A stretch of 53,789 nt of DNA, from positions 1 to 53,789 of the forward strand of contig WJJJ01000025.1 of NCBI GenBank assembly GCA_014729775.1, given 5' to 3'. Made by a program: the position numbers and the translations under genes. Numbering within the stretch: position 1 is the stretch's first letter; the number at the start of each line of letters is the position of its first letter. This stretch comes from Candidatus Omnitrophota bacterium. GTDB lineage: Bacteria; Omnitrophota; Gorgyraeia; Duberdicusellales; 4484-171. The notes beneath the pieces are model-generated. The model had not been told where the DNA came from and searched no databases. It saw nothing but the letters and a program-made list of their open reading frames with translations. Positions 1 to 53,789 of this stretch are shown one piece after another.

Positions 1-537
1 CGGCACGCCCGGGAACTGGCCGCGGCCGGTGCGGACGCAGTGAAGATCGAGTGGGGGGATTGCTGCCGTGCGGCCGTCCGTGCCGTCCGGGAAGCCGGGA
101 TCCCGGTCATGGGACATGTCGGACTTACTCCGCAGACCGTGCATCTTTTGGGCGGTTTCCGAGTGCAGGGGAAAACCCCGCAGGCGGCCGCCAAACTCAT
201 TCAGCAGGCGAAAATGATGGAAGAGGACGGCGTGTTCTCTCTGGTGATTGAATGCGTGCCGGCTGCGCTTGCCGAACGCCTGACCCGTGAGGTGGAAGTG
301 CCTACGATCGGAATCGGTGCCGGTCCGGGATGCGACGGACAGGTACTGGTCCTTTACGATCTGCTGGGGCTGTATCCGGGGAAACGTCCCAGATTCGTCC
401 GCGGATACGAAGATTTCTCGCGCCGAGCCCGGTCGGCGGCGGAAAGGTTTTGTCAGGACGTCAGCCGCGGGGATTTTCCAAAGACGGCGGAAAGTTTTCA
501 TTCAGCGGCACCGCCGCCGGAGAATAAAGAGTTGTAG
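1..537 (+). CDS. panB: 3-methyl-2-oxobutanoate hydroxymethyltransferase, C-terminal part
   Basis: Makes ketopantoate from 2-oxoisovalerate and methylene-tetrahydrofolate, the first committed step of pantothenate/CoA synthesis. The reading frame is open to base 1, so the start lies outside the window; 178 residues of a protein usually about 265-280 long remain. Visible family motifs are GADAVKIE near the cut end, MGHVGLTPQ, LVIECVP (its Glu is the catalytic base in the family) and IGAGPGCDGQVLVLYDLLG. The last 25 or so residues are a low-complexity Pro/Glu tail. panD lies three genes downstream, with pta-ackA in between. Confidence 0.96.
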   Translation, partial: RHARELAAAGADAVKIEWGDCCRAAVRAVREAGIPVMGHVGLTPQTVHLLGGFRVQGKTPQAAAKLIQQAKMMEEDGVFSLVIECVPAALAERLTREVEVPTIGIGAGPGCDGQVLVLYDLLGLYPGKRPRFVRGYEDFSRRARSAAERFCQDVSRGDFPKTAESFHSAAPPPENKEL

Positions 538-560
538 AAGGCTATATTTTATGATAATAT
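532..560 (+). promoter_or_regulatory. Possible weak sigma-70 promoter for pta-ackA
   Basis: TTGTAG (532-537, overlapping the panB stop codon), 17 bases, then TAATAT (555-560), in an A/T-rich 62-base gap ahead of pta. Both hexamers are poor matches (3/6 and 4/6), so this is a weak candidate supported mainly by spacing and local base composition. Confidence 0.25.
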
Positions 561-599
561 TCACTTTCTTGTGTAACTCGCGTGAAGAAAGGGGATTAA

Positions 600-1556
600 A
601 TGGATGACGTGATCCAGAAATTACGGAAGAAGGCGAAGCGCGAACCGAAAAGGATCGTGTTTCCCGAAGCGCAGGATGAACGGGTACTGGAGGCGGTCAA
701 ACAGATCGAGCAAGAGGGGATTGCCCGTCCGCTGCTGCTCACCCAGGATAATCTCGAACCGGAACGCCAGGAAGAGTTTGCTACCAGGTTTCATGAACGG
801 AAACAGATAAAGGGCGTCAGCTACGAAGAAGCGCGGGAGCTCATGGAAAATCCGCTGTATTACGCTTCGATGATGACCCGTTACGGGTACGCCGACGGGT
901 TTGTGGCCGGGGCGACGTTTACTACCTCGTCGGTGATCCGCACGGCGATGAACTGTCTCGAGATCGACAAGCGGGTAGGGCTTATCTCGAGCTGCTTTAT
1001 TATGTCGGTGCCCGAGTGTTCCTACGGTGAGCAGGGGCTGTTCATATACGCTGATTGCGGGGTGATCCCCTATCCTACCAGTGAGCAGCTCGCCAATATT
1101 TCCATTTCCTGCGCCCGGTTCGCGCGGGACGTGTTAGGGATCGTTCCCCGCGTAGCCCTGTTGAGCTTTTCTACGAAAGGGAGCGCTTCAGGCCGGTGGG
1201 TCGATAAGATTAAGGACGCTGTTTCCATCGCCCGGGCCAAGAACGATGAGTTCCTGATCGACGGAGAACTTCAGGCAGACTCGGCGCTTGAAACGGACGT
1301 GGCAAAACGGAAAGTCAAAGAAAGCGAAGTGGCCGGGCGGGCCAATGTGCTGATCTTTCCGAATCTGGATGCGGGAAATATCTGTTATAAGCTTACTCAG
1401 CGGTTGGCAAAGGCCCGGGCGGTAGGACCTATTGTGCTGGGAACGATTCAGCCCTGCAGCGACCTCTCCCGCGGATGCGATGTGTCTGATATCGTCGATT
1501 GTACCGCGGTGACCGTCGTGCGCTCCCAGGCCGGACAACAGCGGGAAAAGAAATGA
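600..1556 (+). CDS. pta: Phosphate acetyltransferase
   Basis: Converts acetyl-CoA and phosphate to acetyl phosphate and CoA in the cytosol; with AckA it forms the acetate/ATP branch. 318 residues, the usual length of the short single-domain Pta class (about 325). Recognisable blocks are the N-terminal RIVFPEAQDERVLEA, the middle FSTKGSASG, and the C-terminal FPNLDAGNICYKLTQRLA and DLSRGCDVSDIVD. The start ATG follows a GAAAGGGGA Shine-Dalgarno. Its stop overlaps the ackA start (ATGA). A phosphate butyryltransferase is the main alternative in the family, but pairing with an acetate-kinase-like gene favours Pta. Confidence 0.95.
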   Translation: MDDVIQKLRKKAKREPKRIVFPEAQDERVLEAVKQIEQEGIARPLLLTQDNLEPERQEEFATRFHERKQIKGVSYEEARELMENPLYYASMMTRYGYADGFVAGATFTTSSVIRTAMNCLEIDKRVGLISSCFIMSVPECSYGEQGLFIYADCGVIPYPTSEQLANISISCARFARDVLGIVPRVALLSFSTKGSASGRWVDKIKDAVSIARAKNDEFLIDGELQADSALETDVAKRKVKESEVAGRANVLIFPNLDAGNICYKLTQRLAKARAVGPIVLGTIQPCSDLSRGCDVSDIVDCTAVTVVRSQAGQQREKK

Positions 1557-2653
1557 ACATTCTCGTCATCAATTGCGGAAGTTCGTCGATCAAATATAAA
1601 CTGTATCGGTTCCCCGGAGGGGAGATGCGGGCCAAGGGAACGATCGAACGGATAGGAGAGCATGATTCTCCGTTCAGCGATCATACCAGCGGAATTCAGG
1701 AAATGTACCGCCGTCTGCGTGACGAGCGCGTCATTGATGATCCCAAGGCGATTGATGCGATCGGTCACCGGGTGGTTCACGGCGGCGAGACGTTTCGTCA
1801 GCCGCACCTGATTGACAAGGAAGTAGTAAAAAATATTGAAGAATGCGCAGAGTTCGCGCCTCTGCACAATCCTCCCAATCTCGCGGGAATTCGAGGATGC
1901 CGGCAGGTGAGTCCGGACAGCGTCCAGGTGGCGGTTTTTGATACGGCGTTTCATCAGACCCTTCCCGAAAGCGCCTATTACTATCCTTTGCCCCTTGAAT
2001 ATTACCGGAAATACCGCATCCGGAAATACGGATTCCATGGCACCTCTCACCGTTTCGTCGCGCTGGAGGCGGCCCGGCACCTGAATCGGCGGCTGGAGGA
2101 GTTGAAACTGATCACCTGCCATTTGGGGAACGGGTGCAGTATCACCGCGATTGACCGCGGACGTTCCGTTGACACGTCGATGGGGTTTACTCCGCTGGAA
2201 GGACTGATGATGGGCACCCGCTGCGGCGACGTGGATGCGGCGGCGGTGCTCACTATCATGGAGAAAGAGGGGCTGGACGTTCCCAAAATGAACCGGATTC
2301 TCAATCGGGAAAGCGGACTGAGGGGCATTTCCGGAGTAAGCAACGATATCAGGGAAATCAAAGCGGAAATAAGCCGGGGGAACGGACAGGCCCGCCTCGC
2401 GCTTGAGATGTTCCTTTACCGGATAAAAAAATACATCGGAGCGTATTATTTCGTGCTGGGCGGGGCGGACGCGGTGTGCTTTACCGCGGGAATCGGAGAA
2501 AATAATCCGGAGATCATCGCGCGCATGGAAAAAGAGATCCTCGCCGCCGCGGCCGGGAATACGCGGGTTCTCGTCATCCCGACCGACGAGGAACGGATGA
2601 TCGCCAATTTAACCTATGAGATGGTGGGAGAGGCCGGTAATGATGCGGACTAA
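1553..2653 (+). CDS. ackA: Acetate kinase
   Basis: Transfers the phosphoryl group of acetyl phosphate to ADP, giving acetate and ATP. The start is the ATG overlapping the pta stop; the protein then begins MNILVINCGSSSIKYKL, the standard N-terminal phosphate-binding block. Other motifs are GHRVVHGGE, APLHNPPNLAGI, DTAFHQTLPE, YGFHGTSHRFV, HLGNGCS, MGTRCGDVD and FTAGIGENN. 366 residues, somewhat shorter than the usual about 400. It is translationally coupled to pta and overlaps panD by 14 bases. Confidence 0.96.
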   Translation: MNILVINCGSSSIKYKLYRFPGGEMRAKGTIERIGEHDSPFSDHTSGIQEMYRRLRDERVIDDPKAIDAIGHRVVHGGETFRQPHLIDKEVVKNIEECAEFAPLHNPPNLAGIRGCRQVSPDSVQVAVFDTAFHQTLPESAYYYPLPLEYYRKYRIRKYGFHGTSHRFVALEAARHLNRRLEELKLITCHLGNGCSITAIDRGRSVDTSMGFTPLEGLMMGTRCGDVDAAAVLTIMEKEGLDVPKMNRILNRESGLRGISGVSNDIREIKAEISRGNGQARLALEMFLYRIKKYIGAYYFVLGGADAVCFTAGIGENNPEIIARMEKEILAAAAGNTRVLVIPTDEERMIANLTYEMVGEAGNDAD

Positions 2654-3002
2654 ACTTAAATCGAAGATCAGTTACGCCACGGTGACGCAAACCGAGCTGT
2701 ATTATCAGGGCAGTATCACTATTGCCGAAGATATCATGATTGCTGCCGATCTCATGGAAGGCGAAAAAGTGGAGGTGCTCAACCTGCATAACGGCGTACG
2801 GCTGGAAACCTACGTCATTCGAGGTGAGAAAGGGAGCGGGTGCATTTGTCTCAACGGTCCGGCGGCCCGGCTGGGCTATACCGGCGATAAGGTATTTATT
2901 CTGTCCTATGGACTGTATGCCGAAGAGGAAGCCGCGCGCGCGAAAGCGCGGTTCGTGGAACTGGGAGAGGGGAATGCAATTACGGATACACAAGTGGCCT
3001 GA
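2640..3002 (+). CDS. panD: Aspartate 1-decarboxylase precursor
   Basis: Makes beta-alanine for pantothenate. PanD is a pyruvoyl enzyme that self-cleaves at a Gly-Ser bond. Starting at the first of two tandem ATGs puts that bond at Gly24-Ser25 (YYQGSITI) and Arg54 and Tyr58 in their usual places, matching standard numbering, so I chose that start. ICLNGPAARLGYTGD is the conserved C-terminal block. 120 residues is normal. The start lies inside the end of ackA, so translation is probably coupled. Its separation from panB by pta-ackA is noted as a finding. Confidence 0.96.
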   Translation: MMRTKLKSKISYATVTQTELYYQGSITIAEDIMIAADLMEGEKVEVLNLHNGVRLETYVIRGEKGSGCICLNGPAARLGYTGDKVFILSYGLYAEEEAARAKARFVELGEGNAITDTQVA

Positions 3003-3489
3003 AAAAATACTCAAAAAGAGATGCCGCCGCGTAGAAAAGGTCGACGCCCGGATTCAGGAAATGTTCCGGGAAATGTACTCGCTGATGCAGGTCCATCGCG
3101 GGATCGGACTCGCGGCGAATCAGGGTGGACTCGATCTGTGCCTGGTCGTGATCGCTACCGAAGAGTCGACGTTTCAACTGGCCAATCCCCGGGTGGTCAA
3201 AAAAGAAGGCAGGATCACGTTTACCGAGGGATGTTTAAGTTTTCCCGGTCTTGAGGTGGACACGGTCCGTGCCCGCAAAGTGTGGGTGCAGGCGCTGAAC
3301 GAGGAAGGCGAAGAGGTGGAGATCGAGGCCGAGGACGTGCTGGCCGTGGTGTTCCAGCACGAGATCGATCACGTCAACGGTATTCCCTTTTTCCGCCGGG
3401 CGAAGTGGCGGGATCGGATCCGGCTGTATCCTCAGCTGAAAAAAATTGTCAAGGAGACACGTAATGAACTGCGAAAATCAGCAACATAA
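2974..3489 (+). CDS. def: Peptide deformylase
   Basis: Removes the formyl group from the initiator methionine of nascent proteins; Fe2+/Zn2+ hydrolase in the cytosol. All three family motifs are intact: GIGLAANQ (residues 43-50), EGCLS (85-89, Cys87 a metal ligand) and HEIDH (129-133, two His ligands and catalytic Glu). 171 residues. The start ATG follows GGGAGAGGGG and overlaps the end of panD by 29 bases. A longer in-frame upstream extension runs antisensically out of phase with panD and has no family similarity, so it was discarded. Confidence 0.96.
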
Positions 3490-3661
3490 CGCGCCGCGCT
3501 GCAGCTGTACCTATCCCGGCTGCAGCCGCAAAGGGAAATGCGGTGAGTGTATTCAATATCATCGTGCCGCGGGGGAACTTCCCGGCTGTCTGTTCCCGCC
3601 TGAAGCGGAAAAGACATACGACCGGTCGATCGCGCATTTCGTGGCAATCCATTCAAAATGA
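3464..3661 (+). CDS. Cys-rich small cytosolic protein (DUF6485-like)
   Basis: 65 residues with an N-terminal cysteine cluster: CSCTYPGC, then KGKCGEC, then [17 protein letters not shown]. The spacing of six or more Cys suggests a metal-binding or redox site. I recognise the pattern as a small conserved protein (DUF6485 as I recall it); no function is known to me. The start ATG follows AAGGAGACACGT and lies inside the last codons of def; the stop overlaps the trxB start (ATGA). The position directly before thioredoxin reductase fits a thiol or metal role, but that is inference. Confidence 0.82.
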
Positions 3662-4587
3662 AGAATACTGAGCTTGCGATTATCGGAGGCGGGATCGCCG
3701 GGGTGAGCAGTGCGGTATACGCGCAGCGGGCGGGACTTGAGTGCGCGCTGTTTGAAGCCAATACCATCGGCGGACAGCTGTTGTGGATGGAAACGGTGGA
3801 TAATTACGTGGGCGTGGATGCCGGTATTCGCGGCCTGCAGCTTGCCGAAAGCCTGAAAAAAAACATCCAGGATCTGGAAATCCCCTTTTTCCCGCACGCA
3901 GTCAAGGCGGTCACTCCGGAAGAAGATTCATTCGTGCTGACGACCGACAAAGGTCCCGTGCAGACAAGGGGTATCGTCGTGGCGACCGGGGCGCGGTTCA
4001 GGACTCTGGGGGTGCCCGGAGAAGAGGAGTTGACCGGCAAGGGAGTTTCCTATTGCGCGGTATGTGACGGATTCTTCTTTCGGAAGAAAAAAGTGCTGGT
4101 GGTTGGAGGAGGGAACACCGCGGTCGAGGAAGCCCTGTATCTTGCACAGTTTGCCGGGCAGGTGACGCTTGTCCACAGACGGGACCGGTTACGGGCAATG
4201 CGTTCTCTGCAGGAGAAACTCTTCAGTCAGGAGAATGTAGAGATCCTGTATTCCCGGACGGTGGAGGAGATCCAGGGAGAGGGAGCGGTCAACGGGGCAC
4301 TCCTGAAGCATGCGGAAACCGGAGAAAATGAAGTCCTTCCCGCTGACGGGATCTTCGTGGCGATCGGGGTGACGCCGGTTACCGAACTCGTGCGCGGGCT
4401 GGTTGATACCGATAAAGGGGGATTTATTCTCACGGATCAGGAAATGGCAACCTCACGCACGCATATCTGGTCCTGTGGAGATTGCCGCAAGCGGCCGCTC
4501 CGGCAGTTGATCACCGCCGCCTCGGAAGGCGCGATCGCCGCACTGAGCGTGTACCGGAGTCTGCGCGGCGGATATATTAGTTCGTAA
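3658..4587 (+). CDS. trxB: Thioredoxin-disulfide reductase
   Basis: NADPH-dependent flavoprotein that reduces thioredoxin. 309 residues. The FAD site is IIGGGIAG at the N terminus, the redox pair is CAVC (Cys133/Cys136) in the NADPH domain, and the NADPH site is [10 protein letters not shown] followed by HRRDRLR, the HRRxxxR signature for NADPH. The C-terminal [21 protein letters not shown] binds FAD. No thioredoxin gene is in the window. ATGA overlap with the small Cys-rich gene upstream. Confidence 0.95.
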
Positions 4588-4590
4588 AAG

Positions 4591-5556
4591 GTGAAAAAGA
4601 AATACCTATTCTTTACCTTCCGGATATTTTGCAGTTTTGCTTTTTTGTACGCGCTCTTTCACATAGTGCCCTATCGGGGGCTGGTCGAACTCTGGCCGCG
4701 CGTCCGGCTTTCGTTCGCCGCGTGTTCCGCCGCCGCGTTTTCCGCCGGTCTGTTCCTGGGGATCATCCGCTGGAAATATATCATGCACGCGTTGCAAATC
4801 CCGGCATCGGGCAGGGAAACCGTGAGTGCTTATTTCTCCGGCCTTTTTCTCAATCTTTTTTTTCCGTCCGTGCTCGCCGGCGATATGTTTCGCGGATTCG
4901 GTATCACCCGTCGTCACCGGGCGCCCCGGCACGTGTTTTCTTCCCTGGTCATGGACCGGCTGAGTGGTTTGCTCGCGTTGAATCTGGTGGTGGCGGCCGC
5001 GTACTTTTCCGCCTATGCGACGCTGGCGCGGGCGCAGGCGGTGTCCCTTGCGCTGTCGGCGATTACCGTGCTCAATGTCTGCATCGTTTCGCTGGTAGTC
5101 AGCCGGACGTTTTTCCGTTTTCTGCTCGCGTTGGTGGGGCCTGTCCGCCGGCTGCGCGCGCGCGTGGTCCTTCTGCATCGGCATTTGTATTATTTCCGCC
5201 GCCATCCGCTGTTTTTTCTGTACACGCTCCTTTTTTCTCTGTGTATTCAGTGTATGACCGCGGTCTCCTTTTATTTTGCCGCCAGAGCCCTGGGGGCGCA
5301 GGCAGATCTGAAAATTTTTCTGTGCCTGGCGCCGGTGATCATGTTGATCGCGTTCATTCCGGTGACCATTGCCGGAGCAGGGACCAGAGAAGCCGCGTCG
5401 GTATACTTTTTTTCTCTGTTCGGCATCAGTGAACCGGTTGCGCTCGGAATCGCGCTGCTGAATTTTTTCTATCTGGTTACCGTTGGCCTTGCGGGAGGAG
5501 TAGTGTATGTTGCATTTTATCATCGATGGCTTCAATCTCATTCACGCCGTCAGTGA
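4591..5556 (+). CDS. Flippase-like integral membrane protein (LPG synthase TM-domain family)
   Basis: 321 residues with about eight hydrophobic segments and no soluble domain. The repeated pattern (RWKYIMHALQIP, YFSGLFLNLFFPSVLAGDMFRGF, VMDRLSGLLAL, FIPVTIAGAGTREAASVYFF) is that of the lysylphosphatidylglycerol synthase transmembrane family (PF03706, formerly UPF0104). Members without the synthase domain are thought to move lipids or lipid-linked sugars across the inner membrane; the substrate is unknown here. GTG start three bases after the trxB stop. It overlaps the next gene by 50 bases. Confidence 0.88.
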   Translation: MKKKYLFFTFRIFCSFAFLYALFHIVPYRGLVELWPRVRLSFAACSAAAFSAGLFLGIIRWKYIMHALQIPASGRETVSAYFSGLFLNLFFPSVLAGDMFRGFGITRRHRAPRHVFSSLVMDRLSGLLALNLVVAAAYFSAYATLARAQAVSLALSAITVLNVCIVSLVVSRTFFRFLLALVGPVRRLRARVVLLHRHLYYFRRHPLFFLYTLLFSLCIQCMTAVSFYFAARALGAQADLKIFLCLAPVIMLIAFIPVTIAGAGTREAASVYFFSLFGISEPVALGIALLNFFYLVTVGLAGGVVYVAFYHRWLQSHSRRQ

Positions 5557-5965
5557 ACTTGAACATTCCCGGGATCCTCATCCGGATCTGATGTATTATC
5601 TGAAAAGGAGAAGGTTGACCGGAAGCCGGAACAATCGAGTAACGGTCGTGTTCGACGGATGGCCGCCTCTGCATTTTCATGAGAAAGAATACCGGGTAGT
5701 GTTCAGCGGCGACCGGGATGCCGATACCTCTATCGTGGCCAGGGTCCGCGCCTCACGGCCTGCCAGTGAAACCGTGGTCGTGACCGACGACCGTCAATTG
5801 CGCCAATCCGTAAAAAAACTCGGCGCGAGAGTCCGGGGAACACGGGAATTCCTGACCGCACCTCTTAAACCCGGAAACGGACAGAAAAAACACATTCCTC
5901 ATTCTGTGCGTAAAAAAATCACTGATGAAATGAGCCGGATATGGCTGAACGAAGATACCCCCTGA
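5507..5965 (+). CDS. NYN-domain ribonuclease (YacP/Rae1-like)
   Basis: 152 residues of PIN-like NYN fold (PF05991). Acidic active-site positions are visible: FIIDGFNLIH at the N terminus, VVFDG in the middle, SGDRDADTSIV and VVTDDRQL. In Bacillus, the family member YacP (Rae1) is a ribosome-associated A-site endonuclease; similar activity here is inference. A C-terminal tail of about 35 residues is rich in Lys/Pro. The start follows GGGAGGAG and lies inside the upstream membrane-protein gene; its end overlaps the next gene by 25 bases. Confidence 0.85.
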   Translation: MLHFIIDGFNLIHAVSELEHSRDPHPDLMYYLKRRRLTGSRNNRVTVVFDGWPPLHFHEKEYRVVFSGDRDADTSIVARVRASRPASETVVVTDDRQLRQSVKKLGARVRGTREFLTAPLKPGNGQKKHIPHSVRKKITDEMSRIWLNEDTP

Positions 5966-6756
5966 ATTTCATTGCCTTTCTGGGAACGGCCGGAGCCCGG
6001 TTCGTCATGATCCGGCAGCTGCGGTCGTCCGGGGGCATTTGGCTGCGGTATCAAGGGCACCAGATCTCTCTGGATCCCGGACCCGGCGCGCTGGTGCGCG
6101 CACTCTCGGCCCGGCCGCCTTTTGATCCCCGGCAGCTGGATACGGTGATCCTCACTCACCGTCACCTCGATCATTCGGGAGATCTGAATGTCATGATTGA
6201 GGCGATGACTTCCGGGGGACGGATTAAAAAGGGGACGGTGTTCCTGCCGGAAGATGCCCAGGGACCGGAAGGGATTTTTCTTCCCTATCTGAGATCTTAT
6301 GCGGCCGGCGTCCGTACCCTGCGTCCGGGCGTATTCCGGTCCGGGAAAGTGCGTTTCCGTGTTCCGCTCCGGAATGCGCATCCCGTCCAGACCTACGGTC
6401 TCATTTTTGAATTCGGCCGGCAGCGGGTCGGGTATATGTCCGACACCGCCTGTCTTCCCCGGTTGTGTGACGCCTATCGGGGGGTGGACACGCTGATCAT
6501 GAACACCGTCTTTCCCCGGGCACGGGCGGGCGCCGCCCATCTTTCCCTGGACGAAGCCGTGGAGCTGCTGGCCTGCATCCGTCCCCGCCGTGCCGTGCTC
6601 ACCCATTTCGGCACGCCGATGCTCCGGGCAGATCCGGTCCGAATTGAGCGCGCTCTGCGGAAAAAGTTCCCGTTTCCGGTGTATTGCGCCCATGACGGGA
6701 TGGTCCTGCCGATGAGCCCCAAAAAAGCGAAAAAAGACGGGAAAAAGGGGATTTGA
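5941..6756 (+). CDS. Metallo-beta-lactamase-fold hydrolase
   Basis: 271 residues. The zinc motif is LTHRHLDHSGD (HxHxDH), with a later SDTA Asp ligand and VLTHFG His, and a C-terminal Lys-rich tail. FLGTAGARF at the N terminus followed by LDPGPGALVRAL resembles the RNase Z/PhnP-like branch (oligonucleotide or cyclic phosphate hydrolases) more than glyoxalase II. The substrate cannot be told from sequence. Overlap with the NYN nuclease suggests co-translation and possibly a shared RNA role. The last gene of this tightly coupled run. Confidence 0.87.
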   Translation: MAERRYPLNFIAFLGTAGARFVMIRQLRSSGGIWLRYQGHQISLDPGPGALVRALSARPPFDPRQLDTVILTHRHLDHSGDLNVMIEAMTSGGRIKKGTVFLPEDAQGPEGIFLPYLRSYAAGVRTLRPGVFRSGKVRFRVPLRNAHPVQTYGLIFEFGRQRVGYMSDTACLPRLCDAYRGVDTLIMNTVFPRARAGAAHLSLDEAVELLACIRPRRAVLTHFGTPMLRADPVRIERALRKKFPFPVYCAHDGMVLPMSPKKAKKDGKKGI

Positions 6757-6869
6757 GTCCTTGAGAGAGTGGCCTTCTCCGGCGACAATAATATGAAAAG
6801 GGGAAGTGTCCGCGAACGGCGGATCAAGAAAAAGAAGAGCACCCTACACCAGTGAATAAGGAGGGAAAA

Positions 6870-7457
6870 ATGAAAAGGGTTATGCAGATAACCGGGGTAT
6901 TGGCAATTTTCATGCTGCTATTTTCTTCTGACGGCAGCGCGCAGGTCAGTGAATCGTTCAACGTGGAAGCGACAATTCCCCGGCAGAATTCGTTCAACGT
7001 GACGATCACCCGGGTGGAAGGCAATACCACGAATACGACCAATGCAGTTGATTTCGGCAGGCTTACGTTCGATCCGCAGTTGAATATCTTTACCGCGGAC
7101 GCGTACTATTTCGTCGATATCGGCGTGGGCACCAACACGCCGCAATGGTCGTTGGAGCACGCGGTCACGCCGGTGCAGCGCGCCGGAGGCGAGGATACGC
7201 TGGACGACCACATTAACGTGGTGTTCGTCAAACAGCTGAGCGATATCGCGTCTGAACAGCTGAGCAAAGTGAGTTATGCCAACAGCGATGAGCACACATA
7301 TACCCGGGATCAGCTCTCCGGCGGGTGGCTGAGAGTGTTTTACGGAATCGGGACCGGTGACGATCAGGACGCGCCCGGAGTGAGCCCGGTCACGGTGGAG
7401 AAACCGTCCGGTGATTACGTCGGAGAAGTCACGATCACGCTGTTCAGTACGCAGTAA
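6870..7457 (+). CDS. Secreted beta-rich protein of unknown function
   Basis: 195 residues with a clear signal peptide: MKR, a hydrophobic core VMQITGVLAIFMLLF, then a cleavage region SDGSAQ. The mature part is Thr/Asn/Val-rich and beta-like: VEATIPRQNSFNVTITRV near the start, VDFGRLTFDPQ, YYFVDIGVGTNTPQWSLEHAV, FVKQLSDIASEQLSKVSYANS, GGWLRVFYGIGTGDD and a closing GDYVGEVTITLF. I recall similar proteins from uncultured bacteria, but no function. It could be a fimbrial, coat or surface subunit. The start follows AAGGAGGG. It converges with the minus-strand gene, whose stop is only six bases away and whose mature protein has a similar beginning. Confidence 0.8.
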   Translation: MKRVMQITGVLAIFMLLFSSDGSAQVSESFNVEATIPRQNSFNVTITRVEGNTTNTTNAVDFGRLTFDPQLNIFTADAYYFVDIGVGTNTPQWSLEHAVTPVQRAGGEDTLDDHINVVFVKQLSDIASEQLSKVSYANSDEHTYTRDQLSGGWLRVFYGIGTGDDQDAPGVSPVTVEKPSGDYVGEVTITLFSTQ

Positions 7458-7463
7458 CGGACG

Positions 7464-7715
7464 TTAATACTCGAGTACGATGGTGATGATTTCGTATTCG
7501 GGATCCTGATCCGGTGAGGATTCTTGCTTGGAGTCCTTGCCCTGCGGGGATTGATTCCCCTCGTGGGAATCCTGAGCCGTGGTGCGCAGGGTGCGGATCT
7601 TCGGTATGGTGGCGGAGACCGGGTAGACGGCACGCCGGCGGCCGTGGACTGAGCCTTGCGGGGACACGGTAAGAAAGAAGAGTACGCAGAATGTGCAAGC
7701 GACAATTCGGTTCAT
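7464..7715 (-). CDS. Small secreted protein, putative riboswitch target
   Basis: 83 residues and the only minus-strand gene in the window. It has a signal peptide (MNR, core IVACTFCVLFFLTV, cleavage region near GSVHG). The mature part starts VYPVSATIPKIRTLRTT, resembling VEATIPRQNSFNVTI of the 6870-7457 protein, followed by a polar Gln/Ser/Asp-rich stretch and a C-terminal EYEIITIVLEY. It may be a short relative of its neighbour that lacks the middle of the domain. The start codon sits two bases after a perfect terminator hairpin preceded by a cyclic-di-GMP-I-like aptamer. There is no clear Shine-Dalgarno outside the hairpin, which lowers certainty about translation. Confidence 0.65.
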   Translation of the reverse strand: MNRIVACTFCVLFFLTVSPQGSVHGRRRAVYPVSATIPKIRTLRTTAQDSHEGNQSPQGKDSKQESSPDQDPEYEIITIVLEY

Positions 7716-7717
7716 AA

Positions 7718-7745
7718 AAAAGCCCAGGGACCGTCCTGGGCTTTT
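7718..7745 (-). terminator. Perfect 11-bp terminator hairpin, riboswitch expression platform
   Basis: AAAAGCCCAGG (7718-7728) pairs with CCTGGGCTTTT (7735-7745) across a six-base loop. Read on the minus strand the stem is followed by six T and then the ATG of the small secreted gene, so it would attenuate that gene. Read on the plus strand it is followed by TTTTCTCTT and can end transcripts coming from 6870-7457. It therefore looks bidirectional, with the better T tract on the minus strand. Confidence 0.85.
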
Positions 7746-7751
7746 CTCTTC

Positions 7752-7838
7752 TCCCGGCGGTCCCTCATTCCCGTCAGCTGTGCTGCGGGACAGGTGACTT
7801 TGCGTCTTTCGATTACTCGAAAGTTGCCTTTTTCGGGA
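7752..7838 (-). promoter_or_regulatory. Cyclic-di-GMP-I (GEMM) riboswitch aptamer candidate
   Basis: On the minus strand, a closing helix UCCCG/CGGGA (7834-7838 with 7752-7756) encloses a GGCAA element (7824-7828). Next is hairpin P2, UUUCGA/UCGAAA, with GNRA loop GUAA (7807-7822), and then GACGCAAAGUC (7796-7806; family consensus GACGCAAAGCC). Hairpin P3 is UCCCG+CAGC/GCUG+CGGGA with a bulged A (7769-7790). The three-way layout, the GNRA-capped P2 and the two conserved strings match the GEMM-I family. Within 6 bases it runs into a terminator hairpin that abuts the ATG of a secreted protein, the usual arrangement of a transcriptional riboswitch. The 3' conserved segment (GAGGGACCGCC) fits less well. 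A cAMP-GMP (cGAMP) ligand is possible in this family. Confidence 0.82.
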
Positions 7839-7865
7839 TTTCTCCTTGTATGTGCTCCTGTTTCG

Positions 7866-7894
7866 AATGTACCATATTCTCGCTCAAAAAACAA
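7866..7894 (-). promoter_or_regulatory. Possible promoter of the riboswitch transcript
   Basis: On the minus strand TTGTTT (7894-7889), 17 bases, TACATT (7871-7866), placing the start about 20 bases ahead of the aptamer, with A/T-rich sequence upstream. The hexamers match only 3/6 and 4/6; position relative to the aptamer is the main support. It is back to back with the purB promoter. Confidence 0.4.
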
Positions 7895-7931
7895 AAATTA
7901 CCATATTTTGCCGGTGCATATCTCTTTTCCG

Positions 7932-7960
7932 TTGACGCCAGAAGGGAGTTTTGGTATGAT
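7932..7960 (+). promoter_or_regulatory. Strong sigma-70 promoter for the purine operon
   Basis: TTGACG (7932-7937), exactly 17 bases, TATGAT (7955-7960); both hexamers are 5/6 matches. The predicted start near 7967 leaves a leader of only about 20 bases before purB, too short for a purine riboswitch, so regulation, if any, is probably by a protein. Confidence 0.8.
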
Positions 7961-7986
7961 TAGTCTTTACCGGAAAGACACCTATC

Positions 7987-9279
7987 ATGATCGAACGATA
8001 TACGCCCCCCGAAATAGGCGCATTGTGGAGTGACGAGGAAAAGTTTCAACGGTTCCTGCGTATTGAAAAGTATTTTCTGGAAGCGCAGGAGGCGCAGGGA
8101 CAGGTTCCCCGGGGAGTAAGCCGGGAATTCGACCGGGTGACACTTTCCGTTTCGCAGATCAGAAAACTGGAAGAAAAAACCCATCACGATATCGTTGCGT
8201 TCCTTCAGCACATCTCTCCCCAGCTTGAGAAAGCCGCTCCCTTTTTACACCGCGGGATGACGTCTTCGGATCTTCTCGATACCACCCTGGCCTGGCAATT
8301 GCGTGATGCCGCCCGGATTATCCTGCAAGAGCTCGACCGGGTCATCGAAGCGGCGGCCGCCCAGGCCCGGCGCTACAAGGATACCCTGTGCATTGCCCGT
8401 ACTCACGGGGTTCATGCCGATATGTATTGTTTCGGTCTCAAGTTTGCGTACGTGTACAGCGACCTGAAACGGGAACGGCGTTTACTGGAGGAGAGTCTGG
8501 AATATGTCGCTCAGGGAAAAATTTCCGGAGCAGTAGGGACATTCGCCTATTTCGGACCTGAAATTGAAGAATATATCTGCGGGAAAATCGGTATCGGATT
8601 CGCGCCCGTCTCCACTCAGATCGTATCCCGGGAGCGTTTCGCATATTTTCTTTCCATTCTGGCGCTCATCGGGGCAACGTTGGAAAGATTCGCTACCGAA
8701 ATCCGTCACCTTCAGCGCAATGAAGTGGCCGAAGCCAAGGAGCCGTTTTACCGGGGACAAAAAGGATCGAGCGCGATGCCCCACAAACAAAATCCGATTT
8801 CCTGCGAACGGTTGTGCGGACTAAGCCGGCTGCTGCGGGGAAATATGCTGACGGCATATGAAAACATCAACCTTTGGCATGAACGAGACATCTCTCATTC
8901 TTCAGCCGAACGGGTGATCCTTCCCGACGCCACAATTACCGTCGTCTACATGCTGAAGCTTGCATCCCGTATAATGAACGATCTCCATGTTGATTCCAAA
9001 AAGATGATGAAGAATATCGAACTCAACCGCGGGCTGATCTTTTCCCAGAAATTGCTTTTGCTGTTGATGGGGAAGGGCGTGGGAAGAATGGAGGCCTATG
9101 ACATCGTTCAGGAAATCTCGCTGCGGGTAATCAATGAGAGTTCTACTTTTCAGGCCGAGGTGAAGAAGGATGCCCGGGTAGCGGAGCTGGTATCCGAATC
9201 GGAACGGGATGAGATTTTCGATTCCTTTTCATACCTCACAAACGTGGATAATATTTACGCGCGGGTCGGCCTCACATAA
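7987..9279 (+). CDS. purB: Adenylosuccinate lyase
   Basis: Cleaves SAICAR to AICAR in IMP synthesis and adenylosuccinate to AMP. 430 residues, the normal length. It carries the fumarase/aspartase superfamily signature SSAMPHKQNP (about residues 261-270) and the short-form PurB N terminus MIERYTPPEIGALWSDE. TSSDLLDTTLAWQL and ARTHGVHAD are further family blocks, holding the substrate-binding Ser/Thr and an active-site His. First gene of the purine operon, about 20 bases downstream of its promoter. Confidence 0.97.
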   Translation: MIERYTPPEIGALWSDEEKFQRFLRIEKYFLEAQEAQGQVPRGVSREFDRVTLSVSQIRKLEEKTHHDIVAFLQHISPQLEKAAPFLHRGMTSSDLLDTTLAWQLRDAARIILQELDRVIEAAAAQARRYKDTLCIARTHGVHADMYCFGLKFAYVYSDLKRERRLLEESLEYVAQGKISGAVGTFAYFGPEIEEYICGKIGIGFAPVSTQIVSRERFAYFLSILALIGATLERFATEIRHLQRNEVAEAKEPFYRGQKGSSAMPHKQNPISCERLCGLSRLLRGNMLTAYENINLWHERDISHSSAERVILPDATITVVYMLKLASRIMNDLHVDSKKMMKNIELNRGLIFSQKLLLLLMGKGVGRMEAYDIVQEISLRVINESSTFQAEVKKDARVAELVSESERDEIFDSFSYLTNVDNIYARVGLT

Positions 9280-9330
9280 TACCTCACGAATACCTATTAT
9301 TCGGTAAAGACCCAGGGAGCAGATGAGGAA

Positions 9331-12243
9331 ATGATCTGGAGAATTGATGTGTTTTCCAAGGAGAACGGTTCGTCGGCGGACATTTCCGCTCAGATCCGGG
9401 ATATGGGCGTCGGCGGCAACCCGCGCGCTGCGCTGCGTAAGGTGTATTTTTTGGAAACGGACGCGTCCCGGGAAGATATCGCGCGGGTCGCCGAAGAAGT
9501 ACTGATCAATCCGATTCTGGAACGCGGGGAAATCACTTCGGGAATGGTCCGCGCCGATCACGGTGCCGGCGAGTTGCTGGTGATGTATAATCCCGGCGTG
9601 TGCGATCCGACCGCGCTTTCCCTGGACCGGGCGCTGAAGGATATGGAGATTCCTGTGTCCGCGGTCCGTACCGCCCGTCACTACCGCCTTGAGGGACTTT
9701 CTCCCGAAGCCGTTGCATTATGCGCTCCCCGTCTTTTCTATAATCCTCTGATCGAACACGTGGTGGATCCTGCCGCCGCGGAACGGGTCGTTTCTTTGAA
9801 TGAATTTCAGGGACAGCAATACAGATTCCAGCGGCGCACGGTTCCTCTCGCCGCTGCGGACCGAGATGCGTTGCGTGCGGTTTCCGAACAGGGGTGTTTA
9901 TCGCTGAGCACGGAAGAAATGGAAATCATCCAGGAGTATTTTCGCGCGCTTAAACGTGACCCTACCGACTGCGAGCTGGAAACGATCGCGGTGTTGTGGT
10001 CGGAGCACTGCGCGCACAAGACGTTTCGCGGCCTTATCGAATACCGGGAACGGCATGCCGACGGGACCGAACACAAGGAGGAGATCCGGAATCTGCTGAA
10101 GTCGACGATAATGCGTGCGACCCGGGAGATCGATTCACCGGGTTGTGTGTCCGTGTTCGAGGATAATTCCGGGATCGTGAAATTCGATGAACATTCGCAT
10201 GTGTGCTGTAAAGTGGAAACGCATAACCATCCTTCGAGCCTGGAGCCCTACGGCGGGGCGTCAACCGGGATCGGAGGGGTGATCCGGGATATTCTCGGTA
10301 CGGGACGCGGCGCCCGTCCGTTCGCGAACCTTGACGTGTTTTGTTTTTCTCCCTGGGACACGGGCTATGAGGAGCTTCCTCCCGGTATCCTGCATCCCAA
10401 ACGCATCATCCAGGGAGTTGTGCGCGGCGTGCGTGATTACGGGAATCGAATGGGGATTCCCACGATTGCCGGAGCGGTCATATTCGAACGCCGCTTTCTC
10501 GGGAATCCGCTGGTGTTCTGCGGTACTCTGGGTATTATGCCCGCGCAGCGGGCCTTTAAAGAGGTCCGTGAAGGCGATCTCGTGGTAGTATGCGGCGCGC
10601 GTACGGGACGGGACGGTATCCACGGAGCGACTTTTTCCTCTCAGGAACTCGACGAATCGACGGTGAACCTCACCAGCGCGGTGCAGATCGGCAATCCCAT
10701 CGAAGAAAAAAAACTTACCGAGGCGGTGCTTCGCAGTGCCGACAGGGACCTGTTTCACGCCATTACCGACTGCGGCGCCGGCGGATTGTCCAGTGCGGTA
10801 AGTGAATTGGCGGGCGAGCACGGGGTGGTCGTCGATCTGGATAAGGTTCCCTTAAAATATACCGGGCTTTCCTACACGGAAATATGGATTTCCGAGTCGC
10901 AGGAACGCATGGTGCTGTTTTGCACCGAACAGAACCGTCCCGCGCTGGAGGAGATCTTCGCTGAAGAGGACGTTGAGTTCACCGTGATCGGACGGGTAAC
11001 CGCTGATCATACCCTCAGGCTTCGTTACGCGCGGGAAACGGTTGCCGAACTGGACATGGAATTTTTGTTTACCCTTCCCCGGATCACCAAGCAGGCGCAG
11101 TGGGAACCGGTTGCTCAGACGCGCCATTCCTTTGCCGAACGCGCCGTGTATACCGGAGAACTGCTGGATTTACTTGCGGCGCCGAACGTGGCCCCGAAAG
11201 ACTGGATCATCCGGCAGTATGATCACGAAGTGCAGGGAGGATCCGTCGGGAAACCTTTCGGCGGGATCGAGCATCCGGTCATCGCCGATGCTTCAGTCGT
11301 TCGTCCCGATCTTGCCAGCGACCGGGCGGTGGCTGTGGGGATCGGCTTGTGTCCCTGGTATTCGGATATCGATCCCTACTGGATGGCGGCCGCGGCGATC
11401 GATGAAGCTCTGCGCAATCTCGTGGCGGCCGGGGCTTCGATCGAAACGGCATACTTGCTCGATAATTTCAGCTGGGGATCGCCCGATGATCCGAAGCTGC
11501 TGGGCGGACTGGTGCGCGCCTGCCGCGGATGCGCCGATTTTTCCACCTATTTCCGGGTGCCTTTTGTGTCAGGGAAGGACAGTTTATACAACGAGTATCT
11601 CATTGACGATCGACGTATCGCCGTGCCAGGTACGCTTTTGGTCACGGCGTTTTCCGTACTGGAACACTGGAACCAGACCCGGAGCGCTGAACTGAAGGCC
11701 TCGGGCAATTTACTTTATATTGTCGGTGAGACCCGGGCGGAGCTCGGCGGGTCGGAATACGCCCGGCAGCAGGGACAGGCCGGCGGTGTGGTACCGAAGG
11801 TGGACCGGCGCACCGCGAAACAAAATATGGAAGCGGTCATCCGGATGATGAGAAGAGGGACCGCGGTGTCGTGTCATGACCTTTCCGAAGGAGGGTTGGC
11901 GGTGGCGGCGGCGGAAATGTGCACCTCATCGCAGTTCGGGCTCCGGGGATTTCTGGCGGAGCTGCCCCGGGACGATTCGCTTTCAGACGGGGAATTATTA
12001 TTTTCCGAGTCTCCGAGCCGGTTTCTGCTGGAGGTGCCGCCCCAACGGAAGACTGAAGCCGAACGGGAGCTGAAAGGTATTTCCCACGCCGTGTTTGGGT
12101 GTGTTTCGCCGGACCGGGAATTCCGGGTCTTCGGGCAGAACGGGAATGAAGTGATCGGGGTGACCAATGAGCGGTTACGGCAGGCATGGTACGGGACGTT
12201 TAAAGAGTTCCGGTATCGACAGGAAACTGCGGAGGCGCGATGA
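9331..12243 (+). CDS. purL: FGAM synthase: PurS-like duplication fused to PurL
   Basis: Converts FGAR to FGAM using ATP and ammonia delivered by PurQ. 970 residues. The N-terminal about 165 residues look like two PurS-type units: the first starts MIWRIDVFSKENG and ends INPILERGE; the second has VMYNPGVCDPTALSLDRALKDM and ends YNPLIEHVVDP. The catalytic part follows, with WSEHCAHKT (about 221-229), VETHNHPSSLEPYGGASTGIGGVIRD, and a second half with GKPFGGIEHP and FVSGKDSLYNEY. The glutaminase is the separate next gene, so this is intermediate between the PurS+PurL+PurQ set and the single large synthetase. The start follows GATGAGGA. It overlaps purQ by four bases. Confidence 0.95.
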   Translation: MIWRIDVFSKENGSSADISAQIRDMGVGGNPRAALRKVYFLETDASREDIARVAEEVLINPILERGEITSGMVRADHGAGELLVMYNPGVCDPTALSLDRALKDMEIPVSAVRTARHYRLEGLSPEAVALCAPRLFYNPLIEHVVDPAAAERVVSLNEFQGQQYRFQRRTVPLAAADRDALRAVSEQGCLSLSTEEMEIIQEYFRALKRDPTDCELETIAVLWSEHCAHKTFRGLIEYRERHADGTEHKEEIRNLLKSTIMRATREIDSPGCVSVFEDNSGIVKFDEHSHVCCKVETHNHPSSLEPYGGASTGIGGVIRDILGTGRGARPFANLDVFCFSPWDTGYEELPPGILHPKRIIQGVVRGVRDYGNRMGIPTIAGAVIFERRFLGNPLVFCGTLGIMPAQRAFKEVREGDLVVVCGARTGRDGIHGATFSSQELDESTVNLTSAVQIGNPIEEKKLTEAVLRSADRDLFHAITDCGAGGLSSAVSELAGEHGVVVDLDKVPLKYTGLSYTEIWISESQERMVLFCTEQNRPALEEIFAEEDVEFTVIGRVTADHTLRLRYARETVAELDMEFLFTLPRITKQAQWEPVAQTRHSFAERAVYTGELLDLLAAPNVAPKDWIIRQYDHEVQGGSVGKPFGGIEHPVIADASVVRPDLASDRAVAVGIGLCPWYSDIDPYWMAAAAIDEALRNLVAAGASIETAYLLDNFSWGSPDDPKLLGGLVRACRGCADFSTYFRVPFVSGKDSLYNEYLIDDRRIAVPGTLLVTAFSVLEHWNQTRSAELKASGNLLYIVGETRAELGGSEYARQQGQAGGVVPKVDRRTAKQNMEAVIRMMRRGTAVSCHDLSEGGLAVAAAEMCTSSQFGLRGFLAELPRDDSLSDGELLFSESPSRFLLEVPPQRKTEAERELKGISHAVFGCVSPDREFRVFGQNGNEVIGVTNERLRQAWYGTFKEFRYRQETAEAR

Positions 12244-13025
12244 ACGACAGTCCTGCAGTGCTTATTCTGCGTACGGCGGGAACCAATTGCGAGAAAGAGA
12301 CCGCAGCCGCGCTCTCGGCGGCCGGAGCGGCGCCGCGGGTGATGCACCTGCACGCGTTCAAAAAAGACCCGTCCCTTTCCCGATATCAAATGATCTGTTT
12401 CCCGGGCGGGTTCAGTTACGGCGACGACCTCGGTGCCGGGAAGATATTTTCACTGGAGCTTATGTTATGGTTTCGGCGTGAGCTGGAACGGTTCATCCAA
12501 AACGGCCGGCTGGTACTGGGAATATGCAACGGATTTCAGATCCTGGCGAATACCGGTATACTGCCTGACGCGGATTTTCGTCAAAAATTCACCTTAGCCG
12601 AAAACAAGTCCGCGCGGTTCGAGGACCGTTGGGTGCATTTAACCTGTCCCGCTGAAGCGGCGGGCCGGGAAATATGGTGCCGCGGGATGCCGCGTGTCAT
12701 TGACCTGCCAGTGGCGCACGGCGAAGGGCGCGTCTACGCTGACGGTCCGGTGACGGAACGCCTGCGGGAGCGGGGACAGATTCTGTTTCATTACTGCGAC
12801 CGGAACGGTTCGTCCGCCGCCTATCCGTTGAACCCGAACGGGTCGCTGGCGGCGGTAGCCGGCATTACCGATCCCAGCGGCCGGATTCTGGGACTGATGC
12901 CGCATCCCGAACGGGGTGCCTTCGCGCATCATTATCCGGGGTGGCAGAATGAACCCAAAATCCCGTGGGGAATGCAGTTGTTTCGAAACGCGGTACAGTA
13001 CCTTCAGCAGGTGAATTGCACATGA
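12240..13025 (+). CDS. purQ: FGAM synthase glutaminase subunit
   Basis: Class I glutamine amidotransferase that feeds ammonia to PurL. 261 residues. The nucleophile is Cys96 in LGICNGFQIL; the oxyanion region is FPGGFSYGDDLGAGK; the catalytic His/Glu are in LMPHPERGAF. It is longer than the about 227-residue PurQ that works with free PurS. It is closer to the glutaminase domain of the large fused enzyme, in line with the fused PurS-PurL next door. ATGA overlaps on both sides. Confidence 0.96.
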   Translation: MNDSPAVLILRTAGTNCEKETAAALSAAGAAPRVMHLHAFKKDPSLSRYQMICFPGGFSYGDDLGAGKIFSLELMLWFRRELERFIQNGRLVLGICNGFQILANTGILPDADFRQKFTLAENKSARFEDRWVHLTCPAEAAGREIWCRGMPRVIDLPVAHGEGRVYADGPVTERLRERGQILFHYCDRNGSSAAYPLNPNGSLAAVAGITDPSGRILGLMPHPERGAFAHHYPGWQNEPKIPWGMQLFRNAVQYLQQVNCT

Positions 13026-14422
13026 AAGACGTAAAAGAAAAGTGCGGATTGTTTGCGGTGTATCACGCGGAGTCGGCAAGCATGCTAACTTACTTAGGGC
13101 TGTTCTCTCTTCAGCACCGGGGCGAGGAGTCCTGCGGTATCATCTCTTTTGACGGCAGTACCTTTTCGTTTCACCGGGGCATGGGACTGGTGAGTGAAGT
13201 GATCACCGAAACCGAACTGGCAAAACTGAAAGGGCATCAGTCGATCGGGCATGTGCGCTATTCCACGACCGGTTCCAGCGCATTCCGTAACATCCAGCCG
13301 CTCTTCGTCGACTCATATAAATGTTCTCTTTCACTGGCGCATAACGGAAATCTGGTGAACACTCCCCAGCTGCGCAAGTCGCTGGAAGACAGGGGAGCTA
13401 TTTTTCAGTCTACGTCCGACTCCGAGCTCATTCTGCATTTAATAATGAGATCCCGCAAAGAATCACTGGAAGAGAAGATCGTATCCGCGCTCAAAAAAGT
13501 GAACGGCGCCTATTCTCTGGTTATGATGAGCAAGGACGGGATCATGGGCGTACGGGATCCTCACGGATTCCGTCCGCTGTGCGTCGGACGCAAAGGGGAC
13601 ACCTATTTTCTTTCTTCTGAAAGCTGCGCGCTTGATTTGATCGGTGCGCAGTTGATCCGTGAGGTAAAACCGGGAGAGCTGGTGTCGATCGACGATTCCG
13701 GGATCCGATCGCGGTTTATCCGCCGGGTGAAGAAAAAAGCGTATTGCGCGTTTGAACACGTGTATTTTTCCCGGCCGGACTCGGTGATCTTCGGTGAAAC
13801 CGTGCATATCGTGCGGGAAAAGCTGGGGCGCCGTCTGGCGCGGGAAAAGCCGGTGGATGCCGATCTGGTAATCGGCGTGCCCGATTCCGGGACCTCAGCC
13901 GCGCTGGGGTTTTCTAAAGAGAGCCGGATCCCGCTGGAGGTGGGAATTATCCGCAATCATTATATCGGCCGAACGTTCATCCAGCCCTACCAGCAAAAAC
14001 GTGAACTGAGCGTCAAACTGAAATTCAACATATTGAAGGAAGTGATCCGGGGGAAAAAAGTGGTGATCGTCGATGATTCGGTAGTGAGGGGAACTACGTC
14101 AAAAATCAGGGTGAAGAATTTCCGCGAACTGGGCGCCAAAGAGGTCCATCTGCGCATTTCCTGTCCGCCGCACCGCTCCGGGTGTTTTTACGGGATCGAT
14201 TTCCCCGATCCGAAAAAACTGATCGCCTATCAACGTTCAGTAAAGGAGATCGAACGGTTTCTGGAAGTGGACAGTCTGGGGTATTTAAGCCTGGAAGGAA
14301 TGCTGGACTGTTTTCAGGAGGACCGGTCCAATTACTGCGCGGCGTGCTGGTCGGGTAAGTATCCGGTGAAATTCAGACAGGCGGATAAATACGCTCTGGA
14401 ACAGGAAGGGAAGAGACGATGA
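13022..14422 (+). CDS. purF: Amidophosphoribosyltransferase
   Basis: First step of purine synthesis: PRPP plus glutamine to phosphoribosylamine. The start overlapping the purQ stop gives a seven-residue propeptide, MKDVKEK, before the catalytic CGLF (Cys8). The PRPP loop is VVIVDDSVVRGTTS. CAFEHVYF, RISCPPH and NYCAACW supply the cysteines expected of the Bacillus-type enzyme, which binds a 4Fe-4S cluster. 466 residues. A longer upstream extension lies within purQ and would bury the catalytic Cys, so it was rejected. Confidence 0.96.
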   Translation: MKDVKEKCGLFAVYHAESASMLTYLGLFSLQHRGEESCGIISFDGSTFSFHRGMGLVSEVITETELAKLKGHQSIGHVRYSTTGSSAFRNIQPLFVDSYKCSLSLAHNGNLVNTPQLRKSLEDRGAIFQSTSDSELILHLIMRSRKESLEEKIVSALKKVNGAYSLVMMSKDGIMGVRDPHGFRPLCVGRKGDTYFLSSESCALDLIGAQLIREVKPGELVSIDDSGIRSRFIRRVKKKAYCAFEHVYFSRPDSVIFGETVHIVREKLGRRLAREKPVDADLVIGVPDSGTSAALGFSKESRIPLEVGIIRNHYIGRTFIQPYQQKRELSVKLKFNILKEVIRGKKVVIVDDSVVRGTTSKIRVKNFRELGAKEVHLRISCPPHRSGCFYGIDFPDPKKLIAYQRSVKEIERFLEVDSLGYLSLEGMLDCFQEDRSNYCAACWSGKYPVKFRQADKYALEQEGKRR

Positions 14423-15420
14423 GCAAGACCTACCGCGATGCCGGAGTAAATATCGAAACAGCGGAAAAATTCGTGAGAAAACTGAGCGCATTCACCGGTG
14501 TTGCTTCCGGGATCCAGCGCGCCCAGGCCTTTGGCTGCGTGTATCCCCGGAGCGGGGATCTGGCCCGTTACCGTCAGCCGCTGCTGGTGTCTTCGACCGA
14601 CGGAGTCGGCACCAAGCTGATACTTGCGCAGAAGTTCGGGATGCATCGCGGGGTTGGGATCGATCTGGTGGCGATGAACGTCAACGACGTGGTCTGCGCG
14701 GGCGCGCGGCCGCTGTTCTTTCTCGATTATATCGCCTGCGGCCGTCTCCAACCGCGGGTGCTTTCCGCGGTGGTGCGCGGCATTCAGGAGGGAATGGAGC
14801 AGGCGCAGTGCAGTCTCCTGGGCGGTGAGACCGCGGAAATGCCGGGCATGTACGCGTCCGGAGAGTACGATCTCGCGGGGTTCTGTGTCGGGGTCGTCGA
14901 GAGAAAAAAGCTCATTGACGGCCGCGGAGTACGCGCCGGTGACGCCGTTGTCGGAATTACCTCCAGCGGATTTCATTCGAACGGATTCTCTTTGGTGCGC
15001 AAGGTGCTTCCGGCGCGGCTCCTGCGCAGGTACCGCCGCGCGATACTGGCCCCGACGCGGATTTACGTACAGCCGGTACTCTCCCTTCTGCGCACAAAGG
15101 CAGGAAACGAGGCGGTACACGGGATCGCCCACGTGACCGGCGGGGGGTTTTTTCATAAAGTGAGCAAGATCGTTCCTTCCGGATTAGGGATACGGATCAA
15201 TACCCGGACCTGGAAAGTGCCGCAGGTATTCCGGATGGTACAGGCACAAGGCGTACCGGAACGGGAAATGTACACGGTATTCAATATGGGGATCGGAATG
15301 GTGCTCGTGGTCGAGAAAAAGTACGTTCGGCACGCGCTCAGGAAACTTCAACGGTTCTTTCCCGCAAAGATCGTCGGTGCGGTGGAACGTTCCAAAACGC
15401 CGATGCGGCTGGAAAAGTAA
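14419..15420 (+). CDS. purM: Phosphoribosylformylglycinamidine cyclo-ligase
   Basis: Closes the imidazole ring (FGAM to AIR) with ATP. 333 residues. Blocks include YRDAGVNIETAEKFV at the N terminus, STDGVGTKLILAQKF, GIDLVAMNVNDVVCAGARPLFFLDYIA, LLGGETAEMPGMY, ITSSGFHSNGFSLVR, HVTGGGFFHKVSKI and FNMGIGMVLVV. Nothing is missing. ATGA overlap with purF. Confidence 0.97.
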   Translation: MSKTYRDAGVNIETAEKFVRKLSAFTGVASGIQRAQAFGCVYPRSGDLARYRQPLLVSSTDGVGTKLILAQKFGMHRGVGIDLVAMNVNDVVCAGARPLFFLDYIACGRLQPRVLSAVVRGIQEGMEQAQCSLLGGETAEMPGMYASGEYDLAGFCVGVVERKKLIDGRGVRAGDAVVGITSSGFHSNGFSLVRKVLPARLLRRYRRAILAPTRIYVQPVLSLLRTKAGNEAVHGIAHVTGGGFFHKVSKIVPSGLGIRINTRTWKVPQVFRMVQAQGVPEREMYTVFNMGIGMVLVVEKKYVRHALRKLQRFFPAKIVGAVERSKTPMRLEK

Positions 15421-15430
15421 AGGACGGAAA

Positions 15431-16732
15431 ATGAATGTATTAGTTATAGGTTCAGGCGGGCGGGAACACTGTCTGGTGTGGAAATTGCGTCAGTCTCCGC
15501 ACGTAGCGCGAATATTCTGCGCTCCTGGCAACGGCGGTACCGCGAAAGACGCCGAAAATACGGAGATTGCGGCGACGGACGGAGAAGCGCTGCTGCGGTT
15601 TGCCGAGGAGCGGGATATCGGTCTTACAGTGGTAGGACCGGAAGTCCCCCTGGTGGACGGCATCGTGGATCGTTTTGAATCCCGCGGTCTCAGGATATTC
15701 GGTCCGCGCAGGGCCTGTGCCCGTCTGGAGGGGAGCAAGATATACGCGAAAGAGGTGATGGACCGTTTTGATATTCCGACCGCTTCCTGGCGTGCTTTTG
15801 ATAACCCGGGTGATGCCCGGAACTATATTCGGGGAAGATCCGGTCCGCTGGTGGTAAAAGCCGACGGTCTTGCCGCCGGCAAAGGAGTGGTCGTCTGCAA
15901 AACCAGAGAAGAGGCGCTGACCGCGGCAGACCGAATGCTGGTACACAAGGAGTTCGGCGCGGCCGGAGAAAAGATCCTGGTGGAGGATTTCCTTGCCGGA
16001 GAGGAAGCGTCTATTCTGCTGGTAACCGACGGGGAAACCGTGATCCCGCTGATTTCGTCACAGGATCACAAGCGTATCGGCGAAGGGGATCGCGGACCGA
16101 ATACGGGCGGGATGGGCGCGTACGCGCCGGCTCCGCTGGTGAGCGGACCGCTTATGGAGAACATTCACGGCACCATTTGTGAACCGCTGATCAAAGGGCT
16201 GGGCAAACAGGGGATGAAATACCGGGGGGTGCTGTATATCGGTCTGATGATTTCCGGCGGGAATCCTTATGTGCTGGAGTTTAATGTGCGCTTCGGTGAT
16301 CCTGAAACGCAGGTAGTGGTGCCGAAGCTTCAATCCGATCTGTACGAGTTGATGGACCGGACCGTTCAGGGGCAGCTTGCCGGAACCGTGCTGTCCTGGG
16401 ATCCCCGGTTTTGCGTGGGAGTGGTCCTGGCGAGCGGGGGATATCCCGGTCCCTATCAGAAAGGAAAGAAGATCGAAGGACTCGATTGTCTGCCCAGTGA
16501 CGTCACCGTGTTCCACGCCGGCACCAGGGCGGAACCGGCGCGGTCCGGGGAGGGGTATGAGTATTTCACGCAGGGCGGCCGCGTGCTCACCGTGACCGGT
16601 TTGGACCCCTTGTTTCCTCAGGCCCAGCGCAAAGTATATGAGGCGGCAGAAAAAATACGATTTGAGGGCCGCTCCTACCGCAAGGACATCGGGAACAAAG
16701 CATTGAAATTTTTATCCGAAGGAGTAAAATAA
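15431..16732 (+). CDS. purD: Phosphoribosylamine-glycine ligase
   Basis: Joins phosphoribosylamine with glycine to make GAR; ATP-grasp enzyme. 433 residues from the ATG that begins MNVLVIGSGGREHCLVWKL, the standard N terminus. GPLVVKADGLAAGKGVVVC and the SSQDHKRIGEGDRGPNTGGMGAYAP signature are present, as are VLEFNVRFGDPETQ metal-binding residues. Ten bases after purM. Confidence 0.97.
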   Translation: MNVLVIGSGGREHCLVWKLRQSPHVARIFCAPGNGGTAKDAENTEIAATDGEALLRFAEERDIGLTVVGPEVPLVDGIVDRFESRGLRIFGPRRACARLEGSKIYAKEVMDRFDIPTASWRAFDNPGDARNYIRGRSGPLVVKADGLAAGKGVVVCKTREEALTAADRMLVHKEFGAAGEKILVEDFLAGEEASILLVTDGETVIPLISSQDHKRIGEGDRGPNTGGMGAYAPAPLVSGPLMENIHGTICEPLIKGLGKQGMKYRGVLYIGLMISGGNPYVLEFNVRFGDPETQVVVPKLQSDLYELMDRTVQGQLAGTVLSWDPRFCVGVVLASGGYPGPYQKGKKIEGLDCLPSDVTVFHAGTRAEPARSGEGYEYFTQGGRVLTVTGLDPLFPQAQRKVYEAAEKIRFEGRSYRKDIGNKALKFLSEGVK

Positions 16733-17208
16733 TGCTTCGGAACGGAAGAGCAATGAACGGGAAAATCGCGGTGATTCTGGGCAGCAAGGACGATCTGCCG
16801 GTCGTGGAGGAAGGGATAGTGATCCTGGACGACCTGGAAGTCGCCTATGATCTGCATATCATGTCCGCGCACCGCAATCCCGATACATTGCGAGAATATT
16901 GCGTCAGTATGGAGGAGAAAGGCATCAGGGCGGTAATTGCCTGTGCCGGCAGAGCTGCGGCGCTTCCCGGGTTTGTCGCCTCCTATTCGGATGTGCCGGT
17001 GATCGGCGTGGCCCTCAAGGGAGGGCTTTTGGACGGCCTTGATGCGCTGTTTTCGATTGTGAGCGTGCCCAAAGGGCTGGGACTGGTATGCAGCGGCGTC
17101 GGGGAAAGCGCCTTTTTTAACGCGGTGATTCACGCGCTGCAGATTCTCTCACTGGGCAGTCCCGAGTACCGTCTCAAGCTCAAGACGGCGAAAGAGCGTG
17201 TTACCTGA
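16732..17208 (+). CDS. purE: AIR carboxylase / N5-CAIR mutase
   Basis: Produces CAIR from AIR. 158 residues. GSKDDLPVV (phosphate loop) and MSAHRNPD with the conserved His47 are intact. The usual class I AGGAAHLPG is replaced by AGRAAALPG, which lacks the class I His and is reminiscent of class II (CO2-using) enzymes. No purK is in the window, which would fit class II, but purK could be elsewhere. The start follows AAGGAG. It ends TGATG into the next gene. Confidence 0.92.
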   Translation: MLRNGRAMNGKIAVILGSKDDLPVVEEGIVILDDLEVAYDLHIMSAHRNPDTLREYCVSMEEKGIRAVIACAGRAAALPGFVASYSDVPVIGVALKGGLLDGLDALFSIVSVPKGLGLVCSGVGESAFFNAVIHALQILSLGSPEYRLKLKTAKERVT

Positions 17209-18278
17209 TGAAAGAAAAGATCACAGTTGATCCAATGAACGTTGAACCGTGGATCGCGCGTAAAATCGCGGACTATATCCGCCGGGGGGATTTGGTCGCG
17301 CTGCCTTCGGAAACGGTATACGGCCTTGCCGGCCGCGCCGACCGGCCGGAAGTGGTGACACGGCTGTATGAGGTCAAGCAGAGGCCGAGGGAAAAGCCTT
17401 TTACCTATTTAGTCGGCGCGATCGAAGACGCGGTGGACCACTATTTAGCTCCTCTGCCGCCGTTCTGCTACCGGTTGATGGAGAAGTTCTGGCCGGGTCC
17501 GCTCACCTTGGTGTATTACTCCCCCCGCGATAAAAAGATCGGGGTTCGGGTGCCGTCCCACCTGCTCCTGCAGGAGGTGTTGAAGGATCTTCCCCGCATT
17601 CCGGTATTTTTCCCTTCCGCGAACCTGAGCGGCAGGCCCGAGGCCGCGTCCGCGCAGGAAGTCGAATCTTCTTTCGACGGGAAAGTGGATGTGATCGTTG
17701 ACGGAGGCAAGGCGTTCTTTCGTCAGTCATCGACCGTGCTTGATGTGACCGAACGTCCGTTCCGGCTCTTGCGGGAGGGAGTCGTATCCAAACGAGAGAT
17801 CATCGAAGTCTTTATCCGGAAGAGGGTGCTGTTCGTGTGTACCGGCAATACCTGCCGTTCTCCCATGGCCGAGGTGCTGCTGAAAAAATATCTTGCCGAA
17901 GAGAAACCATATCTGCAGGACCGCTACGAAATTATTTCCCGGGGAATCGCGCCGGTGGAGGGAAATCCGATTTCGCCCAGTGCCGTTACCGTGCTCGGTG
18001 AAAATGAATACGTGGATGTCCGGGGTTTTCGGGCGCACGTGCTTGACCGGGGCAGTGTGCTTTCTTCCGATCTGATCTTTACCATGGAAGAACGACAAAA
18101 AGAACATATCCTGCGCTACGAACCAACCGCCGAAGGGCGGGTTTTTCACCTGAAAAAGTTTCTGCCGCCGGAAAAAGAACAGGATATTCCCGATCCCATC
18201 GGAAAAGGGTTGAGCGTATACGAACATGCCTATTCACTATTGAAAGAGGCGGTTATCGAATTACGCGAATGGCTGTAA
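17208..18278 (+). CDS. YrdC/Sua5 threonylcarbamoyl-AMP synthase fused to a YwlE-type phosphatase
   Basis: 356 residues with two domains. Residues about 10-200 are YrdC/Sua5, which makes threonylcarbamoyl-AMP for tRNA t6A37; LVALPSETVYGLAGRA, YEVKQRPREKPF, KFWPGPLTLVYY and FFPSANLSGRP are typical. From about residue 207 a low-molecular-weight phosphotyrosine phosphatase begins: VCTGNTCRSPMAE with Cys211, Thr215 and Arg217, and the late Asp in DIPDPIG. The active-site loop is the same as in YwlE, where the Thr favours phosphoarginine. The order then rpiB, glyA matches the Bacillus ywlC-ywlE-rpiB-glyA neighbourhood. Arginine-phosphatase activity is inference. Confidence 0.93.
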   Translation: MKEKITVDPMNVEPWIARKIADYIRRGDLVALPSETVYGLAGRADRPEVVTRLYEVKQRPREKPFTYLVGAIEDAVDHYLAPLPPFCYRLMEKFWPGPLTLVYYSPRDKKIGVRVPSHLLLQEVLKDLPRIPVFFPSANLSGRPEAASAQEVESSFDGKVDVIVDGGKAFFRQSSTVLDVTERPFRLLREGVVSKREIIEVFIRKRVLFVCTGNTCRSPMAEVLLKKYLAEEKPYLQDRYEIISRGIAPVEGNPISPSAVTVLGENEYVDVRGFRAHVLDRGSVLSSDLIFTMEERQKEHILRYEPTAEGRVFHLKKFLPPEKEQDIPDPIGKGLSVYEHAYSLLKEAVIELREWL

Positions 18279-18287
18279 AGGAGTCGT

Positions 18288-18737
18288 ATGAAGATCGCAC
18301 TTGCGACCGACCACCGCGGGTTTAAATTGAAAAATATGCTCGGGGAGTACCTGCAGAAAAAGGGGTATGAAATAATTGATTTCGGCACACATACGCCGGA
18401 ATCCTGCGATTACACCGATTACGTGTATCCTGCGTGTAAAGCGGTACAGGCACGCCGGGCCGATCGCGCGGTGATCCTGTGCTATACCGGGATCGGCAGC
18501 TGCATCGCCGCGAATAAAGTAAAAGGAATCAGGGCGGCGCTGGCATACAGTCAAAAGAGCGCGGTCTTCTCGCGCCGTCATAATAACAGCAACGTGCTGG
18601 TGCTGCCGTCCCATTTTTTTACGCAGGAATCCCTGCGGCGGGTGGTGATCCGCTGGATACGGGCCGAATTCGAAGGCGGACGGCATCTGCGTCGGGTAAA
18701 GAAAATACGTGCAATAGAGGAGAAAGAAAATGGATGA
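18288..18737 (+). CDS. rpiB: Ribose-5-phosphate isomerase B
   Basis: Interconverts ribose-5-phosphate and ribulose-5-phosphate, feeding PRPP for the purine genes around it. 149 residues. [35 protein letters not shown] and [10 protein letters not shown] are family blocks. The catalytic Cys65 is kept, but the normally near-invariant CGTG after it reads CYTG (Tyr66). The RpiB/LacA/LacB family is not otherwise distinguishable here. It overlaps glyA by eight bases. Confidence 0.93.
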
Positions 18738-19980
18738 CCATCTCAGGACGATTGATCCGGAAGTTTTTCAAAGCATTGAGCAGGAGCTTCAACGTCAGCG
18801 GCAGCATATCGAGCTGATCGCGAGTGAAAATTTCACCTCGCTGCCGGTGATGGCCGCCCAAGGAAGTTGTCTTACCAATAAATACGCCGAAGGATATCCG
18901 CACGCCCGGTGGTACGGAGGATGCCGGTATGTGGACGATGCCGAGGATCTGGCACGGACGCGGGTCCGGGAACTGTTCGGCGCCGAACACGTGAATGTCC
19001 AGCCCCATTCCGGGACACAGGCCAATATGGCGGTGATGATGGCGGCATTGAAACCGAATGACACGATCCTCGCGCTGGATCTGGCCTGCGGAGGTCATTT
19101 ATCGCACGGCCACCGTCTCAACTTCAGCGGCAGGTTTTATCGAGTGGTATCCTACGGGGTGCATAAAGAACACGAGCGTCTGGATTATGACGAAATCGAA
19201 CGTTTGGCGCGGGAACACCGTCCGAAAATGATCATTGCCGGGGCCAGCGCCTATCCCCGGATTATTGAGTTCGGCCGCTTCCGCGAAATCGCGGATCAGG
19301 TGGATGCGGTTCTCCTGGTGGACATGGCCCACTTTGCCGGGTTAGTTGCCGCGGGCGTACATCCGAATCCCTGCCAGTACGCGGATTTCGTCACTTCGAC
19401 TACGCATAAGACGTTGCGGGGACCCCGGGGAGGGTTTATTCTGTGCCGGCAAAAATACGCCCGCAAGATTGATAGCGCGGTGTTCCCCGGCATTCAGGGA
19501 GGGCCGCTGATGCATGTGATCGCCGCCAAGGCCGTGGCTTTCAACCAGGCACTTACCCCGGAGTTCGCCGGCTATCAACGGCAGGTGGTCGCGAACGCGC
19601 AGCGAATCGCCGCGCGTCTGCAGGAAAAGGGATATCGTATCGTCAGCGGCGGTACCGACACCCATTTATTGCTTGTGGACCTTCGGGCAAAGAATATTAC
19701 CGGCAAAGAGGCGACCGCGCTTCTGGAACAGGCGGGAATTACCGTGAATAAAAATCTGATCCCCTATGATCCTCAGCCGCCGGCGGTGGCGAGCGGAATA
19801 CGGATCGGTACTCCGGCCGTGACTACCCGGGGCATGAGCGAACCTGAAATGGACGAGATTGCCGACTGTATTGATGCCTTATTGCTTGGCGGGGATGACG
19901 AGAGCGCAAGAGCGGACGTCCGCCGGCGGGTCGGCCGGTTAACGGATGACTTTCCTCTGTATCCGGAGGCAGGAGCGTGA
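18730..19980 (+). CDS. glyA: Serine hydroxymethyltransferase
   Basis: PLP enzyme converting serine and tetrahydrofolate to glycine and methylene-tetrahydrofolate, thus supplying both glycine (PurD) and one-carbon units (PurN/H, PanB). 416 residues. The PLP lysine is Lys227 in [34 protein letters not shown] and [14 protein letters not shown] are standard N-terminal blocks. Coupled to rpiB and to the deaminase gene downstream. Confidence 0.97.
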
Positions 19981-20483
19981 TGATCTCCCGACGGCCGAGC
20001 TGGGACGTGTACTTCATGAGCGTGGCTTCGCTGGTGAAAGACCGTTCTACCTGTCTGCGCCGGCAGGTGGGCGCCGCGCTGGTGAAAGAGAAGCAGATAC
20101 TCGCGACCGGCTATAACGGCGCTCCTTCAGGTATTTCCCACTGCGACGAACAAGGATGTTTAAGAACGCGTCTCGAAGTCCCCTCCGGGAAGCAGCATGA
20201 GATCTGCCGCGGGCTGCACGCGGAGCAGAACGTTCTGCTCCAGGCGGCGCGGCACGGAGTTTCGGTCAAGGGCAGCACGCTCTACGTCACAAATTTTCCC
20301 TGTTCAATTTGCGCGAAAATGATCGTGAATGCGGGAATTCTTGAAGTAGTATACGCGGACGAATATCCCGATCCGCGCGCGCTGGAGTTTCTCCAAGAAG
20401 CGGGAATTACCTTGAGGAGAGTGTCCCTGAAGGAACCGGCCGGTACGCGCGATTCGGGAGGAGAGGAGGCCAGGAGAACGTGA
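19980..20483 (+). CDS. dCMP deaminase (ComEB-like)
   Basis: Zinc enzyme giving dUMP for thymidylate synthesis. 167 residues. The zinc motifs are GLHAEQN (His ligand and catalytic Glu) and FPCSICAKM (two Cys ligands). [26 protein letters not shown] is the usual start of the domain, here with [10 protein letters not shown]. Either GTG 19977 or ATG 19980 could initiate; both overlap the glyA stop. The last about 25 residues are a polar tail. Confidence 0.93.
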
Positions 20484-20941
20484 AATGTCCGTTTTGCGCG
20501 CATAACGAGGATAAGGTCGTTGATTCCCGGGAAACCGGCGAGGGAACCGCGATCCGGAGACGGCGGGAGTGTATTAATTGCGGAAAGCGGTTTACTACCT
20601 ATGAATACGTGGAGCGGCGTGCGCTGATGGTGATAAAAAAAGACGGCCGGAGGGAACCTTTTCACCGCGAGAAGATCCTTTCCGGTTTGCTGCGTGCCTG
20701 TCAGAAACGTCCGATCAGTATGGAGTCGCTGGAGAAGCTGGTGAGTGAAGTCGAGGCGGAGCTGCAAAAAAAGTATGACACCGAAGTGGAAGCACAGCGT
20801 ATCGGAGAGCTGGTTATCGAAAAACTGTCCCGGCTGGATGAGGTCGCGTATGTCCGGTTCGCGTCGGTCTACCGTCAATTCAGGGATATTAACCAGTTTA
20901 TGCGCGAATTGAAGGATATTTTGGGAAAGAGAATTAAATAA
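20480..20941 (+). CDS. nrdR: Ribonucleotide reductase regulator
   Basis: Represses ribonucleotide reductase genes in response to ATP/dATP. 153 residues. It has the N-terminal zinc ribbon MKCPFC...[15 protein letters not shown] with four Cys, then an ATP-cone domain ([29 protein letters not shown]), ending [22 protein letters not shown] start overlapping the deaminase stop by four bases. No nrd structural gene is in the window. Confidence 0.96.
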
Positions 20942-20950
20942 AGGAGCGGT

Positions 20951-21349
20951 ATGATCGCGGTAGAACTCTCCAGGATCGTGATTGACGAGGAAAAACGGGA
21001 ACAGGTGGTCGTCTTGAAAGAAACTGACGGAAACAGAATGCTGCCGATCGTGATCGGCCTCAACGAGGCGGCCGCGATCCGTATGCAGTTTACCGATTTT
21101 GTGCCGCCGCGGCCGATGACCCACGATCTGATCTGCACGATTATTGATTCTCTGCAGGCGGACCTGGAGAAGGTCGTGATCGACAAGCTCGAAGAGAGTA
21201 CGTTTCACGCCAAATTATATTTGACCTCGTCTACCCGGGAGGCCGTGGTTGATGCCCGTCCGTCGGACAGTATCGCGATCGCCGTGCGGACGCGGTCACC
21301 GATTTTCGTTGAAGAGGAAGTGTTTGAAAAAGTATCCCCGGGTATATAA
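20951..21349 (+). CDS. Bifunctional nuclease family protein (DUF151)
   Basis: 132 residues of the BFN domain (PF02577). Typical blocks are LPIVIGLNEAAAI, RPMTHDLICTIIDSL and VDARPSDSIAIAVRTRSPIFVEEEV. Family members have been reported with nuclease activity in some organisms; the role here is unknown. Ten bases after nrdR with an AAGGAGC ribosome-binding site. Confidence 0.92.
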   Translation: MIAVELSRIVIDEEKREQVVVLKETDGNRMLPIVIGLNEAAAIRMQFTDFVPPRPMTHDLICTIIDSLQADLEKVVIDKLEESTFHAKLYLTSSTREAVVDARPSDSIAIAVRTRSPIFVEEEVFEKVSPGI

Positions 21350-21361
21350 CTGCGCGCCGAT

Positions 21362-22864
21362 GTGATTCTCGCCTCGCCTATGAACCTTAGGTCTGTACTT
21401 TCAGCAGTACCGTATCTTTCCCGGATCAGCTCTGTTCTTCGCGACAAGAAAACCGAAGGATGGCTGGTTGGAGGATTCCTGCGGGATGCGTTTCTTGAGA
21501 TCAGCCGTCCTCTCGTGGATTTCGATTTCTGTCTTTCGTCCCACACAGGCGCGTCGGCGCGTGAAATCGCGCGCCGAATCGACGGCCGTTTTCTCGTGCT
21601 GGACACCACAAATGAAACGTACCGGGTGGTGAAGAAACGGAGAGGCCGGGTCTACACCTATGATTTCAGCCGGATGAGAGGAGAGGATATCGCCGAGGAT
21701 CTGGCGCGGAGAGATTTTACCATCAATATGCTGGCGGTCTCCCTTACCGCCCGGCCGCGGCGGTTGGTCGACGTCCACGGAAGCCGCAAAGATCTCCGTC
21801 AGGGACTCATACGGGCGCTCAGCGCCGAGGTGTTTCGGGCCGATCCGTTACGGATTTTACGCGCGTATTCCTTTATGGCGAGGTATTCGTTCCGTATTGA
21901 GGCGATCACAAGGCGGGTGGCACGCGAGACGGGACCGATGCTGACCGAGGTTTCCGGCGAGCGCCTGCAGGAAGAATTATATAAGATCTTCGCCGCTCCT
22001 ACAGCCTCGCCGGCGGTGAAACTTATGAGCGAGGACAGGGTTCTCGATCATATCATTCCGGAGGTGAGCGCGGCCCGGGGCGTGCATCAGGGAGGGTATC
22101 ACCATCTTGATGTGTGGAGGCATTCACTGGAGGCTTTTACCAAATGCGAGCAATTATGGAAACGGAAATTCTGCCGGCATCCGAAAATCTCCGGATATCT
22201 TAAGCGTACGGTCGGCGCCGGACATTCACGGCTGCAGACGGTGAAATTTGCCTGTCTTTTGCATGATCTGGGAAAACCGGAAGCAAAGGAGATCACCCCG
22301 AGAAGAACTATTTTTCACACACACGAGAAGATCGGGGCCGGGCACGTGGAGAATATCTGCAGGCGGCTGCGGATTTCGCAAAAAGAAACGGAAGCATTAA
22401 AAAAATTGGTGTACTGGCATCTGCGGCCCGGATATTTAGCGGATCAGCATCTGCCTTCGCAACGGGCACTATACCGGTTCGGGCGGGACGCCGGTGAAGA
22501 AACCGTGGCGGTACTGGTGCTTTCGTTGGCCGACTGGCGGGCCACCCGGGGACCGCTGGTAGATACGAAGAAACGGCAGAGACACGAGAGGATCATGGTT
22601 CAACTGATCGAATATTACCTGCGGGAGAAGGAAAAGAAGCCGCTTCCGAAACTGCTGGACGGACACCTGCTCATGCGCCTGTTCCGCTTGCGTCCGTCAC
22701 CGCTGGTCGGTGAGATCCTGCGCGCAGTGGAGGAGGAACAAAAGATCGGAACGGTCAGCACCCGGGACCAGGCCGAGGAATTCGCCCGCGAATTTATCCG
22801 GGTGCGGCGGGAAAATGGACAAGGAGGAGATCATGCGCGTGGAAATACAGGGAATCCAGATTGA
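21362..22864 (+). CDS. cca: tRNA nucleotidyltransferase / poly(A) polymerase family with HD domain
   Basis: 500 residues from GTG (or 494 from the ATG at 21380). The class II nucleotidyltransferase head has GWLVGGFLRDAFLE and the metal-binding DFDF, then RRDFTINMLAV and DPLRILRAYSFMARY. An HD domain follows: YHHLDVWRHSLEAF, LLHDLGKPEA, HEKIGA. This is one of two such enzymes in the window (the other is 39976-41289 and lacks HD), so each may add only part of the CCA end. Which one does CC or A cannot be read off with confidence. Confidence 0.9.
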   Translation: MILASPMNLRSVLSAVPYLSRISSVLRDKKTEGWLVGGFLRDAFLEISRPLVDFDFCLSSHTGASAREIARRIDGRFLVLDTTNETYRVVKKRRGRVYTYDFSRMRGEDIAEDLARRDFTINMLAVSLTARPRRLVDVHGSRKDLRQGLIRALSAEVFRADPLRILRAYSFMARYSFRIEAITRRVARETGPMLTEVSGERLQEELYKIFAAPTASPAVKLMSEDRVLDHIIPEVSAARGVHQGGYHHLDVWRHSLEAFTKCEQLWKRKFCRHPKISGYLKRTVGAGHSRLQTVKFACLLHDLGKPEAKEITPRRTIFHTHEKIGAGHVENICRRLRISQKETEALKKLVYWHLRPGYLADQHLPSQRALYRFGRDAGEETVAVLVLSLADWRATRGPLVDTKKRQRHERIMVQLIEYYLREKEKKPLPKLLDGHLLMRLFRLRPSPLVGEILRAVEEEQKIGTVSTRDQAEEFAREFIRVRRENGQGGDHARGNTGNPD

Positions 22865-23780
22865 AGTCGTAGTGGGCGATCTCACGGCCAGGAACGACGA
22901 CGCGATCGTCAACCCGGCGAATACCCACGGTGAAATGGGCGGCGGGGTTGCCGCGGCGATCAAGGCCAAAGGCGGCATTGAGATTGAGCAAGAGGCAATG
23001 CGCCGGGGACCGTTTCCGGTGGGAAGCGCGATCCTGACGTCCGGAGGGAATTTGCCGGCCGGGGCGGTGATTCACGCGGCGACCATGGGAATGGATTTTA
23101 AAACCGACGAGGAGAAAGTGCGCGCCGCCGCCTGGAGTGCACTGGAACTTGCCCAGGCTCGCGGCTTTGGTACCCTGGCGTTCTGCGCGTTGGGGTGCGG
23201 GACGGGGAAGTTTCCGCCGGAGGCATCGTCAAAAGTGATCGCCCAGGAGATCTACCGGTACCTGCATCACGTAGCCCGTCCGACTCTGCGCAGAATTACC
23301 GTGGTGGTGCGTACCGAGGAGATGGGAAAGATTTTCGAACGAAACGTCTGCGGATATCTGCGCTACATGCATTCCAAGATGTTTGAGGGGCCTTTTCTCA
23401 CGGTTGACGGGATCGTGCGTTATCAGAACGGTATCGTGCTCGTCGAACGTACCAATCCTCCGTTCGGGTGGGCGCTGCCCGGGGGGTTCGTCGATTACGG
23501 GGAGTCGGTCGAAGACGCGGTGGTGCGCGAAATCAAAGAGGAAACCAGTCTTGATCTTGTGGAATACCGCCAGCGGGGGGTATTTTCTTCACCCGGCCGC
23601 GATCCCCGTTTCCATACCGTGTCGGTAGTGTTCAGCGGCAGGGGAACGGGCCGGCTCCGCGCGTCTTCCGATGCGAAACAGGCGAAAGTGTACCTACCGG
23701 ATCAGCTGCCCGAAAAGATCGCGTTCGATCACGGCGACATGATCCGCCAGTATCTCGCCGATTCCGCGTATGAAAAATGA
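22833..23780 (+). CDS. Macro domain fused to Nudix hydrolase
   Basis: 315 residues. The start is the ATG after AAGGAGGAG. Residues about 1-165 are a macro domain (ADP-ribose binding or hydrolysis): GDLTARNDDAIVNPANTHGEMGGGVAAAIKAKGG, then FCALGCGTGKFPPE. Residues about 185-310 are a Nudix hydrolase with the box GFVDYGESVEDAVVREIKEE from Gly218 (SLDL replaces the usual Gly after EET). The fusion points to removal of ADP-ribose or a related nucleotide, then cleavage of its pyrophosphate; that is inference. It overlaps the cca gene and recG. Confidence 0.9.
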   Translation: MRVEIQGIQIEVVVGDLTARNDDAIVNPANTHGEMGGGVAAAIKAKGGIEIEQEAMRRGPFPVGSAILTSGGNLPAGAVIHAATMGMDFKTDEEKVRAAAWSALELAQARGFGTLAFCALGCGTGKFPPEASSKVIAQEIYRYLHHVARPTLRRITVVVRTEEMGKIFERNVCGYLRYMHSKMFEGPFLTVDGIVRYQNGIVLVERTNPPFGWALPGGFVDYGESVEDAVVREIKEETSLDLVEYRQRGVFSSPGRDPRFHTVSVVFSGRGTGRLRASSDAKQAKVYLPDQLPEKIAFDHGDMIRQYLADSAYEK

Positions 23781-25842
23781 ATTAAAGTCTCCCGATTCCC
23801 CGGTGCGCTACGTGAAAGGGATCGGACCGCAAAAAGAGAAAGTGCTCCAGTCTCTGGGTATTCGCTGCGTAAGGGATCTGCTCTATTTTTTCCCTTTCCG
23901 CTATCAGGACAGAAGTACCGCCCGGGCGATTCGGGATGTGCGTGACGGAGAAGAGGTGCTCTGCCGGGGCCGGGTGCGCGCCAGAAATCTCAAAAAAATC
24001 CCTCCGTTTGTCCGCCGCCGGAAGGTGAAAAGTATTTTTGAAGCGGTGGTGGATGATCAGACCGGACTGCTGCATTGTGTATGGTTTAATCAGCCGTACC
24101 TGGCCGATTACGTGAAAACCGGCGACGATATCCTCGTGTTCGGAAAGATACGAAAAGCCGGCGGCACTCCCGAAATTGTCGCTCCCGCTTTCGAGCCGGT
24201 GAAAGATCGGGCCCTGCTGCACGTGGGCCGTATCGTGGGGCTTTATCATCTCACCGCGAAGCTGACCCATAAATTCATGAGAAAGGTGATTTCCGCCGCT
24301 CTGGAGGAATATGCCCCCCGTTGTCAGGACCCGCTTCCCTACGAGCTCAGAAAGAAGTATGGCTTTCCCAATATCGTACAGGCACTGGAAGATATCCATT
24401 TCCCGGGGGACTGGAATGCCGCGTCCGGCGCGCGGACCCGGTTTATTTTTGAGGAATTGTTTTTTTCCCAGATACTGGTATATCTGCGCAAAGCCCGGCA
24501 TAAGTCTCAGCCGGGAGTTTCCCTGACCGCGGACGCGCCCTTTATGGAACAGCTGCGTGCGGCCTTCGGATTCGAGTTTACCTCTTCACAGGAGGCGGTG
24601 CTCAAAGATATCAGGGAGGATCTGGGCAAACCTTATCCGATGCACCGGCTTTTGCAGGGAGACGTCGGATGCGGGAAAACGGTGATCGCGGCGTGTGCCA
24701 TGGGAATTTGCGTACGGTCCGGCTGGCAGGCCGCGTGCATGGTGCCTACTGAAGTATTAGCTTACCAGCATGCCGATACGCTGCGGGAAATCTTCGCCCC
24801 GTTCGGATGGAAGACCGCGCTCCTTACCTCGTCGCTTTCCAGAACAGAGGCACGGGCTATTCTCGATGGATTGGCGGCGGGAGAGATCCAGGTAGTGGTC
24901 GGCACTCATGCGCTCCTCCAGGAAACCGTGCGTTTTCAACGGTTAGGGCTCACCGTGATCGATGAACAGCATAAATTCGGGGTCGCCCAGCGCGCGCTGC
25001 TGATGCGTAAAAGCGAGGTGAATCCGCATTGTCTGGTGATGAGCGCGACCCCTATTCCCCGCAGTCTGGCGCTTTCTTTCTACGGAGATTTGGATCTGTC
25101 CGTGATCCGGGGACGATTGCCCGGGCGGAAAATTCCCTCTACGCAGTGGTATCCTGTCGGTCGGCGAAGGCAGGCATATGCCCTCGTGTCCCGGGAATTA
25201 CGGGCCGGGCGGCAGATTTACGTGGTCAATCCCGTGATCGAGGAGAACCGGGAAGAAGAGCTCGCTTCTCTGCATACTCTGCACCGCCGGCTGGGCAGGC
25301 TATTCCCCGGGGCCGAGATCGCGCTGTTTCACGGGAAAATGGCGCCGAAGGAAAAACTTCGGGTGATCAAAGAGTTCAGTGCCGGCAAGGTACATATTCT
25401 GGTAAGCACGACGGTGATTGAAGTGGGCGTGAACGTTCCCAATGCGACAGTGATGCTCGTCGAGCATCCGGAAAGATTCGGGCTGGCGCAATTGCATCAG
25501 CTTCGGGGAAGGGTCCAGCGGTCACGACATCAACCGTACTTTCTGCTGGCCGGCGGGCGCAATCTCCCGGAGCATGCCCTGTGCAGACTGCGGCTGATGA
25601 CGGAGACTTCCGACGGGTTCGAGATCGCGGAGGAGGATTTGCGGCTGCGCGGTCCCGGTGATTTTTTCGGTTTTTCTCAGCACGGGTTCCCTGATTTGCG
25701 TATTGCCGATCCACTGAAGGACGTTGAACTTTTATCGCGCGCGCGCAAGGATGCTTACGCGGCGGTCAAGCGCGATCCTTCGCTTTCCGCGCCGGAGCAT
25801 AAGCCGATCAAGGATCATCTGGAATTCTGGGTGCGGCGATGA
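23770..25842 (+). CDS. recG: ATP-dependent DNA helicase RecG
   Basis: Branch-migrates stalled forks and Holliday junctions. 690 residues. The N-terminal wedge/OB part has VRYVKGIGPQKEKVLQSLGI and DLLYFFPFRYQDR. Helicase motifs are LLQGDVGCGKTVIA (Walker A), VIDEQHKFGV (DEQH box), MSATPIPRSL, ALFHGKM, VLVSTTVIEVGVNVPNA and QLHQLRGRVQR. The C terminus is complete. It overlaps the macro-Nudix gene at its start and rsmD at its end. Confidence 0.97.
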   Translation: MKNELKSPDSPVRYVKGIGPQKEKVLQSLGIRCVRDLLYFFPFRYQDRSTARAIRDVRDGEEVLCRGRVRARNLKKIPPFVRRRKVKSIFEAVVDDQTGLLHCVWFNQPYLADYVKTGDDILVFGKIRKAGGTPEIVAPAFEPVKDRALLHVGRIVGLYHLTAKLTHKFMRKVISAALEEYAPRCQDPLPYELRKKYGFPNIVQALEDIHFPGDWNAASGARTRFIFEELFFSQILVYLRKARHKSQPGVSLTADAPFMEQLRAAFGFEFTSSQEAVLKDIREDLGKPYPMHRLLQGDVGCGKTVIAACAMGICVRSGWQAACMVPTEVLAYQHADTLREIFAPFGWKTALLTSSLSRTEARAILDGLAAGEIQVVVGTHALLQETVRFQRLGLTVIDEQHKFGVAQRALLMRKSEVNPHCLVMSATPIPRSLALSFYGDLDLSVIRGRLPGRKIPSTQWYPVGRRRQAYALVSRELRAGRQIYVVNPVIEENREEELASLHTLHRRLGRLFPGAEIALFHGKMAPKEKLRVIKEFSAGKVHILVSTTVIEVGVNVPNATVMLVEHPERFGLAQLHQLRGRVQRSRHQPYFLLAGGRNLPEHALCRLRLMTETSDGFEIAEEDLRLRGPGDFFGFSQHGFPDLRIADPLKDVELLSRARKDAYAAVKRDPSLSAPEHKPIKDHLEFWVRR

Positions 25843-26429
25843 GAATCACCGGGGGTGCGCATAAAGGCAGAGAGATCGAGTGTCCCGCCGGGGTTCGGCC
25901 GGTCTCAACCCGGGTACGGAAAGCGTATACGGACGTCCTGGCCGCGGTCATCCCCGGAGCACGTATTCTCGATCTGTTCGCCGGGGCGGGTATGCTCAGT
26001 TTTGAGAGCCTTTCCCTGGGGGCGGCAGAGGTTACCTGTGTGGATCGGCACCCGCCTTGTACCGCGCATATTCGGCGGGTAGCCGGGAGACTCGCCCCCC
26101 GGGCGCGTATTGAAATCGTGACCCAGGATTCAATGGAAGCGCTCAGGCGGTGGGGGCGCCGCAAGCGGGAATTCGATCTTATATTGGCCGACCCGCCCTA
26201 CTCACAAGGGCTGGTAAAGAAAACCTTGCACACCCTGAGAGAATATGATATAGTAGCGCCTTCAGGTTTCGTAGTGTGCTTCTGTCATCTCAAAGATGAA
26301 TATCCCGAAGCGCATACCACCCTGAAACTGCGGCTGAAAAAAAAGTACGGCCAGACGCTCCTGCTCGTGTACGAAAAAAAAGAATCAGGCGCGGGGCAGG
26401 CGTTCCAGTTCGTTAAGGAATCAAAATGA
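25839..26429 (+). CDS. rsmD: 16S rRNA (guanine966-N2)-methyltransferase
   Basis: Methylates G966 of 16S rRNA with SAM. 196 residues. MRITGGAHKGREI start, SAM site ILDLFAGAGMLSFESLSLGA, and catalytic DPPY at 118-121. The usual RPT..RVREALF motif reads RPVSTRVRKAYTDVL, a modest departure. ATGA overlaps with recG and coaD. Confidence 0.93.
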   Translation: MRITGGAHKGREIECPAGVRPVSTRVRKAYTDVLAAVIPGARILDLFAGAGMLSFESLSLGAAEVTCVDRHPPCTAHIRRVAGRLAPRARIEIVTQDSMEALRRWGRRKREFDLILADPPYSQGLVKKTLHTLREYDIVAPSGFVVCFCHLKDEYPEAHTTLKLRLKKKYGQTLLLVYEKKESGAGQAFQFVKESK

Positions 26430-26911
26430 AAGCTGTATGTCCGGGGACGTTTGATCCGATTACCTACGGTCATATCGATATCGCGCGGCGCGCGTCACAG
26501 CTCTTTGATGAGGTGATCATCGCGGTGGCGCAGGAACCGCTGAAAAACACCATGTTTTCTTTCCAGGAGCGGCTCGACCTGGTCACCCGGACGACCTCCC
26601 GTATCGAACGGGTTAAAACCGAGCCCTTGAATGAACTGATCGTGCAGTTTTGCCGGAAACGGGGAGTGCGGGTGATCGTCCGCGGGGTACGGATGATTTC
26701 CGATTTTGAATATGAGTTTCAGATGGCGTTGACCAACCGGAGTCTTGCTCCCGAAATCGAGACGGTTTTTTTAATGCCAAACCCTCAATTTTCTTTTATT
26801 TCCTCCCGTTTGATCCGCGAAGCTGCCGATTACGGAGGGGATTTGAGTCAGTTTCTTCCCGAAACGGTCATCAACGCACTACGGGACAAACGATATGAAA
26901 ATCGCGGTTGA
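26426..26911 (+). CDS. coaD: Phosphopantetheine adenylyltransferase
   Basis: Fourth step of CoA synthesis: phosphopantetheine plus ATP to dephospho-CoA. 161 residues. Nucleotidyltransferase motif PGTFDPITYGHIDIARRA and late ISSRLIREAADYGGDLSQFLP are diagnostic. It connects to panB/panD at the left end of the window. It overlaps the DUF177 gene by 17 bases. Confidence 0.97.
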   Translation: MKAVCPGTFDPITYGHIDIARRASQLFDEVIIAVAQEPLKNTMFSFQERLDLVTRTTSRIERVKTEPLNELIVQFCRKRGVRVIVRGVRMISDFEYEFQMALTNRSLAPEIETVFLMPNPQFSFISSRLIREAADYGGDLSQFLPETVINALRDKRYENRG

Positions 26912-27344
26912 GAAACTTCAGGAAAAGGAAATCGTGCTGCATGAATCGATTCCGGCGCGGAACTGGGATCTTGACAGCAACGATGTGAAATTCATAAAAG
27001 ATATTTCTCTTACCGGGAAATTCCGGAAACTGGGCAGTGAGGTGGTGGTCGACACGGAAACGGTGGTGCGCAGAAGAATCACCTGTTCCCGCTGTCTGGA
27101 AGAAGCGGTGCAGGAGGTGCCCTATACTTTTACTCTGAATTTTGCCCTCGGCGATATTCGAGAATTCCTGGAAATCGACGAAGCGGTCAGGGAAGAGATT
27201 CTGCTTCGTTTCCCTATGAAAGTGCTCTGCCGGCCGGATTGTAAAGGGATGTGCCCCGCCTGCGGAGTGAATCGCAACAACGAACCGTGCAGCTGCCAAA
27301 CGGGCGTATCTCACGCCGCCGCGCGGCACACGGATGATACATAA
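26895..27344 (+). CDS. DUF177 (YceD) protein
   Basis: 149 residues. Typical pair RRITCSRCLEEAVQEV and KVLCRPDCKGMCPACGVNRN, with Cys positions that could hold zinc. YceD is almost always found directly before rpmF, as here, and has been linked to 23S rRNA handling in some bacteria and plants. The C-terminal HAAARHTDDT tail is not conserved in the family as far as I know. Confidence 0.9.
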   Translation: MKIAVEKLQEKEIVLHESIPARNWDLDSNDVKFIKDISLTGKFRKLGSEVVVDTETVVRRRITCSRCLEEAVQEVPYTFTLNFALGDIREFLEIDEAVREEILLRFPMKVLCRPDCKGMCPACGVNRNNEPCSCQTGVSHAAARHTDDT

Positions 27345-27368
27345 CTGGAGACGGGAGAAGGAGGTTAT

Positions 27369-27569
27369 ATGGCTCACCCCAAACGGAAACAATCGCGTGC
27401 CAGATCCAGAAAAAGAAGAACTCACCAGACAGTCGCCCGGCCCCAGCTGGTTGAGTGTACCGAGTGCAAACGGTTAAAACCCGGGCATATGGTCTGTCCT
27501 TTCTGCGGATATTATTCCGGACGGGAAGTGATGAGTATAGTGGCCAAAGAGAAGAAAAAGACACGGTGA
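27369..27569 (+). CDS. rpmF: Ribosomal protein bL32
   Basis: 66 residues. MAHPKRKQSRARSRKRRTH start and the zinc-binding CTECKRLKPGHMVCPFCGYY (two CxxC pairs). ECTEC keeps the zinc-binding (C+) form. Good Shine-Dalgarno AAGGAGG. It follows DUF177 and precedes the fatty-acid genes, a widespread order. Confidence 0.97.
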   Translation: MAHPKRKQSRARSRKRRTHQTVARPQLVECTECKRLKPGHMVCPFCGYYSGREVMSIVAKEKKKTR

Positions 27570-27610
27570 ACGCTGCGCGCCGTCATGCACGATAATTATA
27601 CGTAAATTTA

Positions 27611-28645
27611 ATGAAGTACCGTATAGGCTTGGATATTTCCGGAGGCGACAACGCGCCCGTCGAAATTCTTCGGGGTGCGCATCTCGCCCAGAAAGAAACA
27701 GGACAACATATTGTCCTCATCGGCAGGGAGCCGGAAATCAAGCAGGAAGCGCAGCGGCTTCGGATACCTCTTGCCGGCGGATTCACCGTCATACACGCCC
27801 CCGAGAAAATCGAAATGGCCGAATCCCCTGCGGTATCGGTGCGCAGAAAAAAGAAATCCTCGATCGCGATCGGCGTCAAATTACTCAAAGAACGGAAAAT
27901 CGACGCGTTCGTTTCCTGCGGGAATACCGGCGCGGTCGTGTGCGCGTCCACATTGTATTTGGGAATGATCAAAGGAGTGGAACGCCCCGGAATCGCCTTA
28001 ATGGTACCTACGGAGCGGGGCGTTTCATTAGTGATCGACGTCGGCGCAAATATCGGGCCCAAGCCGATGCATCTTTTCCAATACGGGATTATGGGGGGGG
28101 TGTACTATCAACTGGTGTTCGATACGCCCGATCCGTCAGTCGGGCTGCTGAACATCGGTGAAGAAGAAACAAAGGGGTCTGAATTCGTCAAGTACGTGCA
28201 TAAATTATTCTCGTCTTCTCCGCTGAACTTTATAGGAAATCTGGAAGCGAAACAATTATTCTCAGGTAATTGCGAGTGTATTGTCGCCGACGGATATATC
28301 GGTAACATCGCGCTGAAAGTAGCCGAGAGCTGTGCGGAAGTGTTCGGCCATTTTCTGAAGGATTCCATTCGCCGTGATCCGTTCGCACAGATCGGAATGC
28401 TCCTGGCCCGGCACAGTCTGAAACGATTTAAGCGCATGATCGATTATGCCGAATACGGGGGCGCGCCCCTGCTTGGCGTTGACGGAGTGGTGATCATAGG
28501 GCACGGCCGGTCCTCGGCAAGGGCGGTGAAGAATGCGGTGCAGGCCGCCTCGCGGGAATTAAATCGGGGAATCAACAGCGAGATCAAGAGGAGAGTCAAT
28601 GAAATTTGCCAAAATTGTCGGGCTGGGGAAACATCTTCCTCCTAA
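27611..28645 (+). CDS. plsX: Phosphate acyltransferase
   Basis: Makes acyl phosphate from acyl-ACP for phospholipid synthesis. 344 residues. Starts MKYRIGLDISGGDNAPVEIL; the family block GLDxxGGDxAP is intact. Also ESPAVSVRRKKKSSIAIG, SCGNTGAVVCAS, GANIGPKPMHL and GAPLLGVDGVVIIGHGRSSARAVKNAV. It overlaps fabH by 47 bases. Confidence 0.96.
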   Translation: MKYRIGLDISGGDNAPVEILRGAHLAQKETGQHIVLIGREPEIKQEAQRLRIPLAGGFTVIHAPEKIEMAESPAVSVRRKKKSSIAIGVKLLKERKIDAFVSCGNTGAVVCASTLYLGMIKGVERPGIALMVPTERGVSLVIDVGANIGPKPMHLFQYGIMGGVYYQLVFDTPDPSVGLLNIGEEETKGSEFVKYVHKLFSSSPLNFIGNLEAKQLFSGNCECIVADGYIGNIALKVAESCAEVFGHFLKDSIRRDPFAQIGMLLARHSLKRFKRMIDYAEYGGAPLLGVDGVVIIGHGRSSARAVKNAVQAASRELNRGINSEIKRRVNEICQNCRAGETSSS

Positions 28646-29582
28646 AAAGCTCACGAACAGCGATTTGGAACAGATGGTCGATACTTCCGACGAATGGATC
28701 TTCACCCGTACCGGGATCAAAGAACGCAGGATTGCCGAAAAGGGCGTGAGTGCTTCCCGCCTGGCCGAGGAAGCGGCGCGTATCGCCCTGAAACGGGCAG
28801 GGCTCAAGGCCGGTCAGATCGACGTGATCATTTTCGCGACAATTACTCCCGACAGTCAGTTTCCCTCCAGCGCCTGTTATCTTCAGGATGCCCTGAAAGC
28901 CCGCCGCGCGGCTGCGTTCGATATTTCCGCCGCGTGCGCCGGATTCGTGTACGGGATCACGACCGCATGGCAGTTCATCGCGGGAGGACTTTATAAAAAC
29001 GCGCTGGTGGTGGGCAGTGAAGTATTGTCGACCATCACCGACTGGGATGACCGGTCTACCTGTGTCCTTTTCGGTGACGGGGCCGGAGCGGCCGTCCTTA
29101 CCGAAAGCAGCAGTGCGGGAGTGCTTGGTTCCTATTTGGGGGCCGACGGGCACGAAGCCGATCTTCTCAAACTTCCGGCCGGCGGTTCGCGGATTCCCGC
29201 CAGCCATGAATCTCTGGAACAGAAACTGCATACGATACAGATGAAAGGCAACGAACTGTTCCGGTTCGCGGTCAGAGTCATGGTCGATGCCGCGCATCAG
29301 GCCATGGGGCAGGCAGGAATACAATCCGGTGATATCGCGCTCCTGGTTCCCCACCAGGCCAATACCCGAATCATTGACGCGGTATCAAAGAGACTGCAGT
29401 TGCCGCGGGAGAAAGTATACGTCAATATTGATAAGTACGGGAATATGTCTTCTGCTTCCAGCGCGGTGGCGTTGTGCGAGGCCTGGGAAGAGGAGAGGAT
29501 CGGAAAGGACGACATTGTGGTGCTGGACGCGTTCGGCGGAGGTCTCGTGTGGGGCAGTACCGTGATCCGCTGGACCGAATGA
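28599..29582 (+). CDS. fabH: Beta-ketoacyl-ACP synthase III
   Basis: Condenses acetyl-CoA with malonyl-ACP to start fatty-acid synthesis. 327 residues. Catalytic triad visible: Cys113 in SAACAGFVYG, His in VPHQANTRI, Asn in NIDKYGNMSSASSAV. DEWIFTRTGIKERRI is the usual N-terminal block. The start follows AAGAGGAGAG within the plsX end. Confidence 0.97.
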   Translation: MKFAKIVGLGKHLPPKKLTNSDLEQMVDTSDEWIFTRTGIKERRIAEKGVSASRLAEEAARIALKRAGLKAGQIDVIIFATITPDSQFPSSACYLQDALKARRAAAFDISAACAGFVYGITTAWQFIAGGLYKNALVVGSEVLSTITDWDDRSTCVLFGDGAGAAVLTESSSAGVLGSYLGADGHEADLLKLPAGGSRIPASHESLEQKLHTIQMKGNELFRFAVRVMVDAAHQAMGQAGIQSGDIALLVPHQANTRIIDAVSKRLQLPREKVYVNIDKYGNMSSASSAVALCEAWEEERIGKDDIVVLDAFGGGLVWGSTVIRWTE

Positions 29583-29607
29583 CGCCGCGAAAGGGAAAGG
29601 GAATTTC

Positions 29608-30513
29608 ATGAACGCAGTACTATTTCCCGGACAGGGTGCCCAGTATCCCGGCATGGGAAAGAGTTTTTACGAGCAGTGTGAGAAGAGCCGGCGCGTGTTC
29701 GGCGAAATAGACTCCATTCTGGGATTTGCGCTGACCACCTCCTGTTTTGAGGGAAGCGCTGATGAGCTCAAGAATACCGCGCTCCAGCAGTTGGCGATTG
29801 TGAGCGCGAGCATCGCCGCATACGAAGCCTGGCGGACGGAGTGTTCGATTGACGTCGGCATGGCCGCCGGGTTAAGTCTGGGGGAGTACACGGGGGTGTA
29901 CGCCGCCGGGGTATTGGAACTTGCCGACGTGATCCGACTGGTCCGGGAACGCGGTGATGCCATGCAGGAAGCCGCGGAAAAAAATCCGGCAGTGATGTAC
30001 GCGGTGATGGGAATCGAACCTTCGAGAATAGAAGAACTGGCGGGTGAGGATAGATTTTATCCCGCCAATTATAATTCTCCGCAGCAGACAGTGGTGAGTC
30101 TGGCCCGCGCCCAGCGGGATCCGGTACGCGCACTGCTGGAGAAAGAGGGAGCGCGCGTGGTGGAACTCCCGGTACGCGGCGGATTCCATTCTCCGCTGAT
30201 GAAACCGGCGCAACTGCGGTTAGAAAAAATGATCTCGTCACTTTCGTTTCGCGACGCCCGGTTTCCTCTGGTGAGCAACGTGAGCGCCAAGCCCCATACC
30301 CGGGCGGAGGAAATACGGGAAAACCTCATCTCCCAGCTGGTTTCACCGGTACGCTGGCGGCAAAGTATCGAATGCATGCATCGAGAGGGTGCAGATGCGT
30401 TTTATGAAGTGGGACCTTCAAAAATTCTCAGGGGCCTGATGCGGAAAATTATTCCCGGAGTTCAGGTGAGAAATATAGAAAACGCAGCGGATCTTCCGCA
30501 CAAGGCCGCGTAA
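29608..30513 (+). CDS. fabD: Malonyl-CoA:ACP transacylase
   Basis: Loads malonyl groups onto ACP. 301 residues. FPGQGAQYPGMGK start; nucleophile Ser90 in GLSLGEYTG, where the common GHSLGE has Leu in place of His; catalytic His in RGGFHSPLM. NYNSPQQTVVS and YEVGPSKILRGLMRKI are also as expected. Confidence 0.96.
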   Translation: MNAVLFPGQGAQYPGMGKSFYEQCEKSRRVFGEIDSILGFALTTSCFEGSADELKNTALQQLAIVSASIAAYEAWRTECSIDVGMAAGLSLGEYTGVYAAGVLELADVIRLVRERGDAMQEAAEKNPAVMYAVMGIEPSRIEELAGEDRFYPANYNSPQQTVVSLARAQRDPVRALLEKEGARVVELPVRGGFHSPLMKPAQLRLEKMISSLSFRDARFPLVSNVSAKPHTRAEEIRENLISQLVSPVRWRQSIECMHREGADAFYEVGPSKILRGLMRKIIPGVQVRNIENAADLPHKAA

Positions 30514-30531
30514 AAAAATAAAGGAGGAAGA

Positions 30532-31269
30532 ATGCGGTTCGAAGATAAATCGGTGATAGTAACCGGAGGCGCGCAAGGGATCGGCCGGGAGATTACGCGC
30601 TGTTTCGCAGCCGAAGGTGCCTCGGTGGCGATCTTCGACGTGAACGAAGATCAAATCCGCAATACCGTGGAAGAGCTGAGCAAGGAGGGCCGGCGGGTCT
30701 CCGGGGAAAAGGTAGACGTGACCAACGGCGCCGCAGTGGAAAAAAAGGTCAACAAAATTATTGACAACTATAAGAGAGTTGATATATTAGTTAACAATGC
30801 GGGGATCACTCGTGATAATCTCTTTGCACGGCTCTCTGAACAAGACTGGGATTCGGTGATTCGGGTAAACCTGAAAGGAGCGTTTGTCTGTACTAAAGCG
30901 GTCATCCGGCCGATGATGAAACAGCGGGCCGGGAAGGTGATCAATATTTCCTCGGTGATCGGAATCATGGGAAATCCCGGCCAGGCGAATTACGCAGCGT
31001 CCAAGGCCGGCCTGATCGGCATGACCAAGTCGCTCGCAAAAGAGCTGGGTTCGAGAAATATTACGGTGAATGCGGTCGCTCCGGGGTATATCCGGACTGC
31101 CATGACCGACGGACTCAATGAAAAGGTCAAAACGGAAATGTTACAGCGAATACCGCTTACCCGTTTCGGTACTTCCACGGATGTAGCCAAATGCGTACAG
31201 TTTCTTGCTTCTCCAGATGCTGATTACATAACAGGACAGGTAGTGGTTGTTGATGGTGGCCTAATGTAG
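30532..31269 (+). CDS. fabG: 3-oxoacyl-ACP reductase
   Basis: NADPH-dependent reduction of 3-oxoacyl-ACP. 245 residues, short-chain dehydrogenase. Cofactor loop [26 protein letters not shown], catalytic Ser in NISSVIG and Tyr-Lys in [14 protein letters not shown]. The gene is visibly more A/T-rich in wobble positions in places, and a promoter-like sequence lies inside it at 30761-30788. Confidence 0.97.
30761..30788 (+). promoter_or_regulatory. Internal promoter candidate for acpP-fabF inside fabG
   Basis: TTGACA (30761-30766, 6/6), 16 bases, TATATT (30783-30788, 5/6), about 500 bases ahead of acpP. The local codons ATA TTA are unusual for this G/C-rich gene set, which may reflect selection for the promoter. 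In E. coli acpP also has a promoter inside fabG. Confidence 0.5.
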
Positions 31270-31294
31270 CGCCCCGCACAGGAAGGAGGTTGGA

Positions 31295-31540
31295 ATGAGC
31301 GTAGAAGAAAAGGTAAAAGATATAATTGCCGAGCAACTAGGGGTAAAAAAAGAAGAAATCAAGCCGGAAAGTTCGTTCATTGATGATTTAGGTGCTGACT
31401 CTCTGGACACGGTAGAAGTGGTGATGGCTTTGGAAGAGGAGTTCGGTATAGAGATTCCCGATGAGGATGCGGAAAAGATCACCACGGTAGGCGAGGCAAC
31501 TAAATATATCGACGAAAAGATCAAATCCAAAGAGAGCTAA
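31295..31540 (+). CDS. acpP: Acyl carrier protein
   Basis: Carries acyl intermediates on a phosphopantetheine arm attached at Ser36 in [31 protein letters not shown]. 81 residues, acidic. Strong Shine-Dalgarno GGAAGGAGG. The likely ACP for both fatty-acid synthesis here and the acyl-ACP reductase at 51796-53373. Confidence 0.98.
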
Positions 31541-31554
31541 CCGCATCATTATTA

Positions 31555-32790
31555 ATGAGACGCGTTGTAGTAACAGGCTGCGGGATTGTTTCGCCAGTCG
31601 GAATAGGAAAAAAGACGTTTTGGGAGTCTCTGCGTCAGGGAAAGAGCGGCATCAGTCAAATCACGCAGTTTGACGCTTCCGCGTTTGATTCTCAAATCGC
31701 CGGCGAGGCGGCCGATTTTGTCCCTCCCTCATTCCTTCCGCCGAAAGATCTGAGGAGAACCCCACGGTTTGTGCAGTTCGCGCTCCAGGCCGCGGTAGAA
31801 GCGTTCGAGGAGAGCGGAATCGATATCAACAAAACCGATCCTTATCGGATCGGCACGATCGTCGGTTCGGGGGTAGGCAGTTTACAAACCGTAGAGCGGG
31901 AAGTTGCCGCCTATCTCAACCGCGGTCCTAGGAAAATCTCTCCTTTTTTAATTCCGATGATGATCACCAACGAAGCCGCCGGCAACGTGGCGATTCGTCT
32001 CGGACTGAAAGGGGTGAATGTGTGTACTGTGACCGCCTGCGCCTCAGGCGCGCACGCCGTGGGAACTGCCTATCGCGCGGTTCAGTCCGGCGAAGCCGAT
32101 GCGGTAGTCACCGGCGGGACGGAGTCTTCGCTGACTCCTTTGGGCGTCGGAGGTTTCTGCGCGTTAAAGGCGCTTTCTACCCGCAATGACGCACCGACAC
32201 GTGCCAGTCGTCCGTTTGACCGGGATCGTGACGGTTTTGTCATGGCTGAGGGAGCGGGGATGCTGGTGCTGGAAGAACTCGAACACGCCCGCCGCAGGGG
32301 AGCGGAGATCTTCTGCGAGCTGAGCGGATACGGCGCGACCTGCGACGCCTATCACATCACCGCTCCTTCCCCGGAAGGTGAACCTGCCGCGAAAGCGATG
32401 CAGCTCGCCCTGCAAGAAGCGAAAATGGACCGAGGGGCACGGGTGTATTTGAACACACACGGGACAAGCACTCAACTGAATGACCGTATGGAAACCAAAG
32501 CGATTAAACGGGTATTCGGACCGAAGGCGGAACGGGTGTGTATCAGTTCCACCAAATCGATGACGGGGCACACGCTCGGAGCCGCCGGAGCGATCGAGTT
32601 TATTGTGTGTTGTTTCGCCCTGCGGCACAATCTCATTCCTCCAACCATCAATTATGAGAATCCCGACCCCGAATGCGATCTTGATTATACGCCCAACCAT
32701 GCCCGGGAATCAAAGCTTGATTGCGCGATGTCGAATTCTCTGGGATTCGGGGGACACAACGCTTCACTCCTCGCGACCCGGTACCGGTAA
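31555..32790 (+). CDS. fabF: Beta-ketoacyl-ACP synthase II
   Basis: Elongating condensing enzyme. 411 residues. Cys162 in VTACASGAHAVGTAYRAV, His in NTHGTSTQLND and His in KSMTGHTLGAAGA form the C-H-H active site. VVTGCGIVSPVG start. Last gene of the fab cluster; leuC follows after 20 bases. Confidence 0.97.
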   Translation: MRRVVVTGCGIVSPVGIGKKTFWESLRQGKSGISQITQFDASAFDSQIAGEAADFVPPSFLPPKDLRRTPRFVQFALQAAVEAFEESGIDINKTDPYRIGTIVGSGVGSLQTVEREVAAYLNRGPRKISPFLIPMMITNEAAGNVAIRLGLKGVNVCTVTACASGAHAVGTAYRAVQSGEADAVVTGGTESSLTPLGVGGFCALKALSTRNDAPTRASRPFDRDRDGFVMAEGAGMLVLEELEHARRRGAEIFCELSGYGATCDAYHITAPSPEGEPAAKAMQLALQEAKMDRGARVYLNTHGTSTQLNDRMETKAIKRVFGPKAERVCISSTKSMTGHTLGAAGAIEFIVCCFALRHNLIPPTINYENPDPECDLDYTPNHARESKLDCAMSNSLGFGGHNASLLATRYR

Positions 32791-32810
32791 TTTTTTCAAC
32801 GGATAATATC

Positions 32811-34085
32811 ATGGGATACACGATAATTGAAAAAATCCTGCGGGAACATTCGGCATCCAAAGAGCTGGGTGATTTCATTTACGTCTCGGTCGATTTCTGT
32901 TTCGGGAATGACATCACTGCGCCGCTTGCGGTCAAGGGGTTTTTGGACGCGGGGTTCGACGCAGTGGCGGATCCACGCAAGATCGGTTTTATCTGTGATC
33001 ATTTCGTGCCGGCCCGGGATGCGAAAGCAGCCAATAACGTAATGATGCTCAAAGCGTTTGCGGAGCGTTTTCATCTTCCTCATTTTTACGATATCCATCA
33101 GTGCGGGATTGAGCACGTGTTTCTGGTGGAACGGGGATTGGTTCAGCCGGGGAAATTGGTGATCGGTGCCGATTCCCACACCTGCACCTACGGAGGGATC
33201 GGCGCGGCGTCATTCGGGGTAGGCTCGACGGATTTGCTGGCGGCGATGAAAGAGGGAAAGTGCTGGCTGAAAGCGCCGCAGACGATAAAATTCGTGTATA
33301 AGGGAACACCCGGTGAATGGATTGGAGGCAAGGATTTGATCCTGCATACGATCGGGAAGATCGGCGTGGACGGAGCGTTGTATAAAGTAATGGAGTTCAC
33401 CGGTCCGGTGATCTCCCGTTTGGGAGTTGAAGACCGGCTCACCATGTGTAACATGGCGATCGAAGCCGGGGGCAAGACCGGGGTGGTTCCGCCGGATGAA
33501 AGGACGTTCGCCTATTTGAGGCGTATCCAGGGCGAACGCTTTCAGTACACCCCGGAAATGGCCGATCTGAAAAGCGACGACGACGCGCGTTACGCAGATG
33601 TGCAGGAAATTGACGTCAGCGGAATGCCGCCGCAGGTCGCCTGTCCCCATCTGCCCAGCAACGTGCGGCCGGTTGACGCCCTGGATTCGGTGCGGGTTGA
33701 TCAGGTGGTGATCGGGTCCTGTACGAACGGGCGAATTTCCGATTTGCGGATCGCGGCATCCGTTCTGCAGGGAAGGAAGATTAAACCGGAAGTGAGGGTG
33801 GTGATTCTTCCGGGTAGTCATTCGGTGTACGCCCAGGCGGAACGGGAAGGACTGCTGAAAAGTTTCGTCGATGCCGGATGTATCGTGAGCCCTCCTACCT
33901 GCGGCTCCTGCCTGGGAGGGCATGCCGGTATTCTTGATAAGGGAGAGGTCGCGCTTGCTACCACCAACCGGAATTTTATCGGCCGGATGGGTGATCCGGA
34001 AAGTTTCGTATATCTATCCGGTCCGGCGGTGGCTGCGGCTTCGGCTTTGACCGGAAAGATTACCCATCCCGAAAGGATCATGTGA
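32811..34085 (+). CDS. leuC: 3-isopropylmalate dehydratase, large subunit
   Basis: Aconitase-family 4Fe-4S enzyme isomerising isopropylmalate in leucine synthesis. 424 residues, the shorter archaeal/thermophile-type LeuC. GADSHTCTYGGIGAASFGVGSTD, IGSCTNGRISDLRIAA and PPTCGSCLGGHAGIL supply the cluster cysteines. The start is the ATG of MGYTIIEKIL; a longer in-frame extension lies in fabF. No clear Shine-Dalgarno. A homoaconitase is the other option in this family, but leuD and leuB follow. Confidence 0.93.
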   Translation: MGYTIIEKILREHSASKELGDFIYVSVDFCFGNDITAPLAVKGFLDAGFDAVADPRKIGFICDHFVPARDAKAANNVMMLKAFAERFHLPHFYDIHQCGIEHVFLVERGLVQPGKLVIGADSHTCTYGGIGAASFGVGSTDLLAAMKEGKCWLKAPQTIKFVYKGTPGEWIGGKDLILHTIGKIGVDGALYKVMEFTGPVISRLGVEDRLTMCNMAIEAGGKTGVVPPDERTFAYLRRIQGERFQYTPEMADLKSDDDARYADVQEIDVSGMPPQVACPHLPSNVRPVDALDSVRVDQVVIGSCTNGRISDLRIAASVLQGRKIKPEVRVVILPGSHSVYAQAEREGLLKSFVDAGCIVSPPTCGSCLGGHAGILDKGEVALATTNRNFIGRMGDPESFVYLSGPAVAAASALTGKITHPERIM

Positions 34086-34582
34086 TGAAAATCGAAGGAC
34101 GAGCACATATATTCGGCGAGAACGTGAACACCGATGATATTATTGCGGCTAAATATCTTGATTCCCAGGACGAAAAATTTCTGGGGTCGAAGTGCATGGA
34201 AAACATCGATTCCGAGTTTCCCCGGCGGGTCGATCCCGGAGATATTCTGGTGGCGGGCAGGAATTTCGGGTGCGGCTCCAGCAGGGAGCACGCGCCGATC
34301 AGCATAAAGGGATGCGGAATTGCACTGGTGATCGCGGAAAGTTTCGCGCGGATCTTCTACCGCAACGCGATCAATATCGGACTGCCGATTCTGGAGATCT
34401 CCGATACCGGAAAAATACACAGCGGCGACCGGTTATCGGTCGATCTCAATACGGGGATCATCGTGAACCAGGACCGGGGAACCGAATACCGTACACAGAA
34501 GTTCCCGCGATTTCTGCAGGAGATCATCGCGCAGGGAGGCTTGGTGCCGTGGGTTTCGGCCCGAAAGAAAGGAGACGAATGA
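34085..34582 (+). CDS. leuD: 3-isopropylmalate dehydratase, small subunit
   Basis: Partner of LeuC. 165 residues. AHIFGENVNTDDIIAAKYL at the N terminus and GRNFGCGSSREHAPISIKGCGI are the standard blocks; the YLRT-type substrate loop region here reads AKYLDSQDEKF, as in the short archaeal-type subunit. ATG overlaps the leuC stop (TGATG); a GTG three bases earlier is also possible. Confidence 0.95.
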   Translation: MKIEGRAHIFGENVNTDDIIAAKYLDSQDEKFLGSKCMENIDSEFPRRVDPGDILVAGRNFGCGSSREHAPISIKGCGIALVIAESFARIFYRNAINIGLPILEISDTGKIHSGDRLSVDLNTGIIVNQDRGTEYRTQKFPRFLQEIIAQGGLVPWVSARKKGDE

Positions 34583-34845
34583 TGAAAGCGCCAAAAAAGA
34601 AGGTAAGGGTGCGCATTGTGTGTACGGATCAGTCGGGAATCGAGGGTTACGTGCATGTCGATGAAGGTCTGCGGCTGATGGATTTTCTCAATCTCAGCAA
34701 CCGAAAATTTATGGTGATTACCGATGCCCAGGCCCAGAATCTGGGAAACGTGAAATCGTTTCGACTGGCAAGTGAATTAACCAAGACGCACCAGGCGCTG
34801 GCTCTGAATAAAAGCGCGATAAAGTGGATTGCGGAAATAAAGTAA
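34579..34845 (+). CDS. Small conserved protein in the leucine operon
   Basis: 88 residues. A basic start (MMKAPKKKVRVRIVC) is followed by SGIEGYVHVDEGLRLMDFLNLSNRKFMVITDAQAQNLG, a pattern I recall as a small DUF family (DUF6812-like; name not certain). Likely a small beta-rich protein. Two tandem ATGs; GGAG lies about five bases before. It overlaps leuD and precedes leuB by about 30 bases, so it is in the operon, but no leucine-specific role is known to me. Confidence 0.75.
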   Translation: MMKAPKKKVRVRIVCTDQSGIEGYVHVDEGLRLMDFLNLSNRKFMVITDAQAQNLGNVKSFRLASELTKTHQALALNKSAIKWIAEIK

Positions 34846-34876
34846 GAACAAAAGATGTGCCGTTCAAGGAGGAATG

Positions 34877-35938
34877 ATGTCTGAAAAAAAATATACTCTC
34901 GCGGTGGTGCCCGGAGACGGAACCGGTCCCGATGTCGTCCGGGAGGGGCTGAAAGTACTTGAGGCCGCCGCGCGAAAGTTCTCTTTCCGGTACGAAACCG
35001 TCGATTACGATATAGGCGGCGAGCGCTATCTGCGCACCGGAGAGGTGCTGCCCGATTCCGTCGTGCAGGAACTGCGGAGCGTGGACGCGATATATCTGGG
35101 TGCGATCGGCGATCCCAGAGTGAAGCCGGGCATCCTGGAGAAAGGGATACTGCTGCGGCTGCGGTTTGAACTCGATCAGTATATCAATCTTCGTCCGGTC
35201 GTGCTTTATGACGCGCGATTTTGTCCGCTGAAGGAAAAGACCGAAAAGGACATTGATTTCGTGGTGGTGCGGGAAAATACCGAAGGATTATACTGCGGGG
35301 CCGGCGGGTTCCTGCGAAAAGATACCGCGGAAGAGGTAGCGATTCAGGAGAGTATCAATTCGGCGCACGGCGTTGAACGCTGTATCCGCTATGCGTTCGA
35401 GTACGCCCGTAAACGGAACAAACAGAAGCAGGTTACCCTGTGCGGAAAGACCAATGTGCTTACTTTCGCCTTCGATCTCTGGGAACGGACGCTTCACCGG
35501 GTTGCGCCGGAATACGGCGACGTGAAGACCGATTACGCCCACGTGGACGCGACCTGTATGTGGATGGTGAAAAACCCCGAGTGGTTCGACGTGATCGTGA
35601 CCGACAATATGTTCGGGGATATTATTACCGATCTGGGAGCGATGGTGCAGGGCGGTATGGGGATTGCCGCGGGGGGGAACGTGAATCCTTCCGGCGTGTC
35701 CATGTTCGAACCTATCGGCGGCAGCGCTCCCAAGTATACCGGGAAGAACGTGATCAATCCCCTGGCCGCCGTGTCGGCGCTGGGCATGCTCCTGGAGGAA
35801 ATCGGCGAACCCGCGGCCGCCACGGCAGTGGAGCAGGCCGTGCGCAAAGTGATCCGGGAAAAACTAGAAAGTCTGTCCGCCGGGCGGATGGGATATTCTA
35901 CCACCGAGGTCGGGGATTTAGTAGTCAAATATCTGTGA
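34877..35938 (+). CDS. leuB: 3-isopropylmalate dehydrogenase
   Basis: NAD-dependent oxidative decarboxylation of isopropylmalate. 353 residues from the second of two tandem ATGs, which has the better distance from AAGGAGG (34866-34872). The sequence [35 protein letters not shown] and [12 protein letters not shown] is of the actinobacterial LeuB kind; [25 protein letters not shown] and [15 protein letters not shown] complete the active site. Isocitrate or tartrate dehydrogenases are relatives, but operon context favours LeuB. Confidence 0.92.
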
Positions 35939-35954
35939 ACGGGGGAGAGAAGGA

Positions 35955-36989
35955 ATGAAAAAAATAACTGTCGCGGTGATCGGTGTCGGCGCGGTCGGCG
36001 TCGAACTGCTGCGAATTTTACGCCAGCGGAACTTTCCCTGCGAACGGGTGCGGGTATTCGCCCGGAGCGAACGGGATATCGAGATTGACGGACATCCTTA
36101 TCATGTAGAAGCGGTCGAAAAGGAGGAATTTGACGGGATCGATATCGCGTTGTTTGCGGGGACTGAGGGTGAGAAAGGCGCGTCTACGCTCTATGCCCGC
36201 AAGTTTATTGACCGCGGGGCGGTAGTGATTGATAACGGGAATGATTTTCGGATGGATCCCGAGGTGCCGCTGGTGATACCGGAGGCGAACCGGGACGCAA
36301 TTGCACAGCATAAAGGCTTGATCGCCAATCCGAATTGCACGACGATTCAGATGGTAGTGGCTCTGCAGGGAATCCACCGCCGCTTTGGTCTGCGCCGGGT
36401 GCTCTTGACCAGTTTTCAGGCGACTTCCGGAGGAGGTCGTAAAGCCGCGCAGACGCTGTGGGATGAAACCCGCCAGTTATGTCAACAGAATCGCGAAACA
36501 GAACACTTTCAAGAGGTCCGCTGCGAACTTCCCGCGATAAGCGGGGCATTCTCGCGGCAGATCGTATGCAATGCCATTCCTCAGATCGGTGGATTCAAAG
36601 AGTTTGAATATACGAGCGAAGAGTGGAAAGTGGTGAATGAAACCCGCAAGATCCTCGGCGATGATACGATCGCGCTGTCGGCTACCTGCGTCAGGATCCC
36701 GGTATTCACCGCGCATTCCGAAGCGGTATATTTTGAATGCGGCCGGGAATGCAGCCGGCAGCAGATTGCCGAGACGCTCGCCGAGAGCGACGGCGTGACC
36801 TTTTTCCCCGCGCCGGAGCAGTTCCCCGTGGCGCTGGATGCGCAGGGAGGAGATGCGGTGCTGGTGGGGCGTTTACGGCCTGATCCCCACCGCCAGCACG
36901 CGTTTTGGCTCTGGTGCGTCGCTGATAACCTGAGAAAGGGCGCCGCTTTAAACGCGGTACAGATCGCCGAATGTCTGGTTGAGCACTGA
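35955..36989 (+). CDS. asd: Aspartate-semialdehyde dehydrogenase
   Basis: Reduces aspartyl phosphate to the semialdehyde, precursor of lysine/diaminopimelate, threonine and methionine. 344 residues. Cofactor loop [14 protein letters not shown], catalytic Cys in [10 protein letters not shown], and catalytic His in [12 protein letters not shown] (Ala replaces the frequent Gly). The product supports the diaminopimelate needed by MurE in this window. Confidence 0.95.
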
Positions 36990-37023
36990 TTTCGGCGGGG
37001 CAGATGAATAAAGCGGATGGGTC

Positions 37024-37788
37024 GTGGAACAGAATATCTGCGCTGAAGTTCAGTACGACGGTACCGGATATTACGGATTTCAGATTCAGCGGAAAAAAAG
37101 CGATGCTGAAATCACCGTCGAATCCGTACTGCGAGAAGCGTTCTCACGACTTTTCGGTGCGCCTCTTTCTCTAACCTATGCGTCAAGAACTGACCGGGGA
37201 GTGCACGCCAAGGCGCAGGTAGTGAGTGCGCGGGTGCACACCGATATTCCCTTATCCAATATACCGCGTGCGCTGAATTCTTTCCTTCCGCCGGATATCC
37301 GCATCCTTCACGTGAAAAACGTGCCTCTCGAATTTCACGCCCGATACCACGCACGGTCCAAACAATACCGGTATTTTCTCTATACGAGACAAAAACCGTC
37401 GGTGTTCTGGCGGCGGTATTCCTGGTATTTCCCTGCCCCCTTGGACATCAGCGCAATGCAACGAGCCGGCGCGGCGCTGTGCGGCCGGAAAGATTTCCGC
37501 GTGTTCGCCAAGCAGGCAAAAGTATATCCTCATTGCGAGAGGACCTTGCGACGGATTACGGTTCGTAAAAGGGGACCGCTGCTCCTGATTGATCTGGAGG
37601 CTGACGCGTTTCTCCGCGGAATGGCCCGCAATATCGTGGGATTACTGGTGAAGGCAGGGACGGGAAAGCAACCGCCCCGGGCGGTAAAGGATATCCTTCG
37701 CGGGAATCGTCTCTACCATAACGTCCCGGCGCCGGCCCACGGACTTTTTTTAATGAAGGTGAATTATGAGGTTTCCCGGCGGCGGTAG
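37024..37788 (+). CDS. truA: tRNA pseudouridine(38-40) synthase
   Basis: 254 residues. Catalytic Asp in ASRTDRGVHA; CAEVQYDGTGYYGFQIQ start; RARSKQYRYFLY is here HARSKQYRYFLY; FLRGMARNIVGLLV near the end. GTG start; the ATG 20 bases upstream is out of frame. Confidence 0.95.
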   Translation: MEQNICAEVQYDGTGYYGFQIQRKKSDAEITVESVLREAFSRLFGAPLSLTYASRTDRGVHAKAQVVSARVHTDIPLSNIPRALNSFLPPDIRILHVKNVPLEFHARYHARSKQYRYFLYTRQKPSVFWRRYSWYFPAPLDISAMQRAGAALCGRKDFRVFAKQAKVYPHCERTLRRITVRKRGPLLLIDLEADAFLRGMARNIVGLLVKAGTGKQPPRAVKDILRGNRLYHNVPAPAHGLFLMKVNYEVSRRR

Positions 37789-37805
37789 CTTTTTCTTTGC
37801 GCCCG

Positions 37806-37814
37806 TGATATAAT
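37806..37814 (+). promoter_or_regulatory. Extended -10 promoter for the lipoprotein gene
   Basis: TGATATAAT: a perfect TATAAT (37809-37814) with an upstream TGn extension. The -35 region (TAGCTT at 37786-37791) is poor, as allowed for extended -10 promoters. It lies 18 bases past the truA stop and 109 bases before the lipoprotein ATG. Confidence 0.6.
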
Positions 37815-37922
37815 ACCTATCTTGAGGAGGGACGGTCAAAAGGGAGGAGCGTATCCCGGATGAACCAAAAGGGAAGAGTTCGCTCCGGTCGGTTTTTTTG
37901 CAGCGGAATGGGAAGGAGTGCG

Positions 37923-38408
37923 ATGGATCAACGAAGTATTTACGCGGTGCTGATGATCATGCTCATTATGCAGCCGGGCTGTCATTCTCTCCGGAAAAAA
38001 TTCATCCGCAAGAAAAAAACGGAATCGCAGGAACAGGTATACGTAAGTTTCAAGAATTATCCGCAGGCTCCATCCAGGGAAGCGTACATCGACTACTATC
38101 TGTTCGTCCGCGGGTGGCTGGATGAGCTGATTCAGGCATTGGACCGGGGAGACAGTTTTAAACGGAGGAAACGGGCGATCGGAGAAGCCCGAATGAATCT
38201 GGAGCAAATCATGTCTTTTTTTTCCTCCGAGGGCAAGGATTTGCTGTATCCGCTGTTCAAAACCATCGTGGAGGTTCAGGAGGAAATCGAAAGGTATCCG
38301 AACATGAGCGAAATGAAACGGAGATATCTCATCCACCGGATCGAGCATTTTCAGCGGCAATTTGCCCTGCAGTTTACCTACGAGGATGCCAAGCAGTGGA
38401 TGGAGTGA
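37923..38408 (+). CDS. Putative lipoprotein of unknown function
   Basis: 161 residues from the ATG after GGAAGGAGTGCG; an earlier in-frame ATG (37860) is also possible. MDQRSIYAVLMIMLIMQPGC looks like a lipoprotein signal ending at Cys, though QPGC is not a perfect lipobox. The rest is charged and alpha-helical: a KKKFIRKKK-like basic patch, then long helices such as WLDELIQALDRGD and MKRRYLIHRIEHFQRQFALQF. No family recognised. It has its own promoter. Confidence 0.7.
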   Translation: MDQRSIYAVLMIMLIMQPGCHSLRKKFIRKKKTESQEQVYVSFKNYPQAPSREAYIDYYLFVRGWLDELIQALDRGDSFKRRKRAIGEARMNLEQIMSFFSSEGKDLLYPLFKTIVEVQEEIERYPNMSEMKRRYLIHRIEHFQRQFALQFTYEDAKQWME

Positions 38409-38464
38409 CATTCGCGTTTCCGCTGTAATACCTTCCGTACTTAACGCGACATCAATAGGGCAGT

Positions 38465-39079
38465 ATGAATCAGCTGGAACTCAAAACGTTTGTGGTCGGG
38501 CCGCTTTCTACCAACTGTTATCTTGTGTACGATGCGGCTCAAAAGACCGCGGTGCTCGTCGACGCGCCCGGGCCCGCGGATTCCGTCCGGGAGTTCGTCA
38601 ACAGGGAGCAGCTGCGGGTCAGAAAAATATTCTTGACCCACGCTCATTTCGATCACATCGGCGGTCTGGCGCAATGGGACTGCCCCGTGTTTTTGGACGC
38701 GAAAGAACATGCATTCCTCGCCGATCCGGGATTGAACGGATCGGCCTATTTCGCCCAGCCCTTGTCGTTTGCGGTACGGGCTGAGCCCTATCCGGAACGT
38801 CTTTATTTCCAGGAACGGGAAATTCAGGTGTGTCCCACGCCAGGGCATACTCCGGGTTCGGTTTCGCTGGTCCTGGGGAATATGGTGTTTACCGGAGATG
38901 CGCTGTTTCGAGGCGGGATCGGCCGTACCGACCTGCCCTACGGTTCGGCCCAGACGTTGCGTGCATCCATTCAGCGTCACCTTTTTTCTCTGCCGGATGA
39001 AACTCTCGTGTTTCCCGGTCACGGTCCTTCGAGCACGGTGGGGTGGGAGAAGCGGAATAATCCCTATCTGGGTGAGTGA
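38465..39079 (+). CDS. Glyoxalase-II-like metallo-hydrolase
   Basis: 204 residues, metallo-beta-lactamase fold. THAHFDHIGGL, CPTPGHTPGSVSL, FTGDALFRGGIGRTDLPYG and FPGHGPSSTVG supply all the zinc ligands. The short form without the substrate-binding C-terminal domain of true glyoxalase II; thiol-ester or related hydrolase activity is expected, substrate unknown. Three bases before the xer gene. Confidence 0.9.
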   Translation: MNQLELKTFVVGPLSTNCYLVYDAAQKTAVLVDAPGPADSVREFVNREQLRVRKIFLTHAHFDHIGGLAQWDCPVFLDAKEHAFLADPGLNGSAYFAQPLSFAVRAEPYPERLYFQEREIQVCPTPGHTPGSVSLVLGNMVFTGDALFRGGIGRTDLPYGSAQTLRASIQRHLFSLPDETLVFPGHGPSSTVGWEKRNNPYLGE

Positions 39080-39082
39080 TCG

Positions 39083-39979
39083 ATGAATGAAATTTACGTG
39101 GATGCCTTCCTTGACTATTTAAGAGTGGAAAAAGGACTGGCGAAGAACTCCGTGCTTTCCTACCGGCAGGATATACGTAAATATTGTGCCTATCTTGCCA
39201 AAAAGGGCCGCGAAAATATCCGCCAGGTGACCCGTCAGGATATTACCGATTTCCTATTCTCTCTGCGGGGCACGCTATCTACGGTAAGCATCGCGCGTAT
39301 CCTTTCCACCGTGAAGAGTTTCCACCGTTTTCTCCTGCGCGAAAGAATTACCCGGTCTGACCCGGCTGATCTTGTCGAAACTCCCAAACTCGACAAGAAA
39401 ATCCCTTCTTTTTTGACTTTGGAGGAGGTGGGGAGAATATTGAAGGCGCCGAACCTGAAACAGCCCCAGGGGATCCGCGACCGGGCGATCCTGGAGACGA
39501 TGTACGCCGCGGGACTGCGGGTGAGCGAGGTTTCGACGCTTACGATGCCAGATGTGAACATGGAAGTAGGGTTTCTTAAATGCGTGGGGAAAGGGGCAAA
39601 GGAGCGCGTGGTTCCGCTGGGGAAAAACGCCCTGCATTTTCTGGAGCGATATCTCAGAGAAGCGAGGCCGGTACTGCTGAAACGGAGGGTCTCCCTGGCA
39701 CTGTTTCTGGGCCAGGGAGGACGGGCGTTGAGCAGGCAGAGTATCTGGAAAATGATCAAGAAATACGTAAAAAAAACGGGAATTCGAAAAAAAGTAAGTC
39801 CGCATACGCTGAGGCACTCGTTTGCGACTCATTTGCTCGAGCACGGTGCGGATTTAAGAAGTGTCCAGGAGATGCTTGGACACGCCAGTATTTCCACGAC
39901 GCAAATTTATACGCACGTGAATAATAAGCGGTTTAAGGAGATCCATAATAAATTCCATCCCCGGGCCAGAAATCAATGA
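39083..39979 (+). CDS. xerD: Site-specific tyrosine recombinase XerC/XerD
   Basis: Resolves chromosome dimers. 298 residues. Core-binding domain FLDYLRVEKGLAKNSVLSYRQDIRKY, then the catalytic residues Arg in AAGLRVSEVSTL, Lys in VGKGAKERVVPL, HTLRHSFATHLLEHGADLR and LGHASISTTQIYTHV with the nucleophilic Tyr. XerC versus XerD cannot be settled; length and the HGADLRSVQEMLGH block fit either. No mobile-element context, so this is the chromosomal enzyme. Confidence 0.92.
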   Translation: MNEIYVDAFLDYLRVEKGLAKNSVLSYRQDIRKYCAYLAKKGRENIRQVTRQDITDFLFSLRGTLSTVSIARILSTVKSFHRFLLRERITRSDPADLVETPKLDKKIPSFLTLEEVGRILKAPNLKQPQGIRDRAILETMYAAGLRVSEVSTLTMPDVNMEVGFLKCVGKGAKERVVPLGKNALHFLERYLREARPVLLKRRVSLALFLGQGGRALSRQSIWKMIKKYVKKTGIRKKVSPHTLRHSFATHLLEHGADLRSVQEMLGHASISTTQIYTHVNNKRFKEIHNKFHPRARNQ

Positions 39980-41289
39980 AAAAGCAACTCACCTATTTAC
40001 CGTCGGTATTCAAGGAATTCTTGCGGACGTGCGCGGAATCCGCCCGGGCGCATCACGCGCGTATTTATCTGGTAGGAGGAGTGGTCCGCGATCTGTTGCT
40101 CGGCCGTGACGTCTATGATCTGGATATCCTGGTCGAAGGGGACGCGATCCGGCTTGCCGTCGCGATCGCCCGCCGCCGCGGCATGCCGGTGACGCGGCAC
40201 AAGGCATTCGGAACCGCTTCTTTCATTTTCCGGGGCCACAAGATCGATTTTGCCGCCGCGCGCAGTGAAACGTATCTCACTCCGGGCTCCCTTCCCCGGG
40301 TCCGAAAGGCCGGAGTAACCCAGGATTTGTCCCGCCGGGATTTCACGATTAACGCAATGGCCGTGAGTCTTCATCCGGCCGAGTACGGAAGGTTAATCGA
40401 TCCCTGCGGCGGGCAGGAGGATCTTCGCAGACATCTGGTACGCGTTCTTCATTCGGAAAGCTTCTTCGACGATCCGACCCGGATATTGCGGGCGATCAGG
40501 TTCGAACAGCGTTTTCAATTTCGCATGGAAGCCGGGACTCTTTTTCAATTGAAGAGAGCGGTCGGATCAGGCGCGCTGGACACGGTCCACCCACACAGGA
40601 TCCGTGACGAACTGATCCTCATCATGCGCGAGAAATTTCCTTTCCGCTGTCTGCGGCGAGCCGGCAAGCTGACCGGGTTCGGGTTCCTTGAACCCGGCGT
40701 GCGCTGTACGCCTGCCGCCGGGCGTTTGCTGAATCGAATTCAGCGGCTGCAGTCGTTTTTTCTCCGCAGTTTCGGGGCACGGACCGAATTCAGGTTGTGG
40801 AGTGTGTATTTTACGGCGTTCCTTGAATCCCTGTCTCTGCCGCAAGTCGAATTTTTGCTGGAGGAGCTGGGCATGGATAAACGGACACGAAGCGACGTGC
40901 GCGCCGCGCGGTCGCTGCGGGCCCGCCGCCGCCGGCTAAAAGCGCCCGTGCTTTCCGACGATGAATTGTACGAATTCCTGCACCAGTTTCCCCTGGAGGC
41001 AGTTGCCTATGTGTACGCATATTCCACGAATGGGCGTCTGCGGCGCCGGATCCGCCGTTTCATCGACACGCTTTCCCACATCCGCCTGCGGATTCGCGGA
41101 CGTGATCTGCAGCGATTGGGCGTGACGCCCGCGCATCTGTACGGGAAGATCCTGCGGAGCGTCCTGAGACAAAAGATCAAAAAAGGATTTCGTACGAAAG
41201 AAGAGGAAGAGAGGTACGCCTTAGGCGTTGCCGAACGGCTGAGCCGGCAGTGGGCGTCAGGCGGACGCAAAAAGGGTAAAAACAGTTGA
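39976..41289 (+). CDS. Second class II tRNA nucleotidyltransferase / poly(A) polymerase
   Basis: 437 residues. LVGGVVRDLLLGRDVYDLDILVEGDA has the GG and DxD metal motifs; RRDFTINAMAVSL, DDPTRILRAIRFEQRF follow. The domain order NTase, then a helical tail, has no HD domain. The C-terminal half is Arg-rich. Together with 21362-22864 this gives two paralogues in one genome, as in bacteria that split CC- and A-adding activities. ATGA overlap with xerD. Confidence 0.9.
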   Translation: MKKQLTYLPSVFKEFLRTCAESARAHHARIYLVGGVVRDLLLGRDVYDLDILVEGDAIRLAVAIARRRGMPVTRHKAFGTASFIFRGHKIDFAAARSETYLTPGSLPRVRKAGVTQDLSRRDFTINAMAVSLHPAEYGRLIDPCGGQEDLRRHLVRVLHSESFFDDPTRILRAIRFEQRFQFRMEAGTLFQLKRAVGSGALDTVHPHRIRDELILIMREKFPFRCLRRAGKLTGFGFLEPGVRCTPAAGRLLNRIQRLQSFFLRSFGARTEFRLWSVYFTAFLESLSLPQVEFLLEELGMDKRTRSDVRAARSLRARRRRLKAPVLSDDELYEFLHQFPLEAVAYVYAYSTNGRLRRRIRRFIDTLSHIRLRIRGRDLQRLGVTPAHLYGKILRSVLRQKIKKGFRTKEEEERYALGVAERLSRQWASGGRKKGKNS

Positions 41290-41314
41290 ATCCCCGGGCT
41301 GTTTAGGATATAAT
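41286..41314 (+). promoter_or_regulatory. Sigma-70 promoter for rbfA-nrnA-truB-ribF
   Basis: TTGAAT (41286-41291), 17 bases, TATAAT (41309-41314, 6/6). The -35 element covers the stop codon of the upstream gene. The predicted start is about 50 bases before the rbfA ATG. Confidence 0.75.
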
Positions 41315-41369
41315 TTGTTTCTTTGTGCCGGTTCACTGCGGCGTTGACGCGCATCGAAGGAGGTTCAAA

Positions 41370-41759
41370 ATGTCCGTACGGATGGACAAAGTCAATAAAG
41401 AGATAATGAAGCAGCTCACGGAAATCCTCCAGCGTGAGATGGACGATCCCGCGCTGGAGATGCTTTCGGTGACCAGAGTGGATACGACCGCTGATTTGCG
41501 GGAAAGCAGAATATATTTCAGTCTGTTGAATGAAAAGCAGTATTCCCACGCCGAGGAGGCACTGGCCCGTATGAAGAAATTCATCCGGGCCGAGCTCGGG
41601 AAGCGTCTGTATTTGAAGATTCTTCCGGAACTGAAGTTCTTCCCGGATGATTCCATACAATACAGCGTGAATATTTTTCAGAAAACGGAGCAACTAAGGA
41701 GAGAGCGTGAGGACAAAGAGAGAAATAAAGAAAGTCATAGAGACGATCCGGCACAATAA
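41370..41759 (+). CDS. rbfA: Ribosome-binding factor A
   Basis: Small-subunit maturation factor of KH-like fold. 129 residues from the ATG after AAGGAGG. RMDKVNKEIMKQLTEILQREMDDPALEMLSVTRVDTTADLRESRIYFSLL is the standard core. C-terminal EREDKERNKESHRDD is a charged tail. It overlaps nrnA by about 50 bases. Confidence 0.95.
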   Translation: MSVRMDKVNKEIMKQLTEILQREMDDPALEMLSVTRVDTTADLRESRIYFSLLNEKQYSHAEEALARMKKFIRAELGKRLYLKILPELKFFPDDSIQYSVNIFQKTEQLRREREDKERNKESHRDDPAQ

Positions 41760-42699
41760 GAGCTTTTTGATCACTGCTCATATGAACCTGGAAGGCGACG
41801 CGCTCGGATCGGTATTGGCGATGTACCTGCTGCTGAAGAAACTGCGGAAAAAGGCGGTCGTATGCAATAATGATCCCACTCCCCAGATCTATTCTTTCCT
41901 CCCCCATTCGCGGAAAATCCGAAATTCACTCGAGGATGACGAACGTTTTGATGTGGGTATTGTGCTGGACTGTTCCGATTCTTCCCGCGCCGGTCACGTC
42001 AAACATTATTTGAGCCGGGTCAAGAGTATCATTAATATCGATCACCACGTGAGTAATACCTTTTTCGGGGACGTGAACTGGGTCGAACCGCATAAGAGCT
42101 CGGCATGCGAGATACTTTACAAGTTATGCGAGAAGTTCCGCATAATGGACAAAAATATCGCGCTGTGTCTCTACACGGGAATTTTTACCGATACAGGGAA
42201 TTTCACCTACGCCAACACGGATAAGCACACGCATAAAATCGCGGCGCATCTGATGCGTTATCACATCCATCCCAACAAAGTGTACGAGGCACTGCACAGT
42301 TTTTGCGTGGAGAACGACTTGAAATTTATCGGCCGGATCATTTCTTCTCTGAAATTCGACGAGAAACGCAAGATCTGCTGGGCGAAGATTACCAAATGGC
42401 GCGAGAAGGAATACGACCTGACCGAGGTGATTTTTTCGATCATGAGGCTTTTGAAAGGAGTGGAAGTCTTTATCTTATTCAAGAAAGCGGACGCGAAAAA
42501 AGTCCGTATTAATTTTCGGTCCAGAGGAAGGGTCGATGTGAACCGTATCGCGCAGTTCTTCGGCGGGGGAGGACATAAAAGCGCCAGCGGAACCACGGTG
42601 GAGGATTCGCTCAACGGGGCGGAACGCAAGGTGATCGCATTCGCTAAACGGTACACGAACGGGTACCGGTCTTCACGCAAAAAAAACAAGAAACGCTGA
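41707..42699 (+). CDS. nrnA: DHH/DHHA1 phosphoesterase (NrnA-like)
   Basis: 330 residues. DHH motifs are HMNLEGDALGS (family H.NPDGDALGS), VLDCSDSSRAG, INIDHHVSN and YTGIFTDTGNF; the DHHA1 end is FFGGGGHKSASGTTV. Family members degrade nano-RNA and cyclic dinucleotide products such as pApA/pGpG. In the latter case it might connect to cyclic-di-GMP turnover. GTG start after AAGGAGAGA. The rbfA-nrnA-truB-ribF order is common. Confidence 0.93.
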   Translation: MRTKREIKKVIETIRHNKSFLITAHMNLEGDALGSVLAMYLLLKKLRKKAVVCNNDPTPQIYSFLPHSRKIRNSLEDDERFDVGIVLDCSDSSRAGHVKHYLSRVKSIINIDHHVSNTFFGDVNWVEPHKSSACEILYKLCEKFRIMDKNIALCLYTGIFTDTGNFTYANTDKHTHKIAAHLMRYHIHPNKVYEALHSFCVENDLKFIGRIISSLKFDEKRKICWAKITKWREKEYDLTEVIFSIMRLLKGVEVFILFKKADAKKVRINFRSRGRVDVNRIAQFFGGGGHKSASGTTVEDSLNGAERKVIAFAKRYTNGYRSSRKKNKKR

Positions 42700-42703
42700 A
42701 TCA

Positions 42704-43387
42704 ATGGCTTCGCGAATTCCTGAAAAAGAGGGTATTCTTCTGGTGCACAAGCCCTCCGGCATGACCAGTCATGACGTGGTGGATGAAGTGCGCAGAGCCC
42801 TGAGGATGCGCCGGGTCGGACACGCCGGCACTCTCGACCCGTTAGCGGAAGGGCTGTTGGTTATTCTTGTCGGCAGAGCCACCAAACTTTTTTCCCGTTT
42901 TGTCGGTTTCGACAAAGAATACATCGGAAAGTTGAAACTGGGTGAGGTCACGACCACCGGCGATTCCGAAGGAGAGGTCGTTCGAAGAGAAAAATACGAT
43001 ACGGTGGGGTCTGAAGAGGTGAATTCCGTATGCGCCCGGTTTCGGGGCGAGCTCGAACAAGTACCTCCGATGGTGAGCGCGCTTCGGGTGAAGGGGAAGC
43101 GGCTGTACCGTTTGGCGCGTAAAGGGGTCACGGTCCGGCGTCAACCCCGGAAAATTCACATTCACCGCATGCAGGTAAGGGAGATCGATATTCCCTACGT
43201 TGAGTTCTTCGTCCATTGTTCAAAGGGAACTTACGTGAGGAAACTTGCTGAGGACATAGGCGAAGCTTTGGGCTGCGGCGCCCATATTGTGAGCATACGG
43301 AGACTTAAAATCGGACCTTTTTCTTTGAACGATGCGATCGCGTTAGACGAAATTAATGAAAGTCATCTTCGGCCGTTTTCAATCTGA
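42704..43387 (+). CDS. truB: tRNA pseudouridine(55) synthase
   Basis: 227 residues. Catalytic Asp in GHAGTLDPLAEGLL; ILLVHKPSGMTSHDVV start; KEYIGKLKLGEVTTTGDSEG; CSKGTYVRKLAEDIG. It ends after the catalytic domain, without the C-terminal PUA-like part of longer homologues. It overlaps ribF by 32 bases. Confidence 0.95.
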   Translation: MASRIPEKEGILLVHKPSGMTSHDVVDEVRRALRMRRVGHAGTLDPLAEGLLVILVGRATKLFSRFVGFDKEYIGKLKLGEVTTTGDSEGEVVRREKYDTVGSEEVNSVCARFRGELEQVPPMVSALRVKGKRLYRLARKGVTVRRQPRKIHIHRMQVREIDIPYVEFFVHCSKGTYVRKLAEDIGEALGCGAHIVSIRRLKIGPFSLNDAIALDEINESHLRPFSI

Positions 43388-44297
43388 CCGGCGTCCGGAA
43401 TGCGCAGTGACAATCGGAGTATTTGACGGTGTGCACCAGGGGCATCGGAAGATAATTGAGAAGACGGTTTCCGCCGCGCGGGCGCACTCCTGTGCCGCGT
43501 GGGTGATTACCTTTGATCCTCCTCCTGCAGGCGTGCTTTCTCCTTCCTTCCCGGGTGTGCTTACCAATACCAAAGAGAAAACAGACATCTTACGTACCCT
43601 GGGAGTCGACGGGATATGGGTAATGGATACCGATCGGGATTTGCTCAATCAGTCTGCCGCAGATTTCCTCGGATTGCTGGCGCAAAAGATGAAAATGCGT
43701 GTGTTGGTAGGAGGAGAGGATTTCAGGTTCGGACGCGAACAGCTGGACATCAATACGCTTTCCGGGGATGGTTCTTGGGGATTTTCCGAGGTGCTGGTCG
43801 TGCCCAAAGAGGTATATAAAGGGAATGCGGTCAGCAGTACACGGATCCGCTGCTGTGTGCGGGAGGGAGAATTTTCCGTTGCCGCACGACTGATGGGCCG
43901 TCCTTATTGCCTGCGCGGCCCGGTAGTACCCGGCCAGGGCATCGGCCGGACTATGGGGTTTCCGACACTGAACGTGGCGCGGGGCATGCATGTGGTCCCT
44001 TCGCCGGGGGTGTACGCGGCCGCGGTCGGAATTCGATCGGCGGTGTATCTTGCCGGCGTGAACGTGGGACGGGGTCCGACCCATTCCCGTGGCGGCGCTC
44101 CGTTGAAAATTGAAGCTCATTTGATCGATTATCCTCGCGACGCAGCCGCGCCTGCGGAGTGTTCGATTCGATTCCTGGAAAAAATCCGCGAGGAACAAAG
44201 GTTTCCTTCCCGTCAGGAGCTGGCCCAGGCAATCGGACGCGATATCGGGACGATTCGCTCCCGTTACGGGGGGGAATTTCGCGCCTTTTCCCCCTGA
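43356..44297 (+). CDS. ribF: Bifunctional riboflavin kinase / FAD synthetase
   Basis: 313 residues. FAD synthetase domain: VTIGVFDGVHQGHRKII and VVPKEVYKGNAVSSTRIR, plus GGEDFRFGR. Riboflavin kinase domain: PGQGIGRTMGFPTLNV and VNVGRGPTHSR (usual NxGxxPT), then EAHLIDYPRD. Complete. The last gene of the rbfA operon. Confidence 0.95.
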   Translation: MKVIFGRFQSDRRPECAVTIGVFDGVHQGHRKIIEKTVSAARAHSCAAWVITFDPPPAGVLSPSFPGVLTNTKEKTDILRTLGVDGIWVMDTDRDLLNQSAADFLGLLAQKMKMRVLVGGEDFRFGREQLDINTLSGDGSWGFSEVLVVPKEVYKGNAVSSTRIRCCVREGEFSVAARLMGRPYCLRGPVVPGQGIGRTMGFPTLNVARGMHVVPSPGVYAAAVGIRSAVYLAGVNVGRGPTHSRGGAPLKIEAHLIDYPRDAAAPAECSIRFLEKIREEQRFPSRQELAQAIGRDIGTIRSRYGGEFRAFSP

Positions 44298-44391
44298 GTG
44301 TCCCTTCTTTTTCTCTCCGGCCCAGATATAGTATGCCTGCTGACGTCCATGCACAACCTGTTGATTTAAAGTGAGTTATTAAAAAAAATTC

Positions 44392-44420
44392 TTGACAGCA
44401 GAAGTGTGGAGGTATATGAT
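44392..44420 (+). promoter_or_regulatory. Consensus promoter of the division/cell-wall cluster
   Basis: TTGACA (44392-44397, 6/6), 17 bases, TATGAT (44415-44420, 5/6). An A-tract (44381-44388) just upstream could act as an UP element. The predicted start is near 44427, at the first MraZ box. Confidence 0.88.
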
Positions 44421-44426
44421 GTTGTC

Positions 44427-44450
44427 GTGGAATAAAGTGGAGTAAAGTGG
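44427..44450 (+). promoter_or_regulatory. MraZ operator: three GTGG boxes at 10-base spacing
   Basis: GTGG at 44427, 44437 and 44447, each in the frame GTGGARTAAA, exactly one helical turn apart, covering the transcription start and the bases before the mraZ ATG. MraZ binds such direct repeats and regulates its own operon. A fourth GTGG starts inside the mraZ ATG codon but breaks the spacing (44454). Confidence 0.85.
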
Positions 44451-44451
44451 A

Positions 44452-44886
44452 ATGTGGTACGGAGAATATCACCATACATTGGACGGAAAGGAGCGATTCG
44501 TGTTACCGGCAAAGTTTCGCGATAAAATGAAATCTTTTTCGAATAAAACGTTTTACCTTACCCGGGGATTGGACAGCTGTCTCTTTCTTTTTCATTCCGA
44601 GGTATGGAGACAATTCGAAGAACGGTTAAAGGGACTGGCTTTTACCAAGCAGCAGTCCCGGTCTTTTAACCGTCTGTACTTCAGCGGCGCGCAGGAAATG
44701 GAAATCGGCGCTCAGGGCAGACTCACGATTCCCGGGTATCTGAAAAAATACGCAGGGATTGAACGTGATATTGTGATCGTGGGGGTATCCGACCGGATCG
44801 AAATCTGGGCCGCACAGCAATGGAACACATTCTTTGAGGAGAACCAACCGAATTTCGAGAAGGTATCGGAAGATTTATTTGAGTGA
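44452..44886 (+). CDS. mraZ: Transcriptional regulator MraZ
   Basis: AbrB-like DNA-binding protein that autoregulates the dcw cluster. 144 residues, two SpoVT/AbrB repeats: GEYHHTLDGKERFVLPAKFRD and GAQEMEIGAQGRLTIPGYLKKYAGI. YLTRGLDSCLFLF and IVGVSDRIEIWAAQQW are typical. Its start codon lies directly after the operator, so bound MraZ should cover the start region. Confidence 0.95.
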   Translation: MWYGEYHHTLDGKERFVLPAKFRDKMKSFSNKTFYLTRGLDSCLFLFHSEVWRQFEERLKGLAFTKQQSRSFNRLYFSGAQEMEIGAQGRLTIPGYLKKYAGIERDIVIVGVSDRIEIWAAQQWNTFFEENQPNFEKVSEDLFE

Positions 44887-44887
44887 G

Positions 44888-45826
44888 ATGAGTATGACAC
44901 TTGTGCAGCGCGCGGGACGTATGAACAATAACCAGTTTTCTCATTATCCGGTACTGTACCGGGAGGTGCTCCAATTTCTCCAACCGGAAACGAAAAAATG
45001 CGTGGTCGATTGTACTCTTGGGCTCGGCGGACACGCGGAAAAAATCATTGCGCGGATGCCCGACGGAGGGGCTTACCTGGGTCTGGATAAGGACTCCGTG
45101 TCGGTCGCGCAGGCTGCCCGGCGTATCGGCACAGAGGGTGCGGTCGCCCGGGAATTTATCCAGACAGATTTTTCCAGAATCGATGAGGTACTCGGGCAGC
45201 GGCGAATTCCGCAGGTTGACGGGGTCTTATTCGATCTGGGAATTTCTTCCTTTCAACTGGCCGATGCCGAACGGGGATTCAGCTTCCTTCAAGATGGTCC
45301 ACTGGATATGCGCATGGACCAGAATTCTTTTTTGTCAGCGTACGATCTGGTGAATAATCTGAGTGAGAAAGAACTTACCCAGATTTTCCGGAGGTTCGGG
45401 GAAGAACGGTTTGCCTCACGGATCGCGCACCGGATCGTGGCCGAGCGCAAAAAGACCCCGTTTTATTCCACCGCTCAGCTGGCAGAGTTCGTCGCTCAGA
45501 GCGTGCCGTCAAAGTACCGCTTTGGAAGGATACACCCGGCAACGCGGGTATTTCAGGCGCTGCGGATCGCGGTGAACCGGGAACTGGAAGCGATAGAGAC
45601 AGGGGTGCGCCGTGCGGTGGAATTGCTCGCTCCCGGGGGGAGGATCGTGGTAATCTCATTCCACTCTCTGGAGGACAGGATCATCAAGCATATGTTTCGA
45701 GCTTTTGCGGGACAGGAATTGGTTCACATATTAACCAAGAAGCCCGTGGTTCCGGGCGAAGGGGAAATCGCCGAAAATCCCCGGTCGCGTTCTGCGAAAT
45801 TACGGGCCGCAGAAAAATCGGCGTGA
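44888..45826 (+). CDS. rsmH: 16S rRNA (cytosine1402-N4)-methyltransferase
   Basis: 312 residues from the ATG just after the mraZ stop; ATGs at 44894 and 44921 are alternatives, the last giving MNNNQFSHYPVLYREVL. SAM site VVDCTLGLGGHAEKII, GVLFDLGISSFQLADAERGFSFLQDGPLDMRMD, and FSFHSLEDRIIK (here ISFHSLEDRIIK). GTG-containing stop region overlaps ftsL. Confidence 0.96.
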   Translation: MSMTLVQRAGRMNNNQFSHYPVLYREVLQFLQPETKKCVVDCTLGLGGHAEKIIARMPDGGAYLGLDKDSVSVAQAARRIGTEGAVAREFIQTDFSRIDEVLGQRRIPQVDGVLFDLGISSFQLADAERGFSFLQDGPLDMRMDQNSFLSAYDLVNNLSEKELTQIFRRFGEERFASRIAHRIVAERKKTPFYSTAQLAEFVAQSVPSKYRFGRIHPATRVFQALRIAVNRELEAIETGVRRAVELLAPGGRIVVISFHSLEDRIIKHMFRAFAGQELVHILTKKPVVPGEGEIAENPRSRSAKLRAAEKSA

Positions 45827-46224
45827 TGGGTACACAGATGAAAAACACGGGCGGAATTGGGAAAAAATGCATGGTTCTCGGAGTGTTGTTCGTGCTCTCT
45901 CTCGTGTATCTTCATCAGAAGGTGTTGATTTTTGTGGAGGCGTATCACCTGAGTGCCCGCAGACGTCAACTCAATGAACTCGTTGATCGCAAAGACGCCC
46001 TGGTGTATAATCTTTCACAGGAAACGCATCTGGCAAAAATCAACGAATGGTCTGAATCTCACGATTTCAAGTTCGCGGAGCGGGAGCGTATCGTGGCGCT
46101 GGATATTGAAAAACAAGAATCCCCGGAGGAGAATTCTTTTACGGTAGCGTCCCTGTTTCGATATCTCCCCGGGATCTCCTCCCGGGTGCCGGACGCGCGG
46201 GCTGAAGCGGACGCCGGCGAATAA
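45826..46224 (+). CDS. ftsL: FtsL-like division protein
   Basis: 132 residues. A short cytoplasmic start, one transmembrane helix (CMVLGVLFVLSLVYLHQKVLIFV) and a periplasmic coiled-coil stretch (LSARRRQLNELVDRKDALVYNL). FtsL sequences are poorly conserved; position between rsmH and ftsI and the single-helix/coiled-coil layout carry the assignment. GTG 45823 is an alternative start. The C-terminal 40 residues are acidic and disordered-looking. Confidence 0.8.
   Translation: MGTQMKNTGGIGKKCMVLGVLFVLSLVYLHQKVLIFVEAYHLSARRRQLNELVDRKDALVYNLSQETHLAKINEWSESHDFKFAERERIVALDIEKQESPEENSFTVASLFRYLPGISSRVPDARAEADAGE
45983..46011 (+). promoter_or_regulatory. Possible internal promoter before ftsI
   Basis: TTGATC (45983-45988), 17 bases, TATAAT (46006-46011, 6/6), inside ftsL and 260 bases ahead of ftsI. 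The -35 is a 4/6 match. The codons overlapping TATAAT (GTG TAT AAT) are not rare, so chance is possible. Confidence 0.4.
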
Positions 46225-46273
46225 GGGATAAGGGAAATCTTGATTTCAGGCCGGTTTTGGGGGAGCGCAGGGA

Positions 46274-47965
46274 GTGAAAAGAGGAGTGAGCTCACGCGAA
46301 CGGCTGACCTACGTTTTTTTTCTGGCCCTGTTCCTTTTACTCGCCTTTCGTATTTCCTATCTCCAGGTGTGGCAGCGCCCATTTTATCGATCGCTGTCAC
46401 GGAATCAGCATTACCGGATCGTCCGGCTCATCGGCAAGCGGGGAGAAATCCTCGACCGCCGGAAACAGATTCTCGCAACCACACTGAAATGTTATTCGGT
46501 CTTTGCCGATCCCGTGTTAGTGCGCAGCGCGAGCGCAACGGCTGCTCGTCTCGCGCCGGCACTTGGGATGGATGCTGAGGCATTGGGGCGCAAATTGACG
46601 CGCCAGGGGAGGTTCGTGTGGCTGAAACGCATGGTTCCGCTGGAGGTGAAACAACAGATCGACCGCATGTCACTGAACGGAATCGGCGCGATCCGGGAAG
46701 AAAAACGATTCTACCCGCAGCAAACTCTGGCCGCGCAGGTAATGGGGCTGACCGATATCGACAATCGCGGCCTTGAGGGACTCGAGCTTTTCCATGACGC
46801 AGTTCTTCGGGGGAAGGACGGGTATACCCGCATTCTGCAGGATTCCCTTGCCCGGGAAATAATCGTGAATCCGCAGTTACTCCAGCCTCAGCCGGGGGCG
46901 GATGTCGTGTTGACGATCGATTCACAACTGCAGTACTGGAGTGAGCGGTTCCTGCAGGAATCCATAGAGAAATACTCGGCGCGCCGGGGCGCAGTGATCG
47001 TGATGAACGCCGACAACGGGGAAATACTGGTCATGGCCAACTATCCTTTTTTCAATCCCAATGTACGTGATCCGGAGTCGTTCGGTCATCTAAAGAACCG
47101 GACAGTTACCGATATTTTCGAACCGGGATCGGTGTTCAAAATGGTGACGCTGGTTGCGGCGCTCGAGGAAAAGGTGTGCGCGCTGGAGGAGACATTCTAT
47201 TGTGAACAGGGGCAGTACCGTATTCCGGGTACGATACTCCATGACTGGCGCCCTTACGGAAAATTGACCTTTGTGGAGGTCTTTAAAAAATCGTCCAATA
47301 TCGGGGTGGGAAAGATCGCCCAGAAGATCGGGCCCGCGACTCTTCATTCCTACATGCGCAGACTCGGGTTCGGTCACAAGACCGGGATCGATTATCCGGG
47401 TGAAGTATCCGGATCGTTGAAGTCCGTGGGGAAGTGGTCGAAGACATCCGAATACATTATTCCTATCGGTCAGGAGGTCGGAGTCACCCTCATTCAGCTG
47501 GTTCGTGCCTTTGGCGTTGTTGCCAACGGAGGGTATTTAGTAAAACCGCATCTCACCCGGAGAGTCGAAGGGGAATTCTTCCGTAAAGTAGGCCGGTATT
47601 CAAAAGAGCGGGTGGTGTCGCAGGAAACGGCCGCGCGTGCCCGGGATATTCTCATCGGTGTGGTTGAGGAAGGAACCGGCCGCCGCGCGGCGGTGAAAGG
47701 ACTGCGCGCCGGAGGAAAAACGGGGACCGCTCAGAAATTTGACCGCGAACTGGGGGCGTATTCCCCGCATGATTACCGGGCGACATTTGTGGGGTTTCTC
47801 GCCCAGGATCCTCCCCTGGTGATCGGCGTGACGGTCGATGAACCCCGGAAGAGTCATTTCGGAGGAGTGGTTGCCGCGCCGGTGTTCCGGCAGATCGCGG
47901 AAAAGGCGGCAAGGTATTCGCTGGATGACCGAATTGGCCGCGTGTACGGCGGGGAGGGGCAATGA
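46274..47965 (+). CDS. ftsI: Septal peptidoglycan transpeptidase (PBP3/FtsI)
   Basis: 563 residues. N-terminal transmembrane helix (YVFFLALFLLLAFRISYL), dimerisation region with GKRGEILDRRKQILATT, then transpeptidase motifs SVFK (Ser286), SSN (340-342) and KTG (482-484) in GGKTGTAQKFD. No PASTA domains. It crosslinks septal peptidoglycan with FtsW. GTG start; ATGA overlap with murE. Confidence 0.95.
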   Translation: MKRGVSSRERLTYVFFLALFLLLAFRISYLQVWQRPFYRSLSRNQHYRIVRLIGKRGEILDRRKQILATTLKCYSVFADPVLVRSASATAARLAPALGMDAEALGRKLTRQGRFVWLKRMVPLEVKQQIDRMSLNGIGAIREEKRFYPQQTLAAQVMGLTDIDNRGLEGLELFHDAVLRGKDGYTRILQDSLAREIIVNPQLLQPQPGADVVLTIDSQLQYWSERFLQESIEKYSARRGAVIVMNADNGEILVMANYPFFNPNVRDPESFGHLKNRTVTDIFEPGSVFKMVTLVAALEEKVCALEETFYCEQGQYRIPGTILHDWRPYGKLTFVEVFKKSSNIGVGKIAQKIGPATLHSYMRRLGFGHKTGIDYPGEVSGSLKSVGKWSKTSEYIIPIGQEVGVTLIQLVRAFGVVANGGYLVKPHLTRRVEGEFFRKVGRYSKERVVSQETAARARDILIGVVEEGTGRRAAVKGLRAGGKTGTAQKFDRELGAYSPHDYRATFVGFLAQDPPLVIGVTVDEPRKSHFGGVVAAPVFRQIAEKAARYSLDDRIGRVYGGEGQ

Positions 47966-49398
47966 AGCTGAAGGAGCTTTTTCCCGGACGAAACCTTCCC
48001 GGAAAGACCGGGAACGTGACCGTGAAGGGATTGACCGACGATTCGCGGGAACTGAAACCGGGCTACGTATTCTTTCTCCGGCCGGGGCCCGATTTCGACG
48101 TATTTACCGTCCTTGAGGAAATCGGAAAGAAAAGCGTCTGTGTGGTCGCGCCGCGCCGGGAACAGCCGCGTCTGCGGGGGCTGTCCGTACCGGTGATTGC
48201 GGTTGAGCACATCGGGAAGGCGTATTCGGATGCCTTAATCCGCTGCTATCCGCTTTCTGAGGGGCTGAAATTGATCGGCGTCACCGGTACCAACGGGAAA
48301 ACCACTGTCAGTACCTTTGTGTATTCAGCGCTGAAACGGGCGCAGGTGCGCGCGGCGCTGCTGGGCACGGTTGCTTATCGACTGGGGGGGCGGGCAAAGA
48401 GTGCGCCGTTTACCACCCCCGGCCCCAAACTTCTGAGGAAATCTCTCAGCGAGGCTCTGCGCCGGGGCTGTACGCATGCGGTGATGGAGGTATCTTCCCA
48501 CGGGATCGTTCAGGGAAGGATTCGCAGTCTGAAGTTCCATCGCTGTGTATTCACTAATCTGAGCCGCGATCATCTGGATTATCATAAACGCATGGGCGCC
48601 TATTTTGAAGCGAAAAAGAAACTTTTTACGGCCAATCGGTCCGCTCCCGCGATCATCAATGCCGATGACCGGTACGGACGGAAACTGCTTCAGGAGGTGC
48701 CGCATCCGATTTCCTACGGTATCCGCCGTGCCGCGGATGTGAGAGCGTCCGATATTGTACTGACTGAGGCCGGGATGGAATTCACGCTCCACTACCGGCA
48801 AGAACAAAAACGAATGTGCTCATCCCTGTGCGGTCTGCATAACACCTATAATCTGCTCGCGGGGATCACGGTTCTGGTGTCTTTAGGATATTCTTTGGCA
48901 CAGTGCGCGCCGCCGGTGAACTCATTCAAAGGAGTGGAAGGCCGAATGGAACGGGTAGCGCCCGGAATATTCGTGGATTACGCTCACACGCCAGGAGCGC
49001 TGCGCTGCGCGCTCCAGGCTCTCCGGCAGATGGGCTACCGAAAAGTAATGGTGGTGTTTGGCTGCGGCGGTGACCGTGACCGGGGAAAACGGCCCCGGAT
49101 GGGAAAGGTCGCGGACCGATACGCCGATTACGTGATATTGACCTCCGACAATCCGCGGTCGGAAGACCCGAAAGACATCTGTCTTCAGATTCGTGCCGGA
49201 ATCAGCCGTACCGCTACGCTCATTCGGCTTGACCGGCGGCGCGCGATCCAGGCCGGAATCCGCCGGCAGCAGCGAACCGCCCATTCTGCCCTGCTGATCG
49301 CGGGAAAGGGACACGAACGAGCACAGGTGTTCGGTACTGTCACCAGACGATTTCACGACGCAGAGGTGGTCCGGGAGTTGAGAAGGGAGATTGCCTGA
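47962..49398 (+). CDS. murE: UDP-MurNAc-tripeptide synthetase, diaminopimelate type
   Basis: Adds the third residue of the peptidoglycan peptide. 478 residues. Walker loop GVTGTNGKTTVS, TTPGP, EVSSHGIVQGRI and VFTNLSRDHLDYH; the specificity motif DNPR at 396-399 indicates meso-diaminopimelate rather than lysine. DYAHTPGALRCAL and GCGGDRDRGKRPRM complete the active site. ATGA from ftsI, TGATG into murF. Confidence 0.97.
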   Translation: MKLKELFPGRNLPGKTGNVTVKGLTDDSRELKPGYVFFLRPGPDFDVFTVLEEIGKKSVCVVAPRREQPRLRGLSVPVIAVEHIGKAYSDALIRCYPLSEGLKLIGVTGTNGKTTVSTFVYSALKRAQVRAALLGTVAYRLGGRAKSAPFTTPGPKLLRKSLSEALRRGCTHAVMEVSSHGIVQGRIRSLKFHRCVFTNLSRDHLDYHKRMGAYFEAKKKLFTANRSAPAIINADDRYGRKLLQEVPHPISYGIRRAADVRASDIVLTEAGMEFTLHYRQEQKRMCSSLCGLHNTYNLLAGITVLVSLGYSLAQCAPPVNSFKGVEGRMERVAPGIFVDYAHTPGALRCALQALRQMGYRKVMVVFGCGGDRDRGKRPRMGKVADRYADYVILTSDNPRSEDPKDICLQIRAGISRTATLIRLDRRRAIQAGIRRQQRTAHSALLIAGKGHERAQVFGTVTRRFHDAEVVRELRREIA

Positions 49399-50756
49399 TG
49401 CGGATCGAAGATTTTACGCGCTTAAAGAAGATCGTCAAGCCGAGGAAGGCGTATTCCATGTATTATTACCGTCCGGTGACCGGGTTCAGTATTGATTCCC
49501 GCTCTCTCCGTCCCGGAGATGCGTTCCTGGCACTGAAGGGTCCGCATCACGACGGACACAGATTCGCGGCTTCGGCAGTGCACAAAGGTGCGTCAATGGT
49601 GATCGCCTCCCGCAGAATTTCTCTTCCCAAGAAAGTTCCTCTGTGGATAGTGGATGATCTTCCGGCTGTGCTGGCGGCCCTGACCCGATACGTGCGTCAA
49701 CGTTCCGGCGCCCGGGTGTACGCGGTGACGGGATCGGTAGGCAAGACTACCACCAAAGAAATGCTGGCGTTCCTTTTGGAATCGCGCTATTCCGTAAAAA
49801 AAAATATTGCCACCGAAAACAATCTTCTCGGAGTGGCAAAGACCATTTTCGGCCGGGAGTACGAAGAAAGGCTGGTGCTTGAACTGGGAACGAATGCGCC
49901 GGGGGAAATTGAACATCTGGCCTGGATGTCCCGCCCCGACGTAGGGGTCGTCACCTGGATTAAGCCGGTACATCTGGAGAGGCTCAAGTCTCTCGAAGGA
50001 ATCGCCCGGGAAAAAACGTCGTTATTCGAGAAAATACCGAAGATCCATGCCGTACTCAATTATGACGACGCCCGGTTGCGGACCGCCTCTTTTCGTCCGG
50101 TATCCTGGTACGGGAGTGATGAACGCTGCCGGGTGTGGGCGCGTCCGGCGGACCGTTCTCTGCGGGGCGCGACCTACCTGATTAACGGCCGATTCCCCCT
50201 GACGTTCCCTTTTCCTTATGAGCTTTTTCTTTCCAATGCACTGGCCGCGATTGCCGCAGCCTTGCTGGAGAAGATTCCCCTGGAGGAGGCCGTGCGCCGG
50301 ATGAACGAGTTCGCCGGTTATCCCCGGGGACGCATGGACGTGCGTACTCATCACGGGGTCAGTTTTCTGCATGATGCGTATAACGCGAATCCTTTTTCTT
50401 GCCGGCAGGTGCTGAAACTCATTGCCCGTATCCCGGCACGCAAGATTTTCGTGCTGGGGGATATGAAAGAACTGGGCGAGAGGAGCGTGGATTATCACGC
50501 CGGGCTGGCCAAACCGGTACGGGATGCCGGGATTACCTTGTGCGTCACCGTCGGTTCCCGCGCGCGCGCCTTACATGAAGCGTTACGGTCTTCCCGGACG
50601 TGTGAAGTATACCACTGTGCACATTATCAGGATGCGGCCGCGCGCCTGCGCTCCCGTCTGAGGGCCGGAGACTGGGTGGTGGTGAAAGGTTCCCGTTCCG
50701 TAGGATTAGAACGAATATTTCCGCTGTTGGGATGTCCCAAGACGTTTGCCGCTTGA
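49398..50756 (+). CDS. murF: UDP-MurNAc-pentapeptide synthetase
   Basis: Adds D-Ala-D-Ala to the tripeptide. 452 residues. IDSRSLRPGDAFLALKG, VTGSVGKTTTKEML, ATENNLLGVAKTI, LELGTNAPGEIEHLAWM and HDAYNANPFS are standard. No mraY or murD follows in the next 3 kb; the cluster breaks here, and the murF stop lies inside the -35 of the next promoter. Confidence 0.97.
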   Translation: MRIEDFTRLKKIVKPRKAYSMYYYRPVTGFSIDSRSLRPGDAFLALKGPHHDGHRFAASAVHKGASMVIASRRISLPKKVPLWIVDDLPAVLAALTRYVRQRSGARVYAVTGSVGKTTTKEMLAFLLESRYSVKKNIATENNLLGVAKTIFGREYEERLVLELGTNAPGEIEHLAWMSRPDVGVVTWIKPVHLERLKSLEGIAREKTSLFEKIPKIHAVLNYDDARLRTASFRPVSWYGSDERCRVWARPADRSLRGATYLINGRFPLTFPFPYELFLSNALAAIAAALLEKIPLEEAVRRMNEFAGYPRGRMDVRTHHGVSFLHDAYNANPFSCRQVLKLIARIPARKIFVLGDMKELGERSVDYHAGLAKPVRDAGITLCVTVGSRARALHEALRSSRTCEVYHCAHYQDAAARLRSRLRAGDWVVVKGSRSVGLERIFPLLGCPKTFAA

Positions 50757-50781
50757 CAAAGAGAGAATTTCGACGTATATT
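50753..50781 (+). promoter_or_regulatory. Consensus sigma-70 promoter of the acyl-ACP reductase unit
   Basis: TTGACA (50753-50758, 6/6), 17 bases, TATATT (50776-50781, 5/6). The -35 contains the murF stop codon. The predicted start near 50788 gives a leader of about 215 bases before the HTH gene. Confidence 0.85.
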
Positions 50782-51003
50782 TGAATTTGTGATGATAACT
50801 GCGATAACTGGCAGTTCTATTCCAGAGATCCCAGGTGATCACTACCATCTCATCCTTCCGGTGGTTCCCGTGCGGCCGGTGCATGACCGGAGCGGGTTCT
50901 CGATCCTTCGTTTTTATTTTCAATCATTCATTTTTCGGACGCTGTTTTCGTGTGTTGGCGTGTAAGGTTTCTCGGCGGGTAATCTGAACAAGGAGGAAAA
51001 CGC
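50782..51003 (+). other. Long untranslated leader with small repeats
   Basis: No convincing gene. It holds a direct repeat GATAACT (50794-50800, 50803-50809), an inverted repeat AACTG-G-CAGTT (50806-50816), the palindrome GTGATCAC (50835-50842) and a small CCGGT/ACCGG hairpin further on. The first two lie just past the predicted transcription start and could be an operator. A later T-rich stretch has no strong stem before it. It ends in AACAAGGAGGAAAA, a good ribosome-binding site for the HTH gene. Confidence 0.45.
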
Positions 51004-51180
51004 ATGACCGATCAGATTCTTACAGCGATCGATGTCTGCAAATACCTGAGGATTCCCCGGTCTACACTGTACAAGCTGGCCCAAACCCGGCAGATCCCGG
51101 CGTTTCGGGTGGGACGGCATTGGCGGTTCAAGAAAGAAAAAATTGAAGAATGGGTGAGCCGGCAGGAAAAATTAGGATAA
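51004..51180 (+). CDS. Excisionase-family HTH DNA-binding protein
   Basis: 58 residues: MTDQILTAIDVCKYLRIPRS, then TLYKLAQTRQIPAFRVGRHW, ending RFKKEKIEEWVSRQEKLG. This is the MerR-like winged HTH_17/excisionase domain alone, with the typical LT..DVCKYL..., YKLAQTRQIPAFRVG and WRFKKEKIEEW. Such proteins are often small regulators outside phages as well. Start after AAGGAGG. As first gene of the unit it may regulate it; inference. No integrase lies next to it. Confidence 0.9.
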   Translation: MTDQILTAIDVCKYLRIPRSTLYKLAQTRQIPAFRVGRHWRFKKEKIEEWVSRQEKLG

Positions 51181-51209
51181 ACGCCGGCAGGGACGAAGGA
51201 CCTTCATCG

Positions 51210-51815
51210 ATGTGGTACTGGGTTTTACAATTCCTTTGCGCGGTACTGGTACGGATCTGTTTTCGGTATCGTGTGTCCGGCACGGAGAATATTCCCTCCC
51301 GCACCAATTTTATCGTGGTGGCCAATCACAGCAGTTTTCTCGATGCCGTGCTGGTGAGTGTTGCCGTTCGTCGAAAAATACGGTGGATCTGTCATCGTTT
51401 TCTTTACCGTATCTGGTGGCTTGGTCTCTTTCTCCGGCTTACCGGGACACTCACTGCCGGAATATCAACACGGACCGCGGTGGACTTGCTGGAGCGCAAT
51501 CAGAATATCGGGATTTTTCCCGAAGGGCGCTGCAGCCGGAACGGAAGTCTGCAAGAGTTCAGGAGGGGAACGGCGGTACTCGCCATGAAGACCGGCCGGC
51601 CGGTGCTGCCCTGCGCGGTGCGCGGCGCGTTCGAAGCGCTGCCGGTGAGGGCGCGTGTGCCGAAATTGGGACAGTTGATCCGGGTTGAAATCGGAAAACC
51701 CGTCTATTTACTGAAGGAATTCGAAGAAACCATTCAGGATACGGTGCTTCAAGAAGGAACAAAGAAGATACGCAATGTATTGAAGGAGATGTTGCATGGA
51801 TCAGAACACGGCTGA
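51210..51815 (+). CDS. plsC: 1-acyl-glycerol-3-phosphate acyltransferase
   Basis: 201 residues from the ATG of MWYWVLQFLCAVLV; an upstream in-frame ATG at 51150 would overlap the HTH gene. One N-terminal hydrophobic segment. Motif I NHSSFLD (NHxxxxD), motif III FPEGRCSRNGSL, then RGTAVLAMKTGRPVLPCAV. Acylates lysophosphatidate or a related acceptor at the membrane. It overlaps the reductase gene by 20 bases, so the two are co-translated. Confidence 0.93.
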   Translation: MWYWVLQFLCAVLVRICFRYRVSGTENIPSRTNFIVVANHSSFLDAVLVSVAVRRKIRWICHRFLYRIWWLGLFLRLTGTLTAGISTRTAVDLLERNQNIGIFPEGRCSRNGSLQEFRRGTAVLAMKTGRPVLPCAVRGAFEALPVRARVPKLGQLIRVEIGKPVYLLKEFEETIQDTVLQEGTKKIRNVLKEMLHGSEHG

Positions 51816-53373
51816 TATTAAAATTTCCCGAGTGATTCCCGCTCCCAAAGCGAAAGTGTTGCGGCTTTTAACGAAAGTGACTGACTTTCCCGCCTACGTT
51901 CCCTGTGTAAAGAACGCCGAGGTGATTTCCTCTTACCGCCGGGCAATTCGGACCAGATGGCATATTCAAGCGGAGAAACTTCCTATTCGCTGGATCGAGG
52001 ATGACCGGCTGGACCTGCGCAACGGAAAAATCTATTTTCGTGCTGTGGAAGGAGATTTGCGGACGTTCGAAGGATGCTGGACGGTTTCGTCTCATCCCGA
52101 AGGAACGCTGCTGGAACTGGCGGTGAAGGTCAGTGTGGGGATTCCGGCGATTGAAGAATTCGCCGATTCCTATCTCCGCCGCCTGCTTACGCAAAGTTTC
52201 GAGGCGATTTGCGAGGCTCTGGAAAAAAGAATTATTTCTCTGCGATATATGAGTTCCGAAGGCGGGAGCGGTGACAAAATAGCCGGATTCGGCGTAATCG
52301 GACATTTTTATAATTTTTACCATCTGGAGAAATCCTTGAAGATGCTTAATCCCGATTATCACATGCCTTCGCGCGAATTCCTGGCTCAGCTCTTCCATGT
52401 GACTCCGTCTTTTAAAATGTATGAATCGATCGGTTTTCAGTCCAAAACAGGACAGCAGGTAGACGGATGTTTTATTCTGGCGACGTTCATTCCCGACATG
52501 ATCGAAAAGGACATGTGGGGTATTTTTTCCAAAGTTATCAAAGCCTGCAAAATCGCGGAGAAGCACGGAGTAGGGATCGTCACGCTCGGCGGATTTACTT
52601 CGATCGTCGCCGAGCGTATCGGGCACGCGATTTCAGAGCACGTGGATGTTCCCGTCACTACGGGCAACACGTTTACCGCCGCGATGACTCTTGACGGCGT
52701 CAGTCGGGCCGCTCAGCTTCTTGGCCTTGATCTTGCCGACGCGCACGTCGCAGTGATCGGCGGCACCGGAGATATCGGGAGCGCGTGCGTGAGAGTCTGC
52801 GCGGGCAAAGTGAGAAAGCTCTCCTTTACCGGAAGAACGAAGGCCAATCTTCGGCGTCTGCGCGCCGAGTGCGCGGGGAGGAAGCCGACCAGAGTACAGG
52901 CATTGACGGACAATCATGCGGCGGTCAAAGACGCCGACATCATCATTGCCGCCGCGAGTGTGTCCCATTCGATCCTTTCCATCGACTGGTTCAAGCCGGG
53001 GGCGATCATCTGCGACGTCGGTTATCCGAAGAATGTGTCTTACCACATGAATTCCCGGGACGATATTTTAGTCTTTTCCGGTGGGCTTGCGCTTTCGCCG
53101 ACTCCTTTGCGGTTTCCGATAGATACCGGTCTGCCAGATCCGCGGCTTATTTACGGCTGTTTCGCGGAGGCGATCATTCTCGCCCTTGAGAAAAGATATG
53201 AAAATTACAGCTTTGGCAGGGGGAATATTTATCCCGAAAAAGTGAAGGAAATTTCCCGTCTGGGCGAGAAACACGGATTTCACGCGTCTCCCTTTTACTG
53301 GGGCGGGAGAGAAGTCGACGAGTCTATTCTCGATAAAGTGAGAAGCGCGCGCGATGCTCAAACAATTATGTAA
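51796..53373 (+). CDS. SRPBCC lipid-binding domain fused to long-chain acyl-ACP reductase
   Basis: 525 residues. Residues about 1-150 look like a START/polyketide-cyclase (SRPBCC, COQ10-type) domain: ISRVIPAPKAKVLRLLTKVTDFPAYVPCVKNAEVI. Residues about 160-510 match the cyanobacterial acyl-ACP reductase (AAR): FGVIGHFYNFYHLEKSL, CFILATFIPDM, AEKHGVGIVTLGGFTSIVAE, VTTGNTFTAAM, the Rossmann loop VIGGTGDIGSACVR (from about 320), ICDVGYPKNVS, and GCFAEAIILALEKRYENYSFGRGNI. The catalytic Cys of AAR corresponds to Cys455. It should reduce long-chain acyl-ACP to fatty aldehyde with NADPH. No aldehyde-deformylating oxygenase is in view. The fusion is the unusual part. Confidence 0.88.
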   Translation: MDQNTADIKISRVIPAPKAKVLRLLTKVTDFPAYVPCVKNAEVISSYRRAIRTRWHIQAEKLPIRWIEDDRLDLRNGKIYFRAVEGDLRTFEGCWTVSSHPEGTLLELAVKVSVGIPAIEEFADSYLRRLLTQSFEAICEALEKRIISLRYMSSEGGSGDKIAGFGVIGHFYNFYHLEKSLKMLNPDYHMPSREFLAQLFHVTPSFKMYESIGFQSKTGQQVDGCFILATFIPDMIEKDMWGIFSKVIKACKIAEKHGVGIVTLGGFTSIVAERIGHAISEHVDVPVTTGNTFTAAMTLDGVSRAAQLLGLDLADAHVAVIGGTGDIGSACVRVCAGKVRKLSFTGRTKANLRRLRAECAGRKPTRVQALTDNHAAVKDADIIIAAASVSHSILSIDWFKPGAIICDVGYPKNVSYHMNSRDDILVFSGGLALSPTPLRFPIDTGLPDPRLIYGCFAEAIILALEKRYENYSFGRGNIYPEKVKEISRLGEKHGFHASPFYWGGREVDESILDKVRSARDAQTIM

Positions 53374-53789
53374 TTTCGGTGCGTATGAGTGGAATCCGTT
53401 TGCGTTGCCGGTTTTCCTGGTAAGCGTCTGTATTCTTTCGGTCGGGATATTCGTGTTTCGGCAAAATGTCCGCTCGAAAATCAACGCGTCTTTTTTTTAC
53501 GAATGCGCCAGTATTTTCCTCTGGCTCTTTACCATCTCTTTCGTGTATTTCAGCAAAAATCCCTGGGTAGCCAATCTCTGGTACCGGTATTTCACGTTTT
53601 TCGGAGTGTTGAACATTATGCCGAGTCTGATCGTGTTTGCCTATTCCTGGCTCGGTGAGCTGAAGAAACACCGGGCGCTGGTGCTGGCGAATTTCATCCC
53701 GGTGCTGGCGTTTTATCTGTGGTCAGTGCACAGTGATTTTCTCATCGGGATGAGGATGCACCGCTATTTCTGGGGAATGTATCCGGTAT
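53354..53789 (+). CDS. Multi-span membrane protein, N-terminal part (sensor-like)
   Basis: Open to the window end; 145 residues visible from an ATG inside the reductase gene (20-base overlap). It starts MLKQLCNFGAYEWNPFALPVFLV, with about four hydrophobic segments so far and short polar loops (RQNVRSKINASF, SKNPWVANLWYR, LGELKKHRAL, HSDFLIGMRMHRYFWGMYP). The pattern resembles the N-terminal 7TM sensing region found in some histidine kinases and GGDEF proteins. The effector domain is beyond the window, so the class is not settled. Confidence 0.7.
   Translation, partial: MLKQLCNFGAYEWNPFALPVFLVSVCILSVGIFVFRQNVRSKINASFFYECASIFLWLFTISFVYFSKNPWVANLWYRYFTFFGVLNIMPSLIVFAYSWLGELKKHRALVLANFIPVLAFYLWSVHSDFLIGMRMHRYFWGMYPV

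Follow-up and report, generated by a model that had tools for sequence, protein, structure and literature searches.

The locus lies in a 53,789-nt stretch of DNA from a Candidatus Omnitrophota bacterium (GCA_014729775.1, contig WJJJ01000025.1), which we refer to in its entirety as the window. On the minus strand, a probable promoter read from the sequence (7866-7894; TTGTTT at 7894-7889, a 17-nt spacer with TGG, and TACATT at 7871-7866) is followed by a c-di-GMP-I (GEMM-I) aptamer (7753-7838), an intrinsic terminator (7716-7747) and a gene for a tiny, 83-aa exported protein (7464-7715). This gene converges with a plus-strand gene for a fibre-type subunit (6852-7457, with the start probably at 6870), only 6 nt separating the two stop codons, and on its other side the riboswitch is flanked by the divergently oriented purB (7987-9279, plus strand), which serves as a synteny marker. 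The promoter was not listed by a consensus scanner, which is stricter than reading by eye; promoter-like CTTGTTTTT...ATATGKTAYNNT is also found 5' of related riboswitches.

Riboswitch and expression platform

At gathering thresholds, RF01051 (c-di-GMP-I) is the sole Rfam match in the window, covering the model at full length (positions 1-87 of 87; 7838-7753, minus strand) with 49.7 bits against a cutoff of 35 and an E-value of 8.7e-7; our in-house model scores the same element at 72.5 bits. The GEMM-I class proposed in a preliminary description of this DNA is thus borne out, and the paired stems, conserved strings and terminator described there are all present: the unconstrained minimum free energy (MFE) fold of the RNA from 7838 to 7716 (-57.7 kcal/mol) holds P1 (UCCCG/CGGGA), P1a, a GUAA-capped P2 and P3, followed by the terminator, the GACGCAAAGUC string is located at 7806-7796, and the ligand contact positions are G20 (7828), A47 (7801) and C92 (7757). 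The covariation that would be expected of such stems is seen in the relatives as well. Among 11 aptamers 5' of related genes, pairing is kept in 96% of cells and 12 of the 19 pairs have changed on both sides (0 of 500 shuffles); for 26 further aptamers outside the model, whose alignment was fitted to it, the corresponding figures are 92% and 16 pairs. Two outcomes that the preliminary description named as refuting it, the lack of a significant RF01051 hit and of covariation, are thereby excluded. In two sets of aptamer matches at fibre-operon loci, G20, A47 and C92 are retained in 29 of 36 and 23 of 26, respectively. Judged by its sequence, the window aptamer adds a new member to an established class.

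The terminator had been described as an 11-bp hairpin touching the ATG; its U6 tract does end directly before the ATG at 7715, and the stem has 13 bp in the MFE fold (hairpin -17.9 kcal/mol). The 3' strand of P3, AGGGACCG (7758-7765), can form 8 perfect base pairs with CGGUCCCU within the terminator (7726-7733), a match whose length was equalled in 14 of 5000 shuffles. At nucleotide 113 of the transcript, the resulting antiterminator state is favoured over the aptamer state (-47.0 vs -39.2 kcal/mol), whereas from nucleotide 117 the terminator tips the balance and the aptamer state becomes the lower one, finally at -57.7 vs -50.7 kcal/mol. The terminator is compatible with the aptamer, and the antiterminator uses the aptamer's 3' strand, which is the layout of an OFF switch. 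Because of this overlap, a kinetic c-di-GMP OFF switch is predicted, in which the ligand would have to keep the aptamer folded for only a few nucleotides; the polarity in the cell would presumably be the same.

Related riboswitches vary in this respect. Across 110 riboswitch sites examined for terminator type, 30 have a terminator formed with the 3' strand of the aptamer itself and are expected to be ON switches (among them one, L082, whose detected hairpin falls inside the coding region), and 55 carry a separate terminator. In one relative (G001), a Shine-Dalgarno-like GAGG lies inside the aptamer P3 strand, which is an OFF layout too. That some clades have other platforms, so that polarity is deduced from a subset of layouts, counts against generalizing the OFF reading. 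In many relatives of the window gene, one aptamer is followed by terminators in tandem, whereas there is just one terminator in the window.

Unlike most of its relatives, the window ATG is not preceded by a Shine-Dalgarno sequence within 16 nt, which makes translation from it uncertain. A ribosome site bypassing the hairpin, with the Shine-Dalgarno sequence 5' of the terminator and the hairpin looped out, was considered; an SD-like GGAG precedes the hairpin at two loci (L006, L007) but not at a third (L055), and we do not claim it. At one of these, L007 (positions 1264-1420, on contig C19 of the window genome), a second riboswitch has the layout of the window one, with a similar promoter and a U-run touching the ATG; its target is a 384-aa exported protein, and AAAGGAG stands just 5' of the hairpin.

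The exported protein family and its fibre-type neighbours

The 83-aa protein consists of a signal peptide, a VSATIP segment, a linker and a C-terminal EIITIV strand. Searching with this single sequence gave no relative (best E-value 0.02), and the family was found only through the shared riboswitch context: genes behind other riboswitches encode tiny exported proteins of the same plan, in which a signal peptide and a YKVSVTIP-like strand are followed, after a polar linker, by a final strand resembling PIIVKTIVAK. An HMM built from 33 relatives, with the window protein left out, ranks the 83-aa ORF first of the 769 ORFs in the window (E-value 4e-4, 15.9 bits), a score reached by none of 1000 shuffles. 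The ORF is thus matched by the family HMM, stands behind a c-di-GMP-I riboswitch and converges with a fibre-type gene, although this neighbour is the subunit and not the usher-like gene found elsewhere. Signal peptide and both end strands are conserved in 34 sequences, and dN/dS values of 0.18-0.28 in four pairs (a fifth is saturated) indicate that the tiny proteins are under purifying selection. Neither the tiny protein nor the subunit has a match in Pfam or NCBIfam, and the structure model of the former contains only the signal helix, without a confident fold. The family is unnamed and has no domain, and both the family and the conserved convergent unit described below appear undescribed.

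In its complete form, the facing operon comprises genes for a tip-like protein, for a subunit of ~207 aa and for a chaperone-like protein; its last gene codes for an outer-membrane protein of ~1000 aa with T2SS-T3SS_pil_N and SdrD_B domains, which we label "usher-like" by its size and place. No usher or chaperone Pfam family was found in the operon proteins. Among chaperone-like proteins, the DUF916-type WxLIP domain is matched by one on contig C28 of the window genome (27.7 vs 27.3 bits), while the chaperones of the operons stay below the cutoff.

The usher-like protein occurs in 78 of 285 sampled genomes of the phylum. A scan for it with one genome per species gave 37 loci. Nearly all of these carry the label Omnitrophota, one carrying Planctomycetales and one Candidatus Elulimicrobium instead. 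In 35 of the 37, a tiny gene lies tail-to-tail with the usher-like gene, 33 being found by ORF scan and two (L233, L234) by HMM. The riboswitch is at the expected place with a strong score in 29 of the 37, weak in four (L213, L218, L223, L227) and cut by the contig end in one (L208). In line with this, the tiny gene was found tail-to-tail in 26 of 30 further loci, whose 3' flanks had been used for neither the family HMM nor the RNA model, and a c-di-GMP-I-type riboswitch lies on the opposite strand in 25 of these flanks, two of them below the cutoff. Tiny gene and fibre operon are never co-directional, and the gap between stop codons is at most 20 nt in 20 of 33 loci, four of which overlap. 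Two tiny-like matches occur away from ushers (G031:C84, G028:C87).

Going by gene order, the switch and the tiny protein form a unit that is kept across Omnitrophota and stands almost always tail-to-tail with fibre genes, an arrangement that suggests built-in on/off control of a surface fibre. Of the preliminary interpretation, the RNA class, the terminator platform and the secreted, surface-related target hold up, the last through the signal peptide and the fibre-operon context. The view of a one-gene unit of unknown family gives way to that of a gene 6 nt from a convergent fibre-type gene, within a unit conserved across the phylum; no named domain is indeed found, but the protein belongs to an unnamed family with at least 60 tail-to-tail relatives.

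The window carries a reduced version of the unit. Its gene at 6852-7457 (plus strand) is 37-39% identical to subunits of usher operons (E-values 6e-33 and 6e-41) and is the only such subunit gene in the genome. In this genome, which is 94% complete, we found no usher-like protein, only fragments of other proteins, and no close chaperone homologue, only a weak match on another contig. As purB adjoins the riboswitch in the window and in two relatives (G001, G024), orthology of the loci is supported, and the simplest history is that the genes between subunit and tiny gene were lost in the window genome.

Proposed control of the fibre and alternative readings

After the 83-aa ORF itself, the window sequence that the family HMM matches best is the N-terminal part of the convergent subunit (E-value 0.0015). 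In the structure model of the subunit (pLDDT 84.8), residues 1-40, which comprise the signal peptide and VSESFNVEATIPRQN, lie outside the β-sandwich. Fold matches of this model are weak, with only one below an E-value of 1e-3 and TM-scores of 0.3-0.42, and the top ten include Pyrodictium cannulae, the CFA/I chaperone-adhesin, TasA and the bundling pili of Pyrobaculum. Strand donation underlies the assembly of CFA/I and bundling-type pili. It also underlies that of TasA, to which TapA donates its N-terminus (PMC10151520). Given its resemblance to the flexible N-terminus of the subunit, the tiny protein may act on the fibre as a free donor strand, one that comes without a domain.

Building on the computed aptamer, antiterminator and terminator, the gene family and its conserved tail-to-tail linkage, we propose, with a probability of about 0.6, that the c-di-GMP-I riboswitch acts as an OFF switch at the level of transcription, and that its target is a tiny exported protein accessory to a surface fibre of the donor-strand type. 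As long as c-di-GMP is low, the antiterminator would form in the nascent RNA and the polymerase would read through. The tiny protein would then be translated, in the window from an ATG with no Shine-Dalgarno sequence close by, and exported; the transcript would continue antisense into the convergent fibre gene, with which it could interfere. At high c-di-GMP, the bound aptamer would keep its 3' strand, the terminator would form and both outputs would stop, leaving the fibre genes free. The protein might start, cap or block the fibre; with expression at low c-di-GMP, a role as inhibitor or cap would fit best. A layout touching on this is found in G024, where a GEMM-I riboswitch predicted to be ON, with a terminator competing with the aptamer (L097, G024:C65:9048-9156), heads the fibre operon and an OFF-type one with the tiny gene stands at its tail, as expected if c-di-GMP favours the fibre. 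Considerably more tentative is the extension of the mechanism to a phylum-wide c-di-GMP toggle, in which one riboswitch convergent to the fibre genes would, at low c-di-GMP, release both a free donor strand that caps or blocks the fibre and an antisense transcript, and c-di-GMP would shut off both.

As the stop codons are 6 nt apart and no minus-strand terminator was found in or just past the tiny gene of the window, read-through RNA must enter the fibre gene. The main output could then be the antisense transcript itself, which would block the convergent fibre operon through colliding polymerases or RNase III, with the tiny ORF secondary (an antisense-acting riboswitch or excludon). The strictly convergent orientation and short stop gaps across loci speak for this, and so does the position of the aptamer, whose 3' end (7753) is within the 500 nt of the convergent stop codon (7457) by which antisense-acting riboswitches have been delimited. 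Of all classes, c-di-GMP riboswitches have the strongest reported antisense tendency (PMC9943018), and precedents exist in Listeria pocR and Clostridium ubiG (PMC7154746), the only two cases known experimentally (PMC9943018, PMC7154746). The purifying selection on the tiny protein and the conservation of its signal peptide and end strands argue for a function of its own, however, and make a mainly antisense output doubtful; it is at the same time compatible with the OFF switch for an accessory protein rather than exclusive of it.

That no usher was found and that no Shine-Dalgarno sequence closely precedes the ATG also means that this copy could be decaying, which weighs against reading it as a working OFF switch. 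In the extreme, it would be a relic, with usher and chaperone lost and the tiny ORF no longer translated, to which the low family score of 15.9 bits could be added. We consider this improbable, as the aptamer, antiterminator, terminator and promoter-like sites are intact, and so are the open reading frame with its signal peptide and family residues and the subunit gene.

Least likely is a response to cGAMP or another dinucleotide instead of c-di-GMP: three other riboswitches of the window genome have A20 and some related loci are best matched by the c-di-GMP-I-GGC or -UAU variant models, but the window has G20, A47 and C92, and RF01051 alone is reported for it, as the best of its clan. The A at position 20 is the change associated with cGAMP-responsive GEMM-I (GEMM-Ib), and with a G there cGAMP is an unlikely ligand of the window aptamer. 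At least three strong GGDEF matches make c-di-GMP synthesis in the window genome plausible. The three riboswitches with A instead of G at position 20 (L001, L002 and L004, on contigs C18, C13 and C17) indicate that one genome may carry GEMM-I aptamers of both ligand types. Variant aptamers also occupy the same genomic position at four other loci (L241, L222, L211, L278), either best matched by c-di-GMP-I-UAU or with C or A at position 20, and the ligand may accordingly differ among lineages.

Related systems and further riboswitches

With known c-di-GMP-I riboswitches (RF01051), the window element shares the full-length match, three-way fold, GNRA loop of P2, G20/A47/C92 and terminator platform; it differs in its target, an unnamed tiny protein tail-to-tail with a fibre operon, and in that in this genome the terminator abuts the start codon. 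The Listeria B12 riboswitch of aspocR-pocR and the Clostridium S-box of ubiG (PMC7154746; survey in PMC9943018) likewise converge with a gene whose 3' end is no more than 500 nt away and which is spared when the ligand induces termination. Here, however, the riboswitch RNA is in addition the mRNA of an exported protein that is conserved, and the same arrangement is found again across a phylum. The closest precedent for the proposed role of the tiny protein is Bacillus subtilis TapA (PMC10151520), which is secreted as an accessory protein and supplies the β-sandwich fibre subunit TasA with a strand from its N-terminus; TasA is among our fold matches. TapA, however, possesses an Ig domain and is encoded within the operon, whereas the tiny protein is domain-less and its gene converges with the operon. 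Like the Omnitrophota operon, chaperone-usher pili and WxL/DUF916 clusters combine a subunit, a chaperone-like and a large outer-membrane protein, and the CFA/I chaperone-adhesin structure is among the fold matches, but no usher Pfam family is matched and the large protein is of the T2SS-T3SS_pil_N plus SdrD_B type. The tandem terminators of many relatives, as opposed to the single one of the window, recall the Bc1 c-di-GMP riboswitch of Bacillus thuringiensis with its two terminators (PMC11218506).

In the literature searched, whose coverage was incomplete, we found no publication combining c-di-GMP, riboswitch and Omnitroph*, so that novelty is likely but not proven; the conserved unit, in which a riboswitch controls an exported protein without a domain and the gene of this protein faces fibre genes, is likely a new variation on known principles. 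If the proposed mechanism holds, this antisense-acting riboswitch would be shared by dozens of genomes and would at the same time encode an exported protein that is itself conserved; it would also tie c-di-GMP directly, without a protein receptor, to a fibre system of Omnitrophota, a phylum known mostly from assembled genomes. A compact, donor-strand-like family without a domain would also make fibre capping or nucleation testable with short peptides.

The window genome has nine RF01051 matches above the cutoff and one weak match, and at least one c-di-GMP-I riboswitch is found in 32 of 37 genomes of its taxonomic family. Further arrangements include two tandem GEMM-I aptamers, each with its own terminator-like sequence (L003/L005, G000:C29:21618-21880, G000 being the window genome), and an ON-type GEMM-I (L162, G000:C28:42439 onwards) heading another operon, which codes for a small exported protein and for a chaperone-like one matching WxLIP_PGBD. 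Extra hairpins within the GACG/GCAAAG junction lower the Rfam scores of five aptamers (L188, L190, L007, L226, L227). Finally, a small gene like FLNRKELDFLDKISKDILFS often lies between the riboswitch and the gene of the tiny or another exported protein (L070, L080, L088, L105, L189, L190); its product is possibly a ribbon-helix-helix protein and is fused to PilZ in L072.
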